43,385 nucleotides of DNA from the NCBI GenBank assembly GCA_017461225.1, contig JAFTYV010000037.1:1-43385 (forward strand), written 5' to 3'. Below the pieces are notes generated by a model. That model was not told where the DNA came from, did no database searches, and saw only the letters and a program-made list of their open reading frames with translations. Position 1 is the stretch's first letter. Each line of letters begins with the position of its first letter. This stretch comes from Candidatus Methanomethylophilaceae archaeon. Its GTDB lineage: Archaea; Thermoplasmatota; Thermoplasmata; Methanomassiliicoccales; Methanomethylophilaceae. This document shows, in pieces, positions 1 to 43,385 of the stretch. The position numbers and the translations under genes were made by a program.

Positions 1-504
1 CGACGACCACAATCATAATACGTCGGATTCCGATGCAGAAGACGGCCTTTCGGCCTGTTTTTGTGTGTGGTAACCAAAACGAACGAAAGGCCACTTCTTA
101 TCCCTTGTCCAGCACATCGATCGCGCAGGGTGTCAGCCCCTGTGCTGAGTCTAGAAAATCAATTAGTATGTGTCAAACTCGGGTTAAAAATGGTAAAACT
201 GTTGTCCACAAAACCATTTTTGATGAGAGATACAGATATAGTTCTGAATACAACATCGGAGTGCCACTGCTAGCTATTTGCGGTGATATGAGCATTGCGT
301 GCACAGCTAGCAACAAACATCTACACAATTCAGATTACGTATGGGAGTACGAAATAACAAAAAATTGATGATATCCTATGTATTGCTGATGGTAAAAACG
401 GCCACGTATAGTGAACCCACTTTTATCCAACTTTTTAAGAAATGTTAAGAAGTTTGTAAAAAGTTTTTCCCAACCGTACGATGGTGGTCGTAGGGGGTCC
501 GATC
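1..504. other. AT-rich gene-free stretch downstream of the RNA polymerase operon
   Basis: I see no convincing gene here. The short open frames give unconserved-looking peptides, and the base composition is clearly more AT-rich than the rest of the window. Visible structures are a GGCC-tttc-GGCC hairpin (44-55) followed by a T run on the plus strand, a perfect 7-base inverted repeat CAGCACA/TGTGCTG (110-116 and 141-147), and a second one GCTAGCT/AGCTAGC (269-275 and 305-311). On the minus strand 430-470 reads as repeated T runs just after the nusA stop, which fits an archaeal T-rich terminator. An unrecognised structured RNA cannot be excluded. Confidence 0.5.
430..471 (-). terminator. T-rich terminator of the RNA polymerase operon
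   Basis: Read on the minus strand, the DNA 35-75 bases after the nusA stop contains several runs of T (TTTTT near 460-466 and further T-rich tracts to 430) in an otherwise GC-rich genome. Oligo-T tracts are the usual termination signal of archaeal RNA polymerase. No gene follows on this strand inside the window, so this probably ends the rpoH-nusA transcript. Confidence 0.5.
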
Positions 505-933
505 TCAGTCCACGCTGATGCTCTGGATCTCGTGATGCCTGTTCACGATGTCCCTGGCGATGCGCAGATTCTTACCGGCCTTGCCGATCGCACGGCCCTT
601 GAGTTTGGGATCTACGGTGACGGTGGCGTGAGTGATGTTTCCGCGCTGCTCGATAACGACCTTCTGAGGATTGTAGATGTGGAAGACGTTCTTGACGAAC
701 TGCTCGGGATCCTCCGAGTACTCGACGACCTGGATGTTCTTCCCGGTCTTGTCCTTGAGCTTTATGACGTGCTCTCCCTTCTTTCCAACAGCGATGTTTC
801 CCTGTCCCTTCTCGACAACGAACACGAGCTTGTCCTCTGTGTCCATGCAATCGATGGCGTTCGCCTTGGTGATCTGCTCGAAGAGCGAGATGTACCTGAG
901 CGTGTCCTCGGTAAGTACGATATCTGCGGACAT
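505..933 (-). CDS. nusA: NusA-like KH-domain transcription factor
   Basis: Archaeal NusA-family protein of 142 residues. It consists essentially of two KH RNA-binding domains and lacks the N-terminal polymerase-binding and S1 domains of bacterial NusA. The first KH loop reads GKKGEHV (about residues 50-56) and the second GKAGKNLRIA (about 116-125), both GxxG type. It is the last gene of the polymerase operon, the family's usual position after rpl30e, and probably acts in transcription elongation or termination. The start is taken at ATG 933; a GTG at 942 would overlap the L30e stop and add three residues. In many archaea rps12 and rps7 follow, but here only gene-free DNA is seen. Confidence 0.93.
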   Translation of the reverse strand: MSADIVLTEDTLRYISLFEQITKANAIDCMDTEDKLVFVVEKGQGNIAVGKKGEHVIKLKDKTGKNIQVVEYSEDPEQFVKNVFHIYNPQKVVIEQRGNITHATVTVDPKLKGRAIGKAGKNLRIARDIVNRHHEIQSISVD

Positions 934-938
934 GATTC

Positions 939-1226
939 TCACAGCGTTAAGATGTTGGAGCTACCTTTGTCGATGATCACAAGGGCAGACACGGAGAAGG
1001 GTTTTCCACAGAGTGCACCGAGCTCCATGTTGTTACCGGTGTACACGTGCGTCTTGACACCGAGGTCTCCCTTCAGCTCTGCGCTGGGGCAGTTCCTGGC
1101 GAGGATGACCATCTGGGCCTTTCCCTCTTTGACTGCTTTGGTTGTCTGCTCTACTCCGAACTCCACCTTTCCGGTGGTGATCGCAGATTTCAATGCTCTG
1201 CTGATGTCGATTTTCTCGTCGCTCAT
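939..1226 (-). CDS. rpl30e: Large-subunit ribosomal protein L30e
   Basis: A 95-residue L30e, a member of the L7Ae/L30e/S12e RNA-binding fold. It begins [15 protein letters not shown] and contains the family pattern [16 protein letters not shown] followed by [15 protein letters not shown]. In archaea it sits between rpoA2 and nusA, as here. The ATG at 1226 overlaps the rpoA2 stop (1223-1225) as ATGA, and its own stop overlaps the possible GTG start of nusA, so the three genes are translationally coupled. It is a structural component of the 50S subunit. Confidence 0.95.
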
Positions 1227-2674
1227 TCTTTATCCCCCTTTCTGGGTGTGTAAATAAGGTTTACTGCACCGGTTCCGAGTGTGACCGGCTGTCCTACGAT
1301 GATGTTCTCGGTAACTCCCTCAAGGTGGTCGACCTCTCCCACCATCGCGGCGTGCAGAAGATGTGCTGCGGTGATCTCGAAAGCCGCCCTGGCGAGGACC
1401 GAGGACTTCTTTCCGGATACACCGTGTCTTCCGATGGCCTTCACATAACCGTCGTTGGTCATGAGATCGGCCACGAGCATGATGTGTCTGATGTCAACAT
1501 CGAGACCCGCCTCTCCGAGGGTCCCCATGGCTTCGTGGATGATGGAGTTCCTGGCCGCCTCGATACCGAGGACGTCGGCCACCTCCAGGATGCTGTTCGT
1601 CATGACGTTCTCAGCATCCACTCCCTCGACCTTGAGGACCTCCTTGAGGTTGCTTCCCTCTGTGACGATCTTCCAGGAGCCCTCCGTCTTGGACAGGACG
1701 GCCCTGGTGATGCCATCGATACCCTTTATCTTGGCACCCTTGATGGCATCGTACATCACCTGGAGTTTCTTGTATGAAGGCTCGTCGGAGGAGACGACGA
1801 TGTCGAATCCGACCATCTCGACCATTCCGCGCACCGCCTTCACCTTGTTCAGCCTCTCGACGATGTCATCGGGCCTGATGCCCTTGGACTCCATCTTGCG
1901 TACATCGGGATTGATGATCAGCCTCATGTTGGTGATATCGGTCTCGATGGAGGCTATGTCGAGCAGGGACGTCATCTCGATGTTGGATGCGACATGACGT
2001 GCCACGTTCTCATCCTCGGCTGCGATGCCGGTGAGGGGGATGTCCATGGACGGTGTGCTGGGCACACGCCTGGCATCCACGATCTCGATGAGACGGGGCA
2101 GACCCTGTGTGACGTTGATGTTCGCGACTCCCGCGTAGTGGAACGTACGCATGTTCATCTGCGTACCGGGCTCTCCGATGGAGTGCGCGGCCATGACACC
2201 GGCGGACTCGTTCTGGTCCATCAGGTGCGCTGTGTACATCCTGTACGCGGTCTCTATGAGCTGCCTGCAGATACCGTCGTCGAAGTCCGCGTTCTTGATG
2301 CGGGCCGCGATGTCGACGATGATCTTCATGGGGAGCTCGACGGTCAGTCCCTTCTCGGTCCTGACCTCCTCGGAGATCCTCTTGAGCCTGAGCTCGCCCT
2401 CGCTGAACTCGTAGAACTCTGTGACCTCCTCCATGGGTTCGATCACGACCTCCTCCACGGCCTTCTTGGCCTTGGACGAGGACGATGCGGGCCTCTTCCC
2501 GATCTTCGCGATGATCGAGGCGGCCTCCTCCTCGGAGAGTCCGAGGTCGACCAGCTCGGCCTCACCGGCCGCGCTGATCGCGCTGAGCGTGTTGTACCTG
2601 GTGAGCAGGAGCGCTGCGGTCTCCTCGCTGACATCCCTGTTGATCAGGGCCTTCATGGTGTCCTTCTTGGCCAT
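1223..2674 (-). CDS. rpoA2: DNA-directed RNA polymerase subunit A'' with N-terminal extension
   Basis: C-terminal part of the archaeal largest polymerase subunit, 483 residues. The core starts near residue 95 and contains the hallmarks [20 protein letters not shown] (trigger loop and bridge region, about 160-180) and the C-terminal [19 protein letters not shown]. Typical A'' proteins are roughly 380-400 residues. The extra ~90 residues are an N-terminal helical module with [13 protein letters not shown] and [19 protein letters not shown], resembling a helix-hairpin-helix DNA-binding unit, then a Ser/Lys linker. ATG 2674 is chosen because GGAGGTGA lies six bases before it inside the rpoA1 tail; an upstream GTG at 2680 overlaps the rpoA1 stop. 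Confidence 0.97.
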
Positions 2675-2676
2675 TA

Positions 2677-5484
2677 TCACTCACCTCCTCCGTCGTAGTC
2701 CATGTCGAGGTCGTCGTAGTCCTCGCTCTCGTCCTCCTCGATGTACTCCATCTCGTCCTTCTCGAGGGATCCGTAGTCCCCTCCGATGTCCTTGGTGTCG
2801 ATGTGGAGCAGTTCGTCAGCCCTGTCTCCCAGGACCTCCGCGAAGAGGTCGTCGAGGTCGATGGCCTTACCCCTGACGGTCCTGGCGGGGTCGACCCCGT
2901 CCTCACCGTACCTGAACTGGACGACGGTTCCGATGGTGTTCCTGACGGTTCCGTCGGAAGTCAGCTTGAGGTCCTCCAGAGCGGAGACGAGCCTCCTCTG
3001 CATGTATCCGGACCTGGATGTCCTGACCGCGGTATCGACCAGTCCCTCCCTTCCTCCCATGGCGTGGAAGAAGAACTCGGTGGGCGAGAGTCCGGACTTG
3101 TAGGAGTTGGAGCAGAATCCCCTGGCGTACGCGCCGAGGTCCCCCTTCTCGAAGTGGGGGAGGGTCCTGTCCCAGTATCCCCTGGACAGCCTCTCTCCAC
3201 GGACGGCCTGCTGACCGACGCAACCCGCCATCTGGGACAGGTTGAGCATGGATCCACGGGCACCGGCCTTGGCCATGATGACCGCGGGGTTGGTCATTCC
3301 GAGGTGCTTACCCGCGATGCGTCCGGCCTCGTCACGTGCCTTTCCGAGGACCTGCATGACCTCCACCTCGAGGGTCTCCCTGAGGGAGCGTCCGGGCATC
3401 TGGGCGAGGGTTCCGTCCTGATAGGACTGGACGAGGTCCGTCACCTTGTCGATGCACTCCTGGCTGTGGTTGGAGATCTGGAGCGCCGCCTCGGCGGGGA
3501 TGTCCTCGTCGCCGATTCCGGTGCTGAAACCGTGGTTCATCAGGGCACCGAGTGCGATCCTCGTGACCTGGTTGATGAACTGCGCCGCACGGTCGGAACC
3601 GTAGTCGCGGGCGATGCGGTCCAGGATCTTACCCTTGCTGTTGCCGATTCCCTTGACGTCGATGGTTCCGCAGAGGAGCTGTCCGTCGCGGATCTTGACG
3701 TACGCGTCGTACTCGCACTCCTCCTTCCTGCACACGGAGCAGTTCTGGCAGATGTTCGATTTGAACGTCGTGCGGAAGTCGGCGGGCAGGACTGTGGAGA
3801 ACAGCTGCTTGCCGGTCCAGTAGGGCTCCCCGGTCGCCTCGTCGATGAACGGCGCGGGCATCTCGATGTCGGAGAGCTTGAACATGACGTTCGCCGCCTC
3901 GAACCTGTCGAAGCGGGGGTTGTTGTGGGTGAGGAAGTACGCACCCGTGATGTGGTCGTGGATGGCACCGATGATGGGTCCTCCGTACCTGGGGGAGAGG
4001 ATGTTCTCCTGGACCTGCATGAGGATGCGTGCCTCGGCACGGGCCTCGTCGGACTGCAGGACGTGCAGGTTCATCTCGTCCCCGTCGAAGTCCGCGTTGT
4101 AGGGGGGACACACGCAGAGGTTGAACCTGAAGGTGCGTCCGGGCATGATGCGGACACGGTGGGCCATCATGGACATCCTGTGGAGCGAGGGCTGCCTGTT
4201 GAACAGGACGACGTCGCCGTCGACGAGCTGCCTCTCGACGGTGTAGTCGATGTCGATTCCCTCGGACACGTCCGCGCAGTTCCTCTCGGTGACCCTGATC
4301 CTCCTGCCGTCGGAACGTATGACGTAGTTCACTCCGGGGAGGTAGGGGTTGTCGTTGGGGGGTGCGGGACCGCGTGCGACCATCTCCCTGATCTTCGCGA
4401 TGTTGTGCTCGTTCACGTGGACGGGCACGGTGAGCTCCCTGGCCGCGAATATGGGCACTCCGACCTCGTTGATGGAGAGCAGGGGGTCGGGGGAGATGAC
4501 GGTACGCGCGGAGAAGTTGACACGCTTTCCGGACAGGTTGGATCTGAAACGACCCTCCTTACCCTTCAGCCTCTGCGTGAGCGTCTTGAGGGGACGGCCG
4601 GACCTGTGCCTCGCAGGGGGGATTCCGGACGTCTGGTTGTCGAAGTACGTGGTGACGTGGTACTGGAGCAGCTCCCACAGGTCCTCGACGATCAGCTGGG
4701 GTGCACCGGCGTCGCGGTTCTCCCTGAGCCTCTGGTTGATCCTGAGGACGTCGACGAGCTTGTGGGTGAGGTCGTCCTCCGACCTGTCTCCGGAGTCCAG
4801 TGTGATGGACGGCCTGACGGTGACGGGGGGCACGGCGAGTGCGGTGAGGACCATCCACTCGGGCCTGCAGGTGGAGGGGTCGATTCCGAGGGTGACGAGG
4901 TCGTCGTCGGGGATCCTCTCGAGCCTCTCGCGCACCTCCTTGGGCGTGAGCTTGTGGTTGTCCTCGACCTCCCTGAAGGTCGTGGGCTTGTCGAGCTTGA
5001 TCTTGATCTGCTCGCATCCGCAGTAGGGGCAGATGCCCTTGCCGGATGCGTCCTTGGCGGTCTCCTTGGAGAAGTTCTTGACCTCGATGGTGCCTCCTCC
5101 GAGCTCCTCCATCTTGTCCATGCTCTCCCTGCGGGCCTGGATCTGGTCCTCGGAGAGCATGAGCCTGCCGCACTGGCAGCAGGTGGACTCGAGCAGCATC
5201 TTGATGTCCTTGATGAATCCGACGTGGATGACGGGCATCGCCAGGTCGATGTGTCCGAAGTGTCCGGGACACTCGTCGACCTTGCATCCGCAGGTCTTAC
5301 AGCGGAGTCCGGGCTCGATGACTCCCATGTGGGGGTCCATCAGACCCATGTCGATGGGGTAACCCTCGTCGTCGTACGTGTCCGCGGTGATGATCTTGGT
5401 TGCGGACATCTTCCTGATCTCCTCGGGGGAGACGCAGGAGAACTTGATCGATCCGATCCTCTTGGTGATTCCACGTATTGTCAT
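2677..5484 (-). CDS. rpoA1: DNA-directed RNA polymerase subunit A'
   Basis: N-terminal part of the largest polymerase subunit (935 residues), forming the clamp and the catalytic Mg site. It shows the zinc motif CKTCGC...CPGHFGH (about residues 62-78), a second Cys pair CCQCG near 110, CPYCGC near 165, and the catalytic [12 protein letters not shown] at about 463-474. The start [15 protein letters not shown] at 5484 overlaps the rpoB stop as ATGA; the open frame continues about 55 codons further upstream inside rpoB but that part lacks family similarity. The protein ends in a strongly acidic tail of about 30 residues rich in Glu, Asp and Tyr. Confidence 0.98.
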
Positions 5485-8400
5485 CTCAAATCCTCCAGCT
5501 GGAGCCTCATGGCTACACCAAGAGACAGGAGCTCGTCCATCAGCAGCTTGAAGGCGTACGATGTCTGGACGAGGTAGATGCTTGTGTTGTTCTTGCACAC
5601 GGGACAGTACAGCGAGCCGTGCCTGTCCATGATGGCGATGTGTCCGCACTTGGGGTTGCCGCAGATGTACTGCTGGGTCCCGTCGGACTCGTCGAGCAGA
5701 CGGTCCTTGATGACCATGGCGGCTCCGTGACCGATGAGACAGTCACGCTCCATCTCTCCGAACCTGAGTCCTCCCTGCCTGGAACGACCCTCGGTGGGCT
5801 GCCTGGTGAGGATCTGGACGGGTCCCCTGGACCTGACGTGCATCTTACCGCTGACCATGTGGTGCAGCTTCTCGTAGAAGATGACACCGGTGTAGACGTC
5901 GGCCTGGATCATGCGTCCGGTCCTTCCGTCGTACATGACCTCCTTTCCGGAGTCCTTGAACCCGTTCCTGACGAGTCCGTCGCGGATGGAGTCCTCGTTC
6001 TCACCGGAGAACGCGGTACCGTCGATGATGCGGCCCTCCATGGATCCGACCTTTCCGGCGATCATCTCGAGCACGTGCCCGATGGTCATACGGGAGGGGA
6101 TTCCGTGGGGGTTGACGACGAGGTCGGGTGTGACACCGTCGGCGGTGAAGGGCATGTCGCACTGGTCGACGAGCCTTCCGACGACTCCCTTCTGTCCGAA
6201 CCTGGAGCAGAACTTGTCACCGAGCTCGGGGATCCTCTCGTCCCTGACCTTGACACGGACGAGCCTGGAGCCGTTCTCGGACTCGGTGATCATGACGGAG
6301 TCGACGTAACCCTTCTCGCCGGGCCTGACGGTGACGGACGTCTCCCTCCTCTTCTGGGGGGTGAGGAAGTCCGTCTCCTCCTCCAGGAACCTGGGCGGGG
6401 AGGTCTTTCCGATGAGGACGTCGGATCCGGTGACCTCGCTCTCGGGCGAGATGAGTCCGTCCTCTCCGAGGGATGCGTACGCGAGGTCGGCGCGTGCACC
6501 CATGATGTCGGGGGAGGGGATCTCGAAGTGGTCCTCCTGTCCTCCGGGGTAGCGGCGCTCCTCCGCACGGTAGGACCTCATGAAGGTGGACCTTCCGAGA
6601 CCCCTCTGGACGGAGCTCTTGTTCATGACGAGCGCATCCTCGATGTTGTATCCGTGGTAGGAGAGGACCGCGATGCAGAAGTTCTGACCGGCGGGCCTGT
6701 GGCTGTATCCCATGAACTGCATGGTCTGCGTCTGGACCATGGGGACCTGGGGGTACTGCATGAGGTGGCCCCTGGTGTCGGGCCTGATGCGGTAGTTGGC
6801 CGTGGGGATACCCAGTGCCTGCTTACCCATTCCCGCACCCATGGTGATACGGGGTGCGGAGTTGTGCTCGGGGTAGGGGACGATACCGGACGCCACTCCG
6901 AGGATGATCATGGGGTCGATCTCCATGTGGGTGTACTTCTCCTGCACCTTGCCGGGCACGGTGAACTCCTCGTCGCACCACCTGCACCTGAGCACGGCGT
7001 CGCCGTCCTTGCCGGGGTTCATCCAGTCGGCGTCGGTGGGCGAGAGCGCGTGGTTGCAGCAGGGGCACCTGCGGGGGGTGTCGTACGCGTCGACGAGGAC
7101 GAGCGCGTCCTCCTCCTCCTCGGCGTCGAGCCACTCGATGATTCCCTCGCGGAACATGTCCCCCCATCTGACCTTGCCGTCGCGGATCCCCTCGATGTGC
7201 TTCCTGGTGATGTTGAGCCTTCCCTTGTCGACGATGAGCAGGGGCCTCCTGAGACGTCCCTCGTCGCAGTTGATGATGACCTCGCCCATCTCCTCGTCGT
7301 AGCGGATGTTGATCTCGTTGGAGATGAGACCGCACCTCCTGCGGGACCTGATCTCGTTGACGAGCTTCCTGGCGTCGGAGTGGACACCGACGAGGTCCCC
7401 GTTGACGAAGACACGGACTCCCGTTCCGGTCTTGACGGACTCGATGTCGAGCTCCCTGAGCATCCACTTGATGTCGGACTCGGGGAATCCCTCGGAGATG
7501 TCGATGATGAGCGCGGCGTTCTTCACGAGACCGCAGTTCTGACCCTCGGGTGTCTCGGAGGGGCAGAGCCTTCCCCACTGGGTGGGGTGAAGGTCACGGG
7601 CCTCGAAGTGGGGCTGGCTCCTGGTCAGGGAGGACGTGATCCTCCTGAGGTGGGACATTGCGGACAGGTTGGACGTCCTGTCGAGCAGCTGGGACACACC
7701 GGCGCGTCCGCCGACCCAGTTACCGGTGGCGAGCGCGTGGAGCAGCTTGTGGGTGAGGAGGTCGGGGCGGATGGAGGAGGCGATGTTGATGTCGCTCTTC
7801 TTCCTTCCCCAGTTCCTCTCGAGCTGGTACTTGAGGTCCTTCATGAGGCTGCTGAAGCTGGTCCTGAAGAGGTCCTCCATGAGGTCGCCGGACAGCTTGA
7901 GCCTCTTGTTGGCGTAGTGGTCCTTGTCGTCCTCCTTCCTCTTGCCGAGCGAGAGCTCGAGGACGGAGCGGGCGACACGTCCGAGGAAGATCGCCTTCTT
8001 CATGCGGTCCGCCTCGGTGTCACCGAGGTGGGGCAGCAGCGAGCGGTCGAGGATGGACTCGACCTTCTTCGTCCTGTACTCCTTCGCCTGGCCGGCGGCG
8101 AAGTTCCTCTCCAGGAAGAGAATGGCGTCCTCCTGGGTGTGGTAACCGTTGGGTGCGTAGGTCTTCTTGTCGAAAGAGGACTCGATGTTGGCGTACACGA
8201 TGTTGGCCATCGCGTCGTCGGAGACGATCGTCTCGAAGATCTCGGCGTCGGACTCCATTCCGAGGGCCTTCATCAGGGCGACGAGGGGGATGGAACCGGA
8301 TGCGACGGGGACGGAGACCATGACCATGCCGTCCTTCTTCTTCTCGACGAGTGTGAGGGCGCGGTATCCGTCCTTCTGGGAGAAGACCTTGGCAACTTCG

Positions 8401-9083
8401 ACTGCCGCGCCGTATTTCTCGTTGTACTCGACCATGACCCTGTTGGGTGCGAGGTCCTCGAGCGTGATCAGGACCCTCTCGGTACCTCCGATGATGAAGT
8501 ACCCTCCGGGCTCCCTGGGGTCCTCCTTCTGCCTGACGAGCTCCGCGGTGTACTCGGAGTCGGTGAGGGAGTGCTCCATGTGCCTCTCCAGGACCTGCCT
8601 GTTGAGGTTGCAGCCGTTGGACTTGACCATCATGGGGAGGTCCCCGACGTGGATCCATTTCTCGCTCTCGGGGATGTCCTTCTCGACGCCGTCCTCGTAG
8701 ATCTCGAAGTGGACGTACACGGGGGACATGTAGTTGAGGTTCCTGAGCCTGGCCTCCATGGGGGTCAGCTCGTGGCTGTATCCGTTGGCCTCCATGACCT
8801 TGGGCTCGTCGATGCGTATGGTGGGCTTGGCCTGGATGTCGACGTTCCCGTCCTCGTCCCTCTTCCTGCCGATGTGGATCTCGATGTTCCTGCCGTTGGT
8901 GCGCTCGGGGTCGAGCTTGATGATACCGCGGTCGGCGTCATCGGTGGGGACCCTGATGTCGTCCACGATCCTCTGCATCCTGCTGTTGTTGCTCTCGGAT
9001 GTGGCGAGGAAATCGTTGAAGGACGAGATGTGGTGGTTGACGATGTTGTGCTCTGTGAAGTACAGTTTGACTAGATCCCTCAA
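5481..9083 (-). CDS. rpoB: DNA-directed RNA polymerase subunit B (unsplit)
   Basis: Full-length archaeal second-largest subunit, 1200 residues in a single chain. Most euryarchaeal methanogens and haloarchaea have it split into B'' and B', so the single gene supports a Thermoplasmata-type lineage. Recognisable parts include [15 protein letters not shown] (about 505-519), the [17 protein letters not shown] and [13 protein letters not shown] segments that line the active centre, and a C-terminal zinc finger CGNPKCGH...CPVC. An extra CPCC...CRWC cluster lies near residues 670-705, just before [10 protein letters not shown]. The only reasonable start is TTG at 9083, preceded by GAGGGGGT eight bases upstream. 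The stop overlaps the rpoA1 ATG. Confidence 0.98.
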
Positions 9084-9088
9084 AAGAA

Positions 9089-9355
9089 TTACCCCCTCGT
9101 TACGAGCCTGTAGCCCACGAACTCCTGGGCCGTTTCGCTCTTCCTTACGACTTTGATCACACGGCCCTCGTCGATGGGTCCGTGGATGCTCTCCAGGATC
9201 TTGATTCCAGGATCGCTCTTCCTGACCTTGGGGAGCTGGTCACGGGTCATGCCTTTTCTGGCGAGGACCTCGTCGGCCTCCTCCTCGGACAGGAGATGGT
9301 GCTCGGGCACGAGCCTGTGCTTGAGCACGTTAAACGAGATATTGTCTGCTGCCAA
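9089..9355 (-). CDS. rpoH: DNA-directed RNA polymerase subunit H
   Basis: Small archaeal polymerase subunit equivalent to the C-terminal domain of eukaryotic Rpb5, 88 residues. The family pattern [19 protein letters not shown] is near the N-terminus and ends with VGYRLVTRG. It is the first gene of the polymerase operon and ends six bases before the rpoB start. I prefer TTG 9355 because AGGTGA lies five bases before it; a GTG at 9364 is an alternative adding three residues. There is no ATG upstream in frame, so this gene and rpoB both use rare starts. Confidence 0.95.
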
Positions 9356-9464
9356 GTGATTCACCTACTTTTACCCAGTCCGGTCAACTGGAAACCAGTT
9401 TGCGAGAAGTATTGTGCATTTCATTCCTCATACTTGATCCGCCGTCGATCGCTCATGAAGTCCA

Positions 9465-9541
9465 TGGCGGGCCTGAAGGGATTCGAACCCTTGACCACCT
9501 GATTAAAAGTCAGATGCTCTACCTAGCTGAGCTACAGGCCC
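9465..9541 (-). tRNA. tRNA-Lys (anticodon TTT)
   Basis: Cloverleaf on the minus strand. The acceptor arm GGGCCTG pairs with CAGGCCC, the D arm is GCTC...GAGC, the anticodon stem TCTGA/TCAGG encloses loop CTTTTAA with anticodon TTT, and the T arm is AGGG-TTCGAAT-CCCT. The discriminator base is G and CCA follows directly in the DNA. No intron is seen. A TATA element at 9585-9594 lies about 45 bases upstream, so the precursor probably carries a short 5' leader. The body is nearly identical to the tRNA-Lys at 18752. Confidence 0.97.
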
Positions 9542-9584
9542 ATGGATAGCGTTTAAGCTTGTACTTGAAGGGGATAAGTCCCCC

Positions 9585-9594
9585 ATATATAATA
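9585..9594 (-). promoter_or_regulatory. TATA box for tRNA-Lys(TTT)
   Basis: The minus strand reads TATTATATAT in a short AT-rich patch between trmI and the tRNA. Its distance to the mature tRNA 5' end (about 45 bases) predicts initiation near 9562 and a leader of about 20 bases that RNase P would remove. A small hairpin GGGGA-taag-TCCCC (9570-9583) sits between the TATA box and the predicted start. Confidence 0.6.
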
Positions 9595-9629
9595 CTTCGT
9601 ATTGAAGCGGTGGGGAGGGGGAACCGTCC

Positions 9630-10409
9630 TCAGACGGACCTCCCGGACCTCCTGCGCGCGAACACGAGGTAGCCCGTATGGCCGAGCATCTCGAACGACG
9701 GCCTCACGCCGCCGGGGTGGACCTCGAGTCCGCGCTGCATGTTCTCGAACGACACCACGTTGGAGTACCCGCGCTCACGGAGGGCCTTCACGATCTCCTC
9801 GGCCTGGTTCATGTTGGGGACGTACGCGCACACCCTCCCGCCGGGGCGGAGATGCGGCTCCAAGTTGTCGAGGGCGAGCCACGGGTCGGGCATGTCCATC
9901 GTCAGGGCGTCGGCCTGCCAGTCGATGTCGAGCTCGATCTCCCTGGCGTCACCGATGCGGTAGGACCAGTACCTGTCGAGCCCCACCCTGGCCACGTTCC
10001 TCTGGGCGCGCTGCGCGTTGTCCTCGCGGAGCTCCAGGGTCAGGACGCTGCCGGAGGGTGCGACGGCGTGGAGCAGGGCGGTGGTGAGTCCGCCGGATCC
10101 GGCCCCGACCTCTATGACGCGGTCCCCGCACTTGACGTCGCAGTGGAGCAGGATGGACGCGGCGTCCTTGGGGATGATGACCTGCGCCCCGCGGTCCAGG
10201 GACTCCATCAGTTCGACCACGCCGGGACGGAAGACCGTGTACTCGCGACCGACGATGGTGATCACGTCACCCTCGTCCAGGTCCCTGAAGCGGTTGCCGT
10301 CGATGGCCCCGAGGGACTGCACCTTCATCATGCCGAAGGTCAACCTCATCCAGTACCTCTTGCCGTTGGCATCCTCTATGTAGACTGTCTCGTTCTCCTG
10401 GAATGGCAT
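9630..10409 (-). CDS. trmI: tRNA (adenine-N1)-methyltransferase TrmI
   Basis: SAM-dependent class I methyltransferase of 259 residues matching archaeal TrmI, which makes m1A at positions 57/58 in the T loop of tRNAs. The N-terminal beta domain (residues 1-80) is followed by the SAM site VIEVGAGSGGLTTALL (about 99-114) and the catalytic-region motif MDMPDPW near 170, then PGGRVCAYVPNMNQ and a C-terminal RPSFEMLGHTGYLVFARR. The ATG at 10409 has a TATA-like GTTATTA about 25 bases upstream. A tRNA gene lies just downstream. The next gene upstream, proS, is separated by two GC-rich hairpins, so trmI probably has its own promoter. Confidence 0.93.
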   Translation of the reverse strand: MPFQENETVYIEDANGKRYWMRLTFGMMKVQSLGAIDGNRFRDLDEGDVITIVGREYTVFRPGVVELMESLDRGAQVIIPKDAASILLHCDVKCGDRVIEVGAGSGGLTTALLHAVAPSGSVLTLELREDNAQRAQRNVARVGLDRYWSYRIGDAREIELDIDWQADALTMDMPDPWLALDNLEPHLRPGGRVCAYVPNMNQAEEIVKALRERGYSNVVSFENMQRGLEVHPGGVRPSFEMLGHTGYLVFARRRSGRSV

Positions 10410-10443
10410 GCCCGGGCCAACGGGCTCTCATGTAATAACGGTG

Positions 10444-10480
10444 TCGGGGGGAGGCCCCCCGACGGCGGCCCCGGGGGGCC
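10444..10480 (-). terminator. Two GC-rich hairpins after proS
   Basis: Directly after the proS stop there are two near-perfect stem-loops in tandem: TCGGGGGG-AGG-CCCCCCGA (10444-10462, 8-base stem) and GGCCCC-GG-GGGGCC (10467-10480, 6-base stem). They lie between convergently irrelevant genes on the same strand, where a 3' end is expected. No long T run follows. Similar tandem hairpins occur after ilvE and after EF-1B. Confidence 0.5.
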
Positions 10481-10490
10481 CTGGTTTGAC

Positions 10491-11894
10491 TCACATCGTG
10501 TGGGCGGCGTACGCGGGCCTGTCCACGGGCTTGCCGCAGATTATGCACTTGCCCTCGTACTCCTCGGGATGGTAGGGCGTACCGAGGATCTTGAAGTCGA
10601 AGGTGTCCTCGAACTTGTGTCCGCACTCCTCGCATCCGCACCATCCGAACCTGAGGATCTTGTCCTGGGGGATGTCGTCTGTGGAGTCGATGTCCTGGAC
10701 ACGGGACCTCTGGACCTCCTCGGCCCTCGCGAGCATGCTCTCGGAGATGTCGTCGAGGAGCATCCTGACGCCGGGCACGAGGTCCGCCGCGGAGATGGAT
10801 CCCTTCTCACCGGTGTCCCTCCTGGCGAAGGCGACGACGCCGTTCTCGATGTCGCGGGCACCGAGCTCCAGACGGAGCGGGACGCCCTTGATCTCCCAGT
10901 CGTAGTACTTGCTGCCGGGACGGTCGTCGCGGTCGTCCAGCTTGACCCTGAACCCTGCGCCCCTGAGGACGTCCGCGGTGGCCTTGGCCGCGGCCATGAC
11001 CTCGTCGGCGTTCTTCTTGGACAGGATGGGGATCAGGACGATCTGGAACGGTGCGATTCCGGGGGGCATGACCAGACCCTGGTCGTCGCCATGGACGCCG
11101 ATGAGGGCCCCGACGAGGCGCTCGCTCATTCCGAAGGTGGTCTGGTGGGCGTGCTTGTGCTCGCCGTTCTCGTCCTCGTAGGTGATGTCGTAGGGGATGG
11201 AGAAGTTGGTGCGGTAGTGGTGGATGGAACCCATCTGGAGGGTCCTTCCGTTGGGCATGGAGGTGTCGATACCCACGGTGTAGTGCGCTCCGGGGAACTT
11301 GTCCCACTCCGTGCGCACCAGGAGGGTGTAGGGCAGGCAGATCTTCCTGGCGACCCTCTCGAGGATCTCGATGTCCTCCTCGACCTGGACCTGCGCGTCC
11401 TCCTCGGACACGTGGCAGGTGTGGGACTCGAAGAAGTGGATCTCGCGGACCCTGATGAAGGGACGGGTCTGCTTGGTCTCGTAGCGGAACGTGTTGACGA
11501 TCTGGTACGTCTTGAGGGGGAGGTCCTGGTGGGACCTGACCCAGAGCGAGAACATGGGGTACATCGCGGTCTCGGACGTGGGCCTGATGACGAGCCTGAC
11601 GTCGAGCTCGTTGAGTCCGGCGTGGGTGACCCAGTATACCTCCTCGTCGAACCCCTTGATGTGGTCCTTCTCCTTGGCGAACTCGGTCTCGGGGATCATC
11701 AGGGGGAAGCAGACCTCGTCGTGGTCCGTGGCGTCGAACTCCTCGCGGATGTAGGTGTCGATCTGCCTCATGATCTTCCAGCCGTAGGGCGTCCACACGT
11801 TCATCCCCTTGATGGGGTACCTCTTGTCGGAGAGACCGGCCTTCTCGACGATGTCGAGGTACCAGTCCGCGAAGTTGTCCTCCTTCATGCTCAT
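10491..11894 (-). CDS. proS: Prolyl-tRNA synthetase, archaeal/eukaryal type
   Basis: Class II aminoacyl-tRNA synthetase of 467 residues joining proline to tRNA-Pro. It has the short archaeal architecture without the bacterial editing insertion. Motif 2 is FRYETKQTRPFIRVREIHFF (about 137-156), motif 3 falls in the LRLELGARDIENG region, and the C-terminal domain carries a Cys-rich site with CGCEECGH and CIICGKP, typical of the archaeal-type enzyme. The start is the first ATG (11894); GGAG lies ten bases before it. The gene begins four bases after the prs stop, so the two are probably co-transcribed. Confidence 0.97.
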   Translation of the reverse strand: MSMKEDNFADWYLDIVEKAGLSDKRYPIKGMNVWTPYGWKIMRQIDTYIREEFDATDHDEVCFPLMIPETEFAKEKDHIKGFDEEVYWVTHAGLNELDVRLVIRPTSETAMYPMFSLWVRSHQDLPLKTYQIVNTFRYETKQTRPFIRVREIHFFESHTCHVSEEDAQVQVEEDIEILERVARKICLPYTLLVRTEWDKFPGAHYTVGIDTSMPNGRTLQMGSIHHYRTNFSIPYDITYEDENGEHKHAHQTTFGMSERLVGALIGVHGDDQGLVMPPGIAPFQIVLIPILSKKNADEVMAAAKATADVLRGAGFRVKLDDRDDRPGSKYYDWEIKGVPLRLELGARDIENGVVAFARRDTGEKGSISAADLVPGVRMLLDDISESMLARAEEVQRSRVQDIDSTDDIPQDKILRFGWCGCEECGHKFEDTFDFKILGTPYHPEEYEGKCIICGKPVDRPAYAAHTM

Positions 11895-11898
11895 GTGA

Positions 11899-12753
11899 TC
11901 ATCTCCTGAGGGCGTCCGCGAGGATGCCCGCGACGGATATCTCCGAGGCGTCGTTCTCCAGGGTGTTGCAGCAGAGGACCTCGTCCAGTGCGCTTCCCCT
12001 CAGCTTCTCGATCGCGTTGTTGACGAACACCCCGTGGGTGCACGCGACGGATACACCGGTGGCACCGGCGTCCCTGAGCGCCTTGGCGGCGGCGACGATC
12101 GTGCCGCCGGTGGAGATCATGTCGTCCACGATGAGCACGTTCTTGCCGGTGCAGTCCATGGTGGCGGGTGCGATGCGGACCTCGGTTCCGGAGAGGCGGG
12201 TCTTCTCCAGGTGGTCGTGGGGTTTGCCCATCCTCTCACCGACGTCCCTGGCGCGTCCCGCGGCCCCGATGTCGGGGGAGAGGACCATGTCGATGCCCTT
12301 GTCGGCGAAGTGGTCGGCGATGACGGCCGCCGCCTTCAGGTCCTCGTGGGGACAGTCGAAGTAGTCCAGGATGGCCTCCTTGTGGATGTCGATGGTGATG
12401 ACGCGGTCGCAGGCGAGTCCGAGGTGTGCGACCATGACCTTCGCGGATTCGGGCTCTCCGGGCTTGAACACCCTGTCCTGCCTCGCGTATCCGAAGTAGG
12501 GGATGACCAGCGTTATCGATCTCGCGCCCATCTTCCTGACCGCGTCCTGGAGGAGGAACATCTCGACCAGGTTCCCGTCGGGATAGGTATTCTGGACGAT
12601 CGCGACGTCGTCGTCCAGGGACTCGCATTCGATTCTGGTGTAGCTCTCCCCATCGGGGAACTTGGTGGATGCTGCCTCGATGTACCTGCATCCGAGGATC
12701 TGTGCCATCTGACTGGCCAGATTCCTCGAAGAGGACCCGCCTACTATTATCAT
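11899..12753 (-). CDS. prs: Ribose-phosphate pyrophosphokinase
   Basis: PRPP synthetase of 284 residues, transferring pyrophosphate from ATP to ribose-5-phosphate for purine, pyrimidine, histidine and archaeal pterin synthesis. Diagnostic segments are FPDGESYTRIE (about 29-39), YFGYARQDRVFKPGEP (substrate loop), DIHKEAILDYFDCP (metal/ATP site), and the PRPP-binding motif VLIVDDMISTGGTI near residue 210. The start ATG at 12753 lies about 25 bases after the AT-rich element 12774-12786, so the transcript may be leaderless. The next gene, proS, follows four bases downstream. Confidence 0.97.
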   Translation of the reverse strand: MIIVGGSSSRNLASQMAQILGCRYIEAASTKFPDGESYTRIECESLDDDVAIVQNTYPDGNLVEMFLLQDAVRKMGARSITLVIPYFGYARQDRVFKPGEPESAKVMVAHLGLACDRVITIDIHKEAILDYFDCPHEDLKAAAVIADHFADKGIDMVLSPDIGAAGRARDVGERMGKPHDHLEKTRLSGTEVRIAPATMDCTGKNVLIVDDMISTGGTIVAAAKALRDAGATGVSVACTHGVFVNNAIEKLRGSALDEVLCCNTLENDASEISVAGILADALRR

Positions 12754-12773
12754 GCTTCGGAGTAGGCCCTTCT

Positions 12774-12786
12774 AGTTATTATAACT
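12774..12786. promoter_or_regulatory. Symmetric TATA element between prs and the DUF357 gene
   Basis: The sequence AGTTATTATAACT is palindromic apart from its central base and is the only AT-rich patch in the 98-base divergent spacer. On the minus strand it stands about 25 bases before the prs ATG, the normal archaeal TATA position for a leaderless message. On the plus strand it is about 66-78 bases before the DUF357 gene, implying a leader of about 40 bases if it also serves that direction. Confidence 0.55.
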
Positions 12787-12851
12787 TGGATAACCGGGAC
12801 GGACGCGCGGGGACCGACAGTTCCTTTACCGGACATCGCATCCCGGTGGCC

Positions 12852-13154
12852 ATGGCGGAGAGGATTGACACCGTTACCGAGGAGAGGATCGAGAAGTACC
12901 TGGACATCACGGGCAGGGCACTCGCCAAGATCCGCATAGCCGCACCGGCGAAATCGTACAACAGGAGGCTGGCGGACAGCTTCATGGAGATGGCGAACTG
13001 CTACTACGCCGATGCGAAGCACTTCAGGGAGTGCGGGGACATAGTCACCGCCTTCGCCGCCGTGAACTATGCGCACGCGTGGCTGGACTGCGGGGCGAGG
13101 ATCGGCCTGTTCGACGTCGACGGCGACGACGTCCTGTTCACGCTCTTCGAGTGA
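12852..13154 (+). CDS. DUF357 family protein
   Basis: A 100-residue helical protein of the archaeal DUF357 family, whose function is unknown. Conserved-looking features are the TEERIEKYLDITGRAL start, the SFMEMANCYYADAKHF helix and the AFAAVNYAHAWLDCGARIG helix near the C-terminus. The open frame extends upstream, but ATG 12852 is the first start giving the family N-terminus. It is divergent from prs and convergent with the pantoate kinase gene, with which its last 17 bases overlap. Nothing in the sequence shows its partner or substrate. Confidence 0.85.
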   Translation: MAERIDTVTEERIEKYLDITGRALAKIRIAAPAKSYNRRLADSFMEMANCYYADAKHFRECGDIVTAFAAVNYAHAWLDCGARIGLFDVDGDDVLFTLFE

Positions 13155-14007
13155 TCCTGATCTCACGGGAACTGGACTCGCACCCGAACGCCCTGACGTT
13201 CCCGCGTCCGAGCATGGAGCGGACCTCGTCCAGCGGCGCGTCGGTGAATATGCTGTTGCCCAGCATGCACATGCCCGCACGGTACCCCCTGGAACAGAGC
13301 TTCTCTATGGCCCTCCTGACCGCCGGGCTCTCCAGCTCGGCGCCCGTGGAGAACATGTTGGACACCGTGTAGAGGTTGTCGAGCGTCGGATCCCCCAGGA
13401 ACCTCTCCAGGGCGGCCTCGCCGACGTCGCGTATGCGCTTCACCATGTCGGGGCTGCCTATCACCGAATCCGTCTTTATCATCGGACCCAGGACCGCCAG
13501 GGTGAGGCGGCCGGGACTGACACGGGGGTTCTCGACGAGCCCCCTCGGAGGGAAACCCGCACGAGTGCGGACCGGCACCTCGCCGCCCGCGACTATTGCG
13601 GCGACGTCCCCCAGACCGCCCCCACCCATGACCTCGGCTATGTGGGCGGCCTCGAAGGCCTCCGTGCGGGACGCGCCGACGATGTCGGCCACGCACACAC
13701 CGGCGGCTATGGCTCCCGATGCGCTGGTGCCGAACCCCTGGCTCATCGGGAGGTCGTTCTCGATCTCTATGTCGAAGCCGCGACCGGGTGCGAGGGTCTG
13801 CACGGTCATGCGGGTGATGTGCGCCGAGGAGCTGTGACCGTCTATGCGTATGTCCACGACGTCGTCCGACCTCTCGGTGACGGTCGCCCTCGAACCCAGG
13901 CTGAGCCTGATACCCAGACCCCTGGAGCCGGAGCCCAGGGGCATGTGGGAGGACAGCGGCTGGAACACGCAGGACACGTGGCCGGGACAGAAGGACGAGA
14001 CGGTCAT
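13138..14007 (-). CDS. Pantoate kinase (GHMP family)
   Basis: Archaeal pantoate kinase, 289 residues, phosphorylating pantoate to 4-phosphopantoate in the archaeal route to coenzyme A. It has the GHMP-kinase layout: an N-terminal GHVSCVFQPL segment, SRGLGIRLSLGS, the phosphate-binding loop PMSQGFGTSASGAIAAG (about 104-120), and GGGGLGDVAAIVAGG. It starts at ATG 14007 in an ATGA overlap with the stop of coaBC, which acts later in the same pathway. Its 3' end overlaps the convergent DUF357 gene by 17 bases. Confidence 0.93.
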   Translation of the reverse strand: MTVSSFCPGHVSCVFQPLSSHMPLGSGSRGLGIRLSLGSRATVTERSDDVVDIRIDGHSSSAHITRMTVQTLAPGRGFDIEIENDLPMSQGFGTSASGAIAAGVCVADIVGASRTEAFEAAHIAEVMGGGGLGDVAAIVAGGEVPVRTRAGFPPRGLVENPRVSPGRLTLAVLGPMIKTDSVIGSPDMVKRIRDVGEAALERFLGDPTLDNLYTVSNMFSTGAELESPAVRRAIEKLCSRGYRAGMCMLGNSIFTDAPLDEVRSMLGRGNVRAFGCESSSREIRITRRA

Positions 14008-15194
14008 GGGATGCTCACACAGAAGTCCAGGATCGCATCGGACACCTCGGCCTTGGTTCCGGAGATGTCCTTGGCGTCGTCCGCCGTCACCAGGATCGCC
14101 GACGACGACTTCATCCCGACGACGTCGATGTCGTTGGCGACCACGGCGGACAGGCCGTACTTGTCCAGGCGGGAGCGGGCACGGTCGACCAGGGCCTCCC
14201 TGGTGAGACCGGACTCGGCCTTGAACCCTATGACCCTGTCGCACCTGGAGCGTATCAGGGGGAGCACCTTGGGGACCGGGTCGAGGTCCAGCCCGAACCC
14301 GCTGTCGCTGGGGATCTTGCCCTCCGCGACGGAGTTCGGTGCGAAGTCGGCGAGGGCGGCGGGGACCAGGACGATGTCGTGGTCGATGCCCTCCACCATG
14401 GTGACCAGGTCCGACACCGTGGCGAAGCGACGGGTGCGGATGTAGTCGGGCAGCTCGGCGCTGCATCCGCCCATCCAGAGTTCGACGTCGGCGCCCCTCT
14501 CGAACGCGCACTTGGCGAGCGCGACCGCCATCATGCCGGTGGAGCGGTTGGTGATTATCCTCATGGAGTCTATCGGCTCCTCGCTGCGTCCGCCGATTAT
14601 GAGTAGGCGCTTCCCGGACAGGTAGTTGCGGGAAAGCATCCTGAACGTCCATGCCACGACCTCGTCGCGGGAGGACACCTTCGCCCTGACCCCGTCCGTG
14701 CGGGGCCCTATGAACTGCACGCCCCACGAACGGAGGCGGTCCATGTTCTCCCTCACGGCGGGGTTGCGGTACATGGACTCGTGCATCGCGGGTGCGATCG
14801 CGACGGGGATCCCCTCGCCCAGGGCGACGGTCGCCATCGAGGTCACGGTCGTGTCGTCGATGCCGCATGCGATCTTGGAGATCGTGTTCGCGGTGGCGGG
14901 GTAGATGAGGAACAGGTCGGCGGAGAGCGACGAACCGACGAGGTCGATGTGCTCGGTCCTCCCGGTGAGCTCCGTGACCGGCCTGTGGCCGCTGGCGAAC
15001 TCCAGCGCATCCTCGGTCACGAGCCTGGATGCGGCCTGTGTGAGCACGGGACGGACGTCGGCGCCGTGCCTGATGAGCTCCCTGATGGTGGCGAAGCACT
15101 CGGTGGCGGCGATGCTGCCCGTTATGCCCATGACGATGGTCTTCCCCCTGAGACGGGTGCTCTTCTCGCAGTATATCTCCTGTGACGGGTGCAT
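14004..15194 (-). CDS. coaBC: Phosphopantothenoylcysteine decarboxylase / phosphopantothenate-cysteine ligase
   Basis: Bifunctional CoA enzyme (Dfp) of 396 residues. The N-terminal CoaC flavoprotein half shows GITGSIAATECFATIREL (about 22-39), the catalytic-His region TEHIDLVGSSLSADL, PATANTISKIACG, and the APAMHESMY substrate clamp. The CoaB half carries NRSTGMMAVALAKCAFERGA and PAALADFAP. The start ATG 15194 shares one base with the tmk stop (TGATG), and the stop overlaps the pantoate kinase start, so tmk, coaBC and the kinase form one translated unit. The frame extends upstream inside tmk, but that part lacks family features. Confidence 0.96.
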   Translation of the reverse strand: MHPSQEIYCEKSTRLRGKTIVMGITGSIAATECFATIRELIRHGADVRPVLTQAASRLVTEDALEFASGHRPVTELTGRTEHIDLVGSSLSADLFLIYPATANTISKIACGIDDTTVTSMATVALGEGIPVAIAPAMHESMYRNPAVRENMDRLRSWGVQFIGPRTDGVRAKVSSRDEVVAWTFRMLSRNYLSGKRLLIIGGRSEEPIDSMRIITNRSTGMMAVALAKCAFERGADVELWMGGCSAELPDYIRTRRFATVSDLVTMVEGIDHDIVLVPAALADFAPNSVAEGKIPSDSGFGLDLDPVPKVLPLIRSRCDRVIGFKAESGLTREALVDRARSRLDKYGLSAVVANDIDVVGMKSSSAILVTADDAKDISGTKAEVSDAILDFCVSIP

Positions 15195-15790
15195 CACACC
15201 ACCTCCGAGACGATGGCCATGACCCTCTCCAGAACCTCCCCCGGTTCGCCGGAGGCGTCCACGACCCTGAACCCGTACTCCTCCGCCAGACGGAGGTAGT
15301 TGGAACGGACCTCGGCGAGGAAGTCGGGCCTCTCGAACTTGCTGGCGGCCTCCCCCCTCGCACCGGCGCGGTCCAGACCCGATGAGGGGTCGATGTCCAG
15401 GAGGATCGTGAGGTCTGGTTTCCCTATGAACTGCCTGTTGATGTCGATGAGCATGTCCCTGTCCGTGCTGTCCCCGTCCAGGGCGGCGGACTGGTACGCG
15501 ACCGTGGATGCGAAGTACCTGTCGCACAGGACGACGTGCCCCTCGGCCACCCACTCCATGATGTGCTCGGTGTGGTCGTTGCGGTCAGCGCTGAAGAGGA
15601 GCGCCTCGGTCATCTGGGATATCTCCCCCGCGGCGCCGCTGCGTATGTACGCGCCTATGCCCACGTGCGTCGGTTCGGCCGTCACGACCGGCTCGAGACC
15701 GCGGCCCGAGAGGGCCTCCGCCACGGCACGGCACACCGTGGTCTTGCCCGCGCCGTCTATACCCTCGAAAACAATGAAAGCTCCGCTCAT
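15194..15790 (-). CDS. tmk: Thymidylate kinase
   Basis: dTMP kinase of 198 residues producing dTDP for DNA synthesis. The P-loop GIDGAGKTT is at residues 10-18, the DRY motif (CDRYFASTVAYQS) is near 90, and the lid region DRAGARGEAASKFERPDFL is near 145. Length is normal for the family. It follows the Toprim gene by ten bases and overlaps coaBC by one base in the same operon. Confidence 0.96.
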   Translation of the reverse strand: MSGAFIVFEGIDGAGKTTVCRAVAEALSGRGLEPVVTAEPTHVGIGAYIRSGAAGEISQMTEALLFSADRNDHTEHIMEWVAEGHVVLCDRYFASTVAYQSAALDGDSTDRDMLIDINRQFIGKPDLTILLDIDPSSGLDRAGARGEAASKFERPDFLAEVRSNYLRLAEEYGFRVVDASGEPGEVLERVMAIVSEVV

Positions 15791-15800
15791 CGCGACGTCA

Positions 15801-16208
15801 TCATCGGACGACGATATTGTTCTTCCGACGGAGGAGCGCGATCACGGAGTCCACGGACTCCACGTCCTTGGCGTACGGTCTGCAGAGGCGCGCCATCTCG
15901 GAACGGAGCCCGTCGTCGTAGCGGACGCCGAGTGCGGACAGGTTCTCGCGCAGGGTGGCGGCGAGGTTGCCGCCCCTGCGGTCCCAGTCGGTCATGATGA
16001 CCGCCTGGCGCCCCGACGACCAGACGTGCTCGGCCGCCCTGACGGGTCCCCCGCCGCTCTGCACGCAGAAGAAGTCCCCCTCCACGCCGACCGCCCTCAG
16101 CGCGGACACGTCCTTCGACCCCTCCACGAGTATCGTGTGGGTGCCGCTGAGCTCGGACACGCGGTCCATCAGGTCCAGCAGGGCCTCCAGTCTCTCACCG
16201 TCGTCCAT
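15801..16208 (-). CDS. Small Toprim-domain protein
   Basis: A 135-residue stand-alone Toprim protein. The fold's catalytic residues are visible: the glutamate in ILVEGSKDVSALRAVGV (about 27-43) and the DxD pair in VIMTDWDRRGG (about 74-84). Such small archaeal Toprim proteins are related to primase and RNase M5-like nuclease domains, and their substrate is not established. ATG 16208 is used; a GTG at 16214 overlaps the DUF167 stop as GTGA and would add two residues. It lies between DUF167 and tmk in the same operon. Confidence 0.85.
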   Translation of the reverse strand: MDDGERLEALLDLMDRVSELSGTHTILVEGSKDVSALRAVGVEGDFFCVQSGGGPVRAAEHVWSSGRQAVIMTDWDRRGGNLAATLRENLSALGVRYDDGLRSEMARLCRPYAKDVESVDSVIALLRRKNNIVVR

Positions 16209-16210
16209 TG

Positions 16211-16507
16211 TCACATGGACCCCTCTATGGCGGCGACGGCCGCCCGGGGGTCCCCGTAGACGGTGACCGTCTTCTGGCGGTTCAGATGGCCCGAGGTGAC
16301 CTCGCACCTCATGCCGGTGATCCCGCGGAACGTCTCCTCCACCTCCTTGTTGGCACGGCCGTCGAGCGGGGGCGCCTTGACGCGCAGGATCAGCCTCCTC
16401 CTCCACTCGTCGAACCCCTCGGGACCGGACCTGTTGGAGCGCGGGGACACGAGCACGTCCACCTCCAGCCTGTCCCCCTTGTCGCGTGAGACGTCTGAAA
16501 CCCTCAT
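16211..16507 (-). CDS. DUF167 (YggU-like) protein
   Basis: A 98-residue member of the DUF167/YggU family, small conserved proteins of unknown function found in bacteria, archaea and eukaryotes. The diagnostic segment is LILRVKAPPLDGRANKEV (about 40-57) followed by CEVTSGHLNRQKTVTVYG. It is the first gene of the operon DUF167-Toprim-tmk-coaBC-pantoate kinase. The ATG at 16507 is about 25 bases after a minus-strand TATA box ATAAATAT (16528-16535), consistent with a leaderless transcript. Confidence 0.9.
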   Translation of the reverse strand: MRVSDVSRDKGDRLEVDVLVSPRSNRSGPEGFDEWRRRLILRVKAPPLDGRANKEVEETFRGITGMRCEVTSGHLNRQKTVTVYGDPRAAVAAIEGSM

Positions 16508-16527
16508 GACACCCCATCCCCTTACCG

Positions 16528-16553
16528 ATATTTATGGGAAGCACGGGTTTATC
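16528..16553. promoter_or_regulatory. Divergent promoter pair: DUF167 operon and GINS gene
   Basis: The 70-base spacer has two TATA-like elements. On the minus strand ATAAATAT (16528-16535) stands about 25 bases before the DUF167 ATG. On the plus strand TTTATC (16548-16553) stands about 27 bases before the GINS ATG at 16578. Both distances are those expected for archaeal leaderless messages. Confidence 0.55.
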
Positions 16554-16577
16554 TACTCCCCCCTTCATAGAGTGCCG

Positions 16578-17423
16578 ATGAGCCCGGTACTGGAACCGAT
16601 GACATTCGACGACCTCTCTGAGTTGTACAGGGTGGAGATGAAGAACAGCTCCATCACATCCTGCAGGGGGGATCTGTTCCGGGCCATGGCGGAGCTCCTG
16701 ACGAGACTCCGCGCGGACTACGACAAGCAGATGTCGATAGATCCAGAATCGGTCATGTGCGAGGGTGCGAACCAGCGCAGGAAGAAGGCCGAACGCATCT
16801 CCAAGGACATCATGCACATCAGGACCCAGAAGATCTGCCAGATGGCCATACGCGGCGCCATGGGCGCGGACAACGGCCTGGAGGCCCTGACGTCCGAGGA
16901 GAGGGACTACTACAACGGCATCCTGGAGCTCTCCAGGAGACAGTTCTCCGAGATAGACAGGCTGAGGGGACGCAGGAACACCGTCGACACGCGTATAGAC
17001 GAGGTCCCGGTCAGGTCCCCCGTGCCCGAACCCCCTGTCGAGGTCGCTCCGCCCGCCGTGGAGCCCGTGCCGGAGCCGGAGGACGGGGGTTTCATCCCGG
17101 ACGACATGCCGTTCCCCGACGAGGCCGAACAGTTCGACGACATCCCGCCCGAGGAGATGTTCGACGACGAGCCCGTTCCCGAACCCCCTGTCGAGGTCGC
17201 TCCGCCCGCCGTGGAGCCCGTTCCCGTCACGGAACCCTTTGCCGCGACCGAGTCGGACGAGCTCGCACCCGTGGTGATCCGCGTTCTCGAGGACCTGCCG
17301 CCGTTCGTGGGACCCGACCGCGACTACGACCTCCGTGCAGAGGACCTGGTGACCCTTCCCCGCATCATGGCGGAGGCGCTCGTGAACTCCGAGAAGGCGA
17401 CCCTGGTCAGACCCTCACCGTGA
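16578..17423 (+). CDS. GINS complex subunit, Gins51 (Gins15) type
   Basis: DNA replication GINS subunit of 281 residues. The N-terminal helical A domain (about 1-140, with RMAELLTRLR-like helices and RKKAERISKDIMHIRTQKI) is followed by a long acidic, Pro/Glu-rich linker, then a small C-terminal B domain with VVIRVLEDLPPFVGPDRDYD and VTLPRIMAEALV, typical of Gins51. GINS joins Cdc45/RecJ and MCM in the replicative helicase. The linker has an exact repeat of EPPVEVAPPAVEPVP (see the repeat entry), making it longer than usual. The start at 16578 follows a TATA element; ATG 16599 is an alternative. The 3' end overlaps the convergent hydrolase by 17 bases. Confidence 0.85.
   Translation: MSPVLEPMTFDDLSELYRVEMKNSSITSCRGDLFRAMAELLTRLRADYDKQMSIDPESVMCEGANQRRKKAERISKDIMHIRTQKICQMAIRGAMGADNGLEALTSEERDYYNGILELSRRQFSEIDRLRGRRNTVDTRIDEVPVRSPVPEPPVEVAPPAVEPVPEPEDGGFIPDDMPFPDEAEQFDDIPPEEMFDDEPVPEPPVEVAPPAVEPVPVTEPFAATESDELAPVVIRVLEDLPPFVGPDRDYDLRAEDLVTLPRIMAEALVNSEKATLVRPSP
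17027..17217 (+). repeat. Direct repeat in the GINS linker
   Basis: A tract of about 44 bases encoding EPPVEVAPPAVEPVP occurs twice in frame, at about 17027-17070 and 17182-17225, with identical nucleotides over nearly the full length. The 155-base unit between the copies encodes an acidic segment containing DDMPFPDEAEQFDDIP. Identity at synonymous positions points to a recent duplication or conversion within the gene. Confidence 0.85.
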
Positions 17424-18168
17424 TGTTCCTGACATCACCGGGGAACTCCATGCAGTCTATCTTGCGGCGGTCTATCCCGGTCACATCGGACACGGTCTGA
17501 CGTGCCAGATCGGGTACGTTGTTCTTCTTGCTGAGGTGCGCCAGGAAAAGCTGTGTGCCCTCCGACGTGTTGCGGCGGATGGCGTCGGCGCAGTCGAAGT
17601 TGGACAGGTGTCCCCTGTCCCCCTTGATCCTCTGCTTGAGGTAGTACGGGTACGGACCGTTGGCGAGCATCTCGGGATCGTAGTTGGACTCGATGATGGC
17701 GAGGTCTGCCCGGGCCATGGCGTGCTCGATCTGGAAGTTGAGCCTCCCCGTGTCCGTGGCCAGGAGCACCCTGCCGCAGTCGGTCTCGGTGAAGTAGCAG
17801 CACGGATCCACCGCATCGTGGGAGGTGGGGAGGGGGGTCACCCTCATCCCGCCGACCTCGAAGGACGATGTGCAGTCCACGGGCTGGAAGCGCACGTTCC
17901 CGAGGTGGGAGGCCTCGTAGGTGGCGATGTTGGTCATCACGGGTATGTCGAAGCGCCTCGCCACCGCACCGGCCCCGGAGATGTGGTCCGAGTGCTCGTG
18001 CGTTATGAGGAGAGCCTTCACGACCTCGCGGTCGACACCCGCGACATCCATCAGCTCCTGTATCCTCTTGCAGCTGATGCCCGCATCGATCATGACGGCC
18101 TCGCCGTCGCATTCTATGATGGTGCAGTTCCCATCGCTTCCGCTGGCGAGTACGTGCACCTCCAACAT
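17407..18168 (-). CDS. Metallo-beta-lactamase-fold hydrolase (WalJ/PhnP-like)
   Basis: A 253-residue metal-dependent hydrolase. The N-terminal start MLEVHVLASGSDGNCTIIE and the metal motif THEHSDHISGAG (about 56-67) place it in the branch that contains YycJ/WalJ and PhnP, which act on nucleic acids or cyclic phosphodiesters. Further metal ligands are probably the His in PLPTSHDAVDP and the Asp in ATDTGRLNFQ, with ESNYDPEM and LAHLSKKNN near the C-terminus. Its substrate cannot be read from sequence. It ends within the convergent GINS gene and is preceded by the CBS gene two bases away. Confidence 0.88.
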   Translation of the reverse strand: MLEVHVLASGSDGNCTIIECDGEAVMIDAGISCKRIQELMDVAGVDREVVKALLITHEHSDHISGAGAVARRFDIPVMTNIATYEASHLGNVRFQPVDCTSSFEVGGMRVTPLPTSHDAVDPCCYFTETDCGRVLLATDTGRLNFQIEHAMARADLAIIESNYDPEMLANGPYPYYLKQRIKGDRGHLSNFDCADAIRRNTSEGTQLFLAHLSKKNNVPDLARQTVSDVTGIDRRKIDCMEFPGDVRNITVRV

Positions 18169-18170
18169 GC

Positions 18171-18656
18171 TCAGACCTTTTTGTGGTACATGGCGAATAT
18201 TATGTCGGATCTGGAGATGATTCCGATGACGACACCCTTCTCGACGACGGGCACACGTCCGACGTTCAGTTCCAGCATCGATCTGAGGACCTCGATGATG
18301 GTCGCGTCGGGAGCCGTTGTGAGGACGGTGCGGGTCATGATCCTGCTGACCTCGATGCTGGAGATCTCCTCGGAGATCTTCTTGAGCATGGCATCGGGCT
18401 CGGAGGACGAATCGAGGGAGTACGTGAGCATCTCCGAATCGGAGTTGTCGTCCTCGAGATCCAACTGGTACTTCAGAACGACACCGAGGATATCCGTCTC
18501 GCTGACGATACCCAGAAGGTGGTTCCTGTTATCGACGACCGCTGCTCCGGAAACGTTGTCCACGGCCAGCTTGATCGCCGCTTTCTTGATTGTATCCGTA
18601 GGCTGAAGTGTGACCAGCTGCGTGGTCATCAGGTCCCTTACCTTCAATTTCGACAT
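18171..18656 (-). CDS. Two-CBS-domain protein
   Basis: A 161-residue protein made almost entirely of a CBS pair (Bateman module), which usually senses adenosine nucleotides or SAM. Repeat 1 covers VRDLMTTQLVTLQPTDTIKK to HLLGIVSETDILG (about 5-65), and repeat 2 covers VSRIMTRTVLTTAPDATI to VVIGIISRSDIIF (about 100-155), with an acidic spacer. No enzymatic domain is present. ATG 18656 is selected; the frame stays open upstream across the tRNA, which is not coding. It is adjacent to the MBL hydrolase and probably co-transcribed with it. Confidence 0.92.
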   Translation of the reverse strand: MSKLKVRDLMTTQLVTLQPTDTIKKAAIKLAVDNVSGAAVVDNRNHLLGIVSETDILGVVLKYQLDLEDDNSDSEMLTYSLDSSSEPDAMLKKISEEISSIEVSRIMTRTVLTTAPDATIIEVLRSMLELNVGRVPVVEKGVVIGIISRSDIIFAMYHKKV

Positions 18657-18665
18657 CGCGGCTGA

Positions 18666-18687
18666 TATCGGCCGATACGGATATATT
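18666..18687 (-). promoter_or_regulatory. CBS-gene promoter with palindromic site
   Basis: A TATA-like element (AATATAT on the minus strand, 18681-18687) stands about 28 bases upstream of the CBS ATG. Between it and the start is a perfect 12-base palindrome TATCGGCCGATA (18666-18677), placed where a repressor would block initiation. That it is an operator is inference. Confidence 0.45.
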
Positions 18688-18717
18688 GATTCCGATGACC
18701 ATGGCATCATAGATACA

Positions 18718-18726
18718 TTTATATAC
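18718..18726 (+). promoter_or_regulatory. TATA box for tRNA-Lys(CTT)
   Basis: TTTATATAC lies 26-34 bases upstream of the mature 5' end of the plus-strand tRNA, the standard archaeal spacing, so initiation at or just before the tRNA is expected. Confidence 0.7.
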
Positions 18727-18751
18727 AAGTATGATATCAAGGGATTTGTAC

Positions 18752-18828
18752 GGGCCTGTAGCTCAGCTAGGTAGAGCGATGGACTCTTAATCCATCGGCC
18801 AAGGGTTCGAATCCCTTCAGGCCCGCCA
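18752..18828 (+). tRNA. tRNA-Lys (anticodon CTT)
   Basis: Cloverleaf with acceptor arm GGGCCTG/CAGGCCC, D arm GCTC...GAGC, anticodon stem ATGGA/TCCAT around loop CTCTTAA (anticodon CTT), and T arm AGGG-TTCGAAT-CCCT. The discriminator base is G and CCA is encoded. Only the anticodon arm and variable region differ clearly from the tRNA-Lys(TTT) at 9465, which lies in the opposite orientation 9.2 kb away. No intron. Confidence 0.97.
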
Positions 18829-18991
18829 TCTTCTCGTACATTCTTGTGTGGCGTCTTCCCGTCGTTACGCATCCGTCCCCGATTGTTCACGATAATTGCT
18901 CACATGTACCGATTCTTTATCATCATGGTCGTCATACATTACATGCCATCATGTTATTGATGGTTGCAAATCAATGTGATGGTGTCGACAC

Positions 18992-20398
18992 ATGGACGAT
19001 TACAACTGCACCGCCGACGTGAACTGCGAGATTGAACTCTCCTTCGAACAGAGACTGGAGGCCATGATCTGGCAGATCCGCAGATCGATATCCGAGGGGA
19101 CGGTCCTCCTGGAGGACGACTACATGGAGGTCGTCGCCGAACCCAGGGAGATCCTGCGCCTGGCGGGAAGGGGGCTCGTCACCGGACTGCCCCTGGCGGT
19201 ACGTCGCGGGATGATCACCGCCGTGATCCAGTACGCGGAGGAGGACTACGTCCTGAGGGGACCTGTGTGGAGGACGATGGAGACGGTTTTCTCGTACATG
19301 GCGGACGACAAGGTCGACGGCGACCCCGTGGAACTCATGTTCACGGTGTTCGACGACATCGAAGCCGAGATCCTGGACATGCCCGGGGACTTCCGCTTCA
19401 CATCCAGGGCGTTCACCATCCTGAACCAGCTGTGCATCTGCATCTACAACAACGTGAGGAGCCTGGACCAGCTGGTCGGCATAGCCGACCGCATGTCCGG
19501 ACTGCTGGGGACGTGCGTGGAGAACGGTCCACGTGAGGACTGTCCTCTCCAGGAGGATGCGTTCTACAGGATCGTCGACCTGCACGCGTTCCACGGCAAG
19601 CTGGCCAACGCCATCCGCGACAGATCCCAGGGATTGAACAACTGGCACCGCCTGGCGCTGTACCGGCACTGGACCGGGGAGGAGCCCGCATACCTCTACG
19701 ACCTCATGCGCGCCTTCGAACTCCAGGGTACGGACGGGTACAGGGTCAGGGTCGGGACGACCCAGGCGGCGACCCGTGACAGGCTGGTCGATTCCTTCGT
19801 CGACGGGTACCTCGCATGCGTGCTCGACGCCGACGGCAACCCCCTGGACCTTGGGCCCGGATATGACGATGCTCCGGTGGAAAGTATATCAAACATGTAT
19901 CTGGATGACCCGCGCATGACCACAGTCATCATGCACACCACCATGGGAGACATCAAGATCAGAATGCACGACGACATGCCCATCACCACCGGCAACTTCA
20001 TCAAACTCGCCAAGGAGGGCTTCTACAACGACGTCATCTTCCACAGGGTCATCGACGGCTTCATGATCCAGGGCGGAGACCCCCAGGGAACCGGCATGGG
20101 CGGACCCGGCTACACGATCCAGGACGAGTTCGGAGAGGGTCACTCCAACGTCAGGGGAACCATCTCCATGGCCAACACCGGACGCCCCAACACCGGTGGA
20201 AGCCAGTTCTTCATCAACACCGTCGACAACACCTACCTCGACAAGGAGAACCGCTCCACACCCTACGCGCACCCCGTGTTCGGAACCGTCCTCGAGGGGA
20301 TGGACGTCGTCGACAAGATCGGTCGCGTGGAGACCGACAGGAACGACAGACCCCTCACCGATGTCGTCATCAAGACCATCGACGTGATCGAGGAGTGA
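18992..20398 (+). CDS. Unknown N-terminal domain fused in frame to a cyclophilin
   Basis: A single open frame of 468 codons. Residues 1-300 belong to no family I recognise: soluble, acidic, probably all-helical, with Cys residues near the start (NCTADVNCEI) and a RIVDLHAFHGKLANAIRD segment. Residues 309-468 are a complete cyclophilin. The junction (codons about 295-308) is unusual: it contains an AT-rich TATA-like element and two ATG codons, and codon choice changes after it. Either the product is a fusion, or the upstream gene runs into the cyclophilin without a stop and the cyclophilin is also made on its own. A sequencing error removing a stop is a third possibility. Confidence 0.6.
   Translation: MDDYNCTADVNCEIELSFEQRLEAMIWQIRRSISEGTVLLEDDYMEVVAEPREILRLAGRGLVTGLPLAVRRGMITAVIQYAEEDYVLRGPVWRTMETVFSYMADDKVDGDPVELMFTVFDDIEAEILDMPGDFRFTSRAFTILNQLCICIYNNVRSLDQLVGIADRMSGLLGTCVENGPREDCPLQEDAFYRIVDLHAFHGKLANAIRDRSQGLNNWHRLALYRHWTGEEPAYLYDLMRAFELQGTDGYRVRVGTTQAATRDRLVDSFVDGYLACVLDADGNPLDLGPGYDDAPVESISNMYLDDPRMTTVIMHTTMGDIKIRMHDDMPITTGNFIKLAKEGFYNDVIFHRVIDGFMIQGGDPQGTGMGGPGYTIQDEFGEGHSNVRGTISMANTGRPNTGGSQFFINTVDNTYLDKENRSTPYAHPVFGTVLEGMDVVDKIGRVETDRNDRPLTDVVIKTIDVIEE
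19881..19889 (+). promoter_or_regulatory. TATA box inside the open frame, before the cyclophilin
   Basis: AAAGTATAT, followed by further A-rich sequence, is an isolated AT-rich patch in GC-rich coding DNA. It stands 27-35 bases before the ATG at 19916 that begins the cyclophilin domain, the spacing seen for other leaderless genes in this window. Confidence 0.65.
19916..20398 (+). CDS. Cyclophilin-type peptidyl-prolyl isomerase (likely separate product)
   Basis: A 160-residue cyclophilin that catalyses cis-trans isomerisation of Pro bonds, cytoplasmic because no signal peptide is present. It has the compact single-domain form: TTMGDIKIRMHDDMPITTGN at the start, FHRVIDGFMIQGGDPQGTG (catalytic Arg and Gln region, about 42-60), and SMANTGRPNTGGSQFFI (about 86-102). 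It is in the same frame as the preceding unknown gene, but its own TATA box (19881-19889) and its normal full length from ATG 19916 argue for independent expression. Methanogenesis marker 8 follows four bases after its stop. Confidence 0.85.
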   Translation: MTTVIMHTTMGDIKIRMHDDMPITTGNFIKLAKEGFYNDVIFHRVIDGFMIQGGDPQGTGMGGPGYTIQDEFGEGHSNVRGTISMANTGRPNTGGSQFFINTVDNTYLDKENRSTPYAHPVFGTVLEGMDVVDKIGRVETDRNDRPLTDVVIKTIDVIEE

Positions 20399-20402
20399 TC
20401 CC

Positions 20403-21230
20403 GTGTCGAGGCACGTGATGGAGTGCCTCGGGATGAGCCGTGTCACCATCGTCGACGGGAAGGTCGTCGAGGTCACGGAACCCCGTGTGAGGTACTGCCC
20501 CCTCTTCGCGAAGTACCGCGGATTGGAGAGCATCGACAGCGGTGTGGTCAGGGAGAACATCGAGTTCAGGATCTCGTCGTTCGGGATGTGCTCCGAGGAC
20601 AGGGAGACCCACATGGGGAACTTCCTGTCCTTCGGGGTGTCCGAGACCCTCAGCACCGCCCTGTCCAGAGGCGACATCGACGCCGCGGTCATAGCGGCCG
20701 ACGGTTGCGGGACGGCGGTCATAACCGATCCGGAGATCGTGCAGGGGATGGGGGGACGCATCTCGGGAATATGCGAGACGGAGCCCATCGCACGCGTCGT
20801 CGAGGCCATCGGACCGGAGAACATGCTGGATCCCGAGACGGCGAGGATCGACATGGTCGCCGGTGCGGACAAGGCCGCCGCGATGGGTTTCGGAAGGTTC
20901 GCCGTGACCACCCCGTTCGTGGAGCACGCACGCGAGATCCGCGCCCGTCACGGCGAGAGGGCGGTGATCATTGGCGTCCACACGACCGGCATGTCCGCGG
21001 AGGACGCCGAGGAGGCGTTCGACCTCTTCGACATAATCACCGCATGCGCATCGAAGAACCTGAGGGAGGTGTGCCGCAACAGGCCGGACACCCTCATCGC
21101 GGGGAACAAGGTGCCGATATACGCCATAACGCCGATCGGCAAGAAGCTCATCGGCAACAAACTCGAGGAACTGGGGAGGGAACCCTGGGACGGATCCGTC
21201 CCCGAGGAACCCCCCGTTCCGCTTCTCTGA
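20403..21230 (+). CDS. Methanogenesis marker protein 8 (DUF2099 family)
   Basis: A 275-residue protein matching methanogenesis marker 8, a family largely confined to methane-metabolising archaea and of unknown biochemical role. The characteristic opening MSRHVMECLG (GTG start at 20403), YCPLFAKYRG, RISSFGMCSEDRETHMGNF and GMGGRISGICETEPI are visible, with conserved Cys residues in GMCSED, DGCGTAV, TACASKN and VCRN. It is only four bases from the cyclophilin stop, so the two are likely co-expressed. This gene is the best single indication in the window that the organism is a methanogen. Confidence 0.88.
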   Translation: MSRHVMECLGMSRVTIVDGKVVEVTEPRVRYCPLFAKYRGLESIDSGVVRENIEFRISSFGMCSEDRETHMGNFLSFGVSETLSTALSRGDIDAAVIAADGCGTAVITDPEIVQGMGGRISGICETEPIARVVEAIGPENMLDPETARIDMVAGADKAAAMGFGRFAVTTPFVEHAREIRARHGERAVIIGVHTTGMSAEDAEEAFDLFDIITACASKNLREVCRNRPDTLIAGNKVPIYAITPIGKKLIGNKLEELGREPWDGSVPEEPPVPLL

Positions 21231-21240
21231 GATGGCGGAC

Positions 21241-21258
21241 GCCGCGGGGGACCGCGGC
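21241..21258. terminator. Hairpin between convergent genes
   Basis: A perfect 7-base stem GCCGCGG-GGGA-CCGCGGC sits in the 36-base gap between the ends of marker protein 8 (plus) and the PIN-domain gene (minus). Being symmetric, it could mark the 3' end of both messages. No adjacent T run is seen. Confidence 0.5.
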
Positions 21259-21266
21259 TCCGACCA

Positions 21267-21632
21267 TCATTCTCCCAGGTACGTGTCGATCGCGAGGTGC
21301 GTGCCGGAGCGCAGGAAGATTATCGGTATGCCCTCCTTCCTGAGTCTCCTGCGGAGCTCCTTGTCGTTCGTCAGCACGTACCCGCCGGTCTTGAGTGCGA
21401 GCTCTATCACGGCACCGTCACCGGATGCGGCGGTGTGGATGATCTCGTACTTGCGGGCCAGGGCGAGGGCGGCACCCGCGAAACGGTGGTCGAGGTGCTT
21501 CAGCTCCCCGACCATGGGGCCGGGGACGACGACCCTCGCCTCGCCCAGCAGGTCCCTGAGGGCGAGGTCGAGGTTTATCCTGATCTCAAAAGGCATGAGT
21601 AAGGCGTTTGTGTCGAGAACCACGGTCTGCAT
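21267..21632 (-). CDS. PIN-domain nuclease, FCF1-like
   Basis: A 121-residue single PIN domain with the acidic metal residues expected of a ribonuclease: VVLDTNALLMPFEI (Asp near residue 6), GELKHLDH (Glu near 45), GDGAVIELAL (Asp near 74) and VLTNDKELRRRL (Asp near 92). Family members related to Fcf1/Utp24 process rRNA, and the archaeal gene is commonly linked to eIF2-gamma, as here. No antitoxin-like gene lies beside it, which speaks against a VapC toxin. The start ATG 21632 is five bases after the eIF2-gamma stop. Confidence 0.88.
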   Translation of the reverse strand: MQTVVLDTNALLMPFEIRINLDLALRDLLGEARVVVPGPMVGELKHLDHRFAGAALALARKYEIIHTAASGDGAVIELALKTGGYVLTNDKELRRRLRKEGIPIIFLRSGTHLAIDTYLGE

Positions 21633-21637
21633 GGATC

Positions 21638-22876
21638 TCACTGTTCTACGATACCGTATCCGATGAGTCTCCACTTGTTGGAGATCCTTCTGGAGATGGC
21701 GACCCTCTGCCCGGGCAGGATACACACGGGGATCTTGAGGGTGACCTCGGCTGAGTCGTTCCTCGCGCTCTTGACGACACCGACGGTTGTGGCGGTACCG
21801 ACGCTGAGCATGAGGGGCTCGTTGCTCTTGATATCCTCAACGGAGAGTTCCGCGGAAGAACCTACGACACGGTCGAGCAGGGTGGTCCTCATCCTGAAGT
21901 CGTGGGCGACCTGGGGGAGCTCACCGGGGACACCGATGACCCTTCCGGTCAGACCGTCGGACTTCGTGATGGAGGCGTCGAGACCAGTTCCGATGGCGAT
22001 GAGACCACCGGGGAGGACCTCCTTGACGCTCTTGCCGCCCGCCTCGAGGGAGGTCACCTGTGCGGTGATCCTCTCGTACGTGACCTTGCCCGCGACCTCG
22101 ACCTTCCTACCGGGGGAGATCTCGATCTCGTCACCGACCCTGAGGGTACCCTGGATGAGGGTACCTCCCAGCACACCGCCCTTGAGTTCCTGGGGCTTCG
22201 CACCGGGGGAGTTGATGTCGAAGGAACGGGCCACGTGCATCAGCGGGGATGCGTCGGGGTTCCTCTTGACCTTGGAGACGATGTGGTCCTCGATTGCCTC
22301 GATGAGCATATCGATGTTGACCCCGCGGTTGGCGGAGATGGGGATGATCGGGGCGTTCTCCGCGATCGTTCCCTTCACGAACTCCTTGATCTGCTTGTAG
22401 TTCTCTATTGCCTGCTCTCTGCTGACGATGTCGATCTTGTTCTGGACGATGATGATGTTCTCGATACCGATGATCGAGAGCGCCATCAGATGCTCCTTCG
22501 TCTGGGGCTGGGGACACTTCTCGTTCGCCGCCACGAGGAGCAGCGCACCGTCCATGAGGGCCGCTCCGGAGAGCATGGTGGCCATCAGGGTCTCGTGTCC
22601 GGGGGCATCGACGAAGGATACCGCCCTGAGGAACTCGGCGTCCGCACCGCAGCTCCTGCACTTCTTCTGAGTGCCGAACGCGGCGGGCCCCTGGCATTCG
22701 GGGCACTTGTAGAACGCGACATCTGCGTACCCGAGACGAATGGAGATGCCTCTCTTCAACTCCTCGGAGTGACGGTCCGTCCACTCGCCGGAAAGCGCCT
22801 TGGTGAGGGTCGTCTTCCCGTGGTCGACGTGACCGATCATCCCGATGTTGATCTCGGGCTGCTTCGGGACTTTCAT
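21638..22876 (-). CDS. eif2g: Translation initiation factor 2, gamma subunit
   Basis: GTPase subunit of aIF2 (412 residues), which carries initiator Met-tRNA to the small ribosomal subunit. G motifs are [10 protein letters not shown] (about 15-24), DAPGHE (about 94-99) and NKID (about 150). Between them is the archaeal/eukaryal zinc knuckle with CPECQGPA and KKCRSCG (about 58-77). The beta-barrel domains follow ([20 protein letters not shown]). ATG 22876 overlaps the last base of the S6e stop codon. Confidence 0.98.
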
Positions 22877-23283
22877 CAGTTCTCCGCGGAAGCCTCACCC
22901 TCGCTGGGGTTGAAGCACTCCTCGATTGTCTTGGGTCCGTACTCGGCAACTGCCATGTTGATCTGGACGATCTCTGCGGAGATCGCGGATCCACGGATGG
23001 CGGTCCTCTTCCTCTGTCCGGGATACTTCTCGTGGAATCCCTTGCTGTCGGACAGGAGGAGCCTGACCCTCTTGTTACCGGGGAGGTCGGACCTCATGGG
23101 GGTTCCGTTTCCATCGGAACCACCGGTGATCTTCAGCTTGTATCCGGGGAGGCCCACGAAAACTCCATCAACGACCTCTCCGATGTTTTTACCAATCAGA
23201 GAGTTCGCGTGGTGGCCGGAGACGGCAACGTTGTAGGACTTGCCGGTCTTCACATCATTCACGATAGCTTTGAAATCTACCAT
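22876..23283 (-). CDS. rps6e: Small-subunit ribosomal protein S6e
   Basis: Ribosomal protein S6e, 135 residues, an archaeal/eukaryal 30S component. It opens with [18 protein letters not shown] and contains [19 protein letters not shown], the family signature, then [19 protein letters not shown]. The C-terminal tail is short and acidic. It has its own TATA box TTTATAAA (minus strand, 23318-23325) about 35 bases upstream and is one base from eIF2-gamma, so S6e-eIF2gamma-PIN probably forms a transcription unit. Confidence 0.97.
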
Positions 23284-23317
23284 TTGAACACCTGTGAGCC
23301 GTGTTATCTGCGGGATG

Positions 23318-23325
23318 TTTATAAA
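23318..23325 (-). promoter_or_regulatory. TATA box for S6e-eIF2gamma-PIN
   Basis: The minus strand reads CTTTATAAACA across this AT-rich patch, 35-42 bases before the S6e ATG. This predicts a leader of about ten bases. It lies between the IF2 terminator hairpin and the S6e gene. Confidence 0.6.
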
Positions 23326-23355
23326 GATTATGATAAGGTGGAAGTGGTTTCGGAG

Positions 23356-23375
23356 GTGATGCCCGGCGGCATCAC
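23356..23375 (-). terminator. Hairpin overlapping the IF2 stop codon
   Basis: A perfect 8-base stem GTGATGCC-CGGC-GGCATCAC includes the last codons and the TGA stop of the IF2 gene. It closes the L7Ae-to-IF2 transcript just before the separate S6e promoter. Its role in ending transcription or protecting the mRNA end is inference. Confidence 0.5.
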
Positions 23376-25120
23376 ATTCCCCAGAACGGGTCCTCCTTGC
23401 GCTTGATGGCGATGGTCTCCTCGAGTGTGAGCTTCTCGTCGTCGTTGAGCTCGAGGTCGGGGAGCTGCTTCACCGCGGACTCGAGGAGGTCCACGTAGAG
23501 GACGTCCTCCTCGTTGATCTGCCTGCCCACGGTCACACCGTCGATACCGATGGCGACCTCGTCGCCCTGTTTGGCCTCCTTGAGTGTGTCCTCCCCCGTG
23601 TGGATGCTCTTGATCCTGCCGGCGTCGCGGCCGTCGGGACCGATGAGGTTCTCCCCCGCCCTGATCCTGCCGGCGAGGATCCTGACGCCGACGATGGCGG
23701 GCTTGCTCGCACGGAACACGCAGTTGGGGAGGATCTTGAACTTCGCGGGGAACGCGAACTCGGACCTCTTGTCCGTGTCGGTCCTCTTCTTGCTGTCGTC
23801 CACCCACTCGATGTAGTCCTCGATGAGCTGGTAGACGATCTGGTTCGTCATGACCTTGAGGTCCTCGTGGTGGATGAGCTCCGCCTCGGCGTCCTTGGAC
23901 ATAGTGACGTTGAACCCGAGGATGACGCTGTTCTTCTTGTCCCCATACGCGGCCTCGACGATGTCCCTGCGGGTGATCTCGCCGACACCGTACTTCCTGA
24001 TGGGGATGTTGTTGGCCTTGGCCTCGTACGCCAGTGCCTCGAGGGATCCGATCGCATCGGCCTTGATGGTGATTCCCTTCTCCTGGGTCTCGATCCTGAT
24101 GCTGGACTCCTCCACGAGCTCCTGGACGGCGGGGTCGTTGGGGCCCTTGACCACCATGATGGGTGCTCCCGCGATGACGCCCTCGCAGTTCTGGCAGGAG
24201 ATCTTGACACCGGCGGCGGCGTGGAGCTCCTTCACGGAGTCGAACCTGTCGCGGGGGTCGCGGATCTCGTCGAGGGGCTTGGGCTTGAGGATGGCCTTGA
24301 TCTTCGTGACCACCGGTGCGCCCCTGGTGCCCAGTGCGACCGTGTCACCCTTCTTCAGGGTACCGGAGTACAGGATCATGTCCAGGGTCTTGCCGAGTCC
24401 GCGCTCCTCCTTGATCTCGAGGATTGTTCCCTTGCCGGGTCCCTCTCCCTTCTCGAGCTGGGACTCCAGGAAGCGCTGCGCGAGTCCGATGAGGACCAGG
24501 AGCAGGTCGGGCACACCCTCCCCCTCCTTCGCGGAGATGGGGACGAGGGCGACCGCCTTCGTGAAGTCGTCGATCCTGTCGTACCTGTCGGCGCCTATGC
24601 CCTCCTCGCCCAGCTGTGCGATGACGGTGTAGAGCTTGTCGTTGAACGCCGCGAGGGTGTGGTCCTGCTGGACCTTCTCGGAGAGGATGAAGGGTCTGCC
24701 CTCCTCGCACGTCCACCCCTGGATGGTGTCGACCTTGTTCAGCGCGATGACGAACGGGGTCTTGTACTGCCTGAGGATGCGTATGGACTCGATGGTCTGG
24801 GGCATGAGCCCCTCCCTGATGTCGATGACGAGGACCGCGAGGTCCGCGAGGGATCCTCCCCTGGCGCGGAGGGTGACGAAGGAGTGGTGGCCGGGCGTGT
24901 CGATGAAGAGCAGACCGGGGACGTCGAACTTCTTGTTCCCGATCAGCTTGGAACATGTCTTGTAGATGTGCTCGATCGGCACCTCGGTGGCGCCGATGTG
25001 CTGGGTGATGGCCCCTGCCTCCCTGGCCTGGACGGATGTCCCCCTGATGCGGTCCAGGAGTTTCGTCTTTCCGTGATCAACGTGTCCAAGTACACTAACA
25101 ACAGGTTGCCTAATAGCCAT
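23372..25120 (-). CDS. infB: Translation initiation factor aIF5B/IF2
   Basis: Archaeal aIF5B, 582 residues, the GTPase that promotes ribosomal subunit joining. It has the short archaeal form without the long N-terminal region: GTPase motifs [12 protein letters not shown] (about 11-22), FIDTPGHHSF (about 72-81) and NKVD (about 130), then beta-barrel and the alpha/beta/alpha domain, ending with KRKEDPFWGM. No intein is present. ATG 25120 (MAIRQPVVSVLG) is preferred over GTG 25129 because the conserved chain begins there. Confidence 0.97.
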   Translation of the reverse strand: MAIRQPVVSVLGHVDHGKTKLLDRIRGTSVQAREAGAITQHIGATEVPIEHIYKTCSKLIGNKKFDVPGLLFIDTPGHHSFVTLRARGGSLADLAVLVIDIREGLMPQTIESIRILRQYKTPFVIALNKVDTIQGWTCEEGRPFILSEKVQQDHTLAAFNDKLYTVIAQLGEEGIGADRYDRIDDFTKAVALVPISAKEGEGVPDLLLVLIGLAQRFLESQLEKGEGPGKGTILEIKEERGLGKTLDMILYSGTLKKGDTVALGTRGAPVVTKIKAILKPKPLDEIRDPRDRFDSVKELHAAAGVKISCQNCEGVIAGAPIMVVKGPNDPAVQELVEESSIRIETQEKGITIKADAIGSLEALAYEAKANNIPIRKYGVGEITRRDIVEAAYGDKKNSVILGFNVTMSKDAEAELIHHEDLKVMTNQIVYQLIEDYIEWVDDSKKRTDTDKRSEFAFPAKFKILPNCVFRASKPAIVGVRILAGRIRAGENLIGPDGRDAGRIKSIHTGEDTLKEAKQGDEVAIGIDGVTVGRQINEEDVLYVDLLESAVKQLPDLELNDDEKLTLEETIAIKRKEDPFWGM

Positions 25121-25171
25121 GGGTACCACCGATAATGAGAGTTAAGGGGTTTGGGGTGAAGTAGTTTGGTA

Positions 25172-25627
25172 TCACTCGTAAATCCAGGCGTCGGAGGTCC
25201 TGTCGTAGGTGACGAGTTCCTCGGGCTTGAAGAAGATGGAGATCTCCCTCTTCGCGGAGTCGACGGAGTCGGATCCGTGGATGATGTTGAGTCCGGTGAC
25301 CATGGCGTAGTCGCCGCGGATGGTTCCGGGAGCGGACTCGGAGGGGTTGGTCTTTCCCATCATGTTCCTGCAGATGGAGACTGCGTTCTCACCCTCGAGG
25401 ACCATCGCGAGGACGGGTCCGGAGGTGATGTAGGAGATGAGGGAGGGGAAGAAGGGCCTCTCCTTGTGCTCGCCGTAGTGGTTCTCAGCGGTCTCCTTGG
25501 GGATGACCATGAGCTTCATGGCGACGATCTTGAGTCCTTTCTTCTCGAAGCGGGAGAGGATCTCTCCGCAGAGTCCGCGCTGGACTCCGTCGGGCTTGAT
25601 CATGAGGTAGGTCTGCTCCATAGCCAT
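25172..25627 (-). CDS. ndk: Nucleoside diphosphate kinase
   Basis: A 151-residue NDK transferring phosphate between nucleoside di- and triphosphates through a phosphohistidine. Family marks are [17 protein letters not shown] near the start, [17 protein letters not shown], and the active-site [16 protein letters not shown] with its His at about residue 116. ATG 25627 (MAMEQTYL) is used; an ATG two codons later is possible. It lies in the conserved archaeal order L7Ae-S28e-L24e-Ndk-IF2. Confidence 0.97.
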
Positions 25628-25632
25628 GGGGC

Positions 25633-25854
25633 TCACTCCTTCTTCTCTGCTGCTCTGAGTCTGGCTGCCTTCTCGATGGCTGCCTTCTCGGTCCACTCGG
25701 TGGTCCTTGCGACCCTCTTGAGCTGGATCATGTTCTTGTAGCACTTGTTGGCATCGAAGAACAGGATGGTTCCGTCCTTCTTGACGTACATCTTTCCGGT
25801 TCCGGGCTCGATGGATGCGCCGCAGAAGGAACATTTCCTTGTCATGTCGACCAT
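25633..25854 (-). CDS. rpl24e: Large-subunit ribosomal protein L24e
   Basis: Zinc-binding ribosomal protein of 73 residues. The family motif [20 protein letters not shown] (about 8-27) supplies the first Cys pair, and the second half contains [10 protein letters not shown]. The C-terminal extension is Lys/Ala/Glu-rich. It is five bases from S28e and five from ndk, within the translation operon. Confidence 0.96.
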
Positions 25855-25859
25855 TCAAA

Positions 25860-26072
25860 TCACCTCATGCCCAGTTTCCTGGCCTCTCTGGACGTCTCCC
25901 TCAGCATGAGGATGTCGCCCATACGGACAGGACCCATGATGTTCCTAGTGATGATCCTTCCCTTGTCGCGACCGTCGAGGACACGGACCTTGACCTGGGT
26001 TGCCTCTCCGGTCATCCCGGTCCTTCCGATGATCTCGACGACCTCTGAGGGGATGCTGTCAGTGTCAACCAT
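25860..26072 (-). CDS. rps28e: Small-subunit ribosomal protein S28e
   Basis: A 70-residue S28e of the OB fold with the typical [20 protein letters not shown] and the C-terminal signature [17 protein letters not shown]. Its AGGTGA downstream serves as the ribosome-binding site for L24e. It lies ten bases after L7Ae in the same operon. Confidence 0.97.
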
Positions 26073-26082
26073 TCAGTCCACC

Positions 26083-26448
26083 TCAGTTCTTGAGGGCCTG
26101 GGTTGCCTGAGCGATCTCATCACAGAGTGCCTTTCCCTTTCCGACGTCCATGATTGCAATGGATGCGGTGGGCTTGTCGAGTCCGATGGCACTTCCGAGC
26201 TCCGCCTTGCTGGGGACGTAGACGTAGGGAACGTTCCTCTCCTCGCAGAGTGCGGGCATGTGGGCGAGGATCTCCGGGGGCTCGACGTCGGTTGCCATGA
26301 TAACGATGGCTGCTGCGCCGCGCTCGACTGCTTTGGTGACCTCGTTGGTTCCCTTCTTGATCTTTCCGCCGTCCCTTGCCATCTCGGCGAGGGAGTAGGC
26401 CTTGTCGGAGAGCTCCTTGGGTGTCTCAAATTTAACAAATACGGACAT
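26083..26448 (-). CDS. rpl7ae: Ribosomal protein L7Ae
   Basis: A 121-residue L7Ae, the kink-turn-binding protein found both in the 50S subunit and in C/D and H/ACA guide RNPs and RNase P of archaea. Clear signatures are KIKKGTNEVTKAVERG (about 29-44), IMATDVEPPEILAHMPALCE and VPYVYVPSKAELG. It heads the operon. A TATA box stands at 26528-26538 and the leader of about 55 bases contains sequence resembling a kink-loop, which could allow L7Ae to control its own synthesis. Confidence 0.97.
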   Translation of the reverse strand: MSVFVKFETPKELSDKAYSLAEMARDGGKIKKGTNEVTKAVERGAAAIVIMATDVEPPEILAHMPALCEERNVPYVYVPSKAELGSAIGLDKPTASIAIMDVGKGKALCDEIAQATQALKN

Positions 26449-26527
26449 TTCAATACCTCTTTCCAGTGCACTAAGGCACCGTCATCATTCATCGGCTCTG
26501 AAAGAGCGTTGCGGACTATCTGATGTT

Positions 26528-26538
26528 AGTATTTATAG
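26528..26538 (-). promoter_or_regulatory. TATA box of the L7Ae translation operon
   Basis: The minus strand reads CTATAAATACT. Initiation about 25 bases downstream gives a leader of about 55 bases before the L7Ae ATG. The TAA stop codon of the upstream membrane-protein gene lies inside this TATA box. Confidence 0.7.
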
Positions 26539-27204
26539 ATGATGTGGAGGGCACCGTCGGTCCGTCCCACGGGGTTCCAGACGCGGGATCAGCCCCGCGG
26601 CGGCATCCGACGGGGTCCCGCGTCCGAGCACCACGGCCAGCACCGCGGTCGCCGTCGACACCCCGAGCACGTCCATCGCGACGTCCTCCATGGTGTCGAA
26701 CACGGAGTACTGCATGTAGTGGTTCCCCGACACCGCGTCCACGGTCCACTCCGCCACCTCCCACAGGTCCCCCATGCCGAGGGAGACCACTGCGACCAGG
26801 GCCAGGAACACGGCGTTCCCGCCGAGGTGCTGCCCCGGGACGTAGCGGACAAGGGCGCAGAGGGACGTGAACACCACGGACGTCACCACGACGGAGGATG
26901 TGAAGTGCGTCAGGTGGTCCCACCACCACAGGTCGCGGTACGTCCCGTAGTACAGCGACACGCCGTGCATGTACACCGCGACGGAGACGGCACCGATGAA
27001 CCAGTACGGCAGACGTACCAGTCCGACGAGCCTCAGGACGGGGCACACCGCCGTGACGGCCGCGCACATGAGCAGGGACTCCATGACGTACGAGTCCCCG
27101 AAGTCCGCATCCGAGAACCCCATGTGGGAGAGGGCCGCGAACACCGCGAGGACCCCTGGGAGGACGATGCACAACACGGCGTCGACCGTGCGGACGGACC
27201 GCAT
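26533..27204 (-). CDS. Polytopic membrane protein, DUF2238/YjdF-like
   Basis: A 223-residue protein with about six hydrophobic segments. The pattern WWWDHLTHFTSSVVV (about 92-106) and, further on, LWEVAEWTVDAVSG...DTMEDVAMDVLG is reminiscent of the DUF2238/YjdF membrane family, whose function is unknown. The start ATG 27204 lies inside the 3' part of the preceding membrane-protein frame, with which it overlaps by 172 bases in another frame. A G5 run just upstream (about 27219-27223) is a place where one base gained or lost would join the two frames. Confidence 0.6.
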   Translation of the reverse strand: MRSVRTVDAVLCIVLPGVLAVFAALSHMGFSDADFGDSYVMESLLMCAAVTAVCPVLRLVGLVRLPYWFIGAVSVAVYMHGVSLYYGTYRDLWWWDHLTHFTSSVVVTSVVFTSLCALVRYVPGQHLGGNAVFLALVAVVSLGMGDLWEVAEWTVDAVSGNHYMQYSVFDTMEDVAMDVLGVSTATAVLAVVLGRGTPSDAAAGLIPRLEPRGTDRRCPPHHL

Positions 27205-27806
27205 CGCCTCACCGCCCCCTGTTCGAGTAACGGGAGGTCGAACCTGCGGACGCCGCGGACCCTGAAAATGACCGCCGACAGAGGTACGGTCAGGGCGGAT
27301 GCGAACGTCGGAACCACCGCCTGCAGCATCACCCCGTCGTTGGCCCCCAGGGGCGTCGTCTCACCGAGACCTATCGCGGTGGCGATGGCCCCGCCCCCGA
27401 GCGGGTACACCATGAGCATCGATGCGGAGAGCATGGCGCAGCAGACGGGGAACGCCAACACGGATGCGACCGGCGCCGCCACGGACATCCCGCCGGAGCA
27501 CAGCACCGCCAGACAGGAGAAGGACAGGACCACATACAGCGGGGACGTCAGCAGCGCGGACACCGCGCCCGCATCGGGATCCGACAGGGACAGGAGCGCG
27601 AGGGCGCACGATGCCGACACGAGGAGCGGCAGACACCGGTCCGGGACACCGCCCGACAGGGAACGCGACACCGCATGGAACGAGAACAGGGTTGCGACCG
27701 TCCCGGGTACGAAGAGGAAGGTCCTGCCGTACTCGAGTCCTGCGGACATGACCAGCACGGACAGCACGGTCGCGGAGACGATGGTGGCGCTGCTCGGGAC
27801 ATCCAT
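27033..27806 (-). CDS. Hydrophobic membrane protein of unknown function
   Basis: An open frame of 257 codons. Residues 1-200 contain six or seven hydrophobic segments rich in Ala, Val, Leu and Ser, with short loops, and match no family I know. After RVRGVRRFDLPLLEQGAVRR the last ~57 residues become Arg/Ser/Cys-rich and look like out-of-frame translation of the next gene. The true protein probably ends near 27200, with a frameshift at the G run by the start of the following gene. It lies between a GT2 gene and the DUF2238-like gene on the same strand. Confidence 0.5.
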   Translation of the reverse strand: MDVPSSATIVSATVLSVLVMSAGLEYGRTFLFVPGTVATLFSFHAVSRSLSGGVPDRCLPLLVSASCALALLSLSDPDAGAVSALLTSPLYVVLSFSCLAVLCSGGMSVAAPVASVLAFPVCCAMLSASMLMVYPLGGGAIATAIGLGETTPLGANDGVMLQAVVPTFASALTVPLSAVIFRVRGVRRFDLPLLEQGAVRRCGPSARSTPCCASSSQGSSRCSRPSPTWGSRMRTSGTRTSWSPCSCARPSRRCAPS

Positions 27807-27890
27807 GGTGGACCGACGGCGGACCCGCAGATATCCGTGGCGGGACGACCCTCGGACGGTTCGGGCCCGGTCGTACCCGGTCCGAACGAC

Positions 27891-28622
27891 TCAGCAGCCG
27901 CGGACCTTGGAGTAGACCTTGGCGAGGAACCTGCCGACCATGCCGCACTGGTTGAACGTGGTGACGACGACACGGGGGCTGATGTGGGACTCGCCCTCGG
28001 CCCTCTTCGCGAACTTGTAGCTCACATTCGAGATCCTGAGGTCCTTCGGACCGAACTTGAGGAGGTCCAGGAGCACCTTCCAGCCCTGCATCTCGAGTCC
28101 GTCCCAGTTCTCCCTGATCACGGGGACGAAGACATCGGTCCTGCCGGCGAAGAGACCGCTCATGATGTCGCGGGAGTACCTCTTGCCGTGCCAGATCAGG
28201 TAGAGGTCGGCGAAGATGTTGAACGCCCAGGAACCCGCCCAGCGGATGAACCCGAGGGCGAACCTGTCGTCCCTGACCCCGATGGTGAGGTCGGCCCCCT
28301 CCTCCATCTTGGCGTACATGTCGCCGAGGGCGGACGGGGGGTGCTGGAAGTCGCAGTCGATGGTCATGAAGTAATCGGTGCCGCACTCGAGGATGCCCTG
28401 GAAGACGCTGGCGGCGAGGCCGCGCTCCTCCGGCTTCCTGGTGACGATGAGCGTGTTGGGGTCCCCGAGACCCTCGATGAGCTCCCGGGAACGGTCCGTG
28501 GAGTTGTCATCCATGAACATTATCTTGAAATCGGGGTACATCTCGCGGATGCACCTCGCCATGTTGACTATGTTCTTCTCCTCGTTGTATGTGGGGATGA
28601 CCACTGTGCACGTACCAACCAT
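27891..28622 (-). CDS. Glycosyltransferase family 2, dolichol-phosphate-sugar synthase-like
   Basis: A 243-residue GT-A enzyme. The nucleotide-sugar site VVIPTYNEEKNI is at residues 7-18, DDNSTDRSRELIEG follows, and the metal-binding acidic motif DCDFQHPP is near residue 94. This is the pattern of DPM1-like transferases that load mannose or glucose onto a polyprenyl-phosphate carrier. No transmembrane segment is obvious. It probably supplies lipid-linked sugar for surface glycan assembly. It is separated from upstream ilvE by two GC-rich hairpins. Confidence 0.88.
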   Translation of the reverse strand: MVGTCTVVIPTYNEEKNIVNMARCIREMYPDFKIMFMDDNSTDRSRELIEGLGDPNTLIVTRKPEERGLAASVFQGILECGTDYFMTIDCDFQHPPSALGDMYAKMEEGADLTIGVRDDRFALGFIRWAGSWAFNIFADLYLIWHGKRYSRDIMSGLFAGRTDVFVPVIRENWDGLEMQGWKVLLDLLKFGPKDLRISNVSYKFAKRAEGESHISPRVVVTTFNQCGMVGRFLAKVYSKVRGC

Positions 28623-28680
28623 TGTATGACCGTGCTTCGTAGTGCGATGCCCTATTTCAAATAATCTGTGTAAGCAGAAC

Positions 28681-28718
28681 CCGGCGGGGGCCCCGCCGGG
28701 CTGTCCGCCCGTGGGCGG
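28681..28718 (-). terminator. Two GC-rich hairpins after ilvE
   Basis: Between the ilvE stop and the GT2 start are CCGGCGGGG-G-CCCCGCCGG (28681-28699, inner pairs open to form the loop) and CCGCCC-GT-GGGCGG (28705-28718). Their order on the transcript is the GGGCGG hairpin and then the GGGGC hairpin. The placement right after a stop codon suggests a 3'-end signal. Confidence 0.5.
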
Positions 28719-28727
28719 GATTGATAA

Positions 28728-29657
28728 TCAGTTGAGGTAGTCCAGCCAGTCCTCGTACTCGGGGACCTTTCCGGTGACGATGTCGTGGAACCTGGCGTGG
28801 ATCGCCTTGGCGACGGGTCCGATCTTGCCGTCACCGATCTGCCTCTCGTCGATGGTGGTGACGGGGGCGATCTCCGCGGCGGTGCCGGTCATCCAGACCT
28901 CGTCCGAGGATATGAGCTCGAAGCGGGTGAGCGCGGTCTCGTCGACCTGGTAGCCCATGTCCCTGGCGACCTCGATGATGGAGCACCTGGTGATGCCCTC
29001 GAGGATGCACTCCGCGACGTTGGGGGTGATGATCCTGCCATGGCGGTAGGCGAAGATGTTCTCGCCCGTGCACTCCGCGACGTGTCCGACGGAGTTGAGC
29101 ATGACGGCCTCGCTGGCACCGTGGCTGATGGCCTCCCTCTTCGCGAGGGAGGACGTGATGTACGCGCCGTTGACCTTCGCACCGGCGGGACCGCACAGGT
29201 TGTCGGGCCTCTGCCAGGAGGAGGTGACGATCTTGGCACCGGCATCGGTGGCGGGTCCGAGGTACGCACCCATGTGGACACAGGTGATGGCCATCGATAT
29301 GGGGACTCCTATGGGGTTCAGTCCGACCTCCTCTCCGCTGAGGAAGATGCAGGGCTTGACGTAGTCGACGGCGTCGCCGTTGGCCCTGACGGTCTCCTTG
29401 ATGGCCTCCATCAGGTCGTCGAACCCGTACTCCTTCCCGTCGAAGACGAGATCGAAGCCGAGCATCTTGCAACCGTCCATCAGCCTCCTGACATGGTCCT
29501 TGAGCCTGAATATGGCGGGGCCCTTGGGGGTGTTGTAGACCCTGATGCCCTCGAACACACCCGTTCCGTAGTTGAGCGCATGCGCGAGCACGTGGACCTT
29601 CGCATCCGCCCAGTCGACGAGTTTTCCGTTCAGCCAAATCTTCTCGGTCTTGTCCAT
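28728..29657 (-). CDS. ilvE: Branched-chain amino acid aminotransferase
   Basis: PLP-dependent fold-type IV aminotransferase of 309 residues that makes Leu, Ile and Val from their keto acids. Diagnostic segments are HALNYGTGVFEGIRVYNTP (about 26-44), the catalytic-Lys region GAKVNGAYITSSLAKREA, and TGENIFAYRHGRIITP. Length is normal. It follows the ACT-domain gene by 23 bases, consistent with a small branched-chain amino acid unit. Confidence 0.96.
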   Translation of the reverse strand: MDKTEKIWLNGKLVDWADAKVHVLAHALNYGTGVFEGIRVYNTPKGPAIFRLKDHVRRLMDGCKMLGFDLVFDGKEYGFDDLMEAIKETVRANGDAVDYVKPCIFLSGEEVGLNPIGVPISMAITCVHMGAYLGPATDAGAKIVTSSWQRPDNLCGPAGAKVNGAYITSSLAKREAISHGASEAVMLNSVGHVAECTGENIFAYRHGRIITPNVAECILEGITRCSIIEVARDMGYQVDETALTRFELISSDEVWMTGTAAEIAPVTTIDERQIGDGKIGPVAKAIHARFHDIVTGKVPEYEDWLDYLN

Positions 29658-29680
29658 TGTGTTTCACCTTGTCTTAGTGT

Positions 29681-30043
29681 TTAAAGAGCGTTCAGTGCCT
29701 TGACGTACCTGTCGGGCTTGCTGCGGTCGATGAGCTCCTCGACCTGGTCGGAACCCCCGACCACGCCGACGTTCCCACTGGATGTTGAGAGGAGCGCGTA
29801 TGCGGACTGCCCCGACTCCGGGACCAGCTCGGCACTGTACACATCCTGCAGCTTGTTCAGCCTCCCTATGGCGATCTCCGCCACGTCCTTGCTGATGACC
29901 GAGAGGACGATACGGGACTTCCCGGGGATCTCGCACTTCCCGACCACGATGGTCTCCACGTTGATCTTGTTGCGGGTGAACTCACCCATGACCCTCTGCA
30001 TGACCCCGAACTCGTTCTTTACAATCAGGGAGACAACATACAT
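29681..30043 (-). CDS. ACT-domain protein resembling the acetolactate synthase small subunit
   Basis: A 120-residue protein starting MYVVSLIVKNEFGVMQRV, the ACT signature of IlvN regulatory subunits, followed by INVETIVVGKC and SRIVLSVISKDV. It lacks the full C-terminal domain seen in longer IlvN proteins. No large catalytic subunit is adjacent. Because ilvE follows directly, it probably senses a branched-chain amino acid. The start is ATG 30043; nine further upstream codons in frame lack family similarity. Confidence 0.8.
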   Translation of the reverse strand: MYVVSLIVKNEFGVMQRVMGEFTRNKINVETIVVGKCEIPGKSRIVLSVISKDVAEIAIGRLNKLQDVYSAELVPESGQSAYALLSTSSGNVGVVGGSDQVEELIDRSKPDRYVKALNAL

Positions 30044-30104
30044 GCTGTTACACCGGAATCGGCACTCCAATGCGGATATAGATATCTTGCGACAGCGACG
30101 CGCA

Positions 30105-30578
30105 TCAGCAGCTGCGGAGGATCTCGTCCACCGCCTGGGAGAAGGAACGCTCCGGACCGACCCTGACGGTGCCGCATCCGAGACGCCTGCCGAACTCCAT
30201 GTCCTTGTCGTGGTCGCCCACCATGAACGACCTGCTGGGGTCGATGTGGTGCCTCGCCACGGCGGTCAGACCCATCCCGATCTCGGGTTTCCTGCATCCG
30301 CAGCGGTCCTCCGGGGTGTGGGGGCAGAAGATCATGTCGTCTATGCGTCCGCCGCCCGCCTCCACGGTGCGGACGAGCTTGTCGTGTATGGCCGCCAGGG
30401 CCCCCTCGTCGAAGTACCCGCGCCCCAGTCCGGACTGGTTGGTGACGACCACGACCTTGAAACCGGCCCCGTTCAGGCGGGCGATGGCCCCCGGCACATC
30501 CGGGTACACCTCGAAGAGGTCCGGGTCGCTGCAGTACGGCACGTCCTTCGCTACGGTGTCGTCGCGGTCGATGAACAC
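30105..30578 (-). CDS. gmhB: D-glycero-manno-heptose bisphosphate phosphatase GmhB-like (in frame after gmhA TAG)
   Basis: HAD-family phosphatase with the GmhB/HisB-type zinc loop FCPHTPEDRCGCRKPEIGMG and the catalytic start FIDRDDTV. It removes the 7-phosphate from heptose-1,7-bisphosphate. Starting at GTG 30578 gives 157 residues beginning MFIDRDD, missing residues of the first beta strand that homologs have (usually KAVFLDRD). The preceding codons, read in frame, are ATG TTC GGC CAC TAG GCG, so the complete strand HxAVFIDRDD is restored only if the TAG is decoded. The stop is TGA. Confidence 0.85.
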   Translation of the reverse strand: MFIDRDDTVAKDVPYCSDPDLFEVYPDVPGAIARLNGAGFKVVVVTNQSGLGRGYFDEGALAAIHDKLVRTVEAGGGRIDDMIFCPHTPEDRCGCRKPEIGMGLTAVARHHIDPSRSFMVGDHDKDMEFGRRLGCGTVRVGPERSFSQAVDEILRSC

Positions 30579-30581
30579 CGC

Positions 30582-30584
30582 CTA
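30582..30584 (-). other. In-frame amber codon joining gmhA and gmhB
   Basis: The codon after the gmhA His is TAG, and the next codons GCG GTG TTC ATC GAC CGC GAC continue directly into GmhB in the same frame. It is the only TAG stop that I found among about fifty genes. Decoding as pyrrolysine would give a 344-residue GmhA-GmhB polypeptide, with the residue in the place where GmhB homologs often have Lys. Lys AAG and TAG differ by one base. Confidence 0.6.
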
Positions 30585-31139
30585 GTGGCCGAACATCTCC
30601 CTCTCGACGATGCCGCATATGGTGTGGCAGGCGCAGAGGTACGCCTCCTGGATGCGGGGCGTCTCCGTGGACGGGATGACGACGGCACAGTCGGCCATGT
30701 CCTTCATGACCCCTCCGCTGCCCGTGAAGGACATCGTGTACGCGCCCCTCTCCTTCGCGGCCTCCATCGCGAGGACGACGTTGCGGGAGTTCCCGGATGT
30801 GGACAGTCCCACCACCACGTCCCCCTTCCTGCAGTTGGCCTCGATCTGCCTCTTGAAGACGAGGTCGTAGCAGTAGTCGTTGCCGATCGCGGTGACCGGC
30901 GCTATGTTGGACAGGCATATGCTCGCCATCGCGGGACGGTCGAACATGTACTTGCCGGAGAACTCGGCGGCGATGTGCTGGGCGTCCGCGGACGATCCCC
31001 CGTTGCCCATGAAGATTATCTGCCCCCCGTTCCTGAGGGACTCCAGGATCAGGTCGGCCGCCGCCCTGATCTGTGCGGGGTCGATGTTGGAGATTGTCTC
31101 CGCGCTCCTCCTCAACTCGGCAGTGATAGACTCAATCAT
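30582..31139 (-). CDS. gmhA: Phosphoheptose isomerase
   Basis: SIS-domain isomerase of 185 residues converting sedoheptulose-7-phosphate to D-glycero-D-manno-heptose-7-phosphate. The sugar-phosphate site is seen in GNGGSSADAQHIAAEFSGKY (about 45-64) and LSTSGNSRNVVLAMEAAK (about 111-128), with the C-terminal helix IQEAYLCACHTICGIVEREM holding the conserved His. Length matches the family, so it is complete at the TAG. The start ATG overlaps the hddA stop by eight bases. gmhB follows in the same frame after the TAG. Confidence 0.92.
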   Translation of the reverse strand: MIESITAELRRSAETISNIDPAQIRAAADLILESLRNGGQIIFMGNGGSSADAQHIAAEFSGKYMFDRPAMASICLSNIAPVTAIGNDYCYDLVFKRQIEANCRKGDVVVGLSTSGNSRNVVLAMEAAKERGAYTMSFTGSGGVMKDMADCAVVIPSTETPRIQEAYLCACHTICGIVEREMFGH

Positions 31140-32148
31140 TTGGATACCTCCAGGAGATCACGCCCCTGGGCTCGAACATGTAGTCAGTGATCCTCGCACC
31201 GAGCTTCTGGAGCTCCTGCGCGACGCTGTACTTGCGGTCGTATCTGCATATGAAGTACATGAACCCCCCGCCACCGGCACCGGAGACCTTGCCACCGATG
31301 GCACCGGCCGCCTTGGCCGCCTCGTAGAAGGCGTCTATCTGGGGGTTGGAGATCTTGTTGGAGAACTGCTTCTTGTACTGCCAGGAGAGGTCCAGCAGCT
31401 CGCCCGCCTTGGTGATGTTGCCCCTCTCGAGTGCGGAGGACATCTCGAACGCCAGCTTCCTCGACTCGTCCAGCGCCTCCTCGTTCTGACCGCTCTTGAA
31501 GGAGTCCACCTGGCTCTCTATGATCTTCGCGGACTCGCGTGGGGAGCCGGTGTAGCACAGGAGGGAGCAGTACTGCAGCTCGTTGATGGTGTCCTCGGAT
31601 ATCCTGACGCGGTTGACGTCGACGCCGGACTCGGCGAACTTCATGAGGTTGAACCCCCCGAAGACGGCCGCGTACTGGTCCTGCTTCCCGCCCTTCAGGC
31701 CGATCTCCTCGCGCTCGAGGCGGTACGCCAGCTGGGCCATCTCGGACCCCGTCATCTTGATGCCGAGCCACTCGCATGTGGCGGCGATTATCGACACCAT
31801 GACCGTGGACGATCCCCCGAGACCCGAACCGGGGGGTGCCTCGGACTGCAGGAACAGCCTGAAGCCGTCCTTGATCTCGAAGTGGTTGGTGACGGCCTTG
31901 ATCAGGTCCATGTTCCCGTCCAGCGGGAGCGGCCCCCCGTCGAGGGGCGCCTCGTACTTCCCGTAGTCGGTGGAGTGGACGGACATCGAGTGGTCGCCCG
32001 TGGGCGTTATCGTGCAGTAGGCGTACCTGTTTATCGTGGTGTTGAAAACGGCTCCGCCCTTCTTCGACGCGTACGGATCCACGTCCGTACCCCCTCCGGC
32101 CAAACCTATCCTGAGGGGTGCCCTGGCCCTGTAGTGAATCCCATCCAT
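31132..32148 (-). CDS. hddA: D-glycero-alpha-D-manno-heptose-7-phosphate kinase (HddA-like)
   Basis: GHMP kinase of 338 residues with APLRIGLAGGGTDVDPYASK at the N-terminus, the phosphate loop PPGSGLGGSSTVMVSII (about 108-124) and the C-terminal SGAGGGGFMYFIC. This is the pattern of HddA, which makes heptose-1,7-bisphosphate in the GDP-heptose route; a related sugar kinase is possible. hddA, gmhA and gmhB follow the order of pathway steps in one operon. A TATA-like CTATATA (32224-32230) lies about 75 bases upstream. Confidence 0.88.
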   Translation of the reverse strand: MDGIHYRARAPLRIGLAGGGTDVDPYASKKGGAVFNTTINRYAYCTITPTGDHSMSVHSTDYGKYEAPLDGGPLPLDGNMDLIKAVTNHFEIKDGFRLFLQSEAPPGSGLGGSSTVMVSIIAATCEWLGIKMTGSEMAQLAYRLEREEIGLKGGKQDQYAAVFGGFNLMKFAESGVDVNRVRISEDTINELQYCSLLCYTGSPRESAKIIESQVDSFKSGQNEEALDESRKLAFEMSSALERGNITKAGELLDLSWQYKKQFSNKISNPQIDAFYEAAKAAGAIGGKVSGAGGGGFMYFICRYDRKYSVAQELQKLGARITDYMFEPRGVISWRYPND

Positions 32149-32292
32149 CCTATCACCTTACACGCACCCCCTGGAGAAACGGTGACCTGGGGTGCGGCTG
32201 CGACGGGAAGGACGTGTATCATCCTATATAGTGTTTCCAATCGTGCGTGCGAACCCCGGCACCGCCGTCCGGTACGGAGTGTACCAACCATC

Positions 32293-32298
32293 ATATAT
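32293..32298 (+). promoter_or_regulatory. TATA box for the GT4 operon
   Basis: ATATAT stands 22-28 bases before the ATG at 32321, predicting a leaderless or nearly leaderless message for the glycosyltransferase genes that follow. It lies in the divergent spacer with hddA. Confidence 0.55.
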
Positions 32299-32320
32299 CG
32301 CACGGACCTTGGCAACACCC

Positions 32321-33469
32321 ATGAGGATAGCGATGATGACGGACAGCTACTTCCCCACCAGGGACGGGGTCGTGACGTCCATATGCACGATCAGGGAGTC
32401 CCTGGAGGAACTGGGGCACGAGGTCTTCATCATCGCGCCCGAACCAGAACCGGAGTTCCGCGAGGAGGGTGTGTACTACTTCCCCTCGGTCAGGTTCAGG
32501 TCGTACGACGGGTACTACGTGCCCATCTTCCCATCCAACAAGATCGAGGTGCTCCGGGAGATCGACCCGGACGTCATCCACATCCACGGTGTGGCGACGA
32601 TGGCTCTCCGCGGACTGGTGTGCGGACACACCCTGGGGATACCCACGGTCATGACGTTCCACACCATGGTCGACGACGCCGCTAAGTACTACTCCCCGGT
32701 CAAGCTCCCCCCGGAGACGATGGAGAGGCTCGTGTGGATGTACCTCAGGCAGATCCTGAAGAGGATGGACGTGGTCGTCACGCCCACCGCCTGCATCGGC
32801 GGGGAGATCGAATCCCACGGTGCGGAGTGCAGGAACCTCGTCACCGTCCCCACGGGTGCCAAGACCGACGTCTTCCGCCCCGGGCTCCCGTACGACGACA
32901 TCATCGGGAGGTACGGTCTGGAGGGGTCGAAGGTCATCGTCCACGTGGGCAGGGTGTCCTACGAGAAGGAGATCGACATGGTCATACGCGCCATGCGCCA
33001 CATCGACGCCAGGCTCCTCATCGTCGGCAAGGGGCCGGCGATGGCGGACCTGCAGGGGCTGGTGTCGGAACTCGGGCTGGACGACAGGGTCACGTTCACG
33101 GGGTTCGTGTCCGACGAGGACCTCCCCCGCTTCTACAACGCAGCCGACATGGTCGTCTCCGCATCCAAGTTCGAGACCCAGGGGCTGACGATCCTGGAGG
33201 CCATGGCCACGGGCAAACCCGTGGCGTGCCGCAACGGACGCGCGTTCGCCGAGATCGTCACGGACGGCGTCAACGGGTACCTCTTCGATGACGATGATGG
33301 GTGCGTCGACGCCATACGCAGGTGCCTCGACGCCCCGGACAGCGTGAGGGAGGCGTCGTATGCCACCGCGCTGGAGAACTCCCGTTCCAGATCCATCGAG
33401 CGCTACATCGCCGCATACGAGCTGGCGATCCGCACGAGGGCGGAGAGGACCGGGGGCGGACGCAGATGA
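32321..33469 (+). CDS. Glycosyltransferase family 4
   Basis: GT-B glycosyltransferase of 382 residues. The N-terminal MRIAMMTDSYFPTRDGVVTS and the C-terminal donor-site pattern VVSASKFETQGLTILEAMAT (about 290-309, the E-x7-E motif) are typical GT4. The closest general resemblance is to monoglucosyl- or mannosyl-diacylglycerol-type and PimB-like enzymes. It probably adds a sugar to a lipid or glycan at the cytoplasmic face. Its stop overlaps the next gene as ATGA. Confidence 0.9.
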   Translation: MRIAMMTDSYFPTRDGVVTSICTIRESLEELGHEVFIIAPEPEPEFREEGVYYFPSVRFRSYDGYYVPIFPSNKIEVLREIDPDVIHIHGVATMALRGLVCGHTLGIPTVMTFHTMVDDAAKYYSPVKLPPETMERLVWMYLRQILKRMDVVVTPTACIGGEIESHGAECRNLVTVPTGAKTDVFRPGLPYDDIIGRYGLEGSKVIVHVGRVSYEKEIDMVIRAMRHIDARLLIVGKGPAMADLQGLVSELGLDDRVTFTGFVSDEDLPRFYNAADMVVSASKFETQGLTILEAMATGKPVACRNGRAFAEIVTDGVNGYLFDDDDGCVDAIRRCLDAPDSVREASYATALENSRSRSIERYIAAYELAIRTRAERTGGGRR

Positions 33470-34047
33470 GCGTCGGGGAGTGGCTGTTCGGACTGTTCGA
33501 CGGCCTGGGTGAACCCGGGGCCGTCGTGTGCATAGCGCTGCTCTTCCTGCTGGACGCCATACTCGTCCCAACGCTGCCGGAGCTCTTCTTCGTCCTCGGG
33601 TTCAAGCAGGACCCGACCGTCCTGTTCGGCTGCGAGCTCATCCTCGCGGCGGTCGTGGGCGAGCTGATAGGGATATTCTCGCTGTACTACATCGTGTCCC
33701 GGATCCGCGTGCCGAGGAGGATCGCGGACATCGCGGACCGGTACATCGCGTTCCTGGTCGTCAGCGACGAGAAGGCCCTCCTGATGAACAGGGTGGCCCC
33801 CATGATCCCGTTCGCGGGGGCTTTCATAGCCCTGGTGGACTCATGGGACCCCAGGAAGTGCGTGTTCTACATAGTCCTGGGATGCGTCCTGAAGTACGGG
33901 GCGATAATGATGGCCAGCAACTTCTTCTTCGAGTACTTCAGCGGGGACACGGCGATGACCGTCACCCTCGTCTTCATCATCGCCGTTATAATCCTGAGCT
34001 TCGTTGCATCGTACGTCAGGAAGAGGAGATCCGGACTGGAGGGATGA
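33466..34047 (+). CDS. Small multi-pass membrane protein, DedA/VTT-like
   Basis: A 193-residue integral membrane protein with about five hydrophobic segments. The central stretch MNRVAPMIPFAGAFIALVDS (about 110-129) and the nearby GCVLKYGAIMMAS resemble the re-entrant Pro-containing loops of VTT/DedA proteins, which are linked to lipid scrambling. The match is weak, and the call rests on pattern only. It is coupled to a GT4 gene on each side by ATGA overlaps, which suggests a role in moving the lipid-linked sugar these enzymes make. Confidence 0.65.
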   Translation: MSVGEWLFGLFDGLGEPGAVVCIALLFLLDAILVPTLPELFFVLGFKQDPTVLFGCELILAAVVGELIGIFSLYYIVSRIRVPRRIADIADRYIAFLVVSDEKALLMNRVAPMIPFAGAFIALVDSWDPRKCVFYIVLGCVLKYGAIMMASNFFFEYFSGDTAMTVTLVFIIAVIILSFVASYVRKRRSGLEG

Positions 34048-35120
34048 CAATGAGATTCGTCGACGTGAACCCGTACTTCTACCCGTTCAAGGGCGGCATC
34101 GAGAACCGCATGCACGACACCGCGAGGCTGCTCGCCGAGAGGGGGCACGATGTGACGATCCTGACGGGCAGGCTCCCGGACACCCCCGAGGAGGAGGTCA
34201 CGCCGGAGGGCTACAGGATCGTGCGCCTCAAATCCAGGCTGATCGACGTCTACAACCCGCCGTACATCTCGTCGGAGGGCGTCCTGGAGGCCCTGGAGTC
34301 CCTGGATGCGGACACCGTGAACTACAACTACCGCTGGGCCCCCTCGTACAACCGCGACCTCGCCAGGTACGACGGGCACAAGGTGTTCACCTACCACAAC
34401 ATGTGGGGGGAGGGGACGGGGATCCAGGCGCGCATCTCGGAGATCAACGACAACATGTTCAGGAGGACCCTGATGACGTTCGACCACATCGTCTGCGTGA
34501 GCGACCACGTCCGCGGCGACCTGATCTCCCGCGGGATACCAGCCGACATGACCACGACCATCCCCACCGGTTTCGAGTCGGAACCGCTCGAACCCGCCGA
34601 GGAGGGGGACTTCATACTGTCCCTCGGCCGCCACGTGAAGACGAAGGGGCTGGAGCACATGGTCAGGGCGATGGCCGACGTGGACTGCAGGCTGGTGGTC
34701 TGCGGCAAGGGGCCGGAGACGCCGAAACTGGAGAGGCTCGTCAGGAAGCTGGGCCTGGGGGACAGGGTGGAGATGCGCGGGTACGTCAGCGAGGAGGAGA
34801 AGCGCAGGCTCATGTCCACGTGCATGTTCTTCGTGATGCCGTCCCTGTTCGAGTCCTTCGGACTGGCCGCGGTGGAGCTCATGTCCAGGGGGAGGCCGCT
34901 GGTCTGCACCAACGTGAACGGCCTCCCGGACACCGTCGGCGACGGTGCCATAACCGTCGACCCCGCCGACCCCGCAGCGCTGGCGGAGGCGATGAACAGG
35001 CTCCTGGCGGATCCGGACCTCAGGGCGGAGATGGGCCGCAGGGCGCGTGCGAAGGCGGAGGCGTACGCCTGGCCCGGTCTGATAGACGAGTACGAGAGGG
35101 TGCTCTTCGGCGACCTGTGA
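34044..35120 (+). CDS. Glycosyltransferase family 4
   Basis: A second GT4 enzyme, 358 residues. It opens with MRFVDVNPYFYPFKGGIENR (a glycine-rich acceptor loop) and has the C-terminal MPSLFESFGLAAVELMSRGR donor motif (E-x7-E, about 267-286). A GRHVKTKGLEHMVRA segment marks the start of the second Rossmann domain. ATG 34044 overlaps the previous stop; an ATG two codons on is the alternative. It probably extends the same glycan as its upstream neighbour. Confidence 0.9.
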   Translation: MTMRFVDVNPYFYPFKGGIENRMHDTARLLAERGHDVTILTGRLPDTPEEEVTPEGYRIVRLKSRLIDVYNPPYISSEGVLEALESLDADTVNYNYRWAPSYNRDLARYDGHKVFTYHNMWGEGTGIQARISEINDNMFRRTLMTFDHIVCVSDHVRGDLISRGIPADMTTTIPTGFESEPLEPAEEGDFILSLGRHVKTKGLEHMVRAMADVDCRLVVCGKGPETPKLERLVRKLGLGDRVEMRGYVSEEEKRRLMSTCMFFVMPSLFESFGLAAVELMSRGRPLVCTNVNGLPDTVGDGAITVDPADPAALAEAMNRLLADPDLRAEMGRRARAKAEAYAWPGLIDEYERVLFGDL

Positions 35121-35123
35121 CCA

Positions 35124-35131
35124 TTTTTATA
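35124..35131 (+). promoter_or_regulatory. TATA box before the GT2 gene
   Basis: TTTTTATA in an otherwise GC-rich spacer lies 36-43 bases before the ATG at 35167, predicting a leader of about ten bases. The gene is therefore probably transcribed separately from the two GT4 genes. Confidence 0.55.
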
Positions 35132-35166
35132 CGAGTTAACCGAATCCGAGACCGAGGGTTACGGTA

Positions 35167-36054
35167 ATGGCTGAACTCGAGATCGCGATCGGCATATGCG
35201 CCTACAACGAGGAGAAGAACATCGAGAGGTCCATACGCTCGATCTACGAGCAGAGGACCCCGGGGATCAGGGTCAGGGAGGTCCTGGTGGTGTCCAGCGG
35301 CAGCACCGACCGCACCGACGAGATCGTCAGGGGACTGGCCGAGGAGTTCGACAACATAGTCTTCCTCCCCCAGGAGAGGAGGGAGGGCAAGAACTCCGCC
35401 ATCAACCTGTACCTCGACAACAAGACCTGCGACGTCGTGGTCATGCTCAACGCCGACAACCTGTTCGGCGACGAGGACTCCCTGTACCACCTCGTGTCAC
35501 CCTTCTTCGACGACGACACGGGCATGGTCGGAGGTCACCCCGTACCCACCAACGACAAGGGCGACAGGGTCGGCTTCGCCACGCACATGCTCTGGAGCAT
35601 GCACCACAACCTGGCCATGGTGTACCCCAAGATCGGCGAGCTGGTGGCCTTCAGGGACATAGGCACCCGCCTCCCCACCGACCAGCAGTCCGACGAGGAC
35701 CTGATCAGGATGAACCTGGAGAAGGCGGGGTACAGGTGCCTGTACGCACCCGAGGCAATCGTCCTCAACAGGGGCCCTGAGACCGAGGAGGACTTCCTCA
35801 AGCAGAGGACCCGTGTGAACATCGGGGAGGTCAACATGAAGGCGAAGTACGACTACGACATCCCGTCGTGGAACAAGTGGTACCTCGTCAAGGCCGCCAT
35901 CGGCACCGTCCGCGACCTGGGCTTCCACCCGTTCAAGATGCTCTACGCCATGAGGCTGGAGATGAGGGCGAGGTCCGAGGCCAAGAGGCACATAGGGTCG
36001 GGGGACGCCGACATGAACGTCTGGGATCCCGTGGAGACCACGAAGAGACTCTGA
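35167..36054 (+). CDS. Glycosyltransferase family 2
   Basis: GT-A transferase of 295 residues. The N-terminal IAIGICAYNEEKNIERSIRS (about 6-25), VVSSGSTDRTDEIV and the NADNLFGDED metal motif (about 98-107) identify the fold. Further on, RLPTDQQSDEDLIRMNLEKA is the usual acceptor/catalytic-base region with an ED pair. No membrane segment is clear. Its acceptor and donor cannot be inferred, but the neighbours point to surface glycan synthesis. It converges with the nucleotidyltransferase gene, two bases apart. Confidence 0.88.
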   Translation: MAELEIAIGICAYNEEKNIERSIRSIYEQRTPGIRVREVLVVSSGSTDRTDEIVRGLAEEFDNIVFLPQERREGKNSAINLYLDNKTCDVVVMLNADNLFGDEDSLYHLVSPFFDDDTGMVGGHPVPTNDKGDRVGFATHMLWSMHHNLAMVYPKIGELVAFRDIGTRLPTDQQSDEDLIRMNLEKAGYRCLYAPEAIVLNRGPETEEDFLKQRTRVNIGEVNMKAKYDYDIPSWNKWYLVKAAIGTVRDLGFHPFKMLYAMRLEMRARSEAKRHIGSGDADMNVWDPVETTKRL

Positions 36055-36056
36055 GC

Positions 36057-37085
36057 TCAGACGACCCTGCCGCCGTCGAGGACCGTGTCCTCGCCTATGA
36101 CGGTGTTGTCCGCCAGTACCGCATTGGTCACCCTGGCGCCCCTGCGGATCTCGCAGCCGTCCCCCACTATCGTGTTGGAGAGCACGGCGCCGTCGATGCT
36201 GCAGCCGCGCATGACGAGCACGTTGTCCAGTTCCGATGATGTGACCGTGGAGCCGCGGAGCACTGCGGACTCCCTCAGGGACGATCCGTCCACCCTCGAG
36301 CCCTCTCCGACGTAGATGCGCCCCTCCGTGATGGAACCCGTGACCGTCGGCCACTCCGCATCCGCGTACTCGCGCGACGCCGTGGACAGGTTCGCGCCCA
36401 AGAGGTCGTGGGGACGTCCCACGTCCATCCACACCCCGTCGAGGTTGTACCCCTGTATGCGCCCACCGTCCGCCATGACGCGCGGGACGAGGTCGCGTGA
36501 GAAGTCGAAGAACACGCCCTCCGGGACGTGTCCCAGCACGGAGCGGTCCATGACGTACACCCCGGCGTTGATTAGGTTCGAGAAGACCTCCTCCGGACGG
36601 GGCTTCTCGCGGAACTCGCTGATGGCCCCCGTGTCGTCCACGCGGGCGATACCGAACTCGCACGGGTTCTCGACCGGGGTCAGCGCTATGGTTACCGCCG
36701 CACCGGTGTCCATGTGGACGCGGATCTCCTCGGCGACGTCTATGTCGGCGAACACGTCCCCGTTGGCGGCGACGAACACCTCGTCCAGCCTGTCCTCGAT
36801 GAGCTTCATCGCACCGGCGGTACCCAGGGGCTCGTCCTCGTACGAGTAGACGATCCTCACCCCGAGGTCCGAACCGTCCCCGAGGGCCTCCATCTCGCCC
36901 GGCCTGTAGCCGCATGCGAGGATGACCTCCTCTATGCCGGCACGTGCGAGCGAGCGGACGAGGTACCATATGCACGGCCTGTCCGCGACCGGGAGTATCG
37001 GCTTGGGCTTCGTCTCCGTCAACGGGAGGAGCCTCGTCCCCTTTCCACCGACCATCACCACTGCCTGTCTAACCCTGAACTCCAT
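36057..37085 (-). CDS. Sugar-1-phosphate nucleotidyltransferase
   Basis: A 342-residue NDP-sugar pyrophosphorylase. The N-terminal GGKGTRLLPLTETKPKPILP (about 12-31) is the nucleotide-binding signature, ANGDVF gives the metal Asp, and the C-terminal third (SRVDGSSLRESAVLRGSTV onwards) is a left-handed beta-helix with hexapeptide repeats. It resembles mannose- and glucose-1-phosphate nucleotidyltransferases. The heptose operon lacks a linked HddC, and this enzyme could fill that step, but this is inference. It starts four bases after the DUF89 gene. Confidence 0.9.
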   Translation of the reverse strand: MEFRVRQAVVMVGGKGTRLLPLTETKPKPILPVADRPCIWYLVRSLARAGIEEVILACGYRPGEMEALGDGSDLGVRIVYSYEDEPLGTAGAMKLIEDRLDEVFVAANGDVFADIDVAEEIRVHMDTGAAVTIALTPVENPCEFGIARVDDTGAISEFREKPRPEEVFSNLINAGVYVMDRSVLGHVPEGVFFDFSRDLVPRVMADGGRIQGYNLDGVWMDVGRPHDLLGANLSTASREYADAEWPTVTGSITEGRIYVGEGSRVDGSSLRESAVLRGSTVTSSELDNVLVMRGCSIDGAVLSNTIVGDGCEIRRGARVTNAVLADNTVIGEDTVLDGGRVV

Positions 37086-37089
37086 GGAA

Positions 37090-37959
37090 TCACACCCTGA
37101 CCCTGACGACGTTGGTCCCCACGGCCACGCCCAGCGAATCCGCGACCGGCTGGCACTTCGCACGCAGTATGTGCGCGACCGGGACCGGGAGCCTGTCGTC
37201 CGACAGCGACTCGTAGTTCGCCATGCCCTTCGCGATCACGACGCACGCCCCCTCGATCTCGGCCGCCAGGTCCTCCGGGATGTCCTCCGGGTCTATGCCC
37301 ACGTAGAACTTGCCGGTCGTCATCAGACAGTCGAGGTCCGAGTCCAGGCCCGTGCGCACCGCATCGTCCGCGGTGACGTCGTTGAGGATCGGTTCCCCGC
37401 GCACGACGCCCACCACACGCTTCCCCATGCCCCTGAGGTGCCTTATGAGGATGCGGTCCAGCTGGGACTCCCCGCAGTTGTCGAAGATGAACACGACGTG
37501 ACCGGGACCGCCGAGCAGATCCGCCAGGACCGCGGTGTCGTCGGACCCCACACCGGCGGAGACCAGGTCGTCGAACATCCCGTCGAACTCATCCGGATCG
37601 TCAATGGCGACACCGGATCCGAAGTCCATGATGTTCCCCACCACGGACACCAGCACGGCGGTGGCGAGGGGGTCGTCCGACGACGCCACGAGGGCCTCGG
37701 CCCTCTGCATGAACCTCCCCGCGACCTCGTCCGCACGCACCTTCAACCCGAGGTACGGGTCGTCGGTCCCGAGTGCGGCGTAGGATGCTGCATGGACCGC
37801 GGTCGCCACGTCGACGGACCTGCGGGCCGGATCTATGTTGTCCGAGAACGCGTGCAGGCCGGACTCCACGGATGCGAACACCGCATCCCCACCGGTCAAC
37901 CTGGACTGGAACAGCACACGTTTCATCAGACACGGGACACAATCTGCATGGACCTTCAT
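37090..37959 (-). CDS. DUF89 damage-control phosphatase-like protein
   Basis: A 289-residue member of the DUF89 family, metal-dependent phosphatases proposed to remove damaged or surplus phosphometabolites, often sugar phosphates. The N-terminal CVPCLMKR Cys pair (about 7-14), the metal-site motif FIFDNCGESQLD (about 155-166), GEPILNDVT and AKGMANYESL match the family. The start is ATG 37959; a TTG two codons earlier is possible. A minus-strand TAATATAG (37991-37998) is the likely TATA box. It is directly upstream of the sugar nucleotidyltransferase, suggesting a role in the same sugar-phosphate pool. Confidence 0.88.
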   Translation of the reverse strand: MKVHADCVPCLMKRVLFQSRLTGGDAVFASVESGLHAFSDNIDPARRSVDVATAVHAASYAALGTDDPYLGLKVRADEVAGRFMQRAEALVASSDDPLATAVLVSVVGNIMDFGSGVAIDDPDEFDGMFDDLVSAGVGSDDTAVLADLLGGPGHVVFIFDNCGESQLDRILIRHLRGMGKRVVGVVRGEPILNDVTADDAVRTGLDSDLDCLMTTGKFYVGIDPEDIPEDLAAEIEGACVVIAKGMANYESLSDDRLPVPVAHILRAKCQPVADSLGVAVGTNVVRVRV

Positions 37960-38023
37960 CGGCAATCCGGACCCCCCGGGGTCATTTCCGCTATATTAAG
38001 CGCGTAATCAGGGATACCCGATT

Positions 38024-38035
38024 TTTATATATAAG
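38024..38035 (+). promoter_or_regulatory. TATA box for the Zn-ribbon/EF-1B operon
   Basis: TTTATATATAAG is the strongest TATA-like element in this part of the window and lies 19-30 bases before the ATG at 38054, so a leaderless message is likely. Confidence 0.7.
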
Positions 38036-38053
38036 AAACCGCATCGCACAGAC

Positions 38054-38221
38054 ATGGCAGCTGACAAAATATGCTCTTCATGTGGTAAGAGGCTCGTCGG
38101 CCACGGTAACACGTTCTTCAAGTGCCCCAAGTGCGGTGAGTACGAGATCGGAAGGTGCGACCAGTGCCGCGACCAGGGCGTTGCATACGAGTGCAAGAAA
38201 TGCGGATTCATGGGACCGTGA
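38054..38221 (+). CDS. Small Zn-ribbon translation-associated protein
   Basis: A 55-residue protein with four CxxC knuckles: CSSC (7-10), CPKC (24-27), CDQC (35-38) and CKKC (47-50). This matches the archaeal family of predicted Zn-ribbon RNA-binding proteins (COG2888, haloarchaeal HVO_2753 type), usually encoded just before EF-1B, as here. It binds two zinc ions by expectation. The stop is nine bases before the EF-1B ATG. Confidence 0.9.
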   Translation: MAADKICSSCGKRLVGHGNTFFKCPKCGEYEIGRCDQCRDQGVAYECKKCGFMGP

Positions 38222-38230
38222 GGGTTGGAA

Positions 38231-38500
38231 ATGGGAGAGATTGTTGCAGGATACGACCTCATGCCCGAGAGCACCGACGTCAACCTCGACGCCGTGATCG
38301 AGAAGCTCCCCGGAATCCTTCCCGCAGGAGTCAAACTCCTCGAGACCAAGATCGAGCCCGTCGCGTTCGGACTCATGAAGGTCAACGCTGGATTCCTCAT
38401 CGACGACTCCGACGAGGAGGCTGGAAGCAAGCTCGAGTCCGCCCTCCAGAACATCGATGGAATCGAGAACGTCGAGTGCGTCTCCTCCACCGTCATCTGA
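38231..38500 (+). CDS. ef1b: Elongation factor 1-beta
   Basis: Archaeal EF-1B, 89 residues, the nucleotide exchange factor for EF-1alpha. It has the compact ferredoxin-like form: EIVAGYDLMPESTDVNLDAV at the start, KIEPVAFGLMKVNAGFLIDD in the middle and NVECVSSTVI at the end. ATG 38231 is chosen over a TTG at 38225. Codons are more biased than in the neighbouring sugar genes, as expected for a highly expressed gene. Confidence 0.96.
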   Translation: MGEIVAGYDLMPESTDVNLDAVIEKLPGILPAGVKLLETKIEPVAFGLMKVNAGFLIDDSDEEAGSKLESALQNIDGIENVECVSSTVI

Positions 38501-38520
38501 TTACACAAACTTTCAAACCG

Positions 38521-38565
38521 GGGGGCAACCCCCTTATCATCCCCGTTCGCTTCCCATCGGGAAGC
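38521..38565 (+). terminator. Two hairpins after EF-1B
   Basis: After the EF-1B stop there are GGGGG-CAA-CCCCC (38521-38533) and GCTTCCC-ATC-GGGAAGC (38549-38565), both perfect stems. This repeats the tandem layout seen after proS and ilvE. A new promoter follows at about 38600. Confidence 0.5.
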
Positions 38566-38598
38566 ACGATTCTCACCATCCAGGGCCCATGTCACGAC

Positions 38599-38606
38599 TT
38601 TTTTAT
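38599..38606 (+). promoter_or_regulatory. TATA box for the CDP-alcohol phosphatidyltransferase gene
   Basis: TTTTTATA lies 24-31 bases before the GTG at 38630, which supports that codon as a leaderless start in preference to a GTG at 38612. Confidence 0.6.
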
Positions 38607-38629
38607 ACCACGTGCCTCTAACACACTCC

Positions 38630-39388
38630 GTGGAGAAGATCGACAGGGAACGGTTGTTCGGTGTCCAGACACCATCGGAATACGACAATGCCACATCGAA
38701 GTACGTGTTCAGACCGCTCAGCAGGATCTTCTCGATGATACTTCTCAGGACCCCTGCTACCCCCAACCAGATCACCATCTTCTGGGGACTCCTCATGATC
38801 GCATCGGCCGCACTCCTCTTCACCGGAGATCGCCTGCTGTGTGTCATAGGCGGACTCGGGTGGATCGTGGCGTACGCCCTCGACTACTCCGACGGGGACA
38901 TCGCGAGGTACAAGGACATGAGGTCCGTCAGGGGCAGGTTCCAGGATCGCGTCAACCACAGGACGACGTACCCCATCCTGATGTTCGGTGCCGGATTCGG
39001 TGCATGGGTCTCGGGACGCACGGAGCTGTTCGGCATAACGATAGATCCTGCGGCGTACCTGATCCTTGGTTTCACAGCGGGACTCGGGATGATCCTCATC
39101 ATCGACCTGGGCGCCAACTACAACAACTGTTGCCCCGACAAGGCGCTGGACCGCGACAAGGGGACCGCGGCCGTGGAGGGCAAGCACTTCAAGAACCAGC
39201 GTCTGTTCAAGGTGCTGATGATCCTGAACCCCCTGGTGTTCACGAACATGATGGTTCTCACCCCCGTGTTCGCACTCCTGGACATGATGGACATCTATGT
39301 CCTGTTCTACGGTGTGATGTACCCGCTGGCCGCTTTCGCCAGGTACGTGCTCCTCTACAGGATGGTCCCTGGTGTACCCAAGAAATGA
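38630..39388 (+). CDS. CDP-alcohol phosphatidyltransferase family protein
   Basis: A 252-residue integral membrane protein with about six hydrophobic segments. It carries the family motif from DYSDGDIAR to GRFQDRVNH (about 85-110), which transfers a phosphoalcohol from a CDP-alcohol to a second alcohol. The fourth conserved Asp of the motif, the proposed general base, reads His here (DRVNH). A signature similar to phosphatidylinositol- or other CDP-alcohol synthases remains. GTG 38630 is preferred because of the TATA spacing; GTG 38612 is possible. A cytidylyltransferase and LicD follow. Confidence 0.85.
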   Translation: MEKIDRERLFGVQTPSEYDNATSKYVFRPLSRIFSMILLRTPATPNQITIFWGLLMIASAALLFTGDRLLCVIGGLGWIVAYALDYSDGDIARYKDMRSVRGRFQDRVNHRTTYPILMFGAGFGAWVSGRTELFGITIDPAAYLILGFTAGLGMILIIDLGANYNNCCPDKALDRDKGTAAVEGKHFKNQRLFKVLMILNPLVFTNMMVLTPVFALLDMMDIYVLFYGVMYPLAAFARYVLLYRMVPGVPKK

Positions 39389-39450
39389 CTGCGGCCACCA
39401 TCCGATCATCCCGACGGGAAAGCGGGCGGGGACCGTTGTCAAAGCAATGA

Positions 39451-39457
39451 TATAAAA
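39451..39457 (+). promoter_or_regulatory. TATA box for the cytidylyltransferase-licD pair
   Basis: TATAAAA lies 19-25 bases before the ATG at 39476, a spacing that leaves no room for a leader. Confidence 0.7.
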
Positions 39458-39475
39458 CCTGTATGATTACCCGGC

Positions 39476-39904
39476 ATGTCCAAACAGTACTCTGTGGGTC
39501 TGACCACCGGGGTCTTCGATGTACTCCATCCAGGTCACCTCAACCTGTTCGAGAACTGCAAGAAGGTATGCGACAAGCTCGTGGTCGGCATCTGCACGGA
39601 TGAGTACTCCATTCGCTACAAGAACAAGAAACCCCTGTTCAACGAGGAGGAACGTCTCAGGATCGTATCCTCCCTCAAATCCGTCGATTCGGCGTTCATC
39701 GTCTCGATCGACGAGGTCGAGGACAAGACCCTGATCCTCGACAGGTGCAGGTTCGACGTCCTGTTCTCGGGCAGCGACTGGCAGGGATCCGAAAGGTTCG
39801 CACACACCCAGGCGCAGTTCGACGAGATCGGTATCGACATCGTGTTCTTCCCGTACACCGCGGGCATATCGACGACCGACCTCCTTGATCGCAAACGCCT
39901 GTGA
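39476..39904 (+). CDS. Cytidylyltransferase, TagD (glycerol-3-phosphate cytidylyltransferase)-like
   Basis: A 142-residue nucleotidyltransferase of the HxGH fold. The CTP site TGVFDVLHPGHLNLF (about 11-25) and the C-terminal YTAGISTTDLL (about 127-137) match TagD/GCT-type enzymes that make CDP-glycerol from glycerol-3-phosphate; related enzymes use ethanolamine-, choline- or ribitol-phosphate. The real substrate cannot be fixed from sequence. licD starts within its last codon (GTGA), so the two are coupled. It probably supplies the CDP-alcohol used by LicD. Confidence 0.9.
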   Translation: MSKQYSVGLTTGVFDVLHPGHLNLFENCKKVCDKLVVGICTDEYSIRYKNKKPLFNEEERLRIVSSLKSVDSAFIVSIDEVEDKTLILDRCRFDVLFSGSDWQGSERFAHTQAQFDEIGIDIVFFPYTAGISTTDLLDRKRL

Positions 39905-40674
39905 CCCGGACACAGGACGGTGACACCGTGAACGAGACCCAGACCATCCTCCTGGAGATGTACAAGGACATAAAATCCGTTCTGGAACGCAACGGCATTC
40001 GATTCTACTCCCATTTCGGTACATCCATCGGTGCGATCAGGCACAACGGGTTCATCCCTTGGGACGATGACATGGACCTCCTCGTATGGGAGGATGACCT
40101 GGACAGGGTACGCGATGCCCTGACCACCGAACTGGATGGGGACAAGTACTATTACAACGAATGTCCCAGTGACAGCCACCCCCACATCATATACAGGGGA
40201 GTGGACCTCGAGCAGGGGCTCCGTGACGAGGACCTGCCGTTCATAGACCTCTTCACACTGGTCCCGTATCCGGACAAGCCGGTGAACCGGTTCCTCACCG
40301 ACACGGCACTCTGGGGTTTCGCCGGATCGATACACGTCATAAACAAACTGGAGAACGTCGCCCTGTACAGGTTGTTCAGACGCATCCCCAGGTTCTTCAA
40401 GTGGCTCTCCTCGTTGACAACCAACAAGGACACATCCGTCGTCACGGTCTGCACCACCAACTTCAAGAAGAACCGGTTCCCACTGGATTACTTCGGGACA
40501 CCCGTCGTGCACCCCTTCGAGGACACGGACGTCCCCCTCCCCTGCGAGACGGACAGGATGCTCACCGAACTGTACGGGGACTACATGACCCCGCCACCCG
40601 AGGACAAGCGCACCGGTGCGGGAGGGTTCCCCTGCAGCGCATACTCAGAGTACATCGTCAGAAAGAAATCCTGA
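39901..40674 (+). CDS. LicD-family phosphotransferase
   Basis: A 257-residue protein with the LicD signature FGTSIGAIRHNGFIPWDDDM (about 40-59) followed by DLLVWEDDLDRV. LicD and fukutin relatives transfer a phosphoalcohol (phosphocholine, ribitol-phosphate and similar) from a CDP-activated donor to a glycan. The C-terminal half has no transmembrane segment that I can see. GTG 39901 overlaps the previous stop; GTG 39928 (NETQTILLEM...), preceded by GGTGA, is the alternative start. It converges with the flippase gene. Confidence 0.9.
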   Translation: MTRTQDGDTVNETQTILLEMYKDIKSVLERNGIRFYSHFGTSIGAIRHNGFIPWDDDMDLLVWEDDLDRVRDALTTELDGDKYYYNECPSDSHPHIIYRGVDLEQGLRDEDLPFIDLFTLVPYPDKPVNRFLTDTALWGFAGSIHVINKLENVALYRLFRRIPRFFKWLSSLTTNKDTSVVTVCTTNFKKNRFPLDYFGTPVVHPFEDTDVPLPCETDRMLTELYGDYMTPPPEDKRTGAGGFPCSAYSEYIVRKKS

Positions 40675-40687
40675 ACCGGGCGCGAAC

Positions 40688-42241
40688 TCAAATGCGGAAG
40701 ACCCTCTGGACGAATCCGGGGAGGAAGGACCTCATGACGTCCCTCTCCTCGGAATTGAACATGAAGCGTATGGTGAACAACACGTACACCGCCATCCCTG
40801 CTAGCGCGGATGCTATGACGGCACCCCACGTGGTGGGCAGGGTGAAAAACCCGGTCAGCAGGATTCCGAGCACCAGCAGCACCCCGAAGGACACGTATCC
40901 CCAGAACATGGGCCCCATGAACAGCCTGCGGTCCCCGATTATGAGCTTCGAGGTGTACAACGGGTAGAACAGCAGCTTCAACAGCGCCATGGACACTGCC
41001 CAGGAGATGCACGCGCCCAGGACACCCAACTCCGTGAACTCGAGGATGACCATCGTGGAGACCACGTTGAAGACACCGAGGGCGATTGTGGTTATGGCCA
41101 CCGGACGGAGCCTCTCGTACACCACGGGCACGTTGACGAGCGCATTGGACGTGCAAACCGCGACCTCCACAGGCAGCATTATGTAGAGGAGGGGGTAGAG
41201 CTCCTCGTAACCGGGGCCCAGCCAGACACCTACGACCTGGGGGGCGAACACGATTATGTACACCAACGGGAAGGCCATCATGACCCCCGAGAACTTCGTG
41301 AACACCCTGAGCACCGCCACCATGCGGTCGGTGTCCCCCTGGGCGTAGCTCCTGTAGACGAGGGGGGTGGCGGCGATCGCGATGGATGTGCACGCAGTGT
41401 TCACCATCGATATCATGTTGGCGGCGATCGAGAACGAACCCTGGGCGACACTGCCGATCAACAGGTTCACTACGATCATGGAGGCCTGTATGAACAGGAG
41501 CGACCCCATCTGGGCGACTATCGCCCACACGCCCAGGCCGCTCATCCTGCGGAGGAGCTCGGGATCGTGGAACCTCCTGGAGAACACCAGTGTGGGGCAC
41601 ACCCTGCGGAGGTTCACGACCATTATACCGAGGAACACCACGGACGCCACGATGTACGACACGCCGATGAACGCTAGGGACGGACCCTCGACGAAGAAGA
41701 ACACGAGGACCAGGCCGACCTGCAGCACGCAGTGGACTATCCTGCCCAGGAACGTTATGTACATCCTGTTGTAGGCCATGAAGACGCTGCCCATGCATGC
41801 GCTGAACGAGATCATCAGGGACGAGACCATTATCATGAGGAACGCCAGCTGGACTCCCAGCGGATCGGAACCGCCCGTGTCGAAGACGTGCGGGGAGGCC
41901 GCGGATATCAGGACCACCAGCGGCATCATCACCAGGATGCACTTCGCCATCCCCACGACCGACGATGTGAACGTGCGGTTCACCGCGTCCATGTCCCCCT
42001 CGCCCACAGCCACCGCCATGTAACGGGTGAAGGCGCTGGCCAGGGAATCGGACATCGCGAGGAAGTACGCCGTGATGGTTGTGATCAGCGGTATTATCGC
42101 GTAAGCGGCCAGTCCGAACTCCCCTATGTAGTAGGGGACCATCATGAAGCCCACCAGGGCCATGATCACCGTGCGGACGACGTTCGTCAGCACGTTCAGG
42201 GACACCTTGCTGGAGAATGCCCCGTCGGAATCGTCACCCAC
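40688..42241 (-). CDS. Polysaccharide flippase, Wzx/MATE-like
   Basis: A 517-residue membrane protein with about 12-14 hydrophobic helices and no soluble domain. The N-terminal KVSLNVLTNVVRTVIMALVG and the overall layout match the polysaccharide-transporter (Wzx) family of the MOP superfamily, which moves lipid-linked oligosaccharides across the membrane. The start is a GTG at 42241, overlapping the stop of the upstream GT-C gene by eight bases. It is a plausible partner for the glycan genes around it. Confidence 0.88.
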   Translation of the reverse strand: MGDDSDGAFSSKVSLNVLTNVVRTVIMALVGFMMVPYYIGEFGLAAYAIIPLITTITAYFLAMSDSLASAFTRYMAVAVGEGDMDAVNRTFTSSVVGMAKCILVMMPLVVLISAASPHVFDTGGSDPLGVQLAFLMIMVSSLMISFSACMGSVFMAYNRMYITFLGRIVHCVLQVGLVLVFFFVEGPSLAFIGVSYIVASVVFLGIMVVNLRRVCPTLVFSRRFHDPELLRRMSGLGVWAIVAQMGSLLFIQASMIVVNLLIGSVAQGSFSIAANMISMVNTACTSIAIAATPLVYRSYAQGDTDRMVAVLRVFTKFSGVMMAFPLVYIIVFAPQVVGVWLGPGYEELYPLLYIMLPVEVAVCTSNALVNVPVVYERLRPVAITTIALGVFNVVSTMVILEFTELGVLGACISWAVSMALLKLLFYPLYTSKLIIGDRRLFMGPMFWGYVSFGVLLVLGILLTGFFTLPTTWGAVIASALAGMAVYVLFTIRFMFNSEERDVMRSFLPGFVQRVFRI

Positions 42242-43385
42242 GTATGCGGCCTCCGATCCGACGTATGTCCTCCCCGAACATTATCCAGAACACGGACAGG
42301 ATCCCCAGGTACGTCAGGGTCCCCCCGATTATGGACCATGCCGCGGACACGGGGAAGTCCCCCAGGACGAATGCGGCGAAAAACTCAGACAATGTTCCGA
42401 CATCGATCGCCTCCGTCCATGCAGCCAGAGGCAGCAGGACGAGGAAGTTGGACGACAGTGCGAAGAACAACCCGAAGAGGGATATCATCCACCAACTGAC
42501 GATGTATCTGTGGTCCTCAACCACGGTCCAGTAGACGAGGAACGGTATCAGGACCACTATGTACTGGGGTGTGGGAGGATAGATCATGCAGAGGGCCATC
42601 ATGAGGAAGCTGTAGAACATCAGGGCACGGTCCGCATCCCATCCGCACCTCCTGTACATGTGGTGCCCGACGTACATCGATGCCAACACGATGGCGCCGT
42701 AGACGATTATGCGCATTCTGCCCGTGATCATACTCAGGATCGAATCGCCTTGTGAACTACCAGTCCTGTCCGTGAGGAACTGGAAGCAGCTCTCGATCGA
42801 CCCCTCCATCAACTGTGGTGCGAACACCACCAGAAGGGCTATGGTCGCCCCCATTGCGGCTATGCACACATTGCGTACACCCCTGGCGAGGTTGTCACGA
42901 CTCCTCATCAGGACGTATGCGACCAGGGGGAAGAACAGGAAGACCGGGAAGAACTTGGTCAGCACCGCTATGGAAAACGTCATGCCTGCGAGGAAATGAT
43001 GGTCGCGCCTCAACAGGACGATGGACATCACCGTGAACATCGCGGATATGGTATCCGGCATGGCGGTGATGCACGATGCCCCTATCAGAAGGGGACACAG
43101 GTAGATGAGCATGAACGCGAGGTTGCCCTTACCCTCGTCCCCCGTCGAATCCAGGACGAGGGACCTGACGAGGTACGCGAGCACCAGATCGGACAGGATC
43201 AATGGGACCTTCGTAGAGATGCTGAACGCTATGGACGGGACCGTGGCGCTGTAGTATGTGTACGGGAGATCCTCTGCGAAGAAGAACTCCACCACACGGA
43301 GGACATCCGTCCCCAGGTCGAGGAGGACCGTCTGCACCGCACTGACCAGACCCAGGACGTAGCCCCATACCGGGGTGTAGTAGTA
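42234..43385 (-). CDS. Polytopic glycosyltransferase, GT-C (GT87-like), 5' end cut by the window
   Basis: The frame is open to the window edge and therefore partial; 383 residues are visible. It has about ten hydrophobic segments, and the first visible residues YYYTPVWGYVLG fit the luminal loop of GT-C enzymes using polyprenyl-phosphate sugars. A CITAMPDTISAMF segment and LTKFFPVFLFFP are typical of GT87-like mannosyltransferases. The missing N-terminus should carry the acidic catalytic motif of the first loop. The stop overlaps the flippase start. Confidence 0.8.
   Translation of the reverse strand, partial: YYYTPVWGYVLGLVSAVQTVLLDLGTDVLRVVEFFFAEDLPYTYYSATVPSIAFSISTKVPLILSDLVLAYLVRSLVLDSTGDEGKGNLAFMLIYLCPLLIGASCITAMPDTISAMFTVMSIVLLRRDHHFLAGMTFSIAVLTKFFPVFLFFPLVAYVLMRSRDNLARGVRNVCIAAMGATIALLVVFAPQLMEGSIESCFQFLTDRTGSSQGDSILSMITGRMRIIVYGAIVLASMYVGHHMYRRCGWDADRALMFYSFLMMALCMIYPPTPQYIVVLIPFLVYWTVVEDHRYIVSWWMISLFGLFFALSSNFLVLLPLAAWTEAIDVGTLSEFFAAFVLGDFPVSAAWSIIGGTLTYLGILSVFWIMFGEDIRRIGGRIRG

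What the first reader, a model, noticed from the sequence alone, without database searches (positions are those of the whole stretch)
30105..31139. gmhA and gmhB are one reading frame interrupted only by a TAG codon: possible pyrrolysine-dependent fusion
Seen: gmhA ends ATG TTC GGC CAC TAG, and the next codons GCG GTG TTC ATC GAC run into GmhB in the same frame with no spacer. GmhB read from GTG lacks the first strand; with the TAG decoded it becomes HxAVFIDRDD, where x is Lys in many homologs. It is the only TAG stop I found among about fifty genes. Known: Methanomassiliicoccales and Methanosarcinales decode TAG as pyrrolysine. Inference: the cell makes a 344-residue GmhA-GmhB enzyme, or a GmhB from the internal ATG 30596, by reading TAG. 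A simple stop and restart at the GTG remains possible.
Basis: partly seen in the sequence, partly recalled or inferred. Interest (0 to 1): 0.9.

Follow-up and report, generated by a model that had tools for sequence, protein, structure and literature searches.

The report
Pyrrolysine at an isomerase–phosphatase fusion joint
In a gut-type methanogen, two sugar-phosphate enzymes made as one protein in most relatives are joined here by a TAG "stop" codon that the cell almost certainly reads as the rare amino acid pyrrolysine, at a joint where close relatives keep another extremely rare codon.

Summary
The pyrrolysine reading is well supported by sequence; there is no protein evidence. Twenty genomes of the genus carry the same protein uninterrupted (Arg or Lys at the TAG position); other genera of the family have mostly Lys. 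A second species (G007) has TAG at the same codon and no start codon for 55 codons after it, so stop-and-restart cannot make its phosphatase. The genome has pylT, S, B, C and D and in-frame TAG in mtmB, GatE, a UvrA-like gene, an isochorismatase and others. Of 565 sampled genes with a stop, at most two truly end in TAG. Pyrrolysine outside methylamine methyltransferases is already predicted in this order, so this is a new member of a known kind. Unexpected: in the genus the joint Arg codon is CGA in 17 of 18 genomes, although CGA is about 0.1% of Arg codons. The release-factor gene also keeps one CGA, at one of two alternative sites. TAG therefore sits where relatives keep a very rare codon, which suggests a slow or leaky joint. 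That part is unproven.

The parts
30105..31139 (-). gmhA-gmhB-like fused reading frame, 344 residues with TAG read as pyrrolysine, ending at TGA
   Evidence: uninterrupted in 20 other genomes of the genus
30585..31139 (-). GmhA-like SIS isomerase part, residues 1-185; solved GmhA chains align up to residue 180-186 of this protein
30582..30584 (-). in-frame TAG, residue 186, between the last helix of the SIS part and the first strand of the HAD part
   Evidence: same codon in G007
30105..30581 (-). GmhB-like HAD-IIIA phosphatase part, residues 187-344, with DRDD, TNQSG, Cys-rich zinc-loop pattern and GD motif
30576..30578 (-). GTG that could serve as a restart codon; absent in G007 (TGT)
30594..30596 (-). 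internal ATG upstream of TAG; replaced by CTC, CTG or ATA in several relatives
31132..32148 (-). HddA-like heptose 7-phosphate kinase; its 3' end overlaps the start of the fused gene by 8 bases
   Evidence: best family NF049969, below curated cut-off

Best explanation
The gene encodes one bifunctional protein, a GmhA-like isomerase joined without a linker to a GmhB-like phosphatase. In this species and in G007 the joint codon became TAG and is translated as pyrrolysine by the ordinary Pyl-tRNA machinery of a genome that has nearly abandoned TAG as a stop. The fusion is inherited from the family ancestor. Pyrrolysine stands where relatives have Lys or Arg, at a short hinge, and is unlikely to be catalytic; it makes the phosphatase depend on pyrrolysine supply. 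Shown: frame, homology, machinery, codon use, conservation. Inferred: actual incorporation, its efficiency, and the heptose-pathway role.
For: Uninterrupted fusion in 20 genomes of the genus and in further genera. TAG column is Lys or Arg elsewhere. TAG shared with G007, grouped with G000 at 89/85 support across a long divergence. G007 has no start codon until codon 56 after TAG, past the catalytic motifs. GmhB part evolves at the same relative rate as in intact relatives: dN ratio B/A 1.78 against 1.86 +/- 0.68. pylS, pylB, pylC, pylD over their cut-offs and a pylT-like tRNA in one cluster. In-frame TAG in mtmB, inside an isochorismatase domain, in GatE, a UvrA-like gene and an IS1634 transposase. 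TAG as true stop at most 2 of 565, against about 105 expected from intergenic triplet frequencies.
Against: No peptide or expression data. aRF1 is present and could compete. A GTG two codons after TAG leaves restart formally possible in G000. G007 has more TAG-ended genes than G000 (32 of 242 in a noisy call, several of them sense), so TAG may be read both ways there. Both domains score below the curated NCBIfam equivalog cut-offs.
Confidence: 0.88

Rival explanations
1. Leaky joint: TAG is read as pyrrolysine only part of the time, so the cell makes GmhA alone plus some GmhA-GmhB fusion. In relatives CGA, the rarest codon and one base from TGA, does something similar by pausing or weak termination.
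For: CGA at the joint in 17 of 18 Arg-bearing genomes, and one codon earlier in G022 and three g7 genomes, although inner CGA is 0.04-0.07% of Arg codons. Three genomes have TAA at the same codon with gmhB in the next frame. The release-factor gene keeps one CGA at alternative sites.
Against: Lys codons in other genera and AAG or AGA in two genomes of the genus make the fusion with no rare codon. tRNA-Arg(TCG) is present and looks normal. Enrichment of CGA at gene ends is shared by TTA, so it is a general rare-codon effect.
Confidence: 0.25
2. Simple stop and restart: TAG ends GmhA and GmhB starts at GTG 30578.
For: GTG lies directly downstream in G000; three relatives with split genes use overlapping starts.
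Against: G007 has TAG but TGT instead of GTG and no start for 55 codons. Split relatives begin GmhB several residues earlier (MxSKAVF). TAG is almost never a stop in this genome.
Confidence: 0.05
3. Sequencing error or a decaying gene in a draft genome.
For: The genome is a draft of 64 contigs.
Against: The same TAG occurs in a different species; the GmhB part is intact and under normal constraint.
Confidence: 0.02

Closest known systems
Predicted Pyl-containing proteins outside methylamine methyltransferases in Ca. Methanomethylophilus alvus (PMC4153887)
   Same: Same order; in-frame TAG in housekeeping genes whose homologs lack it; very low TAG-stop use (1.6% there).
   Different: The published table of 20 proteins lists no GmhA-GmhB protein; here TAG is exactly at a domain joint and shared by two distant species.
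Pyrrolysine in archaeal tRNA-His guanylyltransferase (Heinemann 2009, cited in PMC4153887)
   Same: Pyrrolysine outside the methyltransferase active sites, proposed there to have arisen by neutral evolution.
   Different: Different enzyme; here the codon joins two enzymes.
MtmB monomethylamine methyltransferase
   Same: Same decoding machinery; in-frame TAG in this genome too.
   Different: There pyrrolysine is catalytic; here it sits in a hinge.
Archaeal genetic code in which all TAG codons mean pyrrolysine (Kivenson and colleagues, 2025; from memory, not held in the library)
   Same: This genome's TAG use looks like such a code.
   Different: Not checked whether this genus was included; pylB here still appears to end at TAG.
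Position-specific conservation of rare codons (PMC5438181)
   Same: Conserved rare codon at a fixed position.
   Different: Here it is one codon, CGA, exactly between two domains, replaced by TAG in two species.

Membership tests
Pyrrolysine-encoding gene | In-frame TAG inside a conserved reading frame | tested here: met
Pyrrolysine-encoding gene | pylT, pylS, pylB, pylC, pylD in the same genome | tested here: met
   pylT identified by eye and base pairing, ARAGORN and Rfam did not call it
Pyrrolysine-encoding gene | Pyrrolysine found in the protein | not testable with these tools
   needs mass spectrometry
Genome with TAG as sense codon | TAG nearly absent as terminator | tested here: met
   at most 2 of 565 sampled genes (39% of the genome)
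Genome with TAG as sense codon | No gene ends at TAG | tested here: inconclusive
   pylB appears to end at TAG; reading on would add 20 residues overlapping pylC
GmhA sedoheptulose 7-phosphate isomerase | NCBIfam equivalog cut-off | tested here: not met
   TIGR00441 175.7 bits, cut-off 209.45; SIS_2 domain is over its cut-off
GmhB heptose bisphosphate phosphatase | NCBIfam equivalog cut-off | tested here: not met
   NF006506 150.5 bits, cut-off 178; HAD-IIIA and histidinol-phosphatase-domain models are met
GmhB heptose bisphosphate phosphatase | DxDGT catalytic motif | tested here: inconclusive
   both Asp kept, but DRDD in place of DRDG throughout the genus

The most novel reading that the evidence does not exclude
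In this family CGA is a functional 'weak' codon: a partial stop or programmed pause, avoided inside genes but kept by selection at the gmhA-gmhB joint and once near the start of the release-factor gene aRF1, where it could give autoregulation. TAG at the joint in two species would be a swap of one leaky codon for another that keeps a set ratio of GmhA to fusion.
Probability: 0.2. Interest if true: 0.9.

Novelty: new member of a known kind. Interest (0 to 1): 0.62.

Why it matters
It adds a bifunctional enzyme to the small set of proteins outside methylamine metabolism that depend on pyrrolysine, and shows that standard gene calling splits such proteins in two. The shared TAG in a species without a restart codon gives a clear genetic argument for decoding. 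The conserved CGA codon at the same joint and in the release-factor gene raises a testable question about how very rare codons are used in these archaea.

Tried and rejected
A conserved RNA structure at the joint was tested and not found (alifold z +1.55 against column shuffles). CGA as an unreadable codon was rejected: tRNA-Arg(TCG) is present. Enrichment of CGA in the last ten codons looked like evidence for weak termination, but TTA shows the same, so I do not count it. The TAG reported in G058 is its terminal stop, not the joint. A first gene call trained without seeds picked antisense frames and was discarded. G007 stop counts come from a noisy call and are not relied on. Literature searches found no study of a GmhA-GmhB fusion in archaea and not the 2025 TAG-code paper.

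Full report
Observation. The gene lies on the minus strand (31139 to 30105). The frame reads ...GIVEREMFGH-TAG-AVFIDRDDT... and ends at TGA; the only stop inside is TAG at 30584-30582. The two halves match SIS isomerases of the GmhA kind and HAD-IIIA phosphatases of the GmhB kind. Solved GmhA chains align up to residue 180-186, and solved GmhB-type phosphatases begin aligning at residue 185-187, so the fusion has no linker. An AlphaFold model from five aligned sequences (mean pLDDT 81, pTM 0.70) places residue 186 between a helix at 160-183 and a strand at 187-191.

Relatives. In 31 genomes of the genus, 20 carry the protein in one unbroken frame, two have TAG at the joint (G000, G007), three have split genes, and six have no match. 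The fusion is also present in other genera of the family. At the TAG column other genera mostly have Lys (AAA or AAG); in the genus it is Arg CGA in 17 genomes, AGA in one, AAG in one, and CGA one codon earlier in one. The split genomes carry one extra T, which makes TAA for gmhA and puts gmhB in the next frame with an overlapping ATG or TTG start.

Why TAG is read. (a) pylS and pylB are over their cut-offs, pylC and pylD too, and a pylT-like sequence with a CTA anticodon lies between mtmB and pylS; I recognised it by eye and checked acceptor pairing by hand, since ARAGORN and Rfam did not report it. (b) mtmB has its in-frame TAG. (c) In 597 kb of this genome (39%), 565 called genes with a stop end in TGA 509, TAA 48 and TAG 8. 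Of the eight, six continue in a coding frame: gmhAB, mtmB, a UvrA-like gene, GatE, an IS1634 transposase and one small protein. That leaves pylB and one doubtful call. Calling with TAG as sense also finds an isochorismatase with TAG inside its Pfam domain and a second copy of the small protein. Intergenic triplet frequencies predict about 18.5% TAG. (d) G007, a different species with pylS, has the same TAG; the gene tree groups it with G000 at 89/85 support. After TAG it reads GCG TGT TTC, and its first start codon is 56 codons on, beyond the DxD and TNQSG motifs. If TAG were a simple stop there, the catalytic part could not be made. (e) The GmhB part in the TAG lineages keeps its motifs and evolves at the same relative rate as in intact relatives.

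Origin. Because the base of the genus is unresolved in the tree, TAG may have come from AAG (Lys) in one step or from CGA in three. Lys to pyrrolysine is chemically mild, so a neutral origin is plausible; this is inference.

The CGA pattern. In 920 kb of G004, inner CGA is 8 of about 11,200 Arg codons; in G000 it is 4 of 9,423. In the 100 kb of G010 examined, the only CGA among 823 Arg codons counted is the joint. Across 264 G004-G000 ortholog pairs one inner CGA is shared, in aRF1. aRF1 keeps CGA at 'SIA[AS]R-LK' in 18 of 19 genomes of the genus (G007 has CGC). It keeps CGA instead at '[YF]R-G[RK]GT' in six of six g7, three of three g9 and two of two g14 genomes, where the first site is not CGA. 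Some genomes were not scored because the search motif failed in them. The genomes are related, so simple binomial figures overstate the case, but the positions look held by selection. Whether the reason is pausing, weak termination or something else is open; end-of-gene enrichment is shared with TTA and does not discriminate, and no RNA structure was found.

Function. The neighbouring gene, overlapping by 8 bases, is HddA-like, which suggests a GDP-heptose route; GmhA, HddA and GmhB act in that order in the known pathway (established knowledge). All three fall below the curated equivalog cut-offs, and the phosphatase has DRDD for DRDG, so the substrate is inferred.

Verdict. It is a new member of a known kind (PMC4153887). 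The most interesting open part is the very rare codon kept at this joint and in the release-factor gene.

Noticed in passing
G000 C29:20467-21681 and aRF1 loci L095, L096, L194-L213, L254-L273: aRF1 keeps one very rare CGA codon near its 5' end, at one of two alternative sites depending on genus.
   Followed up: partly
G000 C45:24785-25840: pylB itself appears to end at TAG, directly before the TTG start of pylC; reading on would add 20 residues.
   Followed up: partly
G000 C4:16174-18021: In-frame TAG near the end of GatE, a subunit of the Glu-tRNA(Gln) amidotransferase.
   Followed up: partly
G000 C1:50853-53348: In-frame TAG in a UvrA-like gene.
   Followed up: partly
G000 C32:21731-22162 and 22315-22722: Two neighbouring paralogs of a small protein both carry TAG at the same place (RYRYE-TAG-YLYGPYS); no Pfam match.
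   Followed up: no
G000 C37:14499-15083: Isochorismatase-family protein with TAG inside the Pfam domain.
   Followed up: partly
G011 (L024), G015 (L031), G016 (L032): One extra T at the joint splits the fusion into overlapping gmhA (TAA) and gmhB in the next frame.
   Followed up: partly
window 30558-30569: GmhB catalytic motif is DRDD in place of DRDG across the genus.
   Followed up: no
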